64,000 nucleotides of DNA from Bradyrhizobium sp. NFR13 (GTDB taxonomy: Bacteria > Pseudomonadota > Alphaproteobacteria > Rhizobiales > Xanthobacteraceae), in the NCBI RefSeq assembly GCF_900114605.1, contig NZ_FOTP01000001.1:1364001-1428000 (forward strand), given 5' to 3'. Made by a program: the position numbers and the translations under genes. The first letter of the stretch is position 1, and every line of letters begins with the position of its first letter. Below the pieces are notes generated by a model, which was given only the letters and a program-made list of their open reading frames with translations, did not search any database and was not told the origin of the DNA. Below are positions 1 to 64,000 of the stretch, one piece after another.

Positions 1-360
1 ACCATCCAGATGGCCACCATGCCCTGGCAGGCGCAATCGCATGTCAGCTTCACGAGCGATCCCTTGCAGGCAACCGTCCGTGTGCAAATCGTCGATAGTG
101 CCGACACCGCCGACTTTGTCGTGCTCGATGATGTTGATGCAACGGAACCGGATGCCTGCCCCGTCACCGCTGCGACGCGCTTCATCGGCATTGCCGATAC
201 GTCGGCAACATCGGAACCTGTCATCTATCTGTCGGAACAGGGTGACGCCAATTACCGGATCTTCGTGAAGTCGCGCGGTTTCACGGCGCGCGACGCCGCC
301 GCGCTGATCGTCAGCGCCCACAGCCGCAGCCCGGCGCGAATGGCAGCGGCCAGCCTCTAA
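1..360 (+). CDS. unknown protein, 5' end probably outside the window
   Basis: The reading frame is open to the left edge of the window. ATG codons at 10 and 19 are possible starts, but the protein may begin further upstream. From position 10 it would be 116 residues. It is moderately acidic, with a Pro- and Ser-containing tail (SRSPARMAAASL) and no obvious transmembrane segment or cysteine motif. I do not recognise a family. It lies 175 bp upstream of a hybrid histidine kinase on the same strand. Codon use (GC-rich third positions) looks like the neighbouring genes, so it is probably real. Confidence 0.5.
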   Translation, partial: TIQMATMPWQAQSHVSFTSDPLQATVRVQIVDSADTADFVVLDDVDATEPDACPVTAATRFIGIADTSATSEPVIYLSEQGDANYRIFVKSRGFTARDAAALIVSAHSRSPARMAAASL

Positions 361-535
361 GAAGAGGATTAACGCTTCATCAACCATGTCTGTGCCGGCA
401 ACTTCAAAACTGCCGTGACGCAAGCACTTGGCAACAACATCGCCGCATTGTCTCTGGCGGGCGCGATCGCCAGATCACGGCCTGTATTCGCTCGCAATCA
501 CGAGCCCCGATGTGACAAAGCCGGAGTGCTGATCT

Positions 536-2782
536 GTGGCGAAGGGCGTTTTCCGGATCAAGGTCTACCTCCGCCGCTTCGCGCGCCGCTTTCCGTGGCT
601 TGCTTTCGTCATCCGCTCCTTCGTGATGTTCTCGGCTGCCTTCGGCGGCGCCTATGGCTTCATCTCCGGTTCGACCTCCAAAGACTCCGGTTACGATCCG
701 CATGCTTTTGCGATCGGTGCCAGCTTCCTGTTCGCGCTGGCCTGCGTCGCCTTGGCCACCATGAGCATCCGTACGCGCTTCATGGGCAAACGGATGCGCA
801 AACTGGCTGCGCATAACGAAGCCCTGGTCGACCGGAACTGGGAATTGAAGGAAGCCGAAGAGCGCGCGCGCAGCCTGTTCGAGGCACAGGGCGACCTCAT
901 TGTGATCCGCAACAACGAAGGCTGCATCACCTTCGTCAACGATGCCTATTGTGCGCTGGCGGAGCAATCACGCGAAGCGTTGATCGGCAGCCGCTTCGAA
1001 CTCACGCTGCTGGAACAGGGCGATATCGCCAACGAGCCCAACGGCACCAGCATGCACGATCAGAAGATCGCCACGGCGACCGGTCCGCGCTGGATCGCCT
1101 GGCGCGAAGGTCTGGTGCGGATCGATGCGGGCCAGCCCGCGGAACTGCAATGCGTCGGCCGCGATGTCACTGACCGTACCCAGACCGAACGCGCCCTCGG
1201 TGAGGCACGCGACCATGCCAATGCCGCCAACCGAGCCAAGTCGCGGTTCCTCGCGATGGCGTCGCATGAAATCCGCACGCCGCTGAACGGCATTCTCGGC
1301 ATGAGCGGCTTGCTGCTCGATACGCCGCTGACACCCGAACAGACCACTTACGCCAAGGCCGTGAAGACCTCCGGCGATGCGCTGCTGTCGCTGATCGAGG
1401 AGCTGCTGGATTACTCCAAGATCGAGGCCGGCAAGATCGATCTGGAACATCGACCCTTTGCACTAGCCGGATTGATCGAGGACGTCACCGAATTGCTGGC
1501 GCCGCGCGCGCAGGCCCGCAATCTCGAAATCGCGGCCTATGTCGATGAGCGATTGCCGCTGACAGTGATGGGCGATGCGGCGCGCCTGCGCCAGGTGCTG
1601 CTCAATCTCGCCGGCAATGCCATCAAGTTCACAGCGACCGGCGGCGTAGCGCTGATCGTCGAGCCCGGCATCTGGCCGAACGAAATCTCTTTCCTGGTAC
1701 GCGACACCGGCATCGGCATCGCGCCGGATGCGCAGCAGCGCATCTTTCACGAATTTGAGCAGGCAGACGAGGGCACCGCGCGCCATTATGGCGGAACGGG
1801 TCTTGGCCTCAGCATCAGCGAGCGCATCGTCAAGCGCATGAACGGCCGCATCACGCTGCAGAGCACGCTCGGTGCCGGCTCGACATTCGAAGTGTCTATC
1901 CCGCTCGCCGCTTCCGACAGCGGCACCGCGACCTTCGTGCCGCCGGATCTCACCGGCCTTTCGGTGATGCTGGTGGCGCCACAAACCATCGAAGCTTCGC
2001 TCACAGCCCTGCGACTCGGGCGATGGGGCGCGCAGACCTGCACTGTCTCCAATCTCGCCGTCGCGCAAGCGCTGCTGCCCGAACGTTCATGGCACGCTGT
2101 CATGATCGATCGCGCTCTTGGTGCTGACGCTGCCGAGCAGCTTGCGAACGCTGCAATTCCGCACGCGCTGCGACGGATCGTGCTGTTCACGCCGGCGATG
2201 CGTCATGAGCTGCAGCCCACAACGCCGAGTGCGTTTACCGGCTATCTGGTGAAGCCACTGCGTGCGACCTCGCTCGCCGCGCGCCTGACATTGCAGACGG
2301 ACTCACCGACAATCGCCGCCGATGATCCGTTGGATCGTGATCCGGCCACACCGGAACCAACGGCGGCGATGGCACCCAGCCTCTCGATTCTGGTCGCCGA
2401 AGACAACGAGATCAACGCGCTACTGATGCGCTCGTTGCTGACGCGGCTTGGCCACAAGCCGGTCGTGACCACCAATGGCGAAGAGGCACTGGAATCCTGG
2501 CTGGCCTCCGATTCCGCAGGCACGCCTTACGACCTCGTCCTGATGGATATCCAGATGCCGAAGCTCGACGGCATCGAGACCACCAAACGCATTCGCGCGC
2601 GCGAGGCCGGTCAACGCGTCAGGCGTACCCCGATCCTGGCCCTCACAGCGAATGCACTGGTCGAAGATCGCTATGCCTGTTTCGAGGCCGGCATGGACGG
2701 CTTCCTGATGAAGCCGCTGGACCGCGACAAGCTCGCCGAAGCCCTCAAGGGACTCGCCAAGACGCAGCACGTCGCCGCCTAG
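536..2782 (+). CDS. membrane hybrid sensor histidine kinase with PAS, degenerate and intact receiver domains
   Basis: 748 residues from a GTG start. Two hydrophobic segments (about residues 21-44 and 58-76) anchor the N-terminus in the inner membrane. A PAS-like domain covers about 108-215. HisKA has the H-box at SHEIRTPLNG (His244), followed by a HATPase domain with N-box (about 351-365), G1 DTGIGIAPD (390-398) and G2 GGTGLGL (419-425). Residues about 475-585 look like a receiver that lost its acidic pair: the first strand reads SVMLVAPQ, although an Asp (525) and a Lys (573, in LVKPL) remain. The C-terminal receiver (616-742) is intact, with phospho-acceptor Asp671 in LMDIQMP and Lys726. 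Expected role is autophosphorylation and phosphorelay to an unidentified HPt protein. The ligand is unknown and no cognate regulator is adjacent. Confidence 0.85.
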   Translation: MAKGVFRIKVYLRRFARRFPWLAFVIRSFVMFSAAFGGAYGFISGSTSKDSGYDPHAFAIGASFLFALACVALATMSIRTRFMGKRMRKLAAHNEALVDRNWELKEAEERARSLFEAQGDLIVIRNNEGCITFVNDAYCALAEQSREALIGSRFELTLLEQGDIANEPNGTSMHDQKIATATGPRWIAWREGLVRIDAGQPAELQCVGRDVTDRTQTERALGEARDHANAANRAKSRFLAMASHEIRTPLNGILGMSGLLLDTPLTPEQTTYAKAVKTSGDALLSLIEELLDYSKIEAGKIDLEHRPFALAGLIEDVTELLAPRAQARNLEIAAYVDERLPLTVMGDAARLRQVLLNLAGNAIKFTATGGVALIVEPGIWPNEISFLVRDTGIGIAPDAQQRIFHEFEQADEGTARHYGGTGLGLSISERIVKRMNGRITLQSTLGAGSTFEVSIPLAASDSGTATFVPPDLTGLSVMLVAPQTIEASLTALRLGRWGAQTCTVSNLAVAQALLPERSWHAVMIDRALGADAAEQLANAAIPHALRRIVLFTPAMRHELQPTTPSAFTGYLVKPLRATSLAARLTLQTDSPTIAADDPLDRDPATPEPTAAMAPSLSILVAEDNEINALLMRSLLTRLGHKPVVTTNGEEALESWLASDSAGTPYDLVLMDIQMPKLDGIETTKRIRAREAGQRVRRTPILALTANALVEDRYACFEAGMDGFLMKPLDRDKLAEALKGLAKTQHVAA

Positions 2783-2914
2783 CAGCTCCACCTTCGCTGT
2801 CATACCCCCGCAACACGCCCGTCACACGGCTGTTGAGCGCCCGTGATGTCTGGTGCGGATAAGCCGCATCGATGATTCGCGTGATGCCTGCGGCACAAGG
2901 CGATTGAGTTGGGG

Positions 2915-3871
2915 ATGGCCATGCACGGCAACGAACTGGTGCGACCGAAGCAGGGTTTCATGCAGATGTTGCGGCCCCAGAACATGAGCGCCGCTGCGCA
3001 GACTGCGATCACCTGGTTCAAGCCGCCGCTGCATCTCGATCCGGCCAACGGTATTCCCGTCGCCACGAGTTCGCTGGGCCGGATGGGTCCGCTCGAAGTT
3101 CGCCTCGCGCAGGACAAGCGCGATGTGAAGCGCGCGCAGCGTCTGCGCTATAAGGTATTCTACAAGAACGGCACAGCGATCGCCGACGCCGCCACCATGC
3201 TGGCACGCCGCGACAAGGATGCATTCGACAAGATATGCGATCACCTTCTCGTCGTCGATCACGATGCCAAGCCTACGTTGTCCGGCAAGCAGCCGGTGGT
3301 CGGCACCTATCGCCTGCTACGCCATGAGGCGGCCATGCAGAACGGGGGTTTCTATACCGACAGCGAATTCGATCTGTCGGGGATGATCGAGCGCCATGCC
3401 GGTCTGCAGTTTCTCGAACTCGGCCGCTCCTGCGTGCTGCCGCGCTACCGCAACAAGCGTACCGTCGAATTGCTGTGGCAGGGTATCTGGAGCTACGTGC
3501 GGCAGAACAAGTTCGACGTCATGATCGGCTGCGCCAGCTTTGAAGGCACCGATCCGGATCGCCTCGCGCTGCCGCTGTCGTTCCTGCACCACAATGCGCG
3601 TGCCCCCGAGGCCTGGCGCGCCCGCGCGCATCCGTCGCGCTATGTCGAGATGAACCGGATGGCCGCGGATGCCATCGACACCAAGGCGGCGCTTCGTGCG
3701 CTACCGCCGCTGATCAAAGGCTATCTACGGATCGGCGCCATGATCGGCGACGGCGCCGTGATCGATCATCAGTTCGGCACCACCGACGTTCTGATCGTGA
3801 TGCCGGTGACGTCGATCGGCGCACGCTATATCGAGCATTTCAGCACGGACACCTCACGCCACGCGGCGTAA
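2915..3871 (+). CDS. OlsB-like L-ornithine N-alpha-acyltransferase (GNAT/Acetyltransf_5 family)
   Basis: About 318 residues. The body (LRYKVFYKNG, then a GTYRLLR strand, then FLELGRSCVLPRYRNKRTVELLW) is typical of the hemolysin/OlsB acyltransferase family, which moves a 3-hydroxyacyl chain from acyl-ACP to ornithine in the first step of ornithine-lipid synthesis. Length fits OlsB (about 300 aa). TTG at 2909, ATG 2915 and ATG 2921 are in frame; a GGGGA stretch lies best for ATG 2921. No olsA-type acyltransferase is adjacent, so the substrate is inferred from family only. It runs convergently into coaA with a 4-bp gap. Confidence 0.65.
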   Translation: MAMHGNELVRPKQGFMQMLRPQNMSAAAQTAITWFKPPLHLDPANGIPVATSSLGRMGPLEVRLAQDKRDVKRAQRLRYKVFYKNGTAIADAATMLARRDKDAFDKICDHLLVVDHDAKPTLSGKQPVVGTYRLLRHEAAMQNGGFYTDSEFDLSGMIERHAGLQFLELGRSCVLPRYRNKRTVELLWQGIWSYVRQNKFDVMIGCASFEGTDPDRLALPLSFLHHNARAPEAWRARAHPSRYVEMNRMAADAIDTKAALRALPPLIKGYLRIGAMIGDGAVIDHQFGTTDVLIVMPVTSIGARYIEHFSTDTSRHAA

Positions 3872-3875
3872 TCGC

Positions 3876-4829
3876 CTACAGCCGGCGTAGCGCGACGTTT
3901 TCCACCACGTGATCCGCGCCCTTTTTGAGGATAAGCGTCGCACGCGGTCGCGTCGGCAGGATGTTGTCTTCGAGATTGGCGAGATTGGTGCGCTCCCAGA
4001 TCGCCAGCGCCGTCGCCGTCGCTTCTTCATCCGACAGCAATGCGTAGCGATTGAAGTAGGATCGCGGATCGTGGAATGCGGTGTCGCGCAGCGCCAGAAA
4101 CCGTCTCACATACCAGTCGCGCAGTACCGGCTCATCGGCGTCGATATAGACGGAGAAGTCAAAGAAGTCGGAGACCACAGGCACCGCCTTGCCGTCGCGC
4201 GGGAGGCGGCCGGTCTGTAGCACATTGACGCCTTCGACGATCAGGATGTCCGGCTGGTCGACCTCGACCCACTTATTCGGAACCACGTCATAAGTGAGAT
4301 GCGAATACACCGGCGCGCGAACGGCATTGCGGCCGGCTTTGATGTCACTGAGAAACTGTAGCAGTGTCGGCAGATCGTAGCTTTCGGGAAAGCCCTTCTT
4401 CTGCATGATGCCTTCGCGCTCGAGCACCGCATTCGGATAGAGAAAGCCGTCGGTGGTGACGAGATCGACCTTGGGCCGCGGCGACCATCTTGCGAGCAGT
4501 GCCTGCAGCACGCGGGCGGTGGTCGACTTGCCGACCGCCACCGACCCGGCGACGCCGATGATATAGGGCATCTTGCGATCCTCGATGCCGAGGAACTTGC
4601 GCTGCGCGTAATACAGACGTTGTGTCGCCGTGACATAGATCGAAAGCAGGCGGGACAGCGGCAGGTAAATCTCTTCGACCTCGCGCAGATCGAGGCGATC
4701 ATACATCGAACGCAGGGCGGCGATCTCGCCGGCCTCCAGCGTCATCGGCGTATCGTCGCGCAGCTTGGCCCACTGCTCCCGCGAGAAATTCCGATAGGGA
4801 TTGTATTGTTGGTCTGCCCGCATATCCAT
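3876..4829 (-). CDS. coaA: type I pantothenate kinase
   Basis: 317 residues, the usual length for bacterial type I CoaA. It phosphorylates pantothenate with ATP, the committed step of coenzyme A synthesis, in the cytosol. The P-loop is [12 protein letters not shown] near residue 93. Other family signatures are [27 protein letters not shown] and [11 protein letters not shown]. It is the last gene of the his cluster, 28 bp downstream of hisE, an arrangement common in rhizobial genomes, so it is probably co-transcribed with hisE. Confidence 0.96.
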
Positions 4830-4857
4830 GAAGCGGTCCCCGTTGTGATCGACGCTG

Positions 4858-5178
4858 TTACTCGCTCTTGCGCGACGCTTTCTCTTGCAGTCCGGATTGC
4901 GACGTGCGCTGACCGAGCGCCGCCTCGACTTCCTGAATCGTCACGCCGCGCGCTTTCAACAGCACCAGCAGATGAAACAGCAGGTCGGCACTTTCATTGA
5001 TCAGATTGGTGCGATCGTTCTCGACCGCCGCGATCACGGTCTCGACCGCTTCCTCGCCGAATTTCTTGGCGCAATGCTCCGCGCCCTTGTCGAGCAGTTT
5101 GCGGGTATAGGACGCGTCGCCACCCGCCGCCGCGCGGGCGTCGATGGTGTCGGCAAGATCATGAAGCGTAAAAGCCAT
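4858..5178 (-). CDS. hisE: phosphoribosyl-ATP pyrophosphatase
   Basis: 106 residues. It hydrolyses phosphoribosyl-ATP to phosphoribosyl-AMP in the second step of histidine biosynthesis. The all-alpha MazG-like motif is visible as [14 protein letters not shown] followed by [14 protein letters not shown], giving the EExxE and ExxD metal ligands. It is monofunctional: the HisI cyclohydrolase domain is not fused and hisI is not in this window. It lies 48 bp downstream of hisF in the same direction. Confidence 0.95.
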
Positions 5179-5226
5179 TTCGGCGCCTTGTTGGCTGGGC
5201 AGCGCAGACTCCTGCCAGAGATTGGC

Positions 5227-5988
5227 CTAGGGGTCGAGCCGCATCGGCAGTCCGGCCCGCACCATATGATCCTTGGCCTCGCGAATGGTAAATTCCCCGA
5301 AGTGAAAAATCGAGGCCGCCAGCACCGCGGTGGCGTGGCCGTTCCTGATACCTTCGACCAGATGGTCGAGATTGCCGACGCCGCCCGAGGCAATGACCGG
5401 TACGCCGACGCTGTCGGCAATGGCCCGGGTCAGCTCGATATCGAAGCCGGAGCGGGTGCCATCGCGGTCCATCGAGGTGAGCAGGATTTCACCGGCCCCC
5501 AATGAAACGACTTCCTGGGCGAATTCGATGGCATCGATGCCGGTCGACTTGCGACCGCCGTGGGTGAATATCTCCCAGCGCGAGCCGGCGCGTTTGGCGT
5601 CGATCGCCACTACGATGCACTGCTCGCCGAACTTCTCGGCGGCTTCCTTGACGAATTGGCGATTGGCAACCGCGGCCGAATTGATCGAGACCTTGTCGGC
5701 GCCGGCGCGCAGCAGCGTCTTGATATCGTCCACCGTACGCACGCCGCCGCCGACCGTCAGCGGCATGAAACAGGCTTCGGCGGTGCGACGGACCACGTCC
5801 ATCATGGTACCGCGATTTTCATGGGTGGCGTTGATGTCGAGGAAAGTGAGTTCATCAGCGCCAGCGGCATCATAGGCGATCGCCGCCTCGACGGGATCGC
5901 CGGCATCACGCAGGTCGACGAAATTGACGCCCTTCACGACACGTCCGTCCTTGACGTCGAGGCAGGGGATGACGCGGACTTTGAACAT
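5227..5988 (-). CDS. hisF: imidazole glycerol phosphate synthase cyclase subunit
   Basis: 253 residues, a TIM barrel. With HisH it converts PRFAR plus ammonia to imidazole glycerol phosphate and AICAR. The start [20 protein letters not shown] carries catalytic Asp11, and the second catalytic Asp is in [14 protein letters not shown]. The C-terminal phosphate loop is [16 protein letters not shown]. It lies 10 bp downstream of hisA, so the two are certainly in one transcript. Confidence 0.97.
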
Positions 5989-5998
5989 GGCTCGGTCC

Positions 5999-6730
5999 TT
6001 ATGCCGCCCGCTTGATGAGCTTCAGCGCCTCGGCCGGATCAACCCGCCCGTCATACAGCGCACGCCCGGAGATCGCGCCTTCGAGCTTCGCAGCGCGTGG
6101 CTCAAGCATGGCCTTGATATCATCGATAGAGGCGAGGCCCCCCGAGGCGATCACCGGAATTGAAATCGAATCGGCCAGCGCAATCGTCGCATCCCAATTG
6201 ATACCCTTGAGCAAACCATCGCGCGCGATGTCAGTGAAGATGATGGCGGCAACGCCAGCGTCTTCAAAGCGCTGCGCGATTTCGAGTGCGGTGACGGTCG
6301 AGGTCTCGGCCCAGCCTTCGACGGCAACTTTGCCGTCGCGCGCATCGAGGCCGACGGCGACCTTGCCAGGGAATTTCTTCGCGGCTTCCTTTACCAGAGC
6401 GGGATCGCGCACCGCAGCCGTGCCGATGATGACGCGGGTGATACCTTTGGAAAGCCAGGCTTCCACCGTCTTGAGATCGCGAATGCCGCCGCCGAGCTGC
6501 ACCGGCATCTTGACGGTAGCGAGCATTGACTCCACGGCCTGCGCATTCACCGGCTTGCCGGCAAAGGCGCCGTCGAGATCGACGACATGGAGATACTCGA
6601 AACCTTGCGTTTCGAAGTCGCTCGCCTGCGCGGCGGGATCGAGATTGAACACAGTGGCGCGCGCCATGTCGCCCTGTTCGAGGCGAACGCACTGGCCGTT
6701 CTTCAGATCGATGGCGGGAAAGAGAATCAC
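5999..6730 (-). CDS. hisA: ProFAR isomerase
   Basis: 243 residues from the GTG at 6730. HisA isomerises ProFAR to PRFAR and is a TIM barrel homologous to HisF. Catalytic Asp is in [10 protein letters not shown] and the second acidic position is in [13 protein letters not shown]; the phosphate loop is [13 protein letters not shown] longer frame starts at a GTG at 6739. I prefer 6730 because the family N-terminus is M-I-L-F-P-A-I-D and because this GTG overlaps the hisH stop as GTGA, the same coupling seen between hisH and its upstream gene. Confidence 0.95.
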
Positions 6731-7377
6731 GGCTTCCACTTCAGAAAGTTCGAAATCAGAGCCAGCCCGAAACGCTGACTCTTTTCGGGATGAAATTGCG
6801 TACCGATCGCGGTGTCCTTGCCAACGATGGCGGTGATGGGACCGCCGTAATCGGCACGCGCCAGCACATCGGCCTCGTTGACCGCATTCAGATGATAGGA
6901 GTGTACGAAATAGGCGTGGCGGCCCTTCGGCCCGAGCGGCAGGCGCTCCAGCACGGCATGCTCACGCACCATATCGAGTGTATTCCAGCCCATATGCGGG
7001 ATCTTCAGGTTCTCTTCACGCGGCTTGATCTTCTCGACATCGCCGGCGATCCAACCCAGCCCGTCGGTCGTGACGTGCTCCTTGCCCCTGGTCGCCATCA
7101 GCTGCATGCCCACGCAGATGCCGAAGAAGGGGCGCGCCTTGTCGCGCACCGCTTCTGTCATCGCCTCGACCATGCCGTCCAGCGAATCCAGTCCCTTGCG
7201 GCAATCCGCGAAGGCGCCGACGCCGGGCAATACGATGCGATCGGCGCGAAATACCGTTTCGGGATCGCGCGTGACGATGACTTTCTCGGGTACGTCCATG
7301 CTGCGCGCGGCGCGCTCGAAGGCCTTCGCCGCTGAGTGCAGGTTACCGGAGCCGTAATCGATAATGGCAACGCTCAC
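6727..7377 (-). CDS. hisH: imidazole glycerol phosphate synthase glutaminase subunit
   Basis: 216 residues, class I glutamine amidotransferase. It releases ammonia from glutamine and channels it into HisF. The nucleophile is Cys in [10 protein letters not shown], and the His-Glu pair is in TQFHPEKSQ near the C-terminus. The start is GTG at 7377, overlapping the TGA of the upstream DUF2628 gene by 4 bp (GTGA), which suggests translational coupling. Its own stop overlaps the hisA start in the same way. Confidence 0.96.
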
Positions 7378-7904
7378 CGTGTTGCTCCCGATTGCGGGAA
7401 TAGCCCGATAATGTCGTTTTGCGCCGGAGACGGCGGACGCGAAAATGGTTGGGCGGGCACGTGACGGGTCGGCGGCGGACCGCCGCGATCACTCGCCCAC
7501 TGATCGTTGACGGAGTTGTGCTGCGCGGTCCAGCGATCGAAGAAGCGACGTTCGGCAGCATCCTTGTTGTCTGCAACGACCACATCGAGCTGACGCCACT
7601 TGCCGCGCGACAGTGTCCAACGTCGCAGGCTGGCGGCCTCGAAGCCCATCAGCAGTGCAAACAGCAGCATAACGACGAAACGGGCGCCGATATCGACCTT
7701 CAGCATCGACAATGCGACTTCGCCTGCGATCGACAGCACGACATAGCCGAGCAGTGCCCACCACAGCCGATGATAGATCAGCCAGATCAAGCCGGCGACG
7801 AACGCCCAGAAATGGAATCCATCGCGCACGAACTCGAACTTGTCCGTAGCCGCAAACGGCTCAGGGCCGGCGCCGCGAGGCGCGTGAACTGTGTAGACCG
7901 GCAT
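7374..7904 (-). CDS. DUF2628 small membrane protein within the his operon
   Basis: 176 residues from ATG 7904 ([11 protein letters not shown]). A short N-terminal soluble segment is followed by two or three hydrophobic stretches (about residues 27-68 and 70-88), then a basic, Pro-rich tail ending [15 protein letters not shown]. This matches the DUF2628 family, small membrane proteins of unknown function. The gene sits between hisB and hisH, 34 bp after hisB, and overlaps hisH as GTGA, so it is translated with the his genes. No catalytic motif is visible. A longer open frame runs to 8069 but overlaps hisB, so I reject that start. Confidence 0.85.
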
Positions 7905-7938
7905 GGCAAAAACTCCGCCCGGAAACCGTAGAGGCCGA

Positions 7939-8532
7939 TCAGCCGCCGAGCTGACCCTTGGTGGATGGCACTTCGCCGGCATTGCGCGGATCGATCGCAA
8001 CACCCGCCCGCAGTGCCCGCGCCAGACCCTTGAAGCAGGATTCGGCAATGTGATGGCTGTTCTCGCCATATAGGGTTTCGACGTGCAAAGTCACGCCCGC
8101 ATTGCCGGCAAAGGCATTGAACCACTCGCGCACCAGTTCGGTGTCGAATTCGCCGATCTTGTGGGTCGGGAACGTGGACTTGAACACCAGCACCGGCCGG
8201 CCGGAAATATCCAGCGCCACCCGGGTCAAGGTCTCGTCCATGGGCATATAGACCGAGGCATAGCGGGTAATCCCGGCCATATCGCCGAGCGCCTGCTTGA
8301 CCGCCTGGCCGAGCGCAATACCGACATCCTCCACGGTGTGATGGAAATCAACATGGAGGTCGCCGACAGCCTTCACGGTGACGTCGATACGGGAATGGCG
8401 GGCGAGCAGATCGAGCATATGGTCGAAGAAGCCGATTCCGGTGGTCGATTTGGATACGCCGGTACCGTCGAGGTTCACGGAGACCTCGATATCGGTTTCC
8501 TTGGTCTTGCGCTTGATCGTCGCCGTGCGCAT
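7939..8532 (-). CDS. hisB: imidazoleglycerol-phosphate dehydratase
   Basis: 197 residues, the monofunctional form without the phosphatase domain. It removes water from imidazole glycerol phosphate in step six of histidine synthesis and binds Mn. Metal-ligand motifs are [34 protein letters not shown] and [18 protein letters not shown]. It is the first gene of the minus-strand his run and faces hslV divergently across about 200 bp, where the operon promoter must lie. Confidence 0.97.
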
Positions 8533-8733
8533 GAAAACGCCTCTCCGCCTGCTGAAAACGCGCCCTTTTAACAGGGAGATGACACCTTCGCTACCGCGGG
8601 AGAGCTGATTCCGGACCGATCTTTAGCCCTATGGTGACCGGAATCCGCGCGCATCGGCCGCTGGCCTATGCTTCCTCGCCGGATTTGCAACGGCCGGTAT
8701 CCGTGCCTAGATCAGGCGCTCAAGAGGGTTTCC

Positions 8734-9306
8734 ATGAACGCATCCTATTCGGCCTGCCATGACGGATCGTCTCCGGTCTGGCACGGCACCACCATCCTGA
8801 CCGTCCGCAAGGGCGGTAAAGTCGTCATCGGCGGCGACGGCCAGGTCTCGATTGGCCAGACGGTCATCAAATCCAACGCCAAAAAGGTTCGGAAACTGGG
8901 CCGCGGCGACGTGATCGGCGGCTTTGCCGGCGCCACGGCGGACGCCTTCACCCTGTTCGAGCGGCTGGAAGCCAAACTGGAGCAGTATCCCGGCCAATTG
9001 ACCCGGGCCGCAGTCGAGCTCGCCAAGGACTGGCGTACCGATCGTTACCTCCGCCGGCTGGAAGCCATGATGATCGTCGCCGACAAGGACGTTTCGTTGG
9101 TGCTCACCGGTACCGGCGACGTGCTCGAGCCCGAAGCCGGCGTAATGGCCATTGGCTCCGGCGGCAACTACGCGCTAGCCGCGGCGAGGGCGCTGGTCGA
9201 TACCGACCAGGACGCCGAGACCATCGTGCGCAAGTCGCTGGATATCGCCGCCGATATCTGCGTCTACACCAACCGCAACGTGACGCTGGAAATGCTGGAC
9301 GCATGA
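8734..9306 (+). CDS. hslV: ATP-dependent protease peptidase subunit
   Basis: 190 residues from ATG 8734. HslV forms the double hexameric chamber of the HslVU protease. The mature N-terminal catalytic threonine is in [20 protein letters not shown], so about 19 residues precede it as a propeptide, longer than in E. coli. [14 protein letters not shown] is a conserved C-terminal signature. An upstream in-frame ATG at 8668 lacks support. The stop overlaps the start of the next gene as ATGA. Confidence 0.95.
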
Positions 9307-9914
9307 CCATCGCGGGTCACAATACCCGCGCGTCGTCCGTCAGCGACCTCTCGGTCAAACAGGGCGTAGTCATTGCGCTCGGTCTGTTCACTCTGCAGGC
9401 GGTACTTCTTTATGCGATGGGGCGATTGCCTATCTGCGCCTGCGGCTATGTGAAGCTCTGGCATAGCGTGGTGCTGAGTTCGGAGAATTCACAGCACCTC
9501 ACCGACTGGTACACTTTCTCCCACATCATCCATGGCTTCCTGTTTTACGCCGCCACCTGGCTGCTGTTTCCGCGCCTGTCCTGGATCGCGCGCCTGATTG
9601 TTGCGATGCTTGTGGAAGGCGGCTGGGAGCTGCTGGAAAATTCAAGCTGGATCATCGAGCGCTATCGCGCCGGAACGATGTCGCTCGATTATTACGGCGA
9701 CAGCATTGTCAATTCGCTGGCGGACACGCTGTCGATGATCACTGGCTTCATTCTTGCCCGGACGTTGCCGGTCGCGGCTACAGTCGCGATCGCACTGCTG
9801 TTCGAGATTCTGGTCGGCCTGCATATTCGCGACAATCTCACTTTGAACGTGATCATGCTGATTCATCCATTCGAAGCAATCCGAACCTGGCAGGCTGGAC
9901 CACCCATCATCTGA
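9303..9914 (+). CDS. DUF2585/UPF0314 membrane protein between hslV and hslU
   Basis: 203 residues with about four to five hydrophobic segments (near residues 20-40, 73-90, 95-110, 138-156 and 158-178). Motifs include [31 protein letters not shown] and [15 protein letters not shown], typical of the DUF2585 family, an alphaproteobacterial inner-membrane family of unknown function. The start overlaps the hslV stop by 4 bp (ATGA) and hslU follows 41 bp later, so it is part of the hslVU operon. Conserved His, Trp and Glu residues are compatible with an enzyme or ion-binding site, but no function is established. Confidence 0.85.
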
Positions 9915-9955
9915 TCCGCTTGTCCCAACGCCCTTCTCAACCTACGTAGAGCGAC

Positions 9956-11257
9956 ATGACCGACTTTTCTCCCCGCGAAATCGTTTCAGAACTCGACCGG
10001 TTCATCGTCGGCCAGCACGACGCCAAGCGCGCAGTGTCCATCGCGCTACGCAATCGCTGGCGGCGCCTGCAGCTGACAGGATCGCTCCGCGAGGAAGTGC
10101 TGCCGAAGAACATTCTGATGATCGGCCCCACCGGCGTCGGCAAGACCGAGATCGCACGGCGGCTGGCGAAGCTCGCGGGCGCGCCTTTCATCAAGGTCGA
10201 GGCTACCAAGTTCACCGAAGTCGGTTATGTCGGCCGCGATGTCGAGCAGATCGTCAGGGATCTCGTCGAGGTCGCGATCTCGCTGACCCGAGAGCGCAAG
10301 CGCAAGGATGTCCAGGCGCGGGCTCAGCTCGCCGCAGAGGATCGCGTGGTCGATGCGCTGGTCGGCGCCACCGCAAGCGCGGCCACGAAAGATTCATTCC
10401 GCAAGAAGCTCCGCGCCGGCGAACTCAACGACAAGGAAATCGAGATCGAGGTGCAGTCGTCCGGCGGCCCGTCGATGTTCGAAATCCCGGGGATGCCCGG
10501 CGCGCAAATGGGCGCAATCTCGCTCGGCGACATCTTCGGCAAGATGGGTAAGGGTACCAAGACGCGTCGTCTCCGTGTCGAAGACGCGCATGAGCCGCTG
10601 GTGAATGAGGAAGCCGACAAGCTGCTCGACAGCGACGCGCTGGTTCAAGAGGCGATCTCTGTCGTCGAGAATAACGGCATCGTGTTCCTCGACGAGATCG
10701 ACAAGATCTGCGTGCGCGATGGTCGCAGCGGCGGTGAAGTCTCGCGCGAAGGCGTGCAGCGCGACCTGCTGCCGCTGATCGAAGGCACCACCGTCTCGAC
10801 CAAGCACGGCGCGGTAAAGACCGACCACATCCTGTTTATCGCCTCCGGCGCATTCCATATCGCCAAGCCGTCGGATCTTTTGCCGGAACTGCAGGGCCGC
10901 CTGCCGATCCGCGTCGAGCTCAACGCACTCACGCGTGATGACATGCGCCGCATTCTCACCGAACCCGAGGCTTCGCTGATCAAGCAGTATGTGGCGCTAT
11001 TGCAGACCGAAGGCGTGACGCTGGAATTCGCGGACGACGCCATCGATGCGCTGGCGGATGTCGCTGTTGCGGTGAATTCAACCGTCGAGAATATCGGCGC
11101 GCGGCGTTTGCAGACGGTGATGGAGCGCGTGCTCGACGAAATTTCCTTCGCAGCACCGGATCGTAACGGCGAGACCATCCGCGTGGATGCTGCCTATGTG
11201 CAGAAGCACGTAGGGGATCTGGCGAAGAATTCGGATTTGAGCCGGTTTATTTTGTGA
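9956..11257 (+). CDS. hslU: HslU unfoldase, ATPase subunit of HslVU
   Basis: 433 residues, typical for HslU. This AAA+ ring unfolds substrates and feeds them to HslV. Walker A is GPTGVGKTE near residue 60, Walker B is VFLDEID, sensor 2 is in [13 protein letters not shown], and the pore loop is in the conserved [11 protein letters not shown] segment. The intermediate I-domain spans about 110-240. The C-terminal tail ends DLSRFIL, which docks into HslV. It ends just upstream of a 19-bp inverted repeat that probably terminates transcription. Confidence 0.97.
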
Positions 11258-11280
11258 GGCTTGACGACGGCCTTTCGCTT

Positions 11281-11347
11281 CCTCGCCCCGCGCTTGCGGG
11301 GAGAGCGCGCGGTGAAGGGCTCTTCGATCCGCAAGCGCGGGGCGAGG
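11281..11347. repeat. palindromic element with perfect 19-bp arms between hslU and the Smr gene
   Basis: The left arm (11281-11299) is the exact reverse complement of the right arm (11329-11347), with a 29-bp loop. The arm sequence CCTCGCCCCGCGCTTGCGG and the GGGGAGAG-type loop resemble the interspersed palindromes common in Bradyrhizobium-like genomes. It fills the gap between two convergent genes; the stop codon of the Smr gene abuts the right arm. A role as bidirectional terminator is likely, although there is no long T tract. Confidence 0.75.
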
Positions 11348-11944
11348 TTAAGTACGCGCCCGTCTGATACGCACATACAGCGCGCCGGCGCCGCCGTGCC
11401 CGATATGCGCTTCCTCGAATCCCACCACCAGCGACCGAAACTCTGGCAGCCCCAGCCAGAGCGGCACTTGGCGGCGCAAGATGCCGCGCTCGGATTCCGG
11501 ACCGGTGGTCCGGCCCTTGCCGGTGATGACCAGCACGAAAGTCATACCGTCATGGCTGGCGCGATGCAGGAACGCCGACAAAGCGTGATGCGCGCGCGTC
11601 TGTGTCATTCCGTGCAGATCGATCCGCGCGTCGATGTCCTTGCGACCGCGCGAGAGCTGCGAACGCTCGCGACGGCCGAGCGGCGCCAGAGGCGGCACCG
11701 GCGGCGGCGCAGGCTTTGCGGTTTTGAGGACTGCCGGCGGTGCCGAGGTCATCTTCTTGGGCGCCGCGACTTTCACAAGCGTTGGCGCGTCTTCCGCAGG
11801 CTCCGGCTTCACCACACGCTTCTTGCGCAGCGGCTTGACCTGTTTGGCGACCAGTTCCCACAGCGCGCGCTCCTCTTCGCTCAGCACGCGGCGACGGCGC
11901 GGCGCCACGGGATCGATGAGTTGCGGTGGACGTGAACGCTTCAT
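11348..11944 (-). CDS. Smr-domain protein (MutS2 C-terminal-type nuclease domain)
   Basis: 198 residues. A basic Pro/Ala-rich N-terminal half (about 1-95) precedes an Smr domain with signatures IDLHGMTQTRAHHAL (about 108-122), VLVITGKG and GHGGAGALYVRIRR at the C-terminus. Smr domains have nicking or RNA-cleaving activity in several bacteria. The specific substrate here is unknown. It overlaps the upstream mltA stop by 4 bp, and the order timA-mltA-smr is common in Rhizobiales, suggesting one operon. Confidence 0.88.
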   Translation of the reverse strand: MKRSRPPQLIDPVAPRRRRVLSEEERALWELVAKQVKPLRKKRVVKPEPAEDAPTLVKVAAPKKMTSAPPAVLKTAKPAPPPVPPLAPLGRRERSQLSRGRKDIDARIDLHGMTQTRAHHALSAFLHRASHDGMTFVLVITGKGRTTGPESERGILRRQVPLWLGLPEFRSLVVGFEEAHIGHGGAGALYVRIRRART

Positions 11945-13698
11945 TGCCAGGGGAAACGGAAGAGGGACTGCGGCTGCTTCGCTGCGCGACGATACACGCG
12001 GTGCCGGACTTTGGCACGTTTCGGTTTAACTTCCCGCTTCACTTCGGGTTTTACTTCGGGTTTTTTCTGCGACTTCGCCTCGGCTGCGACTTGAGGCGCG
12101 ACCGCAGGCCGAGCCTCCGGCAATGGCACTGTCGTAGCCACGGATGGAGACGATGTCGGGGTGGGCGCGACTGCAGCCACAGCCGGTTTTGCAACTGGCA
12201 ATGGCGGCGGCGCTGTCACTGTTGGCGCTACGGGTTTCGACGCGACCGATGTATCAGACCTAGACGTATCGGGCTTTGCTGCGGCCTTGTTGTCGATCGC
12301 GGGATTTTCGACCTTCGATACTTCCGGGGGCTTCAGCTCGGTCTGTGGAAACAGCTTTGCGATTCGCTCCGAGGGTCGCGCATCGGGCAGCGGCATGTGA
12401 TGGCCGCGCGCAGAGGGATCGAGACTCTTCGGCACCAGCATCACGAAACGCGCGGGATGGCGCATCCGGCCGGCGACTCGGCCAGCTTCTGCGCCGGCCC
12501 CAAAATACAGATCGGCACGGGCCGGGCCGACAATGGCCGAGCCTGTATCCTGCGCCACCATCAAACGACGGAACGGCGTCTTTGCCGTATCCGAGTCGAC
12601 AGGCAGATCGCCTTCGATGAAGAACGGTGTGCCATAGACATGCAGTGACTTGTCGACGGCGATGGATCGGCCCGGCGTCAGCGGCACGCCTTGCGCACCG
12701 ACGGCTTCGTCCTTGTCGGAGAGCTGCACTTCGCGAAAGAAGACATAGGAGCGATTCTGCCGGCGCAACTCGCTCGCGGCATCCGGGTTCTCTTCCATAT
12801 ATTGCCGGATACGCTGCATCGACATCTGCTCGCGCGGGATGATGCCACGATCAATCAGCACGCGGCCGACCGGCGTATAGCGATAGCCATTATGCGCATC
12901 GTAATTGATCCGCACCGTGCCGCCGTCTTCGAGGCGCACGCGCGCCGAGCCCTGGATCTGCGTGAACAGCAAATCGGTCTGGCTCTTCAGCCAGACGATT
13001 TCGAGCCCGCGCCCGGCGATGGCGCCGTCTTCGATCTCACCACGATCATAATAAGGCACGAGTTTGCGACGGCCAATCTTGCGGAACACATCGCCGCCAT
13101 TTGGCATGCTTGCGGATGACTGGCGATAGCCGCGCACAAACAGATTCGACGGGCGGCGATAGACCGGCACGGTGTAAACGTCAGTCTTCGTGCGCGAACC
13201 GTCGATCACCGGCTCATAGTAGCCGGTGACGAAACCTTCAGGCTCGCCGAGCCGTGAGATACGCAGCGGCAGAAAATGGTCTTCGAAGAAGGCGCGCGCC
13301 TTGGCGCCATCGGAAATCTCGGCAGTTCTCGCAGCCCGGCAGGGATCGCGGAGCGTGGTGCCGAGCGCCTTCGAATCCGTTGGTGAGTTGCGTTGAGCAA
13401 CGATCGGCTTGCAACTGGTGCGAAACGCCTGGAAGGCGAGGAGGTGATCGTCCTCGCTCCAGCCGGCGATATCGGTCCAATTCACCGGCGCATATTGGCT
13501 GCCTGTGAATTCGAACGGCCATTCCCGCGGCGGATTGTGCCGGGGCACATACACAAATTGTGCAGGATCATTCTTGACGTGCTTGGCGTGACGCCGGACC
13601 CGTGCGTCTGCAGTGGCAGGGATCAACGCAGCAGCGATCACGCACAGCGCGGCAAGCCGGCCGAGCCTGACAGCGTTACTGCACGCTGCCGGTGCCAA
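11941..13698 (-). CDS. mltA: membrane-bound lytic murein transglycosylase A with long Pro/Ala tail
   Basis: About 585 residues if translation begins at TTG 13698, which gives a good signal peptide (LGRLAALCVIAAALIPATADA). An in-frame GTG at 13779 would overlap timA by over 100 bp and is less likely. The MltA barrel covers the region with GFVTGYYEPVIDGS and LFTQIQGSARVRLEDG; the 3D domain carries the catalytic Asp region MVAQDTGSAIVGPARADLYFG. The last 140 residues are a low-complexity Pro/Ala/Lys tail ending RAAKQPQSLFRFPWQ, longer than in most MltA proteins. It cleaves peptidoglycan glycan strands to 1,6-anhydroMurNAc products. No lipobox is seen. Confidence 0.9.
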   Translation of the reverse strand: MAPAACSNAVRLGRLAALCVIAAALIPATADARVRRHAKHVKNDPAQFVYVPRHNPPREWPFEFTGSQYAPVNWTDIAGWSEDDHLLAFQAFRTSCKPIVAQRNSPTDSKALGTTLRDPCRAARTAEISDGAKARAFFEDHFLPLRISRLGEPEGFVTGYYEPVIDGSRTKTDVYTVPVYRRPSNLFVRGYRQSSASMPNGGDVFRKIGRRKLVPYYDRGEIEDGAIAGRGLEIVWLKSQTDLLFTQIQGSARVRLEDGGTVRINYDAHNGYRYTPVGRVLIDRGIIPREQMSMQRIRQYMEENPDAASELRRQNRSYVFFREVQLSDKDEAVGAQGVPLTPGRSIAVDKSLHVYGTPFFIEGDLPVDSDTAKTPFRRLMVAQDTGSAIVGPARADLYFGAGAEAGRVAGRMRHPARFVMLVPKSLDPSARGHHMPLPDARPSERIAKLFPQTELKPPEVSKVENPAIDNKAAAKPDTSRSDTSVASKPVAPTVTAPPPLPVAKPAVAAVAPTPTSSPSVATTVPLPEARPAVAPQVAAEAKSQKKPEVKPEVKREVKPKRAKVRHRVYRRAAKQPQSLFRFPWQ

Positions 13699-14371
13699 CC
13701 AGCTTCCAGTTCGGATCGCGCGAGGTGATATCGCGAGCAAAGGTCCAGACGTCGGTGATGTCGCTGACCTTGTCGGCATTGCCGTCGACCACAGCGCCGG
13801 TCTTGTCGCGCGTCACCGAGATCATCTGCGACACGAAACGCACGGTGAGCTGTGCCGCGCGATCGCGCACTTCTGCGCCGACGAGTTCGGCCTTGTCGAT
13901 CGAGACGAAACGGGTCTCGGTCTTCTGCTCGTTCTTCTCGCGATCCTTGATGACGGCATCGAACGAGTCGAACACCTCAGACGACAGCAGGTCCTTCAGC
14001 GACCGGCGATCACCATTCGCAAAGGCCAGCACGATCATCTCATAGGCGCTCTTGGCCCCTGTGATGAAATGACGGGGATCGAACGACGAATCCTGCTCGA
14101 CGACGGCATCGAGACCTGCGGCGAGCGGCGTACCCGGTTCGGTAATGCCCTTCCAGCGCTCGGCGGGAGAGACGTCGGCGGCCGGTGCCGGCGCAGTCTG
14201 ATCGACGGGACCGCCGGGCATCGGCACGACATTGCCTTCGGGCGGCAAAGCATCACGCGCCGCGCGGTCGAAGGGCGGACGCTCTTCGCCGGTGCGCTGT
14301 CCAAGCACATTGCGCAGGCGGATGAAAATGAAGACCGCCAGTGCCAGGAAGATGATGGTGTAAATGTCCAC
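13676..14371 (-). CDS. Tim44/TimA-family inner-membrane protein
   Basis: 231 residues. An N-terminal hydrophobic anchor (MDIYTIIFLALAVFIFIRL) is followed by a Pro-rich linker (about 40-75) and a Tim44-like domain (about 85-231, with FDPRHFITGAKSAYEMIVLAF and VTDVWTFARD-type strands; here ITDVWTFARDITS). In mitochondria the domain binds membrane and Hsp70; bacterial homologues are called TimA. It overlaps mltA by about 23 bp. Its role in the bacterium is not established. Confidence 0.88.
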   Translation of the reverse strand: MDIYTIIFLALAVFIFIRLRNVLGQRTGEERPPFDRAARDALPPEGNVVPMPGGPVDQTAPAPAADVSPAERWKGITEPGTPLAAGLDAVVEQDSSFDPRHFITGAKSAYEMIVLAFANGDRRSLKDLLSSEVFDSFDAVIKDREKNEQKTETRFVSIDKAELVGAEVRDRAAQLTVRFVSQMISVTRDKTGAVVDGNADKVSDITDVWTFARDITSRDPNWKLVGTGSVQ

Positions 14372-14875
14372 GTCTTATTGCTTTCTGATCGGTGCCGGGC
14401 ATGCCCGGCGGAAGACTATGCCGCCCATCGCGGTCCTGAAATCGGCTCCCGCAAGGTTGGGAGACCGCGTCATGGGCGAACCTGCTCCATGTAGACATGA
14501 AACTAAGCCCAGCCAATGGCGCGCCATCGCGTCCGGCTGCGGCAAAGCGGCCTTCGCACCGGCAACCTCGACCGCAACCGTTTCGATAAATTCTAGCGCG
14601 TTTGTCCGACAGAGGAAATCGGATCGGGCGAGGAAAACCCGCACTTTCAGTCATTTAACGTGAATTCGGGACGAATACGATCGGTTTTGCACCTGGATGA
14701 CCAAGTGGCGGGTCAAACTGGCGATTTTCTAGCGTCCAGGTTGCAGCGTGGCATCCTTGTGGAATGCCTCAGGCCTATGATAGCCACTCGCCGCGATCAC
14801 CTCATTCGACCATTCGCGCGGATACCCGCGACGAACCGGTTCCACCCGCCCGGCAGCGCTTCAGGAGAATTTTCG
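14372..14875. other. gene-free divergent region between timA and secB
   Basis: 504 bp with no convincing gene on either strand; the short frames that cross it lack family features. It must hold the divergent promoters of timA and secB. Around 14593-14645 there is a stretch that loosely resembles a degenerate interspersed repeat, but I could not establish it. A clear ribosome-binding site (CAGGAGAA) precedes secB. Confidence 0.5.
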
Positions 14876-15355
14876 ATGGCAAACGGCAACGGCACCCCTC
14901 CGGAGCAGTCACCCCCCCAACTCAATGTGCTGGCGCAGTACACCAAGGACCTGTCGTTCGAAAACCCGAACGCCCCGGCCTCGCTGGCCCCGCAGTCCCA
15001 ACAGCCGAACATCAATATCCAGATCAATGTCGGCGCCAACAACCTCTCCGAGAGCGAATATGAAGTAACGCTGTCGGTCGAGGGCAAGGCAGAGAACGCC
15101 GGCTCGGTGCTGTTCTCGTTCGAACTGGCCTATGCCGGCGTATTCCGCATCGTCAACGTGCCGCAGGAAAACCTGCACCCGCTGGTCATGATCGAATGCC
15201 CGCGCCTGCTGTTCCCGTTTGCGCGCGAAATCATCGCCACCGCGGTGCGCGATGGCGGCTTCCCGCCGTTGATGCTCGACCCCGTGGATTTCGTTGGTCT
15301 GTACCGGCAGAACCTGGAACGTCAGGCTCAGGCCGAGGCTGGCAAGTCGAACTAG
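14876..15355 (+). CDS. secB: protein-export chaperone SecB
   Basis: 159 residues from ATG 14876, preceded by CAGGAGAAT. SecB tetramers hold preproteins unfolded and hand them to SecA. Conserved segments are [39 protein letters not shown] and [20 protein letters not shown]. The C-terminal tail is short and lacks a strongly conserved SecA-binding end, as is usual in alphaproteobacteria. A strong hairpin terminator follows. Confidence 0.97.
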
Positions 15356-15386
15356 GTTCGCCGCGTTCAGCCAACCAGTTTGCATC

Positions 15387-15420
15387 ATGGCCGGGCTTGT
15401 CCCGGCCATTTTTGTTTTTA
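15387..15420 (+). terminator. intrinsic terminator of secB
   Basis: Arms ATGGCCGGG (15387-15395) and CCCGGCCAT (15401-15409) are perfectly complementary around a 5-nt loop, followed by TTTTTGTTTTTA. The T tract reads on the plus strand, so it ends secB. The convergent dnaQ stop lies inside the tract. Confidence 0.9.
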
Positions 15421-16119
15421 CGAGGCGGGCCCCAGAAACTCGTTCCAGATTGCCTTCTCGCCCATCGTTGCGACAAAGGCGCGGTGTTCGGCGCGATCGG
15501 CTTCGGTCACGCGCGGCGCAAGCGCGATCTCGCGCTGACGGCGCGGCGCGTCGTTGATGCTGCCGGTGCGCTGCGCAGGCGCTTCCTCCGCCAAAATCAG
15601 TTGCGACTGCCGGGCGCCGATGAGGTCAATATAGACTTCCGCCAGCAATTCGGAGTCAAGCAGCGCGCCGTGCTTGGTGCGGCGGGAATTGTCGATCGCA
15701 TAGCGGGCGCAGAGATCGTCGAGCTTATTCGACACACCGGGATGCTTGCGGCGCGCCAGCAGCAGTGTATCGACGAGACGGTCGCGCGGCACCGGCGGAC
15801 GCTTGATACGATCGAGTTCGGCATTGATAAAGCCGAGGTCGAACATCCCGTTGTGAATCACCAGCGGCGAATCGGCGATGAAGGCCATGAAGTCGTCGAC
15901 CACTTCATGAAACAGCGGCTTGGTCGACAGGAACTCGGCGGATAGCCCGTGCACGTTGAACGCTTCCTGAGGCATGTCGCGTTCGGGATTAATGTAGACG
16001 TGAAAGGTCTGGCCGGTCGGCATCCGGTTGAAGATTTCGAGGCAACCGATTTCCACCAGCCGATCGCCCCGTAAGGGGTCGAGGCCCGTGGTTTCGGTAT
16101 CCATGACGATTTCGCGCAT
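15418..16119 (-). CDS. dnaQ: DNA polymerase III epsilon subunit, 3'-5' proofreading exonuclease
   Basis: 233 residues. The DEDDh active site is complete: Asp7 and Glu9 in MDTETTGLD, Asp94 in NGMFDLGF, His150 and Asp155 in KHGALLDSELL. It proofreads in the replicative polymerase core. The tail holds LAEEAPAQR and the segment needed for alpha binding. It follows coaE by 33 bp; the order ppsR-maf-coaE-dnaQ is the classic alphaproteobacterial origin-flanking run. Confidence 0.95.
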   Translation of the reverse strand: MREIVMDTETTGLDPLRGDRLVEIGCLEIFNRMPTGQTFHVYINPERDMPQEAFNVHGLSAEFLSTKPLFHEVVDDFMAFIADSPLVIHNGMFDLGFINAELDRIKRPPVPRDRLVDTLLLARRKHPGVSNKLDDLCARYAIDNSRRTKHGALLDSELLAEVYIDLIGARQSQLILAEEAPAQRTGSINDAPRRQREIALAPRVTEADRAEHRAFVATMGEKAIWNEFLGPAS

Positions 16120-16151
16120 CGCAATAAGCCGGTTGTCGAATCAGGGAGTGG

Positions 16152-16751
16152 TTACAGCCGCCGTTGCGGCATCTTAACAGCCTCGGCGAGAATTTCACGG
16201 ATCCGCTCCCGCACGGGATCCAATCCATTGGATGTATCCACCACGAAGTCGGCCCGCTTGCGCTTTTCCGCATCGGGCAGCTGCCGCGCCAGAATCGCGT
16301 CGAGTTTCTCGGCCGTCATACCCTCACGCGCCAGAATGCGCTCGCGCTGCTGCTCGGGATTCGTGGACACGACGACCACCGCATCGACACGCTTTTCTCC
16401 GCCGGTTTCATAGAGCAGGGGCACGTCGACCACCGCCACCGGTGCACCCGACTTCTCGGCATCGTCCAGGAATTTTCGGTGATAGGCGCCGAGCAGCGGA
16501 TGCACGATCTGCTCCAGCTTCTTCATCGCCGCGGCATCATGCACGACCTGTGCAGAGAGCTTTGCGCGATCGACCTTGCCGTTATCGGTAGTGCCAGGGA
16601 AGGCGGCTTCAATCAACGGAGCTGCTTCGCCTTCATAGATCATGTGCACAGTGGCATCGGCGTCATAAACCGGCACGCCGGCTTCCATGAACAATTTCGC
16701 GGTGGTCGATTTGCCCATTCCGATCGAACCGGTCAGCCCCAATACGCGCAT
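16152..16751 (-). CDS. coaE: dephospho-CoA kinase
   Basis: 199 residues from ATG 16751, preceded by GAGGAATTG; a TTG one codon upstream is less likely. It phosphorylates dephospho-CoA in the final step of CoA synthesis. The P-loop is [13 protein letters not shown], followed by VYDADATVH and [13 protein letters not shown]. It is 16 bp downstream of maf. In many related genomes aroE lies between maf and coaE; it is absent here. Confidence 0.96.
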
Positions 16752-16767
16752 CAATTCCTCATAAAAA

Positions 16768-17376
16768 TCAGATCGCGATCATCTCTTCGCCGCGCAGGAA
16801 ACTCAACAGCGGCAGCAGCGGTAGGCCGAGAATGGTAAAGTGATCGCCTTCAATCAGCTCGAACAGATGCACACCCAGACCTTCGAGCTGATAGGCGCCG
16901 ACACTCGTCGTCACCTTTTCGCCCGCAGCGTCCAGATAGGCATTGATCGCCTCATCATCCAGCTTGCGCATGGTCATATGCGCCACGGAGACATTGGAGA
17001 ACAATGTCGCACCATCGCAAACGACGGCAAGCGCTGAATGCAATTCGTGGGTCCGGCCCGCGAGGATCGCAAGTTGTTCGGCCGCCTGTTCCCGTCCGGC
17101 GGGTTTGCTGAACATCCGATCGCCGAGCGCCAGGATTTGATCGGCGCCAAGAACATAGCGGCCGGGATGACGCAGCGAGATAAAGGCTGCCTTCCGCTCG
17201 GCGAGCAAGGCTGCGATCTCGCCAGGCGCCGTCAATCCGGATTTCTGCTGGATGCCGCGCTCGTCGATATCCGCCGGCATCGCGTCAAACGTAATGCCAG
17301 CATTCGCCAGCAACTCACGACGCGCCGAACTTTGCGACGCCAGGATCAGCGGTTGCACGCCACGCCAAATGGTCAT
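16768..17376 (-). CDS. maf: Maf-family nucleotide pyrophosphatase
   Basis: 202 residues. The family hydrolyses non-canonical or modified nucleoside triphosphates. Signatures: [18 protein letters not shown] at the N-terminus, [12 protein letters not shown] in place of the usual GADT, and [29 protein letters not shown]. The start overlaps the upstream ppsR stop as ATGA. YhdE/YceF-type substrate preference cannot be settled from sequence alone. Confidence 0.92.
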
Positions 17377-18215
17377 TCGGACATCCTCTGACGCTGGCGA
17401 TCGGCCAACAGTTTCATGATGGCCGCCGCGGTTTCCTCGATGGAGCGACGTGTCACTTCCAACAAAGCCCAGCCGTATTTGGCGCTAAGCTTGCGCGCAT
17501 AGGTGACTTCGTCCGTGACCGACTGGCGATCGATATAATCGTCATTGGCCGTATCGCTGCCAATGCTGAGAAGCCGGTTCTGGCGAATCTGAATCAAGCG
17601 CTCCGGCGTCGCGTGCAGGCTGACCACCAGCGGATTTTTCAACGTCTCAAGCTGATGGGGAATGGGGATGCCGGGGACGAGCGGCACATTGGCCGTGCGC
17701 ACACCACGATTGGCAAGATAGATCGATGTTGGTGTCTTCGATGTGCGCGAGACGCCGACCAGAACCACGTCCGCTTCTTCGAGGCCTTCCACATGCTGGC
17801 CGTCGTCATGCATCATCGAATAATTCAGCGCGTCGATACGCTTGAAATATTCGGCGTTGAGCGTGTGCTGCGCACCGACGCGGCCGGTGGTCGACGCACC
17901 AAGATAAGCCTGAAACAGCTGCATCACTGGCCCGATGATCGACAGGCTCGGGCTGTTGATCTCCTGGCACTTGGCTTCCAACCGGCCAACCAGATCTTTT
18001 TCCAGCAGCGTGAAGAGAACGATGCCGGGCGCTTCCTCTATTTCGGAGAGCACGCGATCGAGTTGTTTCTGGCTGCGGACCAGCGGATAGACATGCTCGA
18101 CCGGCGTGACATTCGCATATTGCGCCGCGACGGCGCGGGCCACCGTGATCAACGTCTCACCGGTCGAATCGGAGACCAGATGAAGATGAAAATAGCTGCC
18201 GGTGGTGGGCACCAT
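17373..18215 (-). CDS. ppsR: pyruvate, phosphate dikinase regulatory protein (DUF299 kinase/phosphorylase, RP001 homologue)
   Basis: 280 residues. The family is a bifunctional serine/threonine kinase and Pi-dependent phosphorylase that switches PPDK or PEP synthase. Motifs are [13 protein letters not shown] at the N-terminus, the P-loop [18 protein letters not shown], and VARAVAAQY. It is the first gene of the ppsR-maf-coaE-dnaQ run and borders the putative origin. In Rickettsia and Caulobacter the homologous gene (RP001) also flanks the chromosomal origin. Confidence 0.93.
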
Positions 18216-18684
18216 GATCGTGTATGTCCTGTGAATCTCTGTGGAGCTTTTCCGGGAAATCGACCATCGCCTCGGCGGGCCCGGGATAACTCGGTTTTTT
18301 CTTCACAGGGCTCATGAAGAGGAAAAGCTCTGAGGCTGCTCTGAATGATAATGGGGTTATCCGGGTTTGTCTTGGGATAATCCAGTGCACGGCGACGGTA
18401 AGCCTTTGCGCTGCATATCGAACTTGCATGCAGGCCGCTTTGGGGAAATCACGTGGCGATGTGCATAAGCGTGGGACAGTTCCGGGATTGTTTTGGGCGG
18501 CTGAAATCCACTGTCACTTAGACTCAAACCTAAGATTCTATAAATATTATTTAAGAGAAGGATGGCTTGCGGATAGCGCGGTGATCCGCTCTGTATCGGC
18601 GTGTCCTGCAACGCGGCTTTCCGGTGAAGTGTTCCGGTCTCGGCACGTGCGATGTGACGCACTGATGCTGGAAAGAACTTTCGA
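18216..18684. other. putative chromosomal replication origin (oriC)
   Basis: A 469-bp gap without genes between divergent ppsR and hemJ. In Caulobacter, Rickettsia and several rhizobia the origin lies between the RP001/ppsR homologue and the hemE/hemJ-rho side. Visible elements: a DnaA-box-like TGTGCATAA at 18460-18468 (8/9 to TGTGGATAA), weaker TTGGGATAA and TGCGGATAG (7/9), several GGATAA/TTATCC cores near 18290 and 18360, and an AT-rich 26-bp stretch at 18531-18556 (23 A/T) fit for unwinding. No perfect DnaA box was found. Synteny is the stronger argument. Confidence 0.6.
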
Positions 18685-19107
18685 ATGTATGAATGGGCCA
18701 AGGCGCTGCATGTGATCGCCGTCATCTCGTGGATGGCGGGCATGCTCTATCTGCCGCGACTGTTCGTCTATCACTGCGATGCGGAGATCGGCTCGAAGCA
18801 ATCCGAAACCTTCAAGGTGATGGAGCGTCGCCTGCTCAAGGCGATCATCAATCCGGCGATGATCGCCACCTGGATCCTCGGCCTGTATCTCGCCTGGGCC
18901 GGTCACTGGTTCAGCTCGGGCTGGTTTCACGCCAAACTGACGCTGGTGCTGCTGATGTCTGGCATTCATGGCTTCCTGAGTGCCCGGGTGCGTGATTTTG
19001 CTCAGGAAAAAAATACGCGGACTTCAAAATTCTATCGAATTATCAATGAGGTACCAACCGTTTTGATGATCCTGATCGTCATTTTGGTGATCGTGAAGCC
19101 GTTCTAG
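18685..19107 (+). CDS. hemJ: protoporphyrinogen IX oxidase HemJ (UPF0093)
   Basis: 140 residues with four hydrophobic helices (about 5-27, 54-72, 80-98 and 120-139). HemJ oxidises protoporphyrinogen IX to protoporphyrin IX using haem in the inner membrane. Signatures are KALHVIAVISWMAGMLYLPR with the conserved His, and INPAMIATWILGLYLAW. It is the first plus-strand gene right of the putative origin. The hemE gene often found beside it in rhizobia is not in this window. Confidence 0.93.
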   Translation: MYEWAKALHVIAVISWMAGMLYLPRLFVYHCDAEIGSKQSETFKVMERRLLKAIINPAMIATWILGLYLAWAGHWFSSGWFHAKLTLVLLMSGIHGFLSARVRDFAQEKNTRTSKFYRIINEVPTVLMILIVILVIVKPF

Positions 19108-19239
19108 GCCAAATTTGTCATCACAACCGCCGTTTCGGCTCCTTGCGCGACACCCTGCGATTTTCTATATTCGCGTCATCCCACCCCACGCAGGCGGATG
19201 TGGTTTGTACCGGTTTCGCTTTTTGAACCGGCCACCGCA

Positions 19240-19381
19240 TCAGGTTTGAAGCTCCTTCAGCACCTTCCTCGCTCAAGACTTCCTGGCCAGAGACCTGCGG
19301 ACTTTCCTGATCTTTTCCAGCGTCCGCATCCGTCTTGGCTACCTCGCGCTCCCTCCCCGACTTTCTACAGGATCCCTCCCA
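19240..19381 (+). promoter_or_regulatory. C-rich, G-poor rho leader, candidate rut site
   Basis: In the 130 nt before the rho start (19251-19380) I count 55 C and 23 G. Pyrimidine runs such as CACCTTCCTC and CCCTCCCC recur, and there is no strong hairpin. This composition is the hallmark of Rho loading sites, and rho genes of other bacteria are autoregulated through Rho-dependent leader attenuation. The function here is inferred. Confidence 0.5.
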
Positions 19382-20647
<1,266 letters not shown>

Positions 20648-20689
20648 GTTTCGGGGCTGTTCGAGCGAACAGCTGCAGGACTGCAAAAC

Positions 20690-20719
20690 GCGCCGTTGCG
20701 AAAGCAGCGGCGCTTTTTT
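20690..20719 (+). terminator. intrinsic terminator of rho
   Basis: GCGCCGTTGC (20690-20699) pairs with GCAGCGGCGC (20704-20713), with one G-T pair, around a GAAA tetraloop, followed by six T. Confidence 0.93.
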
Positions 20720-20749
20720 GTGTCGGTTCTTTGTACTGGCCGTTGACTG

Positions 20750-20846
20750 TCATTCCGGGATGTACGGAGGTCGGCGAAGACGCCTGATGCACAGACCCGG
20801 AATCACGGATTGTCTTAAACATCTCGGGATTCTGGGTTCAGAATCC
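20750..20846. repeat. degenerate interspersed repeat between rho and mnmE
   Basis: Contains GTCATTCCGGGATG, then GACCCGGAATC (20794-20804) facing GATTCTGGGTTC (20828-20839) in inverted order. These phrases recur in intergenic palindromes of Bradyrhizobium-like genomes. The copy is imperfect. It also must carry or flank the mnmE promoter. Confidence 0.5.
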
Positions 20847-20882
20847 CCATTGCATCGCATCGCCCCCATCGGCAAATAGGCG

Positions 20883-22217
20883 ATGCATCCACGCGACCAG
20901 ACGATCTACGCTTTGTCCTCCGGCCGCCCGCCGACGGCGATTGCGATTGTCCGCGTGTCAGGTTCTCAGGCAGGTGAGGCGCTGACGCGTCTGGCAAGGA
21001 AGCTGCCGGCACCGCGGATGGCCACCCATGTTCTCCTCTCGGATGACCGGCTCGGCCCGATCGACGATGCGGTGGTGCTGTGGTTTCCGGGGCCAGCGAG
21101 CGCGACCGGCGAGGACGTTGCCGAATTTCATATTCATGGCGGGCGCGCGGTATTGGCTTCTTTGTTTGAGGCCCTGGGCGCCATCGACGACTTACGGCCG
21201 GCGGAGCCCGGCGAATTCACGCGCCGCGCGTTCGAGAACGGCAAGCTCGACCTGACCGAGGCGGAAGGCCTCGACGATCTGATTCACGCGGACACTGACC
21301 GGCAGCGGCGTCAGGCGCTGCGGCAGCTCAAGGGACTGCTCGGCGACAAGGCGCGCAACTGGCGACAGCAGATCATCGAGGCGCTGGCCCTGGTCGAAGT
21401 CGGCATCGATTTTTCTGACGAAGGCGACGTATCCGCCGAATTGCTGGCGCCGGCTTTGGCGAAAGCATCGGCGCTGCATCGGGAGATCGAGGAGGTGCTG
21501 GCGGCGCATGGTCGAAGCGAGCGGTTGCGCGACGGTCTGGTGGTGGCCATCGCGGGTCAGCCTAATGTCGGCAAATCGACGCTGATGAATCAGCTCGCCC
21601 GGCGCGATGTCGCAATCGTATCACCGCATGCGGGCACCACCCGGGACGTCATCGAGGTGCAGCTCGATCTCGACGGTTATCCGGTGACGATCATCGATAC
21701 CGCCGGCATTCGCGAGACGGCTGATCCGGTGGAGGGGGAGGGCGTGCGCCGGGCGCGGGCTCGGGCGGCCGAAGCGGATCTGGTGCTATGGCTGGTCGAC
21801 TCCGGCGCGGAGGCGTCCAATCCGGGGCAATGGTTGGCGGAATCTGAAACGCCGGTCTGGGTGGTCCGGAACAAGGTCGATCTGATCCAGGGTGCGTCGG
21901 CCGGGCCAGACTTGTTGATCGCGATCTCTGCAGAGCGCGGCGATGGCCTCGCACGACTGTTGGCCCTGCTGATCGATTTCGCCGGTCGGTACTTCGGGAG
22001 CGGAGAGGCCGGGCTGATTACCCGGGAGCGGCAACGTCTTTTGCTGCGCAGCACGTCGGATTTGCTGCAGCATGCTGCAGCATCGGCTGAGCAAGGCGAA
22101 GAATTCGTTGCCGAGGATATGCGTGCTGCAGCGCAGCAATTGGGACGATTGCTTGGGCGTGTTGATGTAGAGGATATCCTCGATAGCATCTTTCGGGACT
22201 TTTGTATAGGTAAGTAA
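20883..22217 (+). CDS. mnmE: tRNA modification GTPase MnmE
   Basis: 444 residues. With MnmG it makes the 5-carboxymethylaminomethyl group on wobble uridine 34. The N-terminal THF-binding domain begins [23 protein letters not shown]. The inserted G domain has G1 GQPNVGKST, switch DTAGIRET and NKVD. The C-terminus ends CIGK, the conserved catalytic-cysteine motif. It starts 6 codons into a typical [11 protein letters not shown]-terminus. The mnmG gene follows after a 294-bp, AT-rich, parS-bearing gap. Confidence 0.97.
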
Positions 22218-22260
22218 TATTTCTTTGTTCATTATTTAATGAAGTGAATATTGAATCAAA
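22211..22260. other. AT-rich island with a 14-bp palindrome upstream of the parS sites
   Basis: These 50 bp contain only 9 G or C. They include TCATTATTTAATGA (22229-22242), two 6-bp inverted arms around TT. The mnmE stop is just inside. No DnaA-box match was seen in it. It may be the mnmG promoter region or a melting element; the role is unknown. Confidence 0.45.
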
Positions 22261-22395
22261 TCGGGCGTGGAACTCTCGGTAAAAGTATAGAGATTTCAGC
22301 TATTGAAGCAATCCAGAAGGCCGGGTAGCTGATTTGCAAAAGACAGGACTGCTTCGTTGCAATATGCCCTTCGCAATGATGGCCGAGGAAGAATG

Positions 22396-22411
22396 TGTTT
22401 CACGTGAAACA
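22396..22411. other. parS site 1
   Basis: Perfect 16-bp palindrome TGTTTCACGTGAAACA, matching the bacterial ParB-binding consensus TGTTNCACGTGAAACA. Located between mnmE and mnmG, about 3.6 kb upstream of parA. Confidence 0.95.
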
Positions 22412-22441
22412 GTCCGGCCTCCATTCTTTCAAAGACACTAT

Positions 22442-22457
22442 TGTTTCACGTGAAACA
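22442..22457. other. parS site 2
   Basis: A second perfect copy of TGTTTCACGTGAAACA, 46 bp after site 1 (start to start), still upstream of the mnmG start. Confidence 0.95.
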
Positions 22458-22511
22458 GTGCCTGTGGATTTCTCTTCAATCCCGGCGGCACCCGCGCTAG
22501 AAGCTGCGGCC

Positions 22512-24383
22512 ATGCAGGACAATTTTGACGTCATCGTAATCGGGGGAGGCCATGCCGGCTGCGAGGCCGCGGCTGGTGCAGCGCGCATGGGCGCGCTGAC
22601 GGCACTGGTCACGCACCAGTTCGCGACTATTGGCGCGATGTCCTGCAACCCCGCCATCGGCGGTCTGGGCAAGGGTCATCTCGTTCGCGAGGTCGATGCG
22701 CTGGACGGGTTGATGGGGCGCGTCGCCGATGCCGCCGGCATCCAGTTCCGCATGCTCAACCGCAAGAAGGGTCCGGCCGTTCGTGGCCCACGTACCCAGG
22801 CGGACCGCAAGCTTTACGCTGCAGCGATGCAGGCGGCGATCGTCGCGACCGAGAATCTGAGTGTGATCGAAGGCGAGGCCGACGACCTGCTGATGTCAAA
22901 CGGCCGGGTCACCGGCATCCGTCTTGCCGATGGCCGCGAACTCGCTGCCGGATCGGTGGTCATCACCACTGGGACGTTTCTGCGCGGCCTGATCCATCTC
23001 GGCGAGAAGAACTGGCCCGCTGGCCGGATCGATGAAGCTCCCGCACTCGGCCTGTCCAAGGCGTTCGAGCGCGTCGGTTTTACCCTCGGACGGCTCAAGA
23101 CCGGTACGCCACCGCGGCTCGATGGGACCACCATCGACTGGGCGGGGGTAGAGATGCAGTCCGCCGACGATCCGCTGGAGCCGTTCTCGGTCATGACCGA
23201 GCGGATCACCAATCCGCAGATTCAGTGCGGCATCACGCGCACCACACCGGCGACCCATGAGGTGATCCGGGCCAATGTGCATCGCTCGCCGATGTATTCC
23301 GGCCAGATCAAGAGCTCAGGGCCGCGCTATTGCCCGTCCATCGAGGACAAGATCGTCCGCTTTGGCGATCGCGATGGTCACCAGATCTTCCTGGAGCCGG
23401 AAGGCCTAGATGACTCCACGGTCTATCCCAACGGCATCTCTACCTCACTGCCCGAGGAGGTTCAGGCTGCGATCCTGGCGTCGATCCCCGGTCTCGAGCG
23501 GGTCCGCATGGTCCGCCCGGGTTATGCGATCGAATATGACCACGTCGATCCCCGCGAACTCGATCCGACGCTGCAAACCAAGCGCGTCCCTGGCCTGTTT
23601 CTGGCCGGGCAGATCAATGGCACCACAGGATACGAAGAAGCCGCCGCCCAGGGTCTCGTCGCCGGTCTGAATGCGGCTTTGGTGGCGAGCGGTAGCCAGT
23701 TGACCGTATTCGATCGCGCCGATGGCTATCTCGGCGTGATGATCGACGATCTGGTCACCCGCGGGATTACCGAGCCCTATCGGATGTTCACTTCGCGGGC
23801 CGAATATCGTCTCACGCTGCGTGCCGACAACGCCGATCAGCGCCTGACCGACAAGGGTATCAGCCTGGGATGTGTCGGCAGCGCTCGTTCGGTCCGGCAT
23901 GGCGCCAAGATGGAAGCCCTCACCGTCGGTAAGGCCCTGACCCAGGCGCTGTCGATCACTCCTAACGGGGCGGCGAAGCATGGTCTGGTGCTCAATCACG
24001 ACGGTCAGCGTCGCTCTGCCTTCGATCTCCTGTCCTACCCAGAGACCGAATGGGCCACCGTGATCCGGATCTGGCCGGAATTATCGGCCATTGACCCAGC
24101 GATCGGCACCCATATCGAGATCGATGCCAAATATGATGTCTATCTGAAGCGTCAGACCGCGGATGTGGAGGCTTTTCGCCGTGACGAGGGTCTCTCGCTG
24201 GTGGATGTCGACTATGATGCGGTCCCCGGACTGTCCAATGAGGCCCGGGCGAAGCTCAAGGCAGCGCTTCCTCACACTGTGGGGCAGGCGGGACGTCTGG
24301 ATGGTATGACTCCGGCCGCATTGGCCATTCTCGCGGCCTATCTCCGCCGCGAAGCACGCAAGCCGAAGGCTGCTTTGGCCTAG
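22512..24383 (+). CDS. mnmG: tRNA uridine 5-carboxymethylaminomethyl modification enzyme MnmG (GidA)
   Basis: 623 residues from ATG 22512. It is the FAD- and NADH-dependent partner of MnmE. The FAD-binding start is [22 protein letters not shown], followed by [26 protein letters not shown] and [21 protein letters not shown]. An in-frame GTG at 22395 would add 39 residues translated from the two parS sites; these show no family similarity, so I reject that start. A parS site follows the stop by 5 bp. Confidence 0.96.
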
Positions 24384-24388
24384 TTGGT

Positions 24389-24404
24389 TGTTTCACGTGA
24401 AACA
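24389..24404. other. parS site 3
   Basis: Perfect TGTTTCACGTGAAACA, 5 bp after the mnmG stop and just beyond the stop of the convergent small membrane protein gene. Confidence 0.95.
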
Positions 24405-24415
24405 GGAAGCCGAAA

Positions 24416-24610
24416 TCAACGCGGCTCCGTTGAAGATGGCTTCGCTGGCCGGCGGGGCCAGAAGGCAATAGCTGCGACGGCCACCGTAAAGAGGATCACG
24501 GCGACGATCGTCTGGACCACATCGAAATTGAGTGCGTCACGCGAGACGAACAGCGCCGTGATGGGTGCCGCCAGCATCAGGAAAAGCCGTACGATCACAC
24601 TCATGGTCAT
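24416..24610 (-). CDS. small two-helix membrane protein of unknown function
   Basis: 64 residues from ATG 24610, which has a strong ribosome-binding site (TTGGAGG) 5 bp upstream; a second ATG lies two codons in. Two hydrophobic helices (about residues 4-20 and 29-50) are separated by a short loop with VSRDALNFD, and the C-terminus is basic and Pro-rich (WPRRPAKPSSTEPR). I do not recognise a family. It lies antisense between mnmG and rsmG, inside the parS cluster, and the neighbouring DUF4269 gene runs in the same direction upstream. Confidence 0.7.
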   Translation of the reverse strand: MTMSVIVRLFLMLAAPITALFVSRDALNFDVVQTIVAVILFTVAVAAIAFWPRRPAKPSSTEPR

Positions 24611-24689
24611 CTGCCTCCAACGATGATTCATTGGAGGCCGGACTCGTCCTGCTCGCATTGATCCTGGTCAACTCACTGTCCTGAATCCT

Positions 24690-25223
24690 CTATACTGCAA
24701 ACCTTTGCGCCCTCAGGGCGGCATTCAGCTGGTTATCAGAGGTGCTGAACAGGTCGTACAGGACGGCGTAAGGATCGCCTTCAAGCTTGAGAGCACGCGC
24801 AAAGGCAGGCTCCGTCTTTACTCCTCCGGCCCGTAACGCGCAGATGGCGGTGTGGAAGGCGGGTGCGCCCAGGGTCAGCAGTCGCTTCTCGACCTCGAAG
24901 TGCCGCCAGCCAGCTTGATCCTGTACGGGAGTCGAGCTGACAAAGATCTCGAACGGCCATCCATACGCTTCGAATGTCGCGATCACCGGTCGGCCTTTGG
25001 CCGACCATTGATAGATGGCAAAGCTTTCGGACTCGCCGAAGTGCTTCCAAACAAGTTCAACAGCCGCGGCCAGGTCGGCGGCGCAACAGACGATATCGAT
25101 GTCACTGTCGGGCCGGGCGACGCCGAGCGGCAGTGTGCCGACCACATGCGGGTCGAACGGCGCGAGGACGCCGAGCAGGCCGGTGCGTCGAAGGGCTTCC
25201 TGATAGGTCGGTCGTTCATTCAT
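24690..25223 (-). CDS. DUF4269 nucleotidyltransferase-like protein
   Basis: 177 residues from ATG 25223 (MNERPTYQEALRRTG). The segment GTLPLGVARPDSDIDIVC has the G-[ST]-x(n)-D-x-D pattern of the nucleotidyltransferase fold, matching DUF4269. The rest includes RPVIATFEAYGWPFEIFVSS, which could supply the third acidic residue. No activity is established for the family; its fold is also found in minimal nucleotidyltransferases of toxin-antitoxin and tRNA-handling systems, but no HEPN partner is present. It is inserted, on the opposite strand, between mnmG and rsmG. Confidence 0.7.
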   Translation of the reverse strand: MNERPTYQEALRRTGLLGVLAPFDPHVVGTLPLGVARPDSDIDIVCCAADLAAAVELVWKHFGESESFAIYQWSAKGRPVIATFEAYGWPFEIFVSSTPVQDQAGWRHFEVEKRLLTLGAPAFHTAICALRAGGVKTEPAFARALKLEGDPYAVLYDLFSTSDNQLNAALRAQRFAV

Positions 25224-25325
25224 CGGCAATTCCCGCCCGGATTTGTCGTCTCGCTCCGGCAATTCGATAGCGACACAAATGGACTCAGAGTATGGATGGG
25301 TCCCAACAGCTTTTCAGACAATCCA

Positions 25326-26036
25326 ATGGCTCAACGATCCCAGCAAGCAGCTCCCACACCCCGGCTCGATGCCGACAAGGCTGCGGCCTTGCGGCTGACA
25401 CCTGTTTCACGTGAAACGGAGGGCAGGCTCGATCGCTATGTCGACCTGCTGCTGCAATGGCAGGCCAAGACCAATCTGATTTCGCCCGCGACGCTTCCAA
25501 ATCTCTGGACGCGCCATATCTCGGATTCGCTGCAGCTTCTGAACCTCGCGCCGGATGCAAAGATCTGGCTCGACTTCGGCAGCGGCGGAGGCTTCCCCGG
25601 TGTGGTTCTGGCCTGTGCCATGGGTGACGTTGCAGGTGGACATGTTCATCTCGTCGAGCGCAACGCCAAGAAGGCGGCGTTCCTGCGCGAAGCGCTGCGC
25701 GTGACGCAAGCCCCAGGCACAATTCATCTGGCTGACATCGGGGATAATGTGGATAGATTTCCCGAACGCGTCGATTGCATCACCGCACGTGCTGTTGCCT
25801 CGTTACATATCGTCATCGGTTTCGCCGAGCCCCTGATGAAGCCGGGCACAAAAGCCTTATTTCTCAAGGGTCAAGATGTAGAATCGGAATTGACCGAAGC
25901 TACTAGATATTGGAATATAAGCCCGCGCCTGCATGCCAGCCTGACCGGCGGACAAGGCTGGATCGTCGAACTCGACCGGATCGAGCGACTGACCCCGTCC
26001 GCAAACCAAAATGGCCACGCCAATGACCGTAATTGA
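25326..26036 (+). CDS. rsmG: 16S rRNA (guanine-527-N7)-methyltransferase RsmG (GidB)
   Basis: 236 residues from ATG 25326; an in-frame ATG at 25296 is also possible and neither has a strong ribosome-binding site. It methylates G527 of 16S rRNA using SAM. SAM-binding motif is WLDFGSGGGFPGVVLA, then HLVERNAKKAAFLRE and CITARAVASL. The N-terminal VSRETEGRLDRYVDLLLQWQ is family-conserved, and its VSRET codons are the fourth parS site. Its end overlaps the parA start by 26 bp. Confidence 0.95.
   Translation: MAQRSQQAAPTPRLDADKAAALRLTPVSRETEGRLDRYVDLLLQWQAKTNLISPATLPNLWTRHISDSLQLLNLAPDAKIWLDFGSGGGFPGVVLACAMGDVAGGHVHLVERNAKKAAFLREALRVTQAPGTIHLADIGDNVDRFPERVDCITARAVASLHIVIGFAEPLMKPGTKALFLKGQDVESELTEATRYWNISPRLHASLTGGQGWIVELDRIERLTPSANQNGHANDRN
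25403..25418. other. parS site 4, inside rsmG
   Basis: TGTTTCACGTGAAACG, 15 of 16 bases to consensus (last base G). It encodes the VSRET residues of RsmG, so coding and ParB-binding constraints coincide. Confidence 0.85.
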
Positions 26037-26877
26037 TCAAGAATATCAAGAGGATACGTCAAATACGATGCCCGGACACCCGCGTATCCTGGCGCTGGCC
26101 AACCAGAAGGGTGGCGTCGGCAAGACCACCACCGCGATCAATCTCGGCACGGCACTGGCTGCCATCGGAGAGCGCGTGCTGATCGTCGATCTCGATCCGC
26201 AGGGCAATGCGTCCACTGGTCTCGGTATCGATCGTCGCAATCGCAACTGCTCGACCTATGACGTTCTGATTGGCGAAGCGCCGCTGCGCGATGCTGTCGT
26301 GGTCACCGCGGTGCCGCGTCTGCACATCGCTGCGTCGACCATGGACCTTTCGGGTCTCGAGCTCGAACTCGGTTCGGCCCGCGACCGCGCCTTCCGGCTG
26401 CGCGATGCCATCGGCGAATTGAACAACAATGTCTCGCCCGGCTCCGACTACACTTACGTGCTGATCGACTGCCCGCCGTCGCTCAATCTTCTTACGGTCA
26501 ATGCGATGGCCGCGTCGGATGCGATCCTGGTGCCGCTGCAGTGTGAGTTCTTCGCGCTCGAAGGTCTGTCGCAATTACTGCAGACGGTAGAGCAGGTACG
26601 CTCGACGCTGAACCCGAACCTGTCGATTCATGGCATCGTGATGACCATGTTCGATGCGCGCAACAACCTGTCGAACCAGGTCGTTGCCGACGTGCGCGAA
26701 TTCATGGGCAGCAAGGTTTACGACACCATGATCCCGCGCAACGTCCGCATTTCGGAAGCGCCGTCCTACGGCAAGCCGGTGCTGGTCTATGATCTGAAGT
26801 GCTCGGGCTCCGAAGCCTATCTACGGCTCGCGACCGAAGTGATCCAGCGCGAGCGCGATCTGCGTACTGCTCACTGA
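26011..26877 (+). CDS. parA: chromosome partitioning ATPase ParA (Soj)
   Basis: 288 residues if started at ATG 26011; an internal ATG at 26068 (MPGHPRILALANQKGG) is an alternative that avoids the rsmG overlap. Deviant Walker A is NQKGGVGKTTTAINLG, switch I region LIVDLDPQGNASTGLG, and Walker B VLIDCPPSLNLLTVNA. ATP-bound dimers coat DNA and move ParB-parS complexes. It lacks the long N-terminal HTH of plasmid type Ia ParA, as expected of a chromosomal copy. parB follows after 90 bp. Confidence 0.97.
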   Translation: MATPMTVIDQEYQEDTSNTMPGHPRILALANQKGGVGKTTTAINLGTALAAIGERVLIVDLDPQGNASTGLGIDRRNRNCSTYDVLIGEAPLRDAVVVTAVPRLHIAASTMDLSGLELELGSARDRAFRLRDAIGELNNNVSPGSDYTYVLIDCPPSLNLLTVNAMAASDAILVPLQCEFFALEGLSQLLQTVEQVRSTLNPNLSIHGIVMTMFDARNNLSNQVVADVREFMGSKVYDTMIPRNVRISEAPSYGKPVLVYDLKCSGSEAYLRLATEVIQRERDLRTAH

Positions 26878-26967
26878 AATCTTGCGTAGATAGTTTTCGG
26901 GATGCGGTGAGCTTTGCGCCACCGGTTCTGCGGTCTGAATTTCTAGTTTGAGTACGGAGTAACCCGC

Positions 26968-27879
26968 ATGAGTTCGAAGGGATTGGCCATGGCCGATGAA
27001 GCGCGTTCGCGGTTGGGCCGCGGTCTTGCAAGTCTGATCGGCGATGTCGGCGGCGAAGCCGCGCATGTCGAGCGTCCTTCGCGTAACCAGCGCAAGGTGC
27101 CGATCGAATTCCTCAAGGCCAATCCGCGCAATCCGCGTCGGGCCTTTGCCGATGCTGAGCTCAGCGAACTCGCAGCGTCGATCAAGCAACATGGCGTGAT
27201 CCAGCCGATCGTGGTGCGTCCGGTGAAGGGCTCGAATGATCGCTTCGAGATCATCGCCGGCGAACGCCGCTGGCGTGCATCGCAGATCGCCGGTCTGCAT
27301 GAAGTGCCGATCGTGCCGCTCGACGTGACGGATTCGGCCGCGATGGAAATCGCGATCATCGAGAACGTCCAGCGCGAAGATCTCAATGCGATGGAAGAGG
27401 CACAGGGCTATCACGCGCTCGCCGAGACCTACAAACACAGCCAGGACGAGATCGCGAAAATCGTCGGCAAGAGCCGCAGCCATGTCGCCAACATGATGCG
27501 CCTCACCAAGCTGCCGGTGGACGTGCAGGATCTGATCGCGGCGGGCCAGTTGTCCAACGGTCACGCCCGCGCACTGATCAACCTGCCGGATGCGTCGAGC
27601 GCCGCGAAGCGGATCATTGCCGAAGGACTGAACGTTCGTCAGACCGAAGCACTCGCGCATGAAGAGGGTGTGCCCGAGCGCGCGCCGCAGAAACCGCGCT
27701 CGTCGTCACCCAAGGCGGCGAAGGATGCCGACACGATCGCACTGGAGAAGCGGGTTAGCGATGTGCTCGGGCTGAAGGTGTCGGTGGATCACCGCGATCC
27801 CGGCGGCACTGTGATCATCAAGTATCGTGATCTGGATCAGCTCGACGAAATTCTGAAGCGGCTGGATTCGGAGAGTTAA
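26968..27879 (+). CDS. parB: chromosome partitioning protein ParB (Spo0J)
   Basis: 303 residues. The N-terminus (RSRLGRGLASLIGD) is the ParA-stimulating region. CTP-binding motifs are VIQPIVVRPV, IIAGERRWRA and IENVQREDLNAMEEA; the HTH for parS is DEIAKIVGKSRSHVANMMRL. The C-terminal dimerisation domain follows a basic Ser/Pro/Lys linker (about 235-255). Its stop overlaps the convergent holA stop by 4 bp. The targets are presumably the four parS sites at 22.4-25.4 kb. Confidence 0.97.
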   Translation: MSSKGLAMADEARSRLGRGLASLIGDVGGEAAHVERPSRNQRKVPIEFLKANPRNPRRAFADAELSELAASIKQHGVIQPIVVRPVKGSNDRFEIIAGERRWRASQIAGLHEVPIVPLDVTDSAAMEIAIIENVQREDLNAMEEAQGYHALAETYKHSQDEIAKIVGKSRSHVANMMRLTKLPVDVQDLIAAGQLSNGHARALINLPDASSAAKRIIAEGLNVRQTEALAHEEGVPERAPQKPRSSSPKAAKDADTIALEKRVSDVLGLKVSVDHRDPGGTVIIKYRDLDQLDEILKRLDSES

Positions 27880-28904
27880 CCGCGCCGCCTTGCATTCACG
27901 GCAATCGACATCAACGCCCTCTGTGCGATCACCGCGCCGAGGGCGTTTTGCTTGCGCACGTCGAGAGCGGCGACGGCGAGCTGATCGATGATATTCACCA
28001 GTCGCTGCGCCGAGAAATTTCGCAACGCTGCTTCCACCGTTCCCTTGCGGGAAAAATGCAGCCGCGGAAATCCGCTCTCCACGGCAGCCGATGCCGAACT
28101 ACCAGCTTCGACCAACAGGCTGGCCTTGTGCAGCAAGGCGGCCTGACGCTGCGCGGCCATCATAATCATGCCAGGGTAAGTGCCTGCGATCATCGCCTTG
28201 TTGAACTCGACTTCCACTGCGGCAGGATTTCCAGCGAAGGCGCCATCGACGATCGGATCGATCTTCAGTTCGGACGCGTCGGCAACGACGGCCATCACAT
28301 CGTCGAGCGTGACCTCGCCGGTGCCATGCGCATAGAGCGTCAGCTTGCGGAGTTCGTTACGCGATGCCTGCCGGTCGCCACCAAGCAGCGACATCAGTGT
28401 GGCGCGCGCATCGGGCGCCATGCGGAGATTGGAAACACGCAGTTCTTCGTCGATCAACTTTGCGAGGTCGCGCTCGGTGTCCGGGTAACAGGCAATGGCC
28501 ACCGCGGCCTTCGCCTTCTCGCAGACCTTCCGCAAAGGCGATTCCGGTCTGAGCTCGCCGGCCTCGATCACGATGCGGCAGTCCTTGATGTCGGACTCGG
28601 CGAGCGTATCGACGCCGCTGGAAAAATTCTTCGAGCCCGCGCGCACACGGATGGCACGTCGGCCGCCGAACAGCGGCACCGTCATGGCTTCCTCGACGAG
28701 ACGCGACGGTTCGGCGGCAAGGTCGTCGCCGTCCATACGGACCAGCGAAAACGGATCGTTGGGATCGTCGACCGCGGACTTCATCAACGCGTCAGCGCGT
28801 TCGCGGACGAGTCCGGCATCAGCTCCGTAGAGCAGAATGATCGGCCGGCCGGCATCCGGCCTGGCCAGGAACGCGTCGATTTCTTTTCCGCGAAGCGCGA
28901 CCAC
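27876..28904 (-). CDS. holA: DNA polymerase III delta subunit (clamp loader)
   Basis: 342 residues. Delta opens the beta clamp within the clamp-loader complex. The frame shows the family N-terminus (ILLYGADAGLVRERADALMKS), AVALACY-like strand (AVAIACYPDTERDL), and LLGGDRQASRNELRKLTLY. It lies 9 bp downstream of lptE, and leuS-lptE-holA is a conserved bacterial order. Transcription converges on parB. Confidence 0.92.
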   Translation of the reverse strand: MVALRGKEIDAFLARPDAGRPIILLYGADAGLVRERADALMKSAVDDPNDPFSLVRMDGDDLAAEPSRLVEEAMTVPLFGGRRAIRVRAGSKNFSSGVDTLAESDIKDCRIVIEAGELRPESPLRKVCEKAKAAVAIACYPDTERDLAKLIDEELRVSNLRMAPDARATLMSLLGGDRQASRNELRKLTLYAHGTGEVTLDDVMAVVADASELKIDPIVDGAFAGNPAAVEVEFNKAMIAGTYPGMIMMAAQRQAALLHKASLLVEAGSSASAAVESGFPRLHFSRKGTVEAALRNFSAQRLVNIIDQLAVAALDVRKQNALGAVIAQRALMSIAVNARRRG

Positions 28905-28913
28905 GCGGCGTGC

Positions 28914-29451
28914 TTAGGTGCCGGCGTAGAAGAACGACGCCAGACGGGTGTTGATGTTGTCGGCGATCTCGCCGGCCGCGCGGTCCTCGGCATCGCGATA
29001 GGCGCGGGCGCGGGCGAAGCGCTGTAGCTGGCCGGGGATGTCATAGGTGACGCGGGAGAAGGTGCTGCCGGTCAGGACCTGTTTTCCGGTGGCGATCTCA
29101 ATCAGGCCATAGGTCGCGTCGATGCCGTAGTTTTCGCTGGTCGGCAGTGCGGTATTCGGGTCGACGATCAGCGAGGTCCGGCTCGGGTTGAAGCGGATCT
29201 TCAGCTGATAGGTCGGCGGCAGGCCGGTGGCGCTACCATACATCTTGAACATCAGCGCATTGCGGATGTTCACGCCGACGCGGGCTTGCGGTGACGCATT
29301 GGGATAGTCCAACGGCGGAACTTCCACACCCTGCAGTTTCTCGCGCAGGCCGGGTTTGCCATCATTGCGCTCGGCATACATCGGCTGGAAGCAGCCGGCC
29401 GTCAGCGCCGCCAGGGTGGCAACGACCATCAGCCGGGCGGCGATGCGGAAT

Positions 29452-29465
<14 letters not shown>
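28914..29465 (-). CDS. lptE: LPS-assembly lipoprotein LptE
   Basis: 183 residues. The signal peptide ends in lipobox LTAGC, so Cys25 is lipidated. The mature part has [28 protein letters not shown] and [30 protein letters not shown], typical of alphaproteobacterial LptE. It plugs the LptD barrel and helps insert lipopolysaccharide in the outer membrane. Its start overlaps the leuS stop by 14 bp. Confidence 0.9.
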
Positions 29466-32061
<2,596 letters not shown>

Positions 32062-32244
32062 GGTGCTTTTGAAATCCGCCGGCCGGTTCGAGCGCTTCTC
32101 AGATCATGGACGCGCGAACGAGGTCGCAAACCGGTGCTTGCTCGGGCTGAATTCGCGCTTGAGGCCGGGGACTAGGCCATAAAAGGCCGCGTTAGGTCAA
32201 TGGTTTAAGACGAGAAACGGCACCAGGGGCGGGTACCTGTCGTC

Positions 32245-33942
32245 TCATCCCGCCAGCGACACGGCCGTGCCGTAGGCTCGGACAAAGCCGTGCTCAACCA
32301 CCGTGTTGCGGCCACGCCGTTTGGCGGCGTAGAGCGAGGCATCGGCTGCCTCGAACAGGTCCCTGGCGGTCTCCAGCGTGGCGGGAGTCGCCGAGGCTAC
32401 GCCGACACTGACCGTAACCCGCTGATGCGCGCTGGTGGCATGGGGGACCGACAGATTCCAGATGGCGGCGCGCACCATTTCGCCGATCTGGACGCCGCGG
32501 GCGACCTCGGTGCCCGGCAGCAGCAGGCAGAATTCCTCGCCGCCATAGCGTCCGGCAAAGCCCGAGCTGCGATCGGCCAGATTCGAGAGCGCTTCGCCAA
32601 CGCGCGCCAGGCAGGCATCGCCTTCGGGATGGCCATAGGTGTCGTTGAAGAGTTTGAAGTGATCGACGTCGATCATCATCAGCGTCAGATGATCGCCGGA
32701 CTGCTGGGCTTTCAGCCATTCGAAATCGAGTCGGCTCTGGAAGCCCCGCCGATTCGCCAGGCCGGACAGCATGTCCACCGACGCCAGCACGGTGAGCTGC
32801 TCATTGCTGGCGCGCAATTCGCGTTCGCGGCCACGTAGTTGCGCTGCCATGCCGTAAAATGCGCGTGCCAGCGGCACGAACTCGGCCGGCAGCGTGTTGC
32901 GCGCAACGCGCGCCGACCAGTCACCGCGGCCAAACCTCTGCGCCATGGTTTCCATCATCTGGATCGGTTTGATGATCAGTCGTTCTGCAACCACCAGCGC
33001 GCCAAGCAGAACGAACAGGCAGACGAAGGCGAGCTGCAAATAAGCCGTGCGGATCTCGCGATCGGCAACCGCCGAGACCCGGGCTTCGTCGATGCTGACG
33101 ATCAATTGCGCGCCGGTGCCGGGGATTGTCGCGAATGATACGGCGCGCTGCGCACCGTCACTGGCGCTGAATGACAGCGAACCGGTCTGCTTGTCCGTAT
33201 TGCGCAAATGCGCTTCGATCATCGGCAATAAAGTGAGGTCTTCCATTGGCCGACCAATCGCGCTGGCGTTGGCTGGGGGCGCCGCAAGCACGGTGCCCGC
33301 ATGATCGACCAGTAGCGTCGTGACGCCGGGCCGGTCGCCGAGATTGCCCATGATCTTCGACATCCAGTCGAGATTCACCGCCGCCAGAACCACGGCATCG
33401 TCGTCCTTGGTCAGGCCCGGTGCAAGATAGGCAGCCATCACCGTCGGCTGGTTCGTCAAGCGGCTGAACAGATAGTCGCTGACGACAAACTCGCCGGTCG
33501 CTATTGCTTGCTTGAAATAGGGGCGATCACTGAAATCGAATCTCTGCTCGATGATTTCCGGCCAGGTCGAGCACCTGGCGATGCCATCCGCACCGGCCAC
33601 TGTCAGGCTGCGCAGCCACGGCATATCGCCGCGGAGGCTCGCCCGCATAATGGCGCAGCTCCGATTCACCTGAGCGGCTGATGTATAGATGTAAGCGGAT
33701 GATTTCAGCACGGCCTCGATCGAGGCGAAGACCTCGCGCTGCGCGTCGGCACTGTGCTGGGCAACGCCAGCGAAATCACGCGCGGCCGTTGCGATCTGAT
33801 GGGTACGCGTCGCATCGAGTGAGCGAATTCGCTCTGCCATTAGCGGCCCGACCAGAATGAGGGCCAGCAGGACCAGTCGAGCGCGAATACCGAGAGCTCC
33901 CCTAAGCCTCGCTTTATTGCGGTTAATACCGATGCGTGACAT
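32245..33942 (-). CDS. membrane diguanylate cyclase with periplasmic Cache sensor and HAMP
   Basis: 565 residues. Helix 1 spans about 20-37 and helix 2 about 300-323, with a periplasmic double-Cache-like domain between (FDFSDRPYFKQAIATGEFVVSDYL is the family phrase). A HAMP segment (about 323-378) leads to a GGDEF domain (about 390-550) with active-site RYGGEEF (GGEEF at 467-471), so c-di-GMP synthesis is expected. The product-inhibition I-site would be at 458-461, where RSSG replaces RxxD, so feedback inhibition is probably lost. It is a single gene 183 bp upstream of leuS; the ligand is unknown. Confidence 0.9.
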   Translation of the reverse strand: MSRIGINRNKARLRGALGIRARLVLLALILVGPLMAERIRSLDATRTHQIATAARDFAGVAQHSADAQREVFASIEAVLKSSAYIYTSAAQVNRSCAIMRASLRGDMPWLRSLTVAGADGIARCSTWPEIIEQRFDFSDRPYFKQAIATGEFVVSDYLFSRLTNQPTVMAAYLAPGLTKDDDAVVLAAVNLDWMSKIMGNLGDRPGVTTLLVDHAGTVLAAPPANASAIGRPMEDLTLLPMIEAHLRNTDKQTGSLSFSASDGAQRAVSFATIPGTGAQLIVSIDEARVSAVADREIRTAYLQLAFVCLFVLLGALVVAERLIIKPIQMMETMAQRFGRGDWSARVARNTLPAEFVPLARAFYGMAAQLRGRERELRASNEQLTVLASVDMLSGLANRRGFQSRLDFEWLKAQQSGDHLTLMMIDVDHFKLFNDTYGHPEGDACLARVGEALSNLADRSSGFAGRYGGEEFCLLLPGTEVARGVQIGEMVRAAIWNLSVPHATSAHQRVTVSVGVASATPATLETARDLFEAADASLYAAKRRGRNTVVEHGFVRAYGTAVSLAG

Positions 33943-34017
33943 CTTCGATCCCTAAGCCCCGCGGACATAGGTACTCCAAAGCCTTCAAAAAGCCTTTCCC
34001 GGATTCGTTAAACTGCA

Positions 34018-34746
34018 ATGGATCTCAAGAAAGTTCGCGCCTTGGTTGAAAATAAATCCGTGCAAGAGCCGTCGAGCGTAACGCCTTCTTTACCAACCGG
34101 CGGACTCGCATCGGTCGAGTACGATATCTTCCGCGCGTGTAACGAAGCGCGGCGGGATCGTAGTTCTGTGACTTTGATCGCGGTGTCGAAGACCTTCGAT
34201 GCCGATGCAATTACGCCCGTGATCCAGTCCGGTCAGCGTGTGTTTGGCGAAAATCGCGTCCAGGAGGCAAAATCAAAGTGGCCGGCGCTGATCGCCACTC
34301 AACCCGCGATTGCGTTGCATCTGATCGGGCCTTTGCAGTCCAACAAGGCCAAGGAAGCGGTCGCCTTGTTTGATGCGATTCACTCGGTCGATCGCCCGAG
34401 CATTTGCGAAGCGTTAAGCAAGGAGATGAAGGCGCAACAGCGGACGCCGCAGCTCTTCGTACAGCTCAACACTGGTGAGGAGCCGCAAAAGGCCGGCATT
34501 GCGCCGGGCGAGGCCGATGATTTCCTGGCCCGCTGTCGCGATACCTATGGGCTGACGATTTCCGGACTGATGTGCATTCCGCCCGTTGACGATGCGCCGG
34601 CGCCGCATTTCGCGCTCACAGCGAAGATCGCTGCCCGTAACGGATTGACCGGGTTGTCGATGGGGATGAGTGCCGACTTCGCCATCGCCATCCAGTTCGG
34701 TGCGACTCATGTGCGCGTGGGCTCGGCGATCTTCGGGAAACGGTAG
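34018..34746 (+). CDS. YggS-family pyridoxal phosphate homeostasis protein
   Basis: 242 residues. Fold-type III PLP-binding barrel without known enzyme activity. The PLP lysine is in TLIAVSKTFDADAI; other signatures are VFGENRVQEAKSKWP, LHLIGPLQSNKAKEAV, FVQLNTGEEPQKAGI and GLSMGMSADFAIAIQFGATHVRVGSAIFG. The N-terminal 30 residues before the barrel are longer than usual, so a start further in is possible. It starts 75 bp from the divergent diguanylate cyclase gene. Confidence 0.9.
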   Translation: MDLKKVRALVENKSVQEPSSVTPSLPTGGLASVEYDIFRACNEARRDRSSVTLIAVSKTFDADAITPVIQSGQRVFGENRVQEAKSKWPALIATQPAIALHLIGPLQSNKAKEAVALFDAIHSVDRPSICEALSKEMKAQQRTPQLFVQLNTGEEPQKAGIAPGEADDFLARCRDTYGLTISGLMCIPPVDDAPAPHFALTAKIAARNGLTGLSMGMSADFAIAIQFGATHVRVGSAIFGKR

Positions 34747-34892
34747 TTTCTCCTATTACTATCTCAAACACGCCGGCTCCCTCGTCTGAGCGCAAAAGTT
34801 CCCGGCCGTCCCGTGAAAGGTGCGCCATAATGTCGCGCTAATCCGTCTCGACTGTGACCGGACGCGGGATCTCGCCCGCGAGAGGGACAGAT

Positions 34893-36002
34893 ATGCGACG
34901 CTTTCGCTCCGTTACCTGGCTTCTGGCCGCACTGGGCGTGATGACCATGCCGGTCGTTGCCATGGCGCAGATCATCAGCATCACGATTGCTCCACCGGAC
35001 CTGCCGATCTACGAGCAGCCCGCCATTCCTGCGCCTGGCTATATCTGGACGCCCGGCTTCTGGGCCTATGGTCCGGACGGTTACTACTGGGTGCCTGGCA
35101 CCTGGGTCGAGCCGCCTCAGGTCGGCCTGCTGTGGACGCCGGGCTATTGGAGCTGGCATGGCGGCTATTACGGCTGGAACGCCGGCTACTGGGGAACCCA
35201 AGTCGGTTTCTACGGCGGCGTCGATTATGGTTACGGCTATAACGGCATCGGTTATGGTGGTGGGCGCTGGACTAACGGCGTGTTTGCCTACAACCGAACC
35301 GTCAATAACTTCGGCGGCGTCGCGGTGACGAATGTCTACAACCAGACCATCGTCAACAATACGACCAACATCACACGGGTCAGTTTCAACGGCGGCACTG
35401 GCGGCACAACCGCGCAACCCACGCCGCAGGAGCAGGCCGCCGCGCGCCAACCGCACATCGCGGCGACTGCCGTGCAAACCCAGCACGAACATATCGCGAG
35501 CGCCAACAGAGCGTTGCTCGCGTCCGAAAATCATGGCCATCCGGCGATTGCGGCGACTGCCAAGCCGGGTGAATTCACCGGCAAAGGTGTCGTGGCGGCG
35601 CGGGAGATTGGGCCGACTGCCGCGCGGCCGGCGACAACGCCCGCGCCCGCGGCACTTCCTGCGATCGGCGCGAAACCGCCTGCAAACCGGCCGGTTGCGA
35701 ACGCAACGCCTGAGAACAAGGGGCCAGCGACGGCCGTCGCACATGCAACGACCAATGGCGCAGTCCCGCCGAAGCCGCTGAACACGGCAGCCAAGCCACC
35801 TGTGATCAGGCAGCTCGTCGCCCAGCATCCGGCGGCTCCGAGGATGGCCGCTGTAGCGAAACCGCCGGCCCCGCCGCATGTTGCCGCTGCGCGGCCAGCG
35901 CCACATCCGGTTGCAGCTCGTCCGGCACCCCGGGCGGCTCCTCATCCTCCGGCGAGGCCGAAGGCGCCGCCGCACAACGACCCGCACAGGAAACCGGAGT
36001 AA
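34893..36002 (+). CDS. secreted WXXGXW-repeat protein with Pro/Ala-rich tail
   Basis: 369 residues from ATG 34893, preceded by GAGGGACAG. A signal peptide (RRFRSVTWLLAALGVMTMPVVAMAQ) precedes a Tyr/Trp/Gly-rich block (about 45-115) with repeated units such as WTPGFWAYG, WVPGTWVEP, WTPGYWSWH, WNAGYWG, which match the WXXGXW (YXWGXW) repeat family. The second half (about 160-369) is low-complexity Ala/Pro/His sequence ending PPHNDPHRKPE. Function is not known; location is envelope or extracellular. A terminator follows. Confidence 0.85.
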   Translation: MRRFRSVTWLLAALGVMTMPVVAMAQIISITIAPPDLPIYEQPAIPAPGYIWTPGFWAYGPDGYYWVPGTWVEPPQVGLLWTPGYWSWHGGYYGWNAGYWGTQVGFYGGVDYGYGYNGIGYGGGRWTNGVFAYNRTVNNFGGVAVTNVYNQTIVNNTTNITRVSFNGGTGGTTAQPTPQEQAAARQPHIAATAVQTQHEHIASANRALLASENHGHPAIAATAKPGEFTGKGVVAAREIGPTAARPATTPAPAALPAIGAKPPANRPVANATPENKGPATAVAHATTNGAVPPKPLNTAAKPPVIRQLVAQHPAAPRMAAVAKPPAPPHVAAARPAPHPVAARPAPRAAPHPPARPKAPPHNDPHRKPE

Positions 36003-36011
36003 GCGATCAGT

Positions 36012-36039
36012 CTGGCCGGGTCATTCAATCCCCGGTCAG
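36012..36039 (+). terminator. probable terminator after the WXXGXW gene
   Basis: CTGGCCGGG (36012-36020) pairs with CCCGGTCAG (36031-36039), one G-T pair, around a 10-nt loop; only a loose T-rich tail (CACGTTTCTTCT) follows. Confidence 0.6.
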
Positions 36040-36084
36040 ATCTTCACGTTTCTTCTAAATCTGGAGGCTGAGCCCGCACCGGAT

Positions 36085-36594
36085 TTAGCCGATGACGATA
36101 CGCGTTTGCGGCCCGATCCGGGCCAGCAGCCGCAGCATGGCCGGCTTGGTCATTGCAACACAGCCCGCGGTCGGCGCGAATTTCGGGCGCGCCAGATGCA
36201 GGAACACTGCGCTTCCCCGTCCGGCGATTCGCGGTCGGGTGTTCTGGTCGATCTCGATGATGAAGTCGTAGAGATGATCCTCGCGGGCCAGTCGGTCGCC
36301 GTCATTTCCACGATCGAGCCGTACAGGTTGATTGTAGTGTCGGTCAGATGGATCCTCGCACCAGCCATCCACGGGGGTGATCGGGCGGATCGGCAGAAAG
36401 CTACGCGGACGTGGATTGCGGTCGGCCCGCCACCACAGTCGGATGGGGTGAAATGTCCCACGCGGCGTTCCGCCATCGCCTTCGCGTTTGTTCGCCTTGA
36501 TTCCGCCGCGGCCGAGCGCGACGGGTATGGTTGTGTGGTCGGTCGTCAGCCATCCACGGAGTCTGTCTCCGGCTGACGCGCGAATGTGAACCAT
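36085..36594 (-). CDS. L,D-transpeptidase (YkuD/ErfK family, COG3786 type)
   Basis: 169 residues from ATG 36594 (MVHIRASAGDRLRGWL); an in-frame ATG at 36654 would add 20 residues. KREGDGGTPRGTFHP is the family phrase, and the active site is GSAVFLHLARPKFAPTAGC, with catalytic His and Cys. No signal peptide is evident. These enzymes cross-link peptidoglycan or remodel the envelope. It is divergent from a CenR/OtpR-like regulator. Confidence 0.85.
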   Translation of the reverse strand: MVHIRASAGDRLRGWLTTDHTTIPVALGRGGIKANKREGDGGTPRGTFHPIRLWWRADRNPRPRSFLPIRPITPVDGWCEDPSDRHYNQPVRLDRGNDGDRLAREDHLYDFIIEIDQNTRPRIAGRGSAVFLHLARPKFAPTAGCVAMTKPAMLRLLARIGPQTRIVIG

Positions 36595-36843
36595 AGTTAG
36601 CGGTCGATCACGCAAGCTTGTTCGATAAGTGTCTGAAATAACGAGACTTCCCATCCGAATCGCGAACTCCGCCTTGCTATTTACCGCAAATGTTCTATTT
36701 CGCGCTGCAGCAGTACATTCGCCGGGAATGTCGCTGATTTTGCGCTAGAATATGCGTTAACGGCGAAGCCTGTCACGATTTCTGGCCCACTGTTTCAGCG
36801 CGGCGTACAACGCTCCGCCGCAGCCGTTCAAAGGATTGTCGCA

Positions 36844-37530
36844 ATGCCCAATGCCCGCAAGATCCTGATCGTGGATGACGATACTGATTTGCGCGAGGCG
36901 CTGGTCGAGCAGCTGTCGCTGCACGAAGAGTTCGAGGCCTCCGCTGTCGACACCGGCGCCAAGGGCGCTACCGCAGCTAAGGCCAATTCGCCTGATCTGG
37001 TGTTGATGGATGTCGGCCTGCCCGACACGGACGGTCGCGAAGTCGTGCGCAGCCTGCGCAAGGGTGGCTTCAAGGCGCCCATCATTATGCTGACCGGCCA
37101 CGACACCGATTCCGACACCATTCTCGGTCTAGAATCTGGCGCCAATGATTATGTCGCCAAGCCGTTCCGCTTTGCCGTGCTGCTGGCGCGCATTCGTGCG
37201 CAGCTCCGTCAACACGAAGCCAGCGAAGACGCTGTTTTCACCGTCGGTCCCTATAGTTTCCGGCCTGGCTCCAAGATGCTCACCGGCGCCAATGCCAAGA
37301 AGGTCCGCCTGACCGAGAAGGAAACCGCGATTCTGCGCTTCCTATATCGCGCCGGCCAGTTGCCGGTGTCGCGCGAGACGCTGCTGCAGGAAGTCTGGGG
37401 TTATAATTCCGGTGTCACTACGCACACGCTGGAAACGCACATCTATCGGCTACGTCAGAAGATCGAAAAGGACGCCGCCAATCCTGAAATCCTGGTGACG
37501 GAAGCCGGTGGCTACAAGTTGGTGCCGTGA
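36844..37530 (+). CDS. OmpR/PhoB-type response regulator, CenR/OtpR-like
   Basis: 228 residues. The receiver (about 6-115) has the acidic pocket DDD at 11-13, phospho-acceptor Asp56 in LMDVGLP, Thr in MLTGHD, and Lys in YVAKPF. A winged-helix trans_reg_C domain (about 130-228) includes VSRETLLQEVWGYNSGVTTHTLETHIYRLRQK and ends EAGGYKLVP. The neighbourhood (cyclic-nucleotide-binding protein, xthA, L,D-transpeptidase) matches the envelope regulator CenR of Caulobacter and OtpR of Brucella. A 189-bp promoter region separates it from the divergent transpeptidase gene. Confidence 0.85.
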   Translation: MPNARKILIVDDDTDLREALVEQLSLHEEFEASAVDTGAKGATAAKANSPDLVLMDVGLPDTDGREVVRSLRKGGFKAPIIMLTGHDTDSDTILGLESGANDYVAKPFRFAVLLARIRAQLRQHEASEDAVFTVGPYSFRPGSKMLTGANAKKVRLTEKETAILRFLYRAGQLPVSRETLLQEVWGYNSGVTTHTLETHIYRLRQKIEKDAANPEILVTEAGGYKLVP

Positions 37531-37602
37531 TACGATTTGGGAGCCGATTCGCCATTAGCTGTTCGGTGCTCTCCTTCGCGCGTCCCGATCACACGGTTCT
37601 GC

Positions 37603-38052
37603 ATGTCGATCGATGATGATGTAGCCCTGCTTGAGCGCGTCCCGACATTGCGCCTGTTGGGTATCGCCGCTCTGCGCGTGATTGCGATCGGCTCCGAGCA
37701 ACAGGAATTTGCGCGGGGCTCCGTTTTGTTTCGGCAGGGCGACGATGCCGATTGCGGCTATGTCGTCCAGACCGGCGCATTCCGCATCAGCCTCGACGGC
37801 GACAGAGATCATGAAGTGATCGCGGGCCCCGGCACATTGATGGGCGAGCTCGCACTACTGGTGGCGATGCAGCGTCCCTCGACGGCGGTCGCGACGGAAT
37901 ATTCCAGCACGATCCGGATCACACGCAGCCTGTTTCAGCGCGTGCTCGACAGCGATCCTGCGGCGGCGCGCCGTCTGCGCGACGACATGGCGACCCGCGT
38001 CAGCCAGCTCGCCAGCGACGTGACACTGATCGGCGCCAAGCTCAGCCAGTAA
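37603..38052 (+). CDS. cyclic nucleotide-binding domain protein (no DNA-binding domain)
   Basis: 149 residues from ATG 37603. A single cNMP-binding domain: ARGSVLFRQGDDADCGYVVQTGAFRI, then the phosphate-binding cassette LMGELALLVAMQRPSTAVATE. The usual CRP helix-turn-helix is absent; only a C-terminal helix follows. It lies 72 bp downstream of the CenR-like gene on the same strand. In Brucella a similar gene is transcribed with otpR. It may be an adaptor that senses cAMP or cGMP; that is inference. Confidence 0.8.
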   Translation: MSIDDDVALLERVPTLRLLGIAALRVIAIGSEQQEFARGSVLFRQGDDADCGYVVQTGAFRISLDGDRDHEVIAGPGTLMGELALLVAMQRPSTAVATEYSSTIRITRSLFQRVLDSDPAAARRLRDDMATRVSQLASDVTLIGAKLSQ

Positions 38053-38058
38053 CTGATA

Positions 38059-38874
38059 TCAAAGCTCCAGCACCGTCGTGACCGGTACGTGGTCCGATGG
38101 CCGTTCCCATCCGCGCGCATCACCGGTCACGGCAAAGTCGCGGATCGAATCTTTGAGCGCTGATGACACCCAGATGTGATCGAGGCGGCGGCCGCGATTC
38201 GACGCCGCCCAGTCGGCGGCGCGGTAGCTCCACCACGTGTAGATCTTTTCCGACAGTGGAATGCGTTCGCGTGCGACGTCGATCCAGTTGCCCTCGCTCT
38301 GCACGGCGAGCAGCTTTTCGCACTCGATCGGCGTATGCGACACGATCTTCAGCATTTGCTTGTGCGACCACACGTCATTCTCATGCGGTGCCACGTTGAG
38401 ATCGCCGACCAGGATGTGACGCGCATCGCCGCGCGGATGCAGCGGCTCGCAGGTCTTCATCTCGTCGAGGAACGAGAGCTTGTGTGCGAACTTCGCATTC
38501 ACATCCGGATCCGGAACGTCGCCGCCGGCAGGCACATAGAAATCGTGCACGATCAGCGGCACGGTCATGCCGGCCTTTTCGCCGAACGATACCGAGATGT
38601 GGCGTGAGTCCAGATTGTTGCAGAATACGCGGATGTCGCTGCTCTCGAACGGAAGTTTCGAGACGATGGCAACGCCGTGATAGCCCTTCTGCCCGTTTAG
38701 CACGACATGGTCATAGCCGAGCTGTTTGAAGCGCTTGAGCGGAAAGGCATCGTCCGGGCACTTGGTTTCCTGCAGACACAACACATCCGGCTGCATCTCT
38801 TCGAGAAACTTGGCGACAAGGTCGATGCGCAATCGCACCGAATTGATATTCCAGGTGGTCAGGGAAAAACGCAT
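38059..38874 (-). CDS. xthA: exodeoxyribonuclease III
   Basis: 271 residues. AP endonuclease and 3'-5' exonuclease of base-excision repair. Motifs: TWNINSVRLR, CLQETKCPDD (catalytic Glu), YHGVAIVSK, VGDLNVAPHENDVW (Asp and Asn), WWSYRAADW, RLDHIWVS and SDHVPV (catalytic Asp-His). It converges on the cyclic-nucleotide-binding gene with a 6-bp gap. Confidence 0.96.
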   Translation of the reverse strand: MRFSLTTWNINSVRLRIDLVAKFLEEMQPDVLCLQETKCPDDAFPLKRFKQLGYDHVVLNGQKGYHGVAIVSKLPFESSDIRVFCNNLDSRHISVSFGEKAGMTVPLIVHDFYVPAGGDVPDPDVNAKFAHKLSFLDEMKTCEPLHPRGDARHILVGDLNVAPHENDVWSHKQMLKIVSHTPIECEKLLAVQSEGNWIDVARERIPLSEKIYTWWSYRAADWAASNRGRRLDHIWVSSALKDSIRDFAVTGDARGWERPSDHVPVTTVLEL

Positions 38875-38903
38875 AGGGATCCAGTGATAGGCCGCAAGCT
38901 CGG

Positions 38904-39001
38904 CTCCTCATCCTGAGGAGCGCGTTCTTCACGCGCGTCTCGGAGGATGGCCGCGCATTCCCATCTCACGGTTTGAGACGCTCGCCAAGGGGCGCGCTCC
39001 T
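38904..39001. repeat. interspersed palindromic element between xthA and the LolA-like gene
   Basis: Starts with hairpin CTCCTCATCCTGAGGAG (38904-38920). AGGAGCGCG (38916-38924) is inverted as CGCGCTCCT (38993-39001), and CGTCTC/GAGACG pairs lie inside. The phrases CTGAGGAGC and CGCGTCTC are typical of dispersed palindromes in Bradyrhizobium-like genomes. Confidence 0.7.
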
Positions 39002-39025
39002 CTCCATAAGGGAAGCGTATCGCCC

Positions 39026-39880
39026 TTAATTCGCTGTTCCGGTGGGATATTTGGTGAAGTCGATCTTGAACAGCCCCGGGTCGGGCTTTTTCGCGGTGTC
39101 GAGATTGTAGATCGCTACCGTGGTGTCATAGCCCTGCGGGTCGGTGACGGTCCATTGTTTGAGCTGGCCATCCTTGGTGCCGACCATCAGCATCAGGCGC
39201 GAGGTGCCGACCAGCGCGTTCTTTTCCTCAATGGTCACCGACGTATAAAGGTCGTCAGCGGTGACGGCGACCACATTGGTGTCCTTCATCAGGTCGATGC
39301 GATCGGACAGCAGAAACCGCAACGGTGTCTGCGACAGCGGGTAAATGTCCTGAGTCGCCAGTTTGGAGTCGCGGACGGCGAGCGACTGACCATCGGACAC
39401 CATGGCGATGGTCGTCGGCGCGTCATATTCGAAGCGGACCTTGCCGGGCTTCTGGATGAAGAAGTCGCCGGTGGTGCGACTGCCGTCCGGGCCTACCTGA
39501 ACGAAGTTACCGCTCAGATTGCTGAGCGACGACAGATAGCTGCTGACTTTGCTCGCCTGCGCCTTTTGATTGGCGTCGAAGCTCATAAAAATGCTGGCAG
39601 GAACGTTGCGGCGCGGATCCGGAATGATTGGATTCGGCGGCGTGGATGTCGTCGCCGATGTCTTGGGTGCCACTGCGACCGGCGGCCGAACGGCCTGGGG
39701 CTCGGAGGCCGACATCTGGAAACTGCCATTGCTGCGCGCCTGCGGTGCAGGTCGCGGCAAAGGGATTGACTGGGCATAGGCCGAGGGCGCCACAATGGCG
39801 GCGATAAACGTCGCGACGAGGCTGGCTGCGCCGATGTGCAGGAAAGACCGGTGTGCGGCGTGATGGGTCGGGCGTCTCAT
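39026..39880 (-). CDS. LolA-like outer-membrane lipoprotein carrier
   Basis: 284 residues from ATG 39880, which puts a clear signal peptide first (FLHIGAASLVATFIAAIVAPSAYAQS). Open frame continues upstream to 40069 but shows no signal. A Pro/Ser/Thr-rich linker (about 35-90) precedes the LolA fold with YLSSLSNLSGNFVQVGPDG, GDFFIQKPGKVRFEYDAP and PLRFLLSDRIDL. It would ferry lipoproteins across the periplasm. It follows ftsK, a common order in alphaproteobacteria (ftsK-lolA-xthA). Confidence 0.85.
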   Translation of the reverse strand: MRRPTHHAAHRSFLHIGAASLVATFIAAIVAPSAYAQSIPLPRPAPQARSNGSFQMSASEPQAVRPPVAVAPKTSATTSTPPNPIIPDPRRNVPASIFMSFDANQKAQASKVSSYLSSLSNLSGNFVQVGPDGSRTTGDFFIQKPGKVRFEYDAPTTIAMVSDGQSLAVRDSKLATQDIYPLSQTPLRFLLSDRIDLMKDTNVVAVTADDLYTSVTIEEKNALVGTSRLMLMVGTKDGQLKQWTVTDPQGYDTTVAIYNLDTAKKPDPGLFKIDFTKYPTGTAN

Positions 39881-40073
39881 CAAGGCGTCGTCCTGCTCGG
39901 CGAGTTCGGCGCATTTTACCGCGCTTTGCATCAGAATGGGTACCGGTTTTGCGGTCCGGGCGGTGGCCTCTTGCGGAGCCGTCGCGGCTGGCGCCACCAG
40001 CGCAGGCGCTAACCCGGAGCTGTGGCGATTTCGCGACTCGAAAGCGGGATTGTCCATCGGCAGGGTCAAACTC

Positions 40074-42554
40074 TCAGAACCCGCTTTCTTCTTCTTCGAT
40101 CAGAATCTCGCGTTTTCCGGCATGGTTGGGCTGACCGACGATGCCTTCATTTTCCATCCGTTCTATCAGCGACGCTGCGCGATTGTAACCGATCTGCAGA
40201 CGGCGCTGGATGTAGCTGGTCGATGCCTTGCGGTCGCGCTTGACGATCGCAACGGCCTGCTGGAACAGGTCGCCGCCGCCATCGGCGCCCATGCCGGTGT
40301 TGTCGAACACAGCGCCGTCTTCGCCTTCTTCCGGTTCTTCGGCAGTGACCGCCTCGAGATATTCCGGCTCGCCCTGCGTCTTCAGGTGGCGCACCACCTT
40401 CTCGACTTCCTCGTCCGATACGAAAGGACCGTGCACGCGCGAGATGCGGCCGCCGCCAGCCATATAGAGCATGTCGCCACGGCCGAGCAGTTGCTCGGCG
40501 CCCATCTCGCCCAGGATGGTGCGGCTGTCGATCTTCGACGTGACCTGGAAGGAGATGCGCGTCGGGAAGTTCGCCTTGATCGTGCCGGTGATGACGTCCA
40601 CCGACGGACGCTGCGTGGCGAGGACGACGTGCAGACCGGCGGCGCGTGCCATCTGCGCGAGGCGCTGCACCAGGCCTTCGATGTCCTTGCCGGCGACCAT
40701 CATCAGGTCGGCCATTTCGTCGACAATGATGACGATATAGGGCAGCGGCGCGAGGTCGAGCTTCTCTTCCTCGTAGATCGCCTTGCCGGTCTCCTTGTCG
40801 AAGCCGGTATGGACCGTACGGGTGAGCTCCTCACCCTTGGCTTTCGCTTCGACGAGGCGTGCGTTGTAGCCGTCGATGTTGCGGACGCCGAGCTTGGCCA
40901 TGCGCTTGTAGCGCTCTTCCATCTCGCGCACGGCCCACTTCAGCGCGACGACGGCCTTCTTCGGGTCGGTCACGACGGGCGTCAGCAGATGCGGGATGCC
41001 GTCATAGACCGACAGTTCGAGCATCTTCGGATCGACCATGATCAGGCGGCATTGATCCGGTCGCAGCCGGTAAACCAGGCTGAGGATCATGGTGTTGATC
41101 GCCACCGATTTGCCCGAGCCGGTGGTACCGGCGATCAGCATATGCGGCGTGCGCGCGAGATCGATGATGATGGACTCGCCGCCGATATTCTTGCCAAGGC
41201 AGAGCGGCAGTTTGATGCCTTCGTTACTGTCCTGCACGGTCAATAGTTCGCGCAAGTAGACGTTCTCGCGATGCGCGTTGGGCAGCTCGATGCCGATGGC
41301 GTTACGGCCCGGAACAACAGCGACACGTGCGGACAGCGCGCTCATGGAGCGTGCGATGTCGTCGGCGAGGCCGATCACGCGTGACGACTTGATGCCCGGT
41401 GCGGGTTCGAGTTCGTAAAGCGTGACGACAGGGCCGGGATTGGCTTTGACGATCTCGCCGCGCACGCCGAAGTCCTGCAGCACGCCTTCCAGAGCGCGCG
41501 AATTGGCTTCGAGTTCGGCCTTGCTGAGCGGCTTGCGATCGGCGGCCTTCGGCGCGGTGAGCATGCCGACGGAGGGCAGTTCGAACTTGCCGTTGGATTT
41601 GCGCACCGGCTCCTTGGCCGAGGATTTCTTGCGCGCCTTCGGGGCGGGCTCCTCTTCTTCTTCCTCCTCCTCGTAGTCGTGCTCTTCGTCTTCGTCGTGA
41701 TCGCTCTCGTCTTCGTCATGCGGTGCAATTGACGGGCTATTGCGACGACCGCCGAGGTTGGGTTCCTGGCGCTCGAAGGAGGCCGCGCGCGCCTTGGGCT
41801 CGCTCGCGACCATCTTGCCGTAGACCAGCGAGAGCAACCGGCCGAGACGCGCTTTCGCGCTCATGACTGCATGCGCGGCCCAGCCCAGCGAGACAGCGAT
41901 CGAACCGCGATCGCGCGTTTCATCTTCCTCGAACGGCTCGTCATCTTCCTCGATATCGATCTCGGCGAATTCTTCCCGGGCGCGTGCGCCATAGCCGCAG
42001 GCGATGAAGAAGGTCACGATCATCGCCGCGCAGAGAATAAAGCCGAGGACGAATCGATAGATGAAGCCGACGGGGCCGAATACGACCGCGGGCGCGCGGA
42101 ACAGCGCGTCGCCGACCACGCCACCGACGCCGGTCGGCAGGGGCCACGACCCGCCATGCTGCCAGCAGCTGGCAAAGCCTGATGCGATGATGGTGCAAAG
42201 GACCCAGCAACCGATGCGCAGCGCCTCGCGATCGAAATGCCGATGCGTCATCATTCGCCAGCCCCAGACGGCGATGGTGAGAATCATCATGATCGCGCCG
42301 AGGCCGAGGATCTGCATCAACAGATCGGCACCGATCGCGCCGGGATAACCGGCGACATTCCGGATCGCACGCGAGGTGGCATGGCTCAGGCTCGGATCCT
42401 GCACAGACCACGTCATCATCGCCGCCGCGGCGACACCTGCGGCGCAGACCAGGCCAAAACCTGCCAGTTCACGCAGCCGTCGTCCCAGCATCTCGCGAAT
42501 TGACGCGGGCAGATGGCCGACGAGAGGAATGACGCGTTCGATCGTGGTGCTCAT
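40074..42554 (-). CDS. ftsK: DNA translocase FtsK
   Basis: 826 residues. Four transmembrane helices lie within about residues 30-190. An acidic, low-complexity linker (about 200-310, with a run of Asp/Glu including EEEEEEEE) is followed by the alpha domain and the beta ATPase with Walker [13 protein letters not shown] and Walker [15 protein letters not shown]. The C-terminal gamma winged helix ([25 protein letters not shown]) reads KOPS. It segregates chromosome termini at the septum. The aminotransferase gene lies 38 bp upstream in the same direction, so both may use the CtrA-box promoter region at 43.9 kb. Confidence 0.96.
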
Positions 42555-42592
42555 ACCGGAGTGCTCATGCGCCCTGCATTAATCCAGGATCT

Positions 42593-43822
42593 TCAATTCA
42601 AAATTTTCACCAGCCGATGCAAAGCCTCGGCTGTCGTTTCACTGTCCTGCACCATGGCCAAACGAATATAGCCGGCGCCGGGATTGCTGCCGTCGGCCTG
42701 CGGGCGCGCGAGATAACTTCCGGGCACCACGCGCACGCCGCCATCGCGATACAGTCTCACGGTGGCCTCTTCGTCGCCGCCATATGCGGAGACATCGAGC
42801 CACAGACAGAAGCCTCCGGCCGGTCGCTTGTAGCCGTAGCGATTGCCGAGGATCTTATCCGCAAGATCGAACTTCAGGCGGTAGAGCCTGCGATTCTCTT
42901 CCACATGTGCTTCGTCGCTATAGGCGGCAACCGCGACCTGCTGCAGTGGTACCGGCACCTGCGGTGCGGCGACGTTGCGCAATTCGTGAAACGCGCTCAG
43001 GAACTTCTTGTCGCCGGCGACGAAGCCGACGCGCATGCCAGGCAGGTTCGAGCGCTTTGATAGCGACTGAAACGCAACGACATTGGCATAGTCGGGTCCG
43101 GCTGACGCGAGCATGCTGCCGGGCGCGGCCTGCGTGTAGATTTCCGAATAGCATTCGTCTGAAAGCACGATGAAGCCGTAGCGCAGCGCGAGGTCATGCA
43201 GCTTCTTGAAGTAAGCAGGCGTCGCGACGGCGCCTTGCGGATTGGCCGGCGATGCTACGTACATCGCCACCGTGCGCGCCAGGGTGGCCTCATCGAGTGC
43301 GTCGAGATCGGGAAGGAAGCCGTTGGCCACTGTGGTCGGCATGAAGATTGGCTCGCAACCCGCGGCGCGCGCACCGGCGCCGTAGGCTGGATAGAACGGA
43401 TTTGGCAGCAGGATCGCCGGCGTGCCTTTGCGCGGACCGACAAAGCGCGCGGCCGTGATCGCGGCGAAGAACAGGCCTTCGCGGCTGCCATTCAGCACCA
43501 GCACTTCGGTTTCCGGATCGAGGGCGCGCGGGAGATTGAAGCGGGACCCCATCCATGCGGCGGCGGCGCGGCGGAACGGCTCAATGCCCTTAGCGATCGG
43601 ATAGCGGCCGAAATCGGCAATGTGTTTGGCGAGGACCGGCCCGACGAAATCCGGCACCGGGTGCTGCGGTTCGCCCAATGACAGTGTGATCAGCGGTTGG
43701 CCGGGCTGATACGGCGCCAGCAATTCCGTCAGTCGCGCAAACGGCGAACGTTCGCCATCGGGCCCAGCCGAGGTCCGGCTGCCAGCGCCTTGCGCCGCGG
43801 AAGGAGGAGCGGTGAGTGCCAT
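42593..43822 (-). CDS. class I/II PLP aminotransferase, DapC-like
   Basis: 409 residues. Fold-type I aminotransferase with LSLGEPQHPVPDFV, SPANPQGAVATPAYFKKL, VLSDECYSEIY (Asp and Tyr contacting PLP) and the PLP lysine in SLSKRSNLPGMRVGF. The sequence resembles succinyldiaminopimelate aminotransferases (DapC) of lysine biosynthesis, but substrate assignment within this family is uncertain. It is the first gene of the minus-strand run leading into ftsK. Confidence 0.85.
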   Translation of the reverse strand: MALTAPPSAAQGAGSRTSAGPDGERSPFARLTELLAPYQPGQPLITLSLGEPQHPVPDFVGPVLAKHIADFGRYPIAKGIEPFRRAAAAWMGSRFNLPRALDPETEVLVLNGSREGLFFAAITAARFVGPRKGTPAILLPNPFYPAYGAGARAAGCEPIFMPTTVANGFLPDLDALDEATLARTVAMYVASPANPQGAVATPAYFKKLHDLALRYGFIVLSDECYSEIYTQAAPGSMLASAGPDYANVVAFQSLSKRSNLPGMRVGFVAGDKKFLSAFHELRNVAAPQVPVPLQQVAVAAYSDEAHVEENRRLYRLKFDLADKILGNRYGYKRPAGGFCLWLDVSAYGGDEEATVRLYRDGGVRVVPGSYLARPQADGSNPGAGYIRLAMVQDSETTAEALHRLVKILN

Positions 43823-43907
43823 CAGGAAAACGCCAGTACTTTCAAGGCAGCCGATCGCCCCATGAGATCGGCTGAAACGGGATCAAACCACCATAGATAC
43901 GGCGAGG

Positions 43908-43924
43908 TTAAGACGCGATTAACC
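43908..43924 (-). promoter_or_regulatory. CtrA-type binding site
   Basis: TTAA-GACGCGA-TTAACC, a perfect match to the TTAA-N7-TTAA(C) consensus of the cell-cycle regulator CtrA, 86 bp upstream of the aminotransferase start and hence of the aminotransferase-ftsK run. I checked intergenic TTAA motifs across the window and found no other perfect pair. Confidence 0.65.
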
Positions 43925-43996
43925 ATCGAGGGGTCGGCCTTGCTATCACGCGTTCAGCGGCCGTCCAGCCCTACATGGGGATCGGAATGGTACCCC

Positions 43997-44029
43997 AAAA
44001 AGTGAAAGGCCCCAGCTTGCGCTGGAGCC
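43997..44029 (-). terminator. intrinsic terminator of amtB
   Basis: On the minus strand GGCTCCAGC and GCTGGGGCC (44029-44021 and 44016-44008) pair around a GCAA tetraloop with one T-G pair, followed by TTTCACTTTTT. It ends the glnK-amtB transcript. Confidence 0.85.
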
Positions 44030-44117
44030 CTTCGACGGTTGGGACATTGCCGGGTAGTGCCCCAACCGATCCCTTTGTGAGCATCCCGGATCGTTGTTCC
44101 GGGATGGCTCGTGACGC

Positions 44118-45557
44118 TTACATGTTGTAGGCGCGTTCGGTGTGTTCGGTGACGTCGAGGCCTTCGCGCTCGACTTCAACATTGACGCGGAGGCCGACGA
44201 TCACGTCGACGACCTTGAACAGGATCGCCGAACCGACGCCCGACCACACCAGCGTGGTCGCGACAGCCTTACACTGCGCGAGCATCTGGGTGACCATGTC
44301 GTAGTCGCCGATCTTGCCGGCGACGTAATCCATGACGCCCGTACCACCGAGGGCCGGGTTGACCAGGATGCCGGTGCCGAGCGCGCCGATGATGCCGCCG
44401 ACGCAATGGACGCCGAACACATCGAGCGAGTCGTCATAGCCAAGCGAGTTCTTCACGACGGTGCAGAAGAACAGGCAGACGACGCCTGCGACCAGACCGA
44501 GAACCATCGCGCCCATCGGGCCCGAGAAGCCGCAAGCCGGGGTGACGGCGACGAGGCCGGCAACCGCGCCCGATGCGGCACCGAGCAGCGACGGGTGACC
44601 CTTGGTCATCCACTCCGCGAACATCCAGGCCATCGCCGCAACCGCAGTTGCGAGGAAGGTGTTGGTCATCGCGAGAGCGGCAGTGCCCGAGGCTTCGAGG
44701 TTCGAACCGACGTTGAAGCCGAACCAGCCAACCCACAGCAGGGACGCGCCGATCATGGTCATGGTCAGCGAGTGCGGAGCCATCAGCTCCTTGCCATAGC
44801 CGGTGCGCTTGCCGATGATCAGGCAGCCCACGAGGCCAGCAATGCCGGCGTTGATGTGAACGACGGTGCCGCCAGCGAAGTCGAGAGCGCCCCACAGGAA
44901 CACCTGGCCGGCATCGGCCATGACTTCGTCAAGCTTGGCCTGAGCCGCAGCCTTCGCATCGGGAGCCGCTGCAGCAACAGCCTTGGCAGCTGCGACAATG
45001 GCGTCCGGACCAGCCCAGTACCAGACCATGTGCGCGATCGGGAAGTAGATCAGCGTCACCCAGAGCGGGATGAACAGTGCAATCGCGGCGAACTTGGTGC
45101 GTTCTGCGAAGGCGCCGACGATCAGGCCGGGGGTAATGGCGGCAAAGGTCATCTGGAAGCAGAAGTACACGAGCTCCGAGATGTTGGCGTCTGCGGTGAA
45201 CGAAGCAGCCATCGAGTCAGGCGTCACGCCGGCGAGGAACGCCTTCGAGAAGCCACCGATATAAGCCGAACCGCCAGTGAAGGTGATGCTGTAGCCGTAG
45301 AGAGCCCAGATGATCATCACGATGCAGGCGGTGTAGAGGACCTGCATCAACACAGAGAGCATGTTCTTGGAACGGACGAGGCCGCCATAGAACAAGGCGA
45401 GGCCCGGGACGGTCATCAACAGCACCAGCACGGTCGACGTCATCATCCAGGCGTTGTCGCCCTTGTTGACCGTCGGATCGGCGTAGGCCGCGGTTGCGGC
45501 GAACAGGCCAACGGCAAGTGCCGCCAATCCCGCGCCAGAGGGACGCTTAAACGTCAT
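44118..45557 (-). CDS. amtB: ammonium transporter AmtB
   Basis: 479 residues with a cleavable signal (AALAVGLFAATAAYADPTV) and eleven hydrophobic helices. Conserved features: GLALFYGGLVRSKNMLSVLMQ, the first pore histidine in FPIAHMVWYWAG, GALDFAGGTVVHINAGIAGLV, and the second pore histidine in DVFGVHCVGGIIGALGTG. A roughly 25-residue Ala-rich insertion (AAAKAVAAAAPDAKAAAQAKLDE) lies in a periplasmic loop. It lies 54 bp downstream of glnK, the usual pairing by which GlnK blocks the channel. Confidence 0.97.
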   Translation of the reverse strand: MTFKRPSGAGLAALAVGLFAATAAYADPTVNKGDNAWMMTSTVLVLLMTVPGLALFYGGLVRSKNMLSVLMQVLYTACIVMIIWALYGYSITFTGGSAYIGGFSKAFLAGVTPDSMAASFTADANISELVYFCFQMTFAAITPGLIVGAFAERTKFAAIALFIPLWVTLIYFPIAHMVWYWAGPDAIVAAAKAVAAAAPDAKAAAQAKLDEVMADAGQVFLWGALDFAGGTVVHINAGIAGLVGCLIIGKRTGYGKELMAPHSLTMTMIGASLLWVGWFGFNVGSNLEASGTAALAMTNTFLATAVAAMAWMFAEWMTKGHPSLLGAASGAVAGLVAVTPACGFSGPMGAMVLGLVAGVVCLFFCTVVKNSLGYDDSLDVFGVHCVGGIIGALGTGILVNPALGGTGVMDYVAGKIGDYDMVTQMLAQCKAVATTLVWSGVGSAILFKVVDVIVGLRVNVEVEREGLDVTEHTERAYNM

Positions 45558-45611
45558 TTTGTTTGACTCCTGATTGAAGAATGGGTGAGCGCGAAATCCG
45601 AGGAATTCGAC

Positions 45612-46418
<807 letters not shown>

Positions 46419-46757
46419 CTAAAGCGCGTCGCTGTCGGTCTCGCCGGTGCGGATACGCAGGGCGTGGTCGATCGGGGTCACGAAGATCTTGCCATCGCCG
46501 ATCTGGCCGGTCCGGGCTCCGCTGGAGATGACCTCGACCGCCTTGGCTACAAGATCGGATGCTACAGCGATTTCGAGCCGCAGCTTCGGCAGGAAATTCA
46601 CGATATACTCGGCGCCGCGATACATCTCGGTATGGCCCTTCTGCCGGCCATAGCCCTTCACTTCAGTCACCGTCATGCCGTGGACGCCGATAGCCGTCAA
46701 AGCCTGACGCACCTCATCGAGCTTGAAGGGTTTGATGATCGCGACCACGAGCTTCAT
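46419..46757 (-). CDS. second nitrogen regulatory protein P-II (GlnK/GlnB type)
   Basis: 112 residues, about 75-80% identical by eye to the other P-II protein in the cluster. The T-loop [17 protein letters not shown] keeps Tyr51 and the C-terminal [23 protein letters not shown] is conserved. It lacks an adjacent amtB. In Rhodopseudomonas palustris two glnK-amtB pairs lie in tandem, so this may be the survivor of a lost pair. Confidence 0.93.
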
Positions 46758-46924
46758 GCAGGGCTTCCTCTTCGGGGCGGTGTACGACCCTGCTTACGCA
46801 ATCACGCAACTTTATGCCATCCCTGTTGGCACGGCGCGTGGAAATTGGGCGCCGGCGCTGCCCTCCAGCGGGCCAACTGCACGCCAGGGCGGCAAGCAGT
46901 ATTCCGGACTGGAAGCGGCGCGAC

Positions 46925-47800
46925 TTACGTCGCTGGCTTCTCGCGTCGCTCGCGCACTGAGCCTTCCTGCGCCACGGTCGCCACCAGCGTGCCGTCGGGC
47001 TTGAAGATCAGGCCGCGTGCGAGGCCACGGCCGTTCTGGGCGCTTGGCGAATCCTGGCTGTAGAGCAGCCATTCGTCGGCGCGGAACGGGCGGTGAAACC
47101 ACATGGCATGATCGAGGCTGGCCGCCATCGCCTGACCGTCGAACAAAGTGCGGCCATAGCGGGCCATGATGGAATCGAGCAGCGAAAAGTCCGAGGCATA
47201 GGCCAGCGCGCACATATGGAGTGCCGGATCGTCCGGCAGCTTCGCGGCGGTCCGAATCCAGAAATTAATCCGGCCCTCCGGAATCTTCTCGCCAGCATAA
47301 CGCTGGAATTCCACCGGACGCAGCTCGATCGGCCTGTCGGACTCGTAATAGCGGCGGATGAAATCGGGCATCTTCTCGATGATCGGATGTTTGGAGAGCT
47401 CTTCCGCAGTGAGCTTGTCTGGCGGTGGCACGTCCGGCATCGGATCCTGGTGATTGAACGAGTCCTCCTCCTCGGCGTGGAACGACACCATCATCGAGAA
47501 GATCGCGTGGCCGTGCTGGATCGCGGTGACACGCCGGGTCGAATAGCTCTTGCCATCACGCAGCCGCTCGACCTCGTAGACGATCGGAATCTGCGGGTCG
47601 CCGGGCAGGATGAAATAACAATGCAGCGAATGCGGCATACGGTCTTCGACGGTGCGGCACGAAGCCACCATGGCCTGGCCGATCACCTGGCCGCCAAACA
47701 CCCGCTGCCAGCGCGTTTTCGGGCTGCGGCCGCGGAACATGTTCACCTCGATGGTCTCGAGATCGAGGATATCGATCAGATCGATCAGGCTCTTGGACAT
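46925..47800 (-). CDS. tesB: acyl-CoA thioesterase II (TesB)
   Basis: 291 residues, a double hot-dog fold. It hydrolyses medium- and long-chain acyl-CoAs. Family motifs: FRGRSPKTRWQRVFGGQVIGQAMVAS, LHCYFILPGDP, GKSYSTRRVTAIQHGHAIFSM, then DHAMWFHRPFRADEWLLYSQDSPSAQNGRGLARGLIF, which contains the catalytic Asp/Thr/Gln region. It is 167 bp upstream of the second P-II gene. Confidence 0.93.
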   Translation of the reverse strand: MSKSLIDLIDILDLETIEVNMFRGRSPKTRWQRVFGGQVIGQAMVASCRTVEDRMPHSLHCYFILPGDPQIPIVYEVERLRDGKSYSTRRVTAIQHGHAIFSMMVSFHAEEEDSFNHQDPMPDVPPPDKLTAEELSKHPIIEKMPDFIRRYYESDRPIELRPVEFQRYAGEKIPEGRINFWIRTAAKLPDDPALHMCALAYASDFSLLDSIMARYGRTLFDGQAMAASLDHAMWFHRPFRADEWLLYSQDSPSAQNGRGLARGLIFKPDGTLVATVAQEGSVRERREKPAT

Positions 47801-47942
47801 GTCGGCATCTTTCCGTCAGCGGCAATATTAAGGGAGGTTTACCAGGACCTTGGCCGTGCAGGCCCCGGTCCCATTGCCGCCCTTGTTTCGCGATCCTGTT
47901 TCGCCCAGCTATAAGCGCGTGGCAACAGCGAGAACGGATATC

Positions 47943-49163
47943 ATGGCGGCACAACGAGGCATTGTCATCGGCGGCGGAGCGTTTGCCGGGCTGGCATTGG
48001 CGCTGGCGTTGCGGCAGGGGCTTGGTCCCGATCTGCCGATCATTGTCGCCGATCCCGCGCTGGCGGCCAGGCCGAGCCGCGATCCGCGCGCTACGGCCAT
48101 CGTTGCAGCCTGTCGGCGGCTGTTCGATGCTCTCGGTGTTTGGGATGCCGTGGCTGCCGACAGCCAGCCGATCCTCGACATGGTCGTCACCGATTCCAAA
48201 CTGGAAGACGCCACCCGTCCGACGTTCCTGACCTTCGGCGGTCATGTGGAGCCGGGCGAACCATTCGCACATATGGTCGAGAACCGCCGGCTGATCGACG
48301 AACTCGTGATCCGCGCCGAAGCGGCGGGCGTCGACCTGCGTGCGACTGCGGTGACGACATTCGATTCACGGGCCGATGGTGTCAGCGTCACGCTCGGGGA
48401 TGGCAGTGTGATCGAGGCTGGCCTGTTGGTCGCCGCCGATGGCGCACGCTCCAAGCTGCGCGAGCGAGCGGGTATTGCGACCCATGGCTGGGACTATGAC
48501 CAGTCCGGTATCGTGGTCACCGTCGGCCATGAGCGCGATCATGACGGACGTGCCGAAGAGCACTTCCTGCCCGCGGGGCCGTTCGCAATTCTGCCTCTGA
48601 CCGGCAAGCGTTCGTCGCTGGTGTGGACCGAGAATCGCGCGGAAGCCGCACGCATCGTCGCCTTGCCGGATGATGAATTCCATACAGAGCTTGAGCAGCG
48701 CTTTGGCCTGCACCTCGGCGAGGTCAAGGCACTCGACAAGCCGCGCGCCTTTCCGCTCGGCTACTTCGTCGCGCGCTCCTTCATCGGCGAACGGCTGGCG
48801 CTGATCGGTGACGCCGCGCATGTGATCCATCCCATAGCGGGGCAGGGACTCAATATGGGTCTCAAGGACGTCGCGGCATTGGCAGAGACCATCGTCGATG
48901 CTGCACGTCTCGGGATGGATTTCGGCCAGAGCGATGTGCTTGAGCGCTACCAGCGCTGGCGTCGGTTCGACACCATGACGATGGGCGTCGCCACCAATGT
49001 GCTCAACGTCCTGTTCTCGAACGACCTGCCCTTCGTGCGCAGCATCCGCGACATTGGTCTCGGCATCGTTGATCGCTTGCCACCGCTGAAGGGTGCGTTC
49101 ATCAAGCAGGCTGCAGGATTGTCGGGCGACGTGCCAAGGCTATTGAAGGGCGAGGCGCTGTAG
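47943..49163 (+). CDS. UbiH/UbiF/VisC-family FAD-dependent hydroxylase (ubiquinone biosynthesis)
   Basis: 406 residues from ATG 47943; the frame extends to 47850 but the FAD motif starts right after the ATG (GIVIGGGAFAGLALALALR). Other flavoprotein signatures are VAADGARSKLRE and LIGDAAHVIHPIAGQGLNMGLKD. Family members hydroxylate the ubiquinone ring in the membrane-associated pathway; which position is not clear from sequence. It starts divergently from tesB and ends 7 bp from the convergent LysR gene. Confidence 0.85.
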   Translation: MAAQRGIVIGGGAFAGLALALALRQGLGPDLPIIVADPALAARPSRDPRATAIVAACRRLFDALGVWDAVAADSQPILDMVVTDSKLEDATRPTFLTFGGHVEPGEPFAHMVENRRLIDELVIRAEAAGVDLRATAVTTFDSRADGVSVTLGDGSVIEAGLLVAADGARSKLRERAGIATHGWDYDQSGIVVTVGHERDHDGRAEEHFLPAGPFAILPLTGKRSSLVWTENRAEAARIVALPDDEFHTELEQRFGLHLGEVKALDKPRAFPLGYFVARSFIGERLALIGDAAHVIHPIAGQGLNMGLKDVAALAETIVDAARLGMDFGQSDVLERYQRWRRFDTMTMGVATNVLNVLFSNDLPFVRSIRDIGLGIVDRLPPLKGAFIKQAAGLSGDVPRLLKGEAL

Positions 49164-49170
49164 TTGGTAC

Positions 49171-50112
49171 TCATGCGGTTACGCCGTTCAATGTGGAAGG
49201 GTGCTGATTCTTCTCGCCTTCGAACAGCGGGCGCTCGCGAATCAATCCTTCGCCGACGAGATCGAAAAAGGCCCTGACGCGCGCCGTATTCTTCAAATCC
49301 GCATGAGTCACGATCCATAGTTCACCCTCGAGTTCCTTGAGGGGCTCAGATAGTGCTCTTGCCACTCCGGTGTCGTGATCTGCGAGATAGCATGGCATCA
49401 GCGCGAGCCCGATGCCGGCTTTCGCTGCGACGAGCTGGTTGACCAGACTGTTTGTCCGATAGACGAAGGCCTTCGACGGCGCGGTGCGTGACAGCCAGTC
49501 GGCAGCCCCGATGCCTGATGTCGCTTCCTCCCAGCCGATCAGGGAATGGCGATCGATCTCGGATGGATTCGATAACGGGCCGCCAATCGCTTCAAGATAG
49601 GCAGGGGCGGCATAGAGCCCCCATGCGATGGCCGACAGTCTGCGTCCCCAAAGATCGCCTTCCTTCGGACGGATAGGGCGCAATGCGATGTCGGCTTCGC
49701 GGCGCGACAGGCTCAGTACGCGGTTGTCGATCACCAGTTCCACGATGATGCCAGGGTGAGCCTGCTGGAAAGCGGCGAGAAGTGGTGTCAGCCGGCTATA
49801 GGCCAGTGTTTCGGATGACGTGACCGTCAGGCGGCCGGACAAACGATGATCGCGACCGGATATGTCGCGATCAAGCGCCAGCGCCTCGTCCTCCATGCGC
49901 TCCGCGCCGGCAGCCATCCGCGCACCGGCCTCCGTCGCTTGATAAACGCCGCCAGGCAGCCGCTCGAATAGTCGCACGCCAACCTTGTCCTCCAGCGCTT
50001 TCAGGCGGCGAAAGGCCGTGGAGTGATCGACGCCGAGTGTTATCGCCGCCGCCGTCAGACTGCCCGCGCGCTGGATGGCGAGCGCCAGCCGAAGTTCGTT
50101 CCAATCATCCAT
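49171..50112 (-). CDS. LysR-family transcriptional regulator
   Basis: 313 residues from ATG 50112. Winged HTH at residues about 2-60: MDDWNELRLALAIQRAGSL, AAAITLGVDHSTAFRRLKALEDKVGVRLFER. The effector-binding domain (about 90-300) follows. It is divergent from a GST-GST-Gdx operon, 140 bp away, with an inverted repeat in between that fits a LysR box, so it probably controls that operon. Confidence 0.88.
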   Translation of the reverse strand: MDDWNELRLALAIQRAGSLTAAAITLGVDHSTAFRRLKALEDKVGVRLFERLPGGVYQATEAGARMAAGAERMEDEALALDRDISGRDHRLSGRLTVTSSETLAYSRLTPLLAAFQQAHPGIIVELVIDNRVLSLSRREADIALRPIRPKEGDLWGRRLSAIAWGLYAAPAYLEAIGGPLSNPSEIDRHSLIGWEEATSGIGAADWLSRTAPSKAFVYRTNSLVNQLVAAKAGIGLALMPCYLADHDTGVARALSEPLKELEGELWIVTHADLKNTARVRAFFDLVGEGLIRERPLFEGEKNQHPSTLNGVTA

Positions 50113-50136
50113 GCTGGCGAAGATAGCAGCGTGTTT

Positions 50137-50154
50137 GCTTGCAGTCACGCAAGC
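50137..50154. promoter_or_regulatory. inverted repeat operator, LysR-box-like
   Basis: GCTTGC-AGTCAC-GCAAGC, perfect 6-bp arms with T-N11-A spacing, between the divergent LysR regulator and the GST operon (25 bp from the regulator start). Confidence 0.55.
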
Positions 50155-50251
50155 CTCGCTGGCGAAATGCCAATAGGACTTGCGCCTGTGCGGGCGCTAC
50201 CTTGCTGGTGCCGATAGCACCTCCACGACAGACGCAATGAAAGATCCAACC

Positions 50252-50878
50252 ATGAAGCTCTATTACGCCAGCGGTACCTGCTCGCTCTCGCCGCACATTG
50301 TTGCGAACGAGGCCGGTATTCCGCTTGAACTCGTGCGGGTTGATATCCGGAAGTCGCCCCACGTCACCGAGGCGGGCAGCGACTATTCGGCGGTGAACCC
50401 GAACGGCTATGTGCCGGCGTTGGCGCTCGATGATGGGACCGTGCTGACCGAGGGCGCGGCGATCGTTCAATACCTTGCGGACCTCAAACCCGAAAGCGCG
50501 TTGGCGCCGCCTGCCGGCACACCGCAACGCGTTGAGCTGCAATCCTGGCTCAACTTCATCGCCACCGAACTCCACAAGATGTTCAGCCCGTGGCTGTTTC
50601 ACCCCGAATATGGCGCACGGGCGGGAGATGTTGCACGCGCAAGGATCGCAGAGCGGCTGGCGTCGGTCGAGCGCCATCTGGCAGCGGGCAAGCCGTTCCT
50701 GCTCGGAGAAAGCTTCACGGTGGCCGACGCCTATCTGTTCACGATCGTCGGGTGGTCCAATTTCACCAAGGTTGATCTGTCCAACTTTCCGCATCTGCGC
50801 GACTTCATGGCCCGCGTCGAAGCGCGGCCCGCCGTGCTGCACGCCATGCGCGTAGAAAGATTAAAGGTGAGCGCATGA
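50252..50878 (+). CDS. beta-class glutathione S-transferase
   Basis: 208 residues from ATG 50252. Thioredoxin-fold domain MKLYYASGTCSLSPHIVANEAG has Cys10, characteristic of bacterial beta-class GST. Then NPNGYVPALALDDGTVLTEGAAIVQYLAD binds glutathione. The alpha-helical domain has FLLGESFTVADAYLF. It conjugates or binds glutathione for detoxification. Start overlaps: its stop and the next GST start overlap as ATGA, so the two are translationally coupled. Confidence 0.9.
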   Translation: MKLYYASGTCSLSPHIVANEAGIPLELVRVDIRKSPHVTEAGSDYSAVNPNGYVPALALDDGTVLTEGAAIVQYLADLKPESALAPPAGTPQRVELQSWLNFIATELHKMFSPWLFHPEYGARAGDVARARIAERLASVERHLAAGKPFLLGESFTVADAYLFTIVGWSNFTKVDLSNFPHLRDFMARVEARPAVLHAMRVERLKVSA

Positions 50879-51573
50879 CGGTGGATCAGCCAGATGCGTC
50901 GGTACTGACGCTCGTCAGTCATCATCTCTGTCCTTACGTGCAGCGAGCGGCCATCGTTCTTGCCGAAAAGGGCGTCTATTTCGAACGGCGCTATATCGAT
51001 CTTGCGCACAAGCCGGACTGGTTTCACGCGATCTCGCCGCTGGGCAAGGTCCCGCTTCTGCTTGTCCGGCGTGACGGCAAGGACACCGCCGCAATCTTCG
51101 AGAGTGCGGTGATCTGTGAATATCTCGAAGAGACGCAGACAGGTGTGCGGCTTCACCCATCCGATCCGCTCGAACGAGCCGGGCACCGTAGCTGGATCGA
51201 GTTCGGCTCGTCGATCCTTGCCGATCTGTGGGGATTCGAGACGGCTACTGAAGTGAATAGCTACGAAGCGAAGCGGGAGATGTTAGCTAGAAAATTCGGT
51301 CGTATCGAGAACGTGCTGATCGCAGCGCCGTTCTTCGCGGGGCAGCACTTCAGTATGGTCGATGCGGTTTACGCGCCGATCTTCCGCTACTTCGATGTGT
51401 TCGACACCATCGCTGACACGGAAGTCTTCGCCCAAACACCCAAGGTTCGGGCATGGCGCGCAGCGTTACGCAAGCGTCCGAGCGTAGCGAACGCCGTCAC
51501 GGCCGACTACGCCGACCGGCTGCGTGCATTCCTTGCTCAGCACGACGCCCATCTTCTCAAGATCGCAGCATGA
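50875..51573 (+). CDS. glutathione S-transferase family protein
   Basis: 232 residues. N-terminal thioredoxin-like domain (VSHHLCPYVQRAAIVLAEKG) has a Cys-Pro-Tyr motif resembling omega-class or dehydroascorbate-reductase-like GSTs. Then HKPDWFHAISPLGKVPLL and ESAVICEYLEET bind glutathione. C-terminal helices include FFAGQHFSMVDAVYAPIF. It follows the beta-class GST with a 4-bp ATGA overlap and precedes gdx by 7 bp. Confidence 0.88.
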   Translation: MTVDQPDASVLTLVSHHLCPYVQRAAIVLAEKGVYFERRYIDLAHKPDWFHAISPLGKVPLLLVRRDGKDTAAIFESAVICEYLEETQTGVRLHPSDPLERAGHRSWIEFGSSILADLWGFETATEVNSYEAKREMLARKFGRIENVLIAAPFFAGQHFSMVDAVYAPIFRYFDVFDTIADTEVFAQTPKVRAWRAALRKRPSVANAVTADYADRLRAFLAQHDAHLLKIAA

Positions 51574-51580
51574 GGCAACC

Positions 51581-51910
51581 ATGAGCCAGGGTGCCGCATG
51601 GCTGCTCCTGATCGTGGCCGGGCTTCTGGATGTGGCGTGGGCGATCTCGATGAAATACGCGGCAGGCTACACCCGACCGGGCTGGACCATCCTGTCGCTG
51701 ATCTTCCTCGCCGCGTTCGTCTATCTGCTCGGTCGGGTTCTGGAGGTTCTGCCGGTGGGGTCCGCCTACGCGATATGGGTCGGGATCGGTGCAGCCGGGA
51801 CGGTGCTGTTCGGAAGCGTGCTGTTTGGCGAGTCGATGAGTCTGCTGCGCGGCGGCGGGGTCGCTCTCATCGTCGCGGGCATCGTCGCCCTGAAATTTGC
51901 GCCGGCATGA
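51581..51910 (+). CDS. small multidrug resistance exporter of the Gdx/SugE type
   Basis: 109 residues from ATG 51581, four transmembrane helices. The active-site Glu of E14 in EmrE is replaced in the aligned segment LLDVAWAISMKYAAGYTRPGW: the acidic residue is Asp (LLDVAW), whereas SugE/Gdx proteins normally have Glu there. GSAYAIWVGIGAAGTVLFG is typical of Gdx. Family members export guanidinium or quaternary cations. No guanidine riboswitch was seen upstream; the gene is directly behind the GST operon. Confidence 0.85.
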   Translation: MSQGAAWLLLIVAGLLDVAWAISMKYAAGYTRPGWTILSLIFLAAFVYLLGRVLEVLPVGSAYAIWVGIGAAGTVLFGSVLFGESMSLLRGGGVALIVAGIVALKFAPA

Positions 51911-51927
51911 GCTGCCACATCAGAAAT

Positions 51928-52128
51928 TCAGTCGATCTTCCGCGCTTCTTCCGGCAGCATGATCGGAATGCCGTCACGGATCGGATAAGCAAGCTTGGCC
52001 TGGCGCGAGATCAGCTCCTGGCGGGCGGCATCGAATTCGAGTTGCCCCTTGGTCAGCGGGCACACCAGAATCTCCAGCAGCTTGGCGTCGACAGTGCTTT
52101 CGGCGCGTTCGATTGGCAGTGTGGTCAT
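51928..52128 (-). CDS. Trm112-family/UPF0434 protein
   Basis: 66 residues. The segment [50 protein letters not shown] matches UPF0434/Trm112-like small proteins, which have a zinc-ribbon-like fold in eukaryotes and serve as methyltransferase activators; here the cysteine set is reduced to CPLT. It is 46 bp downstream of the Lon-substrate-domain gene, and converges on gdx with a 17-bp gap. Confidence 0.9.
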
Positions 52129-52174
52129 GGATACGCTCCGGTGATGCGGTCGTTGATCGTGATATTTGTCAAAA

Positions 52175-52849
52175 TTACTGCAGCGGTGGGTCGCCGCTGG
52201 TGCGTTTCTTGGCCAGATCCATTTCAGTGACAGCGATCAGGATCTCGGCGCGGGTCTTGAGGTCGGGAGCTTCGAGCATCGCCTGCTTCTCTGGCGGGCC
52301 ATAGGGCGACATCATCGCCAGCGCGTTCACCAGGGCCTCGTTGGGAGCCTTGTCGATGCCTTCCCAATCCACTTTCAGGTTGTTGGCCTTGAGGAAGTCG
52401 GTGAGCACCGCGAGCAGCGCGGCCCGATCGACATCATCTTCGCCCTTGCGTACCGTGAAATCGTCGATGAAGGGGAAGTAGTCGACCTTGCACTGCCGGT
52501 ACGCGGTCAGTACCGAGAGTTCCCGCACCACCTCGAAACGGGAAACGCCGGTCAGTTCGAGGATGTAGCGGCCGTCACCGGATTCGGCGAGCTGGGTGAT
52601 GCGCCCGACACAGCCGACTTTGAACAGTGCCGGCTTGGCTTCATCCGCCGAATGCGCCGCGTCGGGCTGGATCATGCCAATCAGCCGGTGCCCGTCGCGA
52701 AGCGAATCGTCAATCATCGCAAGATAGCGCTGCTCGAAAATATTCAGCGGCATCTGCCCGCGTGGAAGCAGCAGTGCGCCCGGCAGTGGAAAGACCGGGA
52801 TCACCTCGGGAAGTTCGGCAGGCCCGCGATAGTCGGCATTGATGGGCAT
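52175..52849 (-). CDS. Lon substrate-binding-domain (LonN) protein
   Basis: 224 residues, a stand-alone Lon N-terminal domain without ATPase or protease. Conserved: [35 protein letters not shown], then VGCVGRITQ and [18 protein letters not shown]. Function is unproven. It lies between the CnoX-like gene (30 bp upstream) and the Trm112-like gene, probably one operon; the order trxA-like, lonN, trm112 is common in Rhizobiales. Confidence 0.9.
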
Positions 52850-52879
52850 GTCCGGTTCCGATTCGTCACGCGAGAAGAA

Positions 52880-53800
52880 TTACGAGAACAGGATAGTCGA
52901 TAACCGCCTGCGACCGTCAACGGTGGCCTCATCCGTCGGTCCCCAGGCATCGAAGAACTGGATCAATTGCTTGCGGGCGCCGTCGTCGTCCCATTTGCGG
53001 TCACGCTTGACGATTTCGAGCAGATGACCCGTGGCCTCACTACGCTGGTTGGCGCCATTGAGCGCGATCGCAAGGTCGAAGCGGGCCCGATGGTCGAGCG
53101 GATTCGCCGCGACCTTCTGTTCCAGTTCGGTGACCGGGCCGAGCGCATTGGCCTGTTCAACCAGATCGATCTTGGCCTGCACGGCCTTGACCGCGGCGTC
53201 CTCACGCTTCGCGGCCGGGACGAGCTCAAGCGTCTGCTTGGCCTGCTCGATGGCGCCGGTCTCGACGTAACAGCGGGCAAGGCCAGCAATGGCGGCGATA
53301 TTGCCGGCATCGGCGGCAATCACCTCGCCATAGATCGAGGCGGCGGTAGCCGGATCGCCCTCAGCCAGAACTGCTTCAGCTTCCTGAAGCAGTTCTGCGG
53401 CCGTGGGTTCTGCGCCGGGCATGCCGGCTGTCAGCTTGTCGATGAACGCGTTGACCTGGCTCTCCGGAACCGCACCCATGAAGCCATCCGCCGGCTGGCC
53501 GTTGACGAAGGCGATCACGGCTGGAATTGACTGGATGCCCATCTGGCCGGGAATCTCCGGATTCTCGTCGATGTTCATCTTGACCAGCTTCACCTTGCCC
53601 TTGGCGGCGGTCACGGCTTTCTCGATGACGGGAGTGAGCTGGCGGCACGGACCGCACCACGGCGCCCAGAAGTCGATCAGGACCGGCTGGCGCTTGGATT
53701 CCTCGATAACGTCCTGCACGAAGGTGCGGGTGGTCGTGTCCTTGATGAGAGCAGTTGCTGCCTGCGGCGTCGCGGCGCCGCCCTGTTCCATGATGGTCAC
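52880..53800 (-). CDS. thioredoxin-TPR protein of the CnoX/YbbN type
   Basis: 306 residues. N-terminal thioredoxin domain with redox motif WAPWCGPCR (Cys49 and Cys52), so unlike E. coli YbbN it keeps both cysteines. A C-terminal TPR region (about 140-300) includes the repeats ALAEGDPATAASIYGEVI and DPLDHRARFDLAIALNGAN. CnoX protects against oxidative damage by holding substrates for GroEL. It is the first gene of the minus-strand run to trm112-like. Confidence 0.88.
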   Translation of the reverse strand: MTIMEQGGAATPQAATALIKDTTTRTFVQDVIEESKRQPVLIDFWAPWCGPCRQLTPVIEKAVTAAKGKVKLVKMNIDENPEIPGQMGIQSIPAVIAFVNGQPADGFMGAVPESQVNAFIDKLTAGMPGAEPTAAELLQEAEAVLAEGDPATAASIYGEVIAADAGNIAAIAGLARCYVETGAIEQAKQTLELVPAAKREDAAVKAVQAKIDLVEQANALGPVTELEQKVAANPLDHRARFDLAIALNGANQRSEATGHLLEIVKRDRKWDDDGARKQLIQFFDAWGPTDEATVDGRRRLSTILFS

Positions 53801-54098
53801 GTGAACCTCGCTCGATGTCTGAAAAATTTGGCCGCTTTTAGCATGGCCTGAGCGATTAAATGGCGTTCGTGACAGTAATTTGCAATCCGCTGAAATAGGT
53901 CCGGCCGGGACCGATTCGACCCGAGAGGCGACATTTGGCTGTTTTGACCCGTTTTCTTGGCAAAATCGGGCTCAAATGGCCGTAAACCCCGATTAACTCA
54001 GAGCGATCTGAAATGCAGTCTAACTGTTGCATTCGCCACCGGCATTTGGCATAGGTCTGCGCGTCGGCGGCGAGCAATCGCCGCCTGTCTTCTCGGAT

Positions 54099-54173
<75 letters not shown>

Positions 54174-54213
54174 GAATTTTCCTGGTTTTTTTGGCATCAG
54201 TTTTATCGATCGC

Positions 54214-54241
54214 AGGCCGCCGTCAGGCGGCCTTGTTGTTT
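54214..54241 (+). terminator. intrinsic terminator downstream of tRNA-Gly
   Basis: AGGCCGCC (54214-54221) pairs with GGCGGCCT (54226-54233) around GTCA, followed by TTGTTGTTT. A weaker CCAG/CTGG hairpin with seven T directly after the tRNA 3' end may act first. Confidence 0.8.
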
Positions 54242-54334
54242 GTGATCCCCAGGCACGCAGATCCGTCCCGCATCGCTTGAAATCATCGGGCGTTGGGCAG
54301 ACAATCCATGGGCGAAGCGGGTACGAGACTGACG

Positions 54335-54784
54335 ATGCCGTCGACCACGGATTCCAACCTGGAAATTGCCAAGCGTGCCAATGATGAGGCGCGGGCGGAT
54401 TTTGCGACCTGGGTGATGATGGCGAAGCTGAAAAGCCTCGACGCGCTGCCGCAGGAAGCCCAGACATTCTATGCCGGCTATCTCGCGCTGCTCGCGCGTG
54501 GCAAACAATCCGAACCAGCCGCGGCCGAAGCCACCATCCAGACTGTCTACCGCAGCTATTATTCCCGCATGGGCGGCACCGGCATCGCGCCCATCATCAA
54601 GACGGCTTCGAGATCAAGACCAATGTCCGACGACAACAATAGCAATGTCACACCTTTCCGCCGGATCAAGCCCAACACGCCACCGCCCCCGCGCGAAAAG
54701 AAGAAGTTGCCGGCAGCGCTGATCTTCATCGGGCTGATCGTGCTGGCCGTGGCCTGGCGCTATCTCACCAAGGGCAGCCTTTAA
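54335..54784 (+). CDS. unknown protein with C-terminal membrane anchor
   Basis: 149 residues from ATG 54335; an upstream ATG at 54308 is possible and neither has a clear ribosome-binding site. A helical N-terminal domain (LEIAKRANDEARADFATWVMMAKLKSLDALP) is followed by a Pro-rich linker (TPFRRIKPNTPPPPREKKK) and a single C-terminal membrane helix (LPAALIFIGLIVLAVAWRYL). I do not recognise a family. It lies downstream of tRNA-Gly but beyond its terminator. Confidence 0.65.
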   Translation: MPSTTDSNLEIAKRANDEARADFATWVMMAKLKSLDALPQEAQTFYAGYLALLARGKQSEPAAAEATIQTVYRSYYSRMGGTGIAPIIKTASRSRPMSDDNNSNVTPFRRIKPNTPPPPREKKKLPAALIFIGLIVLAVAWRYLTKGSL

Positions 54785-55041
54785 AAAGCGTAGTAGTGAT
54801 AGCGTGATGATGCGGTGCGATGTGCCAATCGCATCCGCTCGCTGGAACTAACTTTCAAAATTGCTTTTCAAGATGTCGTCGTGATGACGACGTCTTTCGT
54901 TTGCGCGAGCGTTAGTTGCGCTTTTCACCTGCGACATTTGTGGTAGCATCTCACTGTCTGAGAAAATCACAGACCAATAAGTTCGTCTCGAACGTTCAAT
55001 AAGACATAGCAGCCGCAACAAGCTGCACAGGGAGTGACGCG

Positions 55042-56310
55042 ATGAAATCGATGACTGGTCGATCCGTTGTTGCGTGCGCCGCCATCCTCGCCACGGCGAT
55101 CGGCATGGCCTCGCTCAATCAAGCGAGCGCACAGCAGAAGCTCAAGAGCTACAAATCCGATACCAAGGACTTCTGGACCAACCCGCCGGACGACTGGTTC
55201 CTCGGCGACGAGACCGAAGCGCAAAAGGGCCTCGCGCCACCGTCGGGTCCGCCGACCGGTGCGTCCGATGCCGAACTCGCAGCCATGATGAAGAAGATCA
55301 AGCTGCCGCCAGGATTCAAGATCGAGGTCTATGCACCCGGCGTGCTCGCCGCGCGACAGATGGCCTGGGGCGATAAAGGCACACTCTTTGTCGGTTCGTT
55401 CGGTCTCGGTAATGTCTATGCGATCACCGACAAGGGCGGCAAGAGAGAGGTCAAGACCGTCATCAAGGGCATGAAGATGCCGACGGGCATCGCCTTCCAG
55501 GATGGCGCGCTCTATGTGATCGATATCAACAAGCTGATCAAATACGAGAATGCCGAGGCGAATCTCGACAAGCTCGGTGACGGCAAGGTGGTTTATGACG
55601 ACATGCCGTCCTATGCCGCACACGGCTGGAAATATCTCGCGCCGGACAAGGATGGCTGGTTCTACGTTCCGTTCGGACCTCCCTTCAACATCGGCATTCC
55701 GCCGACCAGCCTCTCGCAGATCCGCCGTGTCGATCCCAAGACCGGCAATGCCGAAATCGTAGCGCTCGGCGTTCGCAACTCTGTGGGCGGCGACGTCGAT
55801 CCTCGCACCGGCAAATACTGGTTCACCGAAAATGCACGCGACTGGATCAGCGACGATATGCCGAGCGACAAGCTCAACATGATCTCGAAGCTCGGCGAGC
55901 ATTTCGGCTATCCGCATTGCCATCAAGGCAACATGCCGGATCCGAAATTCGCCATGGGGCACAAGTGCTCGGAATTCACGCCGCCGGTGTTGAATCTCGG
56001 CGCCCATGTCGCGCCCCTGGGGATGAAGTTCTATACCGGCAACATGTTTCCTGCAGAATACAAGAACAACATCTTCATTGCCGAGCATGGCTCGTGGAAT
56101 CGGCACAAGTATCAGGGCGCGCGTATCAAGCGTGTGATCGCCGGGCCGGATGGGAAGAACGCCAAGCAGGAGATCTTTGCCTCCGGCTGGATCGAGGGTG
56201 ACCAGGGTTATCTCGGCCGCCCTGCCGATATCGTCCTGGCCAAGGATGGATCGCTGCTGATTGCCGACGATTGGGCAGGCGCAATCTATCGCATCAGCTA
56301 CGCCAAGTAA
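55042..56310 (+). CDS. secreted PQQ-type sugar/sorbosone dehydrogenase-like beta-propeller
   Basis: 422 residues. Signal peptide (VACAAILATAIGMASLNQASA). Beta-propeller with LPPGFKIEVYAPGVLAARQMAWG, TLFVGSFGLGNVYAI, VDIDPRTG-like NSVGGDVDPRTGKYWFTENARDWI, GYPHCHQGNMPDP and IFIAEHGSWNRH. These fit the soluble glucose/sorbosone dehydrogenase family, which may bind PQQ in the periplasm. The real substrate is unknown. A dihaem cytochrome gene follows, likely its electron acceptor. Confidence 0.8.
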   Translation: MKSMTGRSVVACAAILATAIGMASLNQASAQQKLKSYKSDTKDFWTNPPDDWFLGDETEAQKGLAPPSGPPTGASDAELAAMMKKIKLPPGFKIEVYAPGVLAARQMAWGDKGTLFVGSFGLGNVYAITDKGGKREVKTVIKGMKMPTGIAFQDGALYVIDINKLIKYENAEANLDKLGDGKVVYDDMPSYAAHGWKYLAPDKDGWFYVPFGPPFNIGIPPTSLSQIRRVDPKTGNAEIVALGVRNSVGGDVDPRTGKYWFTENARDWISDDMPSDKLNMISKLGEHFGYPHCHQGNMPDPKFAMGHKCSEFTPPVLNLGAHVAPLGMKFYTGNMFPAEYKNNIFIAEHGSWNRHKYQGARIKRVIAGPDGKNAKQEIFASGWIEGDQGYLGRPADIVLAKDGSLLIADDWAGAIYRISYAK

Positions 56311-56321
56311 GTCATGCGTCA

Positions 56322-56362
56322 CGCGAGGCTGGAGTCGCTTCATGAGCGGCTCCAGCCTCGCG
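56322..56362. repeat. strong hairpin between the sugar dehydrogenase and the cytochrome genes
   Basis: CGCGAGGCTGGAG (56322-56334) and CTCCAGCCTCGCG (56350-56362) are perfect 13-bp arms, extended by CGCT/AGCG inside around a 5-nt loop. No T run follows, so it is more likely an mRNA-stabilising or attenuating element than a terminator. Confidence 0.75.
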
Positions 56363-56386
56363 CATTCTGGAATGGGAATGTCGCTC

Positions 56387-56977
56387 ATGCATCGTTCTGT
56401 ACTCGCGGCCGTTGTTATCTTTCTCGCGCTTGGTTCTGGCTCTGGTCCGATCGATGCTGCTGATATTGCCGCCGGCAAGGAGAAAGCCGAGCTCTGCAGT
56501 GGCTGTCATGGCGAGAACGGCATTTCGCAAATGGAGAACGTCCCATCGCTCGCCGCCCAGCCGGATCTGTTTATCCAGTGGCAGCTGGTGTTCTTTCGCG
56601 CAGGCACGCGCAAGAACGAGCAGATGCAGCCAATCATCGAGCAGATCGACAACAACGACATCCGCAACCTCGGCGCCTATTTCGCCTCGCTGAAGCCGCC
56701 GGAGGGCAAGAAGCCCGATGATAATCCGGATCTGTCGGCCAAGGGCGCGCAAGCAGCGGTTGGCCGTCGTTGTGCGTCGTGTCACACGGAGAGTTATGGC
56801 GGCACGAAAGCGGTGTCACGCATCGCCGGACAGCGCGAGGACTATCTCGTCAAGGCGCTACGCGACTACAAGTCCGGCGTCCGCGCCGGTGGCGGCATGG
56901 CAGCGATGGCCGAGGTGGCCTACTCGCTGAGTGAAGAAGAGATCATCGCGCTGGCGCATTATCTGGCGCATCTGTGA
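56387..56977 (+). CDS. periplasmic dihaem c-type cytochrome (cytochrome c4-like)
   Basis: 196 residues from ATG 56387; ATGs at 56372 and 56378 are also possible. Signal peptide HRSVLAAVVIFLALGSGSGPIDAA. Two haem motifs, CSGCH and CASCH, in two similar halves, with likely distal Met in the MENVPSLAAQP and MAAMAEVAYSL segments. It probably accepts electrons from the upstream dehydrogenase and passes them to a terminal oxidase. Confidence 0.88.
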   Translation: MHRSVLAAVVIFLALGSGSGPIDAADIAAGKEKAELCSGCHGENGISQMENVPSLAAQPDLFIQWQLVFFRAGTRKNEQMQPIIEQIDNNDIRNLGAYFASLKPPEGKKPDDNPDLSAKGAQAAVGRRCASCHTESYGGTKAVSRIAGQREDYLVKALRDYKSGVRAGGGMAAMAEVAYSLSEEEIIALAHYLAHL

Positions 56978-56986
56978 TGCATGGTT

Positions 56987-57109
56987 GTCGTCCCCGCGAA
57001 GGCGGGGACCCATAGCCTCCGCCGTGAGCGGTTGGAACGGCAGAGAAGCGCCGACCGCGCTTCGCCAAAATCTCCAGCGTGTATGGGTCCCCGCCTTCGC
57101 GGGGACGAC
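56987..57109. repeat. large inverted repeat with perfect 28-bp arms
   Basis: Left arm 56987-57014 (starting GTCGTCCCCGCGAAGGCGGG) and right arm 57082-57109 are exact reverse complements separated by 67 bp. Core phrase CCCCGCGAAGGCGGGG is itself palindromic. This is a well-known dispersed palindrome type in Bradyrhizobium-like genomes. It sits between convergent genes and may end both transcripts. Confidence 0.85.
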
Positions 57110-57120
57110 GAGAGTCCGAG

Positions 57121-58044
57121 CTACGCCACCCGCTGATGCTCATACGCCTTGAGATGTGTATAGATCATCCGCAGTCGCGGCACGGCGACCTTGGCGGCAT
57201 CGGCGCGGGCGATGGCATCTCCGACGATCTGGTCGGCCTCGATCTGCGCCTTGTTGAGGATATCGCGATACATCGAGGCGGTCATTTTCGAATCTTCCGC
57301 CGTCAGCATGCCCTCGGTGCGTTCCAGGAACGCTGCCCGCGGTGCGAAGCCATTGGCCCTGGCGACGGCGCTCATCTCATCGCGCACGCCGAGGATGAAG
57401 TCGCGGCCGCCGGGTGCCGCGACGATGTCGCCGACAGCGCCGCGCATGGCGCTGGTCGAACCGGCGATCGTCGCCAGGAATACCCACTTCTCCCACATGT
57501 CCTGCATGATGTTGTCGGAGGCCGAGCCGCCGAAATTGCCGGTCGCCATGATTGCGGCGATCGCCTTGACGCGATCTGAACTGCCGCCCTTGCGTTCGCC
57601 GAAGCTGAGGACCTGCATCGGTGCCATCTGGACCACCTCGCGCGCCTCGTTGAGCGTCGCTGCGATCTGGCATTGGCCGCCCATGACATTCTCGGCGCCG
57701 AACTTCTTCTCCAGCACGTCGAGATGCTTCATGCCGTTGAGCAGCGGAATGATCGCTGTGTTCGGCCCGACAGCTGGCGCGAAGGAGGCGATCGCATCGT
57801 CCAGGTCGAACGCCTTGCAGCTCAGCAGCACGACGTCGAACTTTTCCTTGATCGCATCCGCTTGCACTGTCGGCGGATTCTTCAAGGTCACATCGCCATG
57901 CGGGCTCTTGATAACGAGGCCGGCGCTTGCCAGCTCACTGGCGCGCTTCGGGCGAACCAGGAAGGTGATGTCATTGCCGGCCTGCAACAACCTGCCGCCG
58001 AAATAACCGCCGATGGCGCCGGCGCCGACTACGAGAATACGCAT
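57121..58044 (-). CDS. ketopantoate reductase-like protein (PanE/ApbA family)
   Basis: 307 residues. N-terminal Rossmann NADPH-binding motif ILVVGAGAIGGYFGGRLLQAGNDI, then LSCKAFDLDDAIASFAP, and C-terminal helical domain with conserved WEKWVFLATIAGSTSAMRGAVGDI, a family phrase. PanE reduces ketopantoate to pantoate for CoA synthesis, but this family has many paralogues and no pantothenate genes adjoin, so the substrate is open. It is bounded on the right by the 28-bp inverted repeat. Confidence 0.8.
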   Translation of the reverse strand: MRILVVGAGAIGGYFGGRLLQAGNDITFLVRPKRASELASAGLVIKSPHGDVTLKNPPTVQADAIKEKFDVVLLSCKAFDLDDAIASFAPAVGPNTAIIPLLNGMKHLDVLEKKFGAENVMGGQCQIAATLNEAREVVQMAPMQVLSFGERKGGSSDRVKAIAAIMATGNFGGSASDNIMQDMWEKWVFLATIAGSTSAMRGAVGDIVAAPGGRDFILGVRDEMSAVARANGFAPRAAFLERTEGMLTAEDSKMTASMYRDILNKAQIEADQIVGDAIARADAAKVAVPRLRMIYTHLKAYEHQRVA

Positions 58045-58182
58045 TGTGGGATTCCTTAGTAGGGTTGTTCTGAATTTTATTGTTCGATTGAGTCAGACAG
58101 AGATCTCATCCCAGCCTCAACACAACCGCGTTTAGGCGAGATGCGCGAAGTCGCGCTGCTCACCATGAGGCAGGGTTTGCCT

Positions 58183-58920
58183 CTACCACTTCTCTCCGAA
58201 CGGGCGGATCTCCAGCTCGAACGTCCAGGCGCTACGCGGCTGCTGATAGAGCTGCCAGTATGACTGAGCGACTGACGCCGGTGGCATCAACAAATCGGGA
58301 TTGTTCAACGCCTCCTTCCCCCACATCTGCTCGCGGCGCTCGCGCACCCAGGCGGTGTCGACGCCGCTGTCGATGATCAGATGCGCTACGTGGATGTTTT
58401 TCGGGCCGAGCTCGCGGGCCATCGCCTGGGCTACTGCACGCAATCCGAATTTGGCCGATGCAAAAGCGGCAAAGCCACTGCCGCCACGCAAGCTCGCGGT
58501 GGCGCCTGTGAAGAAGATGTTGCCCTGACCACGCGGCATCATCAGCCGTGCCGCTTCGCGTCCGGCGAGGAAGCCGGAATAGCAGGCCATTTCCCAGACC
58601 TTGCGAAACACCCGCTCGGTGGTCTCCAGGATCGGGAAATTCACGTTGGCGCCGATATTGAAGATGCATACTTCCAATGGTGCATGCGCATCCGCGTCAT
58701 TGAGAAAGGCGGCGATTTCGTCTTCCTTGCGGGCATCCAGCGAGCGCGCCACGATCGTGCCACCCATGGCCTCGATCTCAGCCACCAAAGGCGCCAGCTT
58801 GTCGCCGTTGCGGCGGCCGGCGAACACAGTGAAACCTTCGGTGGCAAATTTCTTGGCGATCTCAGCGCCGATATAGTCCCCGGCGCCGATGACAGCGACA
58901 GTCGCGTTGCGCCTCTGCAT
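58183..58920 (-). CDS. atypical short-chain dehydrogenase lacking the catalytic tyrosine
   Basis: 245 residues. Rossmann motif VIGAGDYIGAEIAKKFA (GxGxxIG) with ARRN that suggests NADP(H). NIGAN replaces NNAG. The Ser is in GATASLRGG (Ser143). The position for catalytic Tyr of YxxxK reads FASAK (Phe153, Lys157), read directly as TTT GCA TCG GCC AAA. So catalysis by the classical mechanism is unlikely, or uses another residue. The downstream-strand neighbour, 12 bp upstream, is a DsbA-fold isomerase, so the two form an operon. Function unknown. Confidence 0.8.
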   Translation of the reverse strand: MQRRNATVAVIGAGDYIGAEIAKKFATEGFTVFAGRRNGDKLAPLVAEIEAMGGTIVARSLDARKEDEIAAFLNDADAHAPLEVCIFNIGANVNFPILETTERVFRKVWEMACYSGFLAGREAARLMMPRGQGNIFFTGATASLRGGSGFAAFASAKFGLRAVAQAMARELGPKNIHVAHLIIDSGVDTAWVRERREQMWGKEALNNPDLLMPPASVAQSYWQLYQQPRSAWTFELEIRPFGEKW

Positions 58921-58932
58921 GAAAGCCTCCCG

Positions 58933-59565
58933 TTATTTGTCGGTGCCGGAGATCAGCTCCTCGACTTCGCGGAGCTGTTCCTTGCCGAAGAACATCTCGT
59001 TGCCGACGAAGAAGGTCGGCGAGCCGAAGGCACCCCGCTCGACGGCGATCTGTGTATTCGCCACCAGTACCGCCTTAACCTCGGGCTCCTGTCCGTGTGC
59101 GAACAGCCTTGCGCCATCCAGACCCGAGTCGTTGAGCGCCTTGATGGCCACTTCGGGGTCATCCATCTTCTTTGGCTCACCCCACATATGATGGAATGCG
59201 GCCTCGACATATTTCTCGAACACGCCGTCAAGCTGTGCTGCGATGGCGACGCGCATCAGGTTCAGGGTGTTGACCGGGAAGAACGGATTCATCGTGTAGG
59301 GCTTGACGCCGAAACGCCTCACGAAACGCTCTGTCTCGAGCTGATGAAACTCGCGCTTGTTCTTGACGCCGGCATAGGTTTCGGCCGGCGAGCGATTATT
59401 GGTCGCCTTGAAGATGCCGCCCAGCAGGACCGGGATATATTCAAACTTCGCACCGGTGCGCGCTTCGATCGCCGGGATCGCCTCGTGGCTGAGGAATGCG
59501 TTGGGGCTGCCGAAGTCGAACAGGAATTGCGGGGCAGCTTTGGTCAAGGCGGTCTCTCCCATCAT
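58933..59565 (-). CDS. 2-hydroxychromene-2-carboxylate isomerase-family protein (DsbA fold, GST-kappa)
   Basis: 210 residues. Family phrases: FLFDFGSPNAFLSHEAIPAI at the N-terminus with a conserved Ser, PVLLGGIFKATNN, PFFPVNTLNLMRVAIAAQ, and C-terminal AFGSPTFFVGNEMFFGKEQL. Classical members isomerise 2-hydroxychromene-2-carboxylate in naphthalene breakdown using glutathione. No other aromatic-degradation genes are nearby, so the substrate is uncertain. It is co-transcribed with the atypical dehydrogenase. Confidence 0.85.
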   Translation of the reverse strand: MMGETALTKAAPQFLFDFGSPNAFLSHEAIPAIEARTGAKFEYIPVLLGGIFKATNNRSPAETYAGVKNKREFHQLETERFVRRFGVKPYTMNPFFPVNTLNLMRVAIAAQLDGVFEKYVEAAFHHMWGEPKKMDDPEVAIKALNDSGLDGARLFAHGQEPEVKAVLVANTQIAVERGAFGSPTFFVGNEMFFGKEQLREVEELISGTDK

Positions 59566-59655
59566 TATTTTCTGGGCGTATTCTGCCGCAGGGATGCCGG
59601 TTCGTCCATTAACTTTATGATGACCGTCATCCTTTGGGATGCGCCTGAGCGAGTG

Positions 59656-61020
59656 TCAAATGAGGCGCTCGATGCGCTGCTTCTTCCAGACCAGATGGTA
59701 ATAGCTCATCTGCAGAATGCACATGGCGCAGAACGCCATCGCATAGGCGAACCAGATGCCTTGAAGTCCGAGGTGACGATCCAGGATGAAGGCGGCGGGT
59801 ACCTCGATCCCGGCGATAGCCACCAGCGACAGGATCATGGGTGCGATTGCCGTTCCGCTCGCGCGCATCGCGTTGGAAAACACCAGCGACATCCCGAACA
59901 TGACCGAACTCCAGGATACGATGTGAAGCAGGTTCTGAGCGAGATCGAGTACGACGGGATCGGTGATGAACAAGGCCATAACGGCGCGCGAAAACAGATA
60001 GGTCAACGCGACCAGACTGCCGGTCAGAACGAGGTTCATCATCAATCCGGTGCGAACCACGGAATCAACGCGATCGGTGCGGCCCGCGCCGATCATCTGG
60101 GCGCTCAGGATCGATACCGCAATGCCGATCGACATCGCGGGAAACTGGACATAGGCCATGGCCTGATTGACAGCACCGTAAGCCGCGGTGGCATTGGAGC
60201 CGTGGCCATTGACCAGACCGAGCAATACGAGTTCGGCGAGCGACATTGCGACCATTCCCACGGCGGCGGGAAAGCCGATGCGCAGGATCTTGCCGAGAAG
60301 CGCCGGATTGGGTCGTAAGTGAGCAAGAACCGCAGCGCTGCAGGCCAGCGGATGGTGTTTGCGGCCGAGATAAAAGCCGAGGCACACCAGCGTTACGAGG
60401 CTTGAAATCGCGGAGGCCCATGCGGCACTGGCGATATTGAGCCGAGGCAGGCCGAACCATCCGTTGATCAATGCCGGGGTCAGGACGAGACCGATCGCTG
60501 TGGAAATCGTCAGGGCCAGCAGCGGCGTGACAGTGTCACCCACACCGCGCATCATGGACGTCCAGATGACGAACAGAAAGGTCAGCGGCATTGCGACCAA
60601 CATAATGCGTGCGTAGTTGCTGGCCTCGTCGACAATATTTGCCGGTGCGGAGAGCGCGACCATCAGGGGGCGGCTGAACAAGCCGCCGACAATCGCCGTC
60701 ACGAGTCCGAAGAGGAGACAGACCGTAAAGGTCGTACCTGCGATCACGGCGATCTTTTCCCGTTCGCCAGCACCCCATGCCTGACCGATGAGCACCGTCG
60801 CGCCGATGCTCAATCCGATAACGAAGGACACCAGAAAGAACATCACGGGGAAGAATCCGGATGCCGCCGCGAGCGCATCGACGCCGATCATCTGGCCGAG
60901 ATAGATGTTGTTAAATGTGCCGAACAGCGACTGCAGCACGTTGCTGAGCATCATCGGGACAAGGAAGGTGAGAAACGTCCTCCATAAAGGACGCGGCGTC
61001 ATCGGCAAGGTCTCAGACAT
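59656..61020 (-). CDS. MATE-family multidrug efflux transporter
   Basis: 454 residues from ATG 61020, twelve hydrophobic helices in two halves. Family features: VPMMLSNVLQSLFGTFNNIYLGQ (first helix), SIGATVLIGQAWGAGERE (which pairs with a matching SAQMIGAGRTDRV in the second half) and DRHLGLQGIWFAYAMAF. Cation-driven export of drugs or cationic metabolites is expected; substrate unknown. An upstream in-frame start (61137) gives an unconvincing Pro/Thr-rich extension. Confidence 0.88.
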   Translation of the reverse strand: MSETLPMTPRPLWRTFLTFLVPMMLSNVLQSLFGTFNNIYLGQMIGVDALAAASGFFPVMFFLVSFVIGLSIGATVLIGQAWGAGEREKIAVIAGTTFTVCLLFGLVTAIVGGLFSRPLMVALSAPANIVDEASNYARIMLVAMPLTFLFVIWTSMMRGVGDTVTPLLALTISTAIGLVLTPALINGWFGLPRLNIASAAWASAISSLVTLVCLGFYLGRKHHPLACSAAVLAHLRPNPALLGKILRIGFPAAVGMVAMSLAELVLLGLVNGHGSNATAAYGAVNQAMAYVQFPAMSIGIAVSILSAQMIGAGRTDRVDSVVRTGLMMNLVLTGSLVALTYLFSRAVMALFITDPVVLDLAQNLLHIVSWSSVMFGMSLVFSNAMRASGTAIAPMILSLVAIAGIEVPAAFILDRHLGLQGIWFAYAMAFCAMCILQMSYYHLVWKKQRIERLI

Positions 61021-61108
61021 GGCGGTTTCTCGTTTGGCACGAAGACATAACGGTTCGTTTGCGCGCGTTGATGTGCACGGTGCTGTGGTGGTCGACGGGG
61101 CCGGATGA

Positions 61109-61714
61109 TCAGGCCGGTGGGGCGGCGGCCTGATCACGAAATGCGAGCATTACGATGTGATCGCGAATATCGCTTGGCCAGTTCGCGATGAGTTCGGTGA
61201 ATCGCCGTCGATCGCTTGCGAACAGCGCGCGCGACGCTTCCTCGAAGCCTGGCAGGTCGCCAGCCATCGTTGACATGAAATGATAGGCGGCGTCGCGTGC
61301 GGCGCGTTGCCGATCGCGGTCGCCATTGGCACGGCGGGCGTCTTCGACCAGCTTCCTCAGCGCGACCGAGGCACCGCCCGGTTGCGCGCCGAGCCAGTCC
61401 CAGTGCCGCGGCAACAGCGTTACCTCGCGGGCGACGACTCCAAGCTTCGGCCGCCCACGGCCACGTGGCTCGCTAGATGCCTCGACGGCGGGTTCGGGTG
61501 TCGATGGCTGGGGCAGGCGGGCGACGACCTCGCGATGGCTGCCGCGCAAATCGATGTCGAGGGATTTGCCGGTGGCGTTATCGAAAATGATGATCGGGTC
61601 GGCGATTGCGCCGGTCGCGATCTTGATTGCGATCGCCACCTCGGCCAATGGCCCAGAAGCAAGCAGCTTTGGACCGGCAAAGGCGCTAAAGGGAGGAAAA
61701 GTCATTCCAGTCAT
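61109..61714 (-). CDS. DUF2239 protein with a ribbon-helix-helix-like segment
   Basis: 201 residues from ATG 61714 (61705 is an alternative). Family phrases: IIIFDNATGKSLDIDLRG, GRGRPKLGVVAREVTLLPRHWDWLGAQPGGASVALRKLVEDAR and a helical C-terminus with YHFMSTMAGDLPGFEEASRALFA and WPSDIRDHIVMLA. These identify DUF2239, of unknown function. The stretch EVTLLPRHWDWLGAQPGGASVALRKLVEDA has the pattern of a ribbon-helix-helix DNA-binding unit (short strand, then two helices with a Gly-Ser turn). It is divergent from a GST gene with paired ACCCGG motifs between them. Confidence 0.75.
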   Translation of the reverse strand: MTGMTFPPFSAFAGPKLLASGPLAEVAIAIKIATGAIADPIIIFDNATGKSLDIDLRGSHREVVARLPQPSTPEPAVEASSEPRGRGRPKLGVVAREVTLLPRHWDWLGAQPGGASVALRKLVEDARRANGDRDRQRAARDAAYHFMSTMAGDLPGFEEASRALFASDRRRFTELIANWPSDIRDHIVMLAFRDQAAAPPA

Positions 61715-61750
61715 GGGAATAAGCCCGTCTCATTGTCAAGGTCGACACTA

Positions 61751-61795
61751 ATTATACCCGGATAATATACCTGTCAATATTACCCGGGCAATAAT
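61751..61795. promoter_or_regulatory. paired ACCCGG operator-like motifs between DUF2239 and GST genes
   Basis: ATTAT-ACCCGG-ATAAT (61751-61766) has 5-bp inverted arms around the core. A second ATTACCCGGGCAAT-type motif centres at 61784 and continues into AATAAT. The two ACCCGG cores start 26 bp apart. Strongly A/T-rich flanks in a GC-rich genome. Regulator not known; the DUF2239 protein itself is a candidate. Confidence 0.55.
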
Positions 61796-61823
61796 CAGGC
61801 GCGCCAGCTCGCAAAGGATCGCC

Positions 61824-62489
61824 ATGCTCACTGTCCATCACCTGAACAACTCGCGTTCCCAGCGCGTGCTTTGGTTGCTCGAGGAGCTCGGCACTCCCTA
61901 TGAGATCATCAGATACAACCGGCAGCCCAATATGCTGGCGCCGCCGGAGCTGCGGGCGATCCATCCGCTCGGCAAGTCGCCAGTCATCACCGACAACGGC
62001 AACACGATTGCCGAGTCCGGCGCGATCGTCGAATACCTGGTCAAGACCTACGGCAATGGCCGCCTGATTCCGGCTGACAATACGCCTGAGCGTCTGCGCT
62101 TCGCCTACTGGCTGCACTATGCCGAGGGATCGGCGATGCCGCCGCTTTTGTTGAAACTCATTTTCATGATGCTGCCGAAGCGCGCGCCGTTACTGATGCG
62201 TCCCGTGGTCAATGCCATTGCGGCGAAAGCGCTGAACACGCTGGTCGATCCGCAGCTCAAGCAGCACATGGCCTTTTGGGAAGGCGAACTCGCAAAGAGC
62301 GAGTGGTTCGCCGGCAACGAATTCACCGCCGCCGATATCCAGATGAGCTTCCCGCTCGAAGCCGCTTCGGCGCGTGCTGGGCTGGAGCAAGGACATCCCA
62401 AGGCAATGGCGTGGCTCGCGAAGGTCCACGCCCGGTCCGCCTATCAGCGTGCGCTGGAGAAGGGCGGGCCGTATTCGGTGGGACGTTAG
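61824..62489 (+). CDS. glutathione S-transferase family protein
   Basis: 221 residues; AAGGATCGCC precedes the ATG. Thioredoxin domain LTVHHLNNSRSQRVLWLLEELGTPYEI has the typical NxSxSxR-type start with Ser as likely catalytic residue; then HPLGKSPVITDNGNTIAESGAIVEYLV. C-terminal helices include WFAGNEFTAADIQMSFPLEAA. Its stop overlaps the convergent amidohydrolase stop by 4 bp. Likely detoxification; substrate unknown. Confidence 0.88.
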   Translation: MLTVHHLNNSRSQRVLWLLEELGTPYEIIRYNRQPNMLAPPELRAIHPLGKSPVITDNGNTIAESGAIVEYLVKTYGNGRLIPADNTPERLRFAYWLHYAEGSAMPPLLLKLIFMMLPKRAPLLMRPVVNAIAAKALNTLVDPQLKQHMAFWEGELAKSEWFAGNEFTAADIQMSFPLEAASARAGLEQGHPKAMAWLAKVHARSAYQRALEKGGPYSVGR

Positions 62490-63385
62490 ACCGCAGGGAA
62501 GCCGAACAGTTTCTGCGGGTTGCCGGTCAGGATGTGGTTGCGCGCCGCCTCATCCGGCACCCACTCTGCAAGCAGGTCGAGCAGATCGCTCACGCCCATC
62601 ATCACGTCCCAATTCGCCACATGCGGCCAGTCGGAGCCCCAGATGCAGCGATCGGCATTGGCGGCGACCAGCTTCTGCGCGAACGGAATCGTATCGCTAT
62701 AGGGCGGGCCACCCTGGATGCTGGTGCGATAGGCGCCGGACAGCCGCACCCATGCGCCGTCACGAACGAGTCCGACCAGAGCGTCGAAGCCCGGATCGTT
62801 GATGCCGCGTGAGGTCGGGAAGTGTCCCATATGGTCGACGAGGAACGGTACCGGAAGTTTTGCAAAGCGCGACGCCAGCGCCGGAATGTCCTTCGCGTCG
62901 ATCAGGAATTGCAGATGCCAGCCCATCTCGCGGCAGAGCGACGCGTAGTCCTCGAGCTGCGCGAAACCCATTCCGCCGCCATAAAGCACGTTGAGCCGAA
63001 GGCCGACGACGCCGGCTTCCTTCAGCGCCGCCTTCTCCTTTTCGGGGCAATCGAGCCCGATCACGGCGATGCCGCGCAGCCGCTGACGATTGGCGGTGAG
63101 TGCATCCACCAGCAGGCGATTGTCCGTGCCATGCACGCTGACTTGCGTCAGCACGCCGTAAGTCATGCCGGTTGCATCGAGCATCGACAGATAGGACGCA
63201 GCCGTGGCTTCCGGCGGCGTGTAGCTGCGCCCGGCGACGAACGGATAGTCCGGCGGCAGACCGATCACATGGGCATGGGTATCGACGGCGCCATGCGGCA
63301 CAGTGAACCGTGTCGCGCCGCGCTGGGTCGGCTGCGGCCCCGGGCAAGCCCGGGGTTCGCTCGATGATGAATCAGGCGTCTGCAT
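62486..63385 (-). CDS. amidohydrolase-family lactonase (2-pyrone-4,6-dicarboxylate lactonase-like)
   Basis: 299 residues from ATG 63385. Metal-dependent TIM barrel with VDTHAHVIG (HxH), GIAVIGLD, LVDHMGHFPTSRGIND and CIWGSDWPHVANWD (Asp of the active site). Pattern fits the PDC lactonase/AMDHD2-like group acting on lactones or carboxylates of aromatic breakdown. The N-terminal 25 residues (SSEPRACPGPQPTQRG) are encoded partly by a GC-rich hairpin (CCCCGGGCTTGCCCGGGG), resembling dispersed palindromes. Start overlaps the transporter stop by 14 bp. Confidence 0.8.
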   Translation of the reverse strand: MQTPDSSSSEPRACPGPQPTQRGATRFTVPHGAVDTHAHVIGLPPDYPFVAGRSYTPPEATAASYLSMLDATGMTYGVLTQVSVHGTDNRLLVDALTANRQRLRGIAVIGLDCPEKEKAALKEAGVVGLRLNVLYGGGMGFAQLEDYASLCREMGWHLQFLIDAKDIPALASRFAKLPVPFLVDHMGHFPTSRGINDPGFDALVGLVRDGAWVRLSGAYRTSIQGGPPYSDTIPFAQKLVAANADRCIWGSDWPHVANWDVMMGVSDLLDLLAEWVPDEAARNHILTGNPQKLFGFPAV

Positions 63386-64000
63386 AGAGAATACGTCCGC
63401 GGGTTTCAGGCAGCGCATAGGCTGCAAGGAAGAACAGGCCGTAAGCCAACACTGCGAAGATCGCGATGGCATTGCCGAGGCTGGTGGTGTTGGACAGCGC
63501 ACCGACCAGGAACGGGAACAGGGCGCCTATGCCACGACCGAAATTGTAGCAGAAGCCCTGGCCCGATCCGCGCAGACGCGTTGGATAGAGCTCCGTGAGA
63601 AATGCGCCCATGCCGGAGAAGTAGCCCGACGCAAAGAAGCCGAGCGGGAAGCCGAGGATCCACAGCACCTCGTTGGTGAGCGTCACCTGTGTGTAGATCA
63701 GGATGACCGCAATGGCGCCGAGCGAGAAGGTCAGGAACAAATTGCGGCGGCCGATGCGGTCGGCGAGCCATGCGCCGACGAGATAGCCGACGAAGGAGCC
63801 GATGATCAGCGCCGAGAGATAACCCGTCGATGAGACGATCGACAGCTTGCGCTCGGTGGTGAGAAAGCGCGGCACCCAGAAGGTGATGGCGTAATAGCCG
63901 CCCTGGCAACCGGTCGCAGCGAGCGAAGCCAGAATCGTGGTCTTCAGCATCGGGCCGGCGAAGATTTCGCTGAGCTTGGGCCGGTCGCCGCTGGCGTTCT
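63372..64000 (-). CDS. MFS transporter, N-terminal part outside the window
   Basis: About 209 residues of the C-terminal half; the frame is open through position 64000, where upstream residues (NASGDRPKLSEIFAGP) precede MLKTTILAS. Six hydrophobic helices and WLADRIGRRNLFLTFS, a classical MFS loop motif, with LTELYPTRLRGSGQGFCYNFGRGIGALFP characteristic of the aromatic-acid/sugar MFS group. The transported compound could be a substrate of the overlapping lactonase-like gene; that is inference. Confidence 0.85.
   Translation of the reverse strand, partial: NASGDRPKLSEIFAGPMLKTTILASLAATGCQGGYYAITFWVPRFLTTERKLSIVSSTGYLSALIIGSFVGYLVGAWLADRIGRRNLFLTFSLGAIAVILIYTQVTLTNEVLWILGFPLGFFASGYFSGMGAFLTELYPTRLRGSGQGFCYNFGRGIGALFPFLVGALSNTTSLGNAIAIFAVLAYGLFFLAAYALPETRGRILYADA

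Follow-up and report, generated by a model that had tools for sequence, protein, structure and literature searches.

The gap between ppsR and hemJ as the probable replication origin of a Tardiphaga-like chromosome, with hemE no longer at its side

In Caulobacter and Rickettsia, the chromosomal origin lies between hemE and the gene for COG1806/RP001, according to the available part of PMC1914354. In the DNA considered here, the COG1806 homologue ppsR faces hemJ, not hemE, across a short gap, and the question arises whether replication of the chromosome starts there. The initial annotation had proposed so, taking ppsR-hemJ to be the origin site of Caulobacter and Rickettsia as well; for these two organisms the pair has to be corrected to COG1806 (RP001, ppsR) and hemE (PMC1914354, same excerpt). 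The proposal itself is supported by GC skew, parS clustering, conservation of the gap and density of DnaA half-boxes. From its computed place, conservation, skew, duplex stability and motif enrichment, the gap is very probably oriC, the origin of chromosome replication, and a homologue of the ppsR-hemE origin of Alphaproteobacteria in which hemE is no longer adjacent.

Gene order, GC skew and the departure of hemE

The window is the whole 64-kb stretch of DNA that was analysed, positions 1364001-1428000 of contig C6, in a genome of 6.22 Mb in 17 contigs. The host is Tardiphaga or a very near relative, because its PpsR is 100% identical to those of Tardiphaga robiniae LMG 26467 and Tardiphaga sp. 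P9-11. Loci of Tardiphaga, Bradyrhizobium, Rhodopseudomonas, Afipia and Nitrobacter were compared under the name Nitrobacteraceae, which we take to be the name of this group. The minus strand carries dnaQ, coaE, maf and ppsR, in this order; after the gap, the plus strand carries hemJ, rho, mnmE, mnmG, rsmG, parA and parB. The extent of the gap between the divergent ppsR and hemJ, as first annotated, was reproduced to the nucleotide.

18216-18684: gap of 469 bp between ppsR and hemJ, probable oriC; its length and blocks are kept in 88 distinct gaps
17373-18215, minus strand: ppsR (RP001/COG1806 homologue), left neighbour (NF003742, 341 bits)
18685-19107, plus strand: hemJ, right neighbour (TIGR00701, 171 bits)
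22396-22411: parS
22442-22457: parS
24389-24404: parS
25403-25418: parS-like site, one mismatch
26011-26877, plus strand: parA-family partition ATPase (NF041546, 105 bits, below the cut-off of 180)
26968-27879, plus strand: parB (PF02195, PF17762, PF23552)

It had been suggested that cumulative GC skew over the whole chromosome should have its minimum at this place. Over the contiguous 444 kb of the own contig on which the check was run, the minimum falls at window position 20932, 2.2 kb from the gap, and the best change-point at 20001. Skew samples along the contig are negative in 15 of the 16 taken left of the window and positive in 3 of the 4 taken right of it. Three relatives were also sampled, more densely near the gap, so that their skew fits are not independent of this choice. 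The detrended minimum lies 7 kb from the gap in G002 (one contig, 40 samples) and 25 kb from it in G007 (one contig, 20 samples). The picture is mixed in G193, from another genus of the same family (20 samples): a two-breakpoint fit gives 150-160 kb for a gap at 149 kb, and the detrended sampled minimum is 657 kb away, which counts against the origin. So do the minima at 5.21 Mb (G007) and 6.81 Mb (G193) obtained without detrending.

The four parS sites first annotated near the gap were located 3.7-6.7 kb from it, the fourth with one mismatch; 0.02 such sites are expected in the window, and all four parS-like sites of the genome fall inside it. In six relatives, parS-like sites are likewise clustered within about 8 kb of ppsR, the strays being one 1-mismatch site each in G009 and G016. 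For KOPS-like motifs, the counts in 20-kb samples were too low for a strand bias to be used. As a side observation, the open reading frame called rsmG (24852-26036) matches TIGR00138 only from residue 194 and contains the parS-like site 25403 in its 5′ part; for these two reasons, the true rsmG start is probably further in.

Of 98 ppsR loci compared from the genus and the family, 96 have the order ppsR-gap-hemJ, and the other two have no hemJ match on the available piece. The genus set (L012-L029) and the named set (L030-L109) share members, and the 98 loci are thus not 98 independent genomes; one of the locus-collecting searches gave 38 matches and 30 loci. The 96 gaps measure 411-603 bp, with a median of 468, and collapse to 88 distinct ones. 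Among 51 ppsR loci sampled from other families, 46 have hemE after the gap, and these are the 46 used below; the five without a hemE match were left out. Within the family, hemE was beside the ppsR gap in none of the 98 loci. The own hemE is on contig C8, and in six relatives the gene lies about 0.9-1.6 Mb from ppsR.

Descent from the ppsR-hemE type is supported by a conserved block of the gap (model R1, described below), since it directly precedes hemE in three genomes of another family. The origin element has been kept in place and hemE has left its side. The gene order seen in other families suggests that hemJ then became the right neighbour. Three further cases may be mentioned. In L211 (G033, another family of the order, outside Nitrobacteraceae), hemJ follows ppsR with no hemE between, which may mean that hemE was lost from beside the origin a second time, independently. 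In L234 (G346, same class), rho follows ppsR, with no hemE or hemJ match between. In G016, hemE (C1:2620696-2621699) consists of two adjoining pieces in different open frames, through either a frameshift or an assembly error.

Degenerate DnaA boxes and a conserved melting block

The gap contains a series of weak sites. In what follows, TTWTNCACA is taken to be the broader DnaA-box consensus.

18230-18238, minus strand: weak DnaA box (TNCACA half-box); half-box in 75 of 88 gaps; overlaps the next feature
18233-18237: GANTC overlapping the weak box, in 56 of 88 gaps
18240-18248, minus strand: weak DnaA box (TNCACA half-box), in 68 of 88 gaps
18284-18289, minus strand: TTATCC core, in 71 of 88 gaps
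18299-18307, plus strand: DnaA box TTCTTCACA, one mismatch to TTWTNCACA; box with at most one mismatch in 85 of 88 gaps
18357-18362, plus strand: TTATCC core of the own sequence, outside the columns common to at least 18 gaps
18375-18380, minus strand: TTATCC core, in 19 of 88 gaps
18460-18468, minus strand: 8/9 DnaA box TGTGCATAA / TTATGCACA; at most one mismatch to TTWTNCACA in 67 of 88 gaps
18504-18511, plus strand: box-like AAATCCAC facing the AT-rich block; A4, C7 and C9 invariant in 42 aligned sequences
18516-18538, plus strand: conserved sequence ACTTAGACTCAAACCTAAGATTC, start of block 18516-18559; most columns 80-99% over 88 gaps
18521-18525: putative CcrM site GANTC (GACTC), in 83 of 88 gaps
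18530-18559: least stable 30-mer of the window in a nearest-neighbour energy scan, presumed DNA unwinding element
18534-18538: putative CcrM site GANTC (GATTC), in 83 of 88 gaps; middle base T in 54, A in 29

The 8/9 box and the GGATAA/TTATCC cores of the initial annotation are thus in place, and its AT-rich stretch corresponds to the least stable 30-mer of the 64 kb. The perfect box TTATCCACA is absent from the window, as had been noted. The accompanying idea that the box set may be unusual was right in part, and the perfect box is also missing from all 88 distinct related gaps; it occurs 12 times in the whole genome. The DNA-contacting segment of DnaA, GGRDHTTVLHA, is identical to that of the solved structure 1j1v, and the recognition helix is the usual one.

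A DnaA-box cluster is present as degenerate boxes only. Boxes with at most one mismatch number 5 in the window versus 4.5 expected, and the lone 8/9 box is not significant. Measured against TTWTNCACA, the 18460 box is a full match, of which 1.3% of 300 gap shuffles have one. At up to one mismatch the own gap has two such boxes, a count that 12% of shuffles reach and that speaks against an origin; over the 88 gaps the density is 2.39 per gap versus 0.55 in shuffles. TNCACA half-boxes occupy six shared columns, each filled in 49-87 of the 88 gaps; the own gap is without two of them (18221 and 18360). Within the own 444 kb, the gap's four half-boxes are equalled or exceeded at two other places, one of them with five, which is again counted against the origin. 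Three TTATCC cores, as found in the gap, occurred in none of 300 shuffles; of the 1888 windows taken across the surrounding 444 kb, those covering the gap among them, two have as many.

CtrA sites (at most two mismatches) are not above chance in the own gap, with 4 versus 2.95 expected, and IHF sites in it number zero. In 49 ppsR-hemE gaps, CtrA-like sites reach 0.76 versus 0.27 in shuffles. Both kinds of site are missing from some published origins too, as far as the accessible text of PMC1914354 goes.

The right-hand block was described by R1, a model built from sequence only, using 42 of 61 sequences chosen. It has a single match, at 18516-18538, in the 724 kb of sources searched. In the order, R1 matches 15 of 297 genomes, one match each (12 of the same family, 3 of another family); two genomes of the same family had no match among the matches listed. 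The Afipia-like loci L079, L101, L103 and L109 deviate from the ACTTAGACTCAAACCTAAGATTC block. As a further observation, the block carries an inverted repeat whose arms, CTTAG and CTAAG, are spaced 8 bp apart (18517-18534). CTNAG is strongly depleted in the gaps of 46 families (9 versus 53.7 in shuffles, for the rest of the gap).

Would the gap then be only the promoter region of the divergent ppsR and hemJ, with the origin nearby, for example in the parS-bearing mnmE-mnmG gap? The promoters of both genes must presumably sit in the gap too. The skew minimum at 20932 falls between the two gaps, and with 50-bp energy windows the lowest stability of the 64 kb is found in the mnmE-mnmG gap, the 18530-18559 region coming second. 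A promoter-only gap is nevertheless very unlikely: its length of about 470 bp and its blocks are kept over the family, in 59 of the 61 loci of relatives that measure at least 12 kb, half-box density is strictly highest in the gap, and in another family the same block is followed by hemE and not by hemJ.

An origin at dnaA, which oriC adjoins in many bacteria, or one that moved away with hemE has a negligible probability. The skew curve in the 444 kb rules out dnaA, which lies about 210 kb from the gap and high on the curve (+854 versus −2204 at the minimum). Alphaproteobacterial origins usually have hemE as a flank (PMC1914354, accessible portion); an origin at the new place of this gene is rejected, given that a box search with three patterns, one of them read on one strand only, found no match upstream of the relocated hemE in 7 genomes of the genus Tardiphaga, and that in G002 the sampled skew stays negative across hemE (4.35 Mb), without turning.

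Taking the ppsR-hemJ gap as the origin, the following mechanism may be envisaged. DnaA would bind the spread set of low-affinity boxes (18230-18468) and oligomerise from the box-like site 18504, which is likely to be the box that sets off melting, into the AT-rich block 18516-18559. This block would melt and receive two helicases. The copies would then be segregated by ParB bound to the parS sites 4-7 kb away. We infer these events at the gap from the arrangement of its motifs.

A site facing an AT-rich block recalls the BUS (DnaA-trio) origin, whose published rule asks for at least three 3′-NAN-5′ trios within 16 bp of a DnaA box (PMC8287927, available part). At the 18504 box, read on the strand taken to carry the trios, the rule holds in none of the 88 Nitrobacteraceae gaps versus 24 in one shuffle each, and in 12 of 88 when the other strand is read. 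For any box with at most two mismatches on either strand, it holds in 40 of 88 gaps versus 29 shuffled, and in the gaps of the class in 8 of 26 versus 10.2 expected. The gap was therefore not filed as a BUS origin. Nucleotides following AT[CT]CAC sites in alphaproteobacterial gaps do show a periodicity of 3 nt (z 7.9 at lag 3 and 4.0 at lag 6; 39 sites in the 26 gaps holding the motif). Deviant trios are suspected among the 15% of genomes without a match, in the portion of PMC8287927 at hand.

GANTC sites in the melting block

The GANTC count of the own gap alone, 3 versus 2.46 expected, is not above chance. Across families and in the 88 gaps, GANTC sites are concentrated and conserved in the origin. 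When one gap from each of 46 other families is taken, 67 GANTC lie between −80 and +40 of hemE versus 19.2 in shuffles (3.5-fold), and 36 of the 46 families have at least one; the next best of 16 NNxNN palindromes reaches 1.33-fold in this segment, and GANTC itself only 1.4-fold in the rest of the gap. Anchored on the box, GANTC occurs 15-65 nt after it in 26 of the 46 gaps versus 6.4 in shuffles; the box score also favours A-rich, G-poor DNA, and the hemE-segment count repeats the test without the box. In the family, the variable middle base of the second site (54 T, 29 A) suggests selection on the site as such.

The genome encodes a CcrM-like methylase with a RAMA domain, scoring 610 bits to NF050803 (cut-off 830); the name CcrM is given on account of this score, the domain and orthologues in other genomes. 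A strong match to it was found in 46 of 47 genomes, so that the presence of CcrM is uninformative as to GANTC.

What would these sites do? At each firing of the origin, the two GANTC sites of the melting block would pass from full to hemi-methylation, and as a guess, their methylation may tune melting or protein binding. In C. crescentus, full methylation of Cori has been modelled as a condition for initiation (PMC2217572, excerpt), and several GANTC motifs are found in the origin (PMC3973325, citing Shaheen 2009, in the part available).

It is quite possible that the sites of the block are instead promoter elements, for example for GcrA/CcrM control of hemE or hemJ, unrelated to initiation. 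CcrM sites are known to serve as promoter elements. According to the accessible part of PMC3973325, initiation control in C. crescentus does not depend on CcrM; depletion of the enzyme in Agrobacterium caused no obvious change at ori1, in the available text of PMC11514494. The exception to the methylase survey, G335, still keeps GANTC in its gap, and the count in the own gap is, as said, unremarkable. However, each of the two sites is found in 83 of 88 gaps although hemE is gone, and the nearest GANTC at the relocated hemE lies 131 nt before the PFLD motif near the protein start (7 genomes of the genus Tardiphaga). The box-anchored excess in other families also argues against promoter elements.

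A broader proposal, which we put forward as a rather unlikely one, is that a class-wide CcrM site lies in the alphaproteobacterial unwinding element, beside a trinucleotide-periodic element that departs from the published trio rule, and that full or hemi-methylation modulates melting or access of DnaA or GcrA, as a GANTC counterpart of GATC control at enterobacterial oriC. Among the matches listed from open-licence papers, no report was found of class-wide GANTC in an unwinding element; the available part of PMC4752239 describes four clusters of orphan-methylase motifs at origins, GANTC not being among them.

Relation to known origins

The closest parallels of the ppsR-hemJ gap are Cori of Caulobacter crescentus and the predicted Rickettsia origin, with the same ppsR flank, an AT-rich element, weak DnaA boxes and ParB/parS nearby (PMC1914354, in the part seen); Cori also shares GANTC in the origin (PMC3973325, likewise). 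The gap differs from them by its right neighbour, by CtrA and IHF sites that are not above chance, and by a melting block nearly fixed over the family. With BUS of Bacillus subtilis, it shares a box-like site that faces an AT-rich melting block (PMC8287927, excerpt), and in other alphaproteobacterial families the box is followed by a 3-nt periodic element; the trio count at the 18504 box sets the gap apart. As in enterobacterial oriC, sites of an orphan adenine methylase are concentrated in the origin; here they are few, lie inside the melting element and belong to GANTC/CcrM instead of GATC/Dam. We know of no SeqA homologue here.

The kind of origin is thus known, and the hemE-less neighbourhood, the degenerate boxes and the conserved melting block with two CcrM sites apparently make a new variant. 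Among the matches listed from open-licence papers, no report of a hemE-less origin in Nitrobacteraceae was found. One conserved gap of about 470 bp can be linked to the probable origin in Tardiphaga and, through homology, in Bradyrhizobium, Rhodopseudomonas, Nitrobacter and Afipia; a search relying on hemE or on perfect DnaA boxes might overlook it. The separation of hemE acts as a natural control, in which the methylation sites stayed with the origin, and the old question of whether CcrM methylation acts at alphaproteobacterial origins becomes testable at two defined sites.

Earlier predictions exist in the family. The origin of Bradyrhizobium S23321 was predicted from skew and 'signature sequences' (PMC4036050, available part), and the supplement of that paper may already note the location described here. 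In Oligotropha carboxidovorans OM5, the origin predicted at 357,583 was credited with four tgtttcacg 'DnaA boxes' (PMC3091675, excerpt). This motif is the left half of the parS palindrome, and the OM5 call, as worded in that excerpt, may therefore rest on parS.
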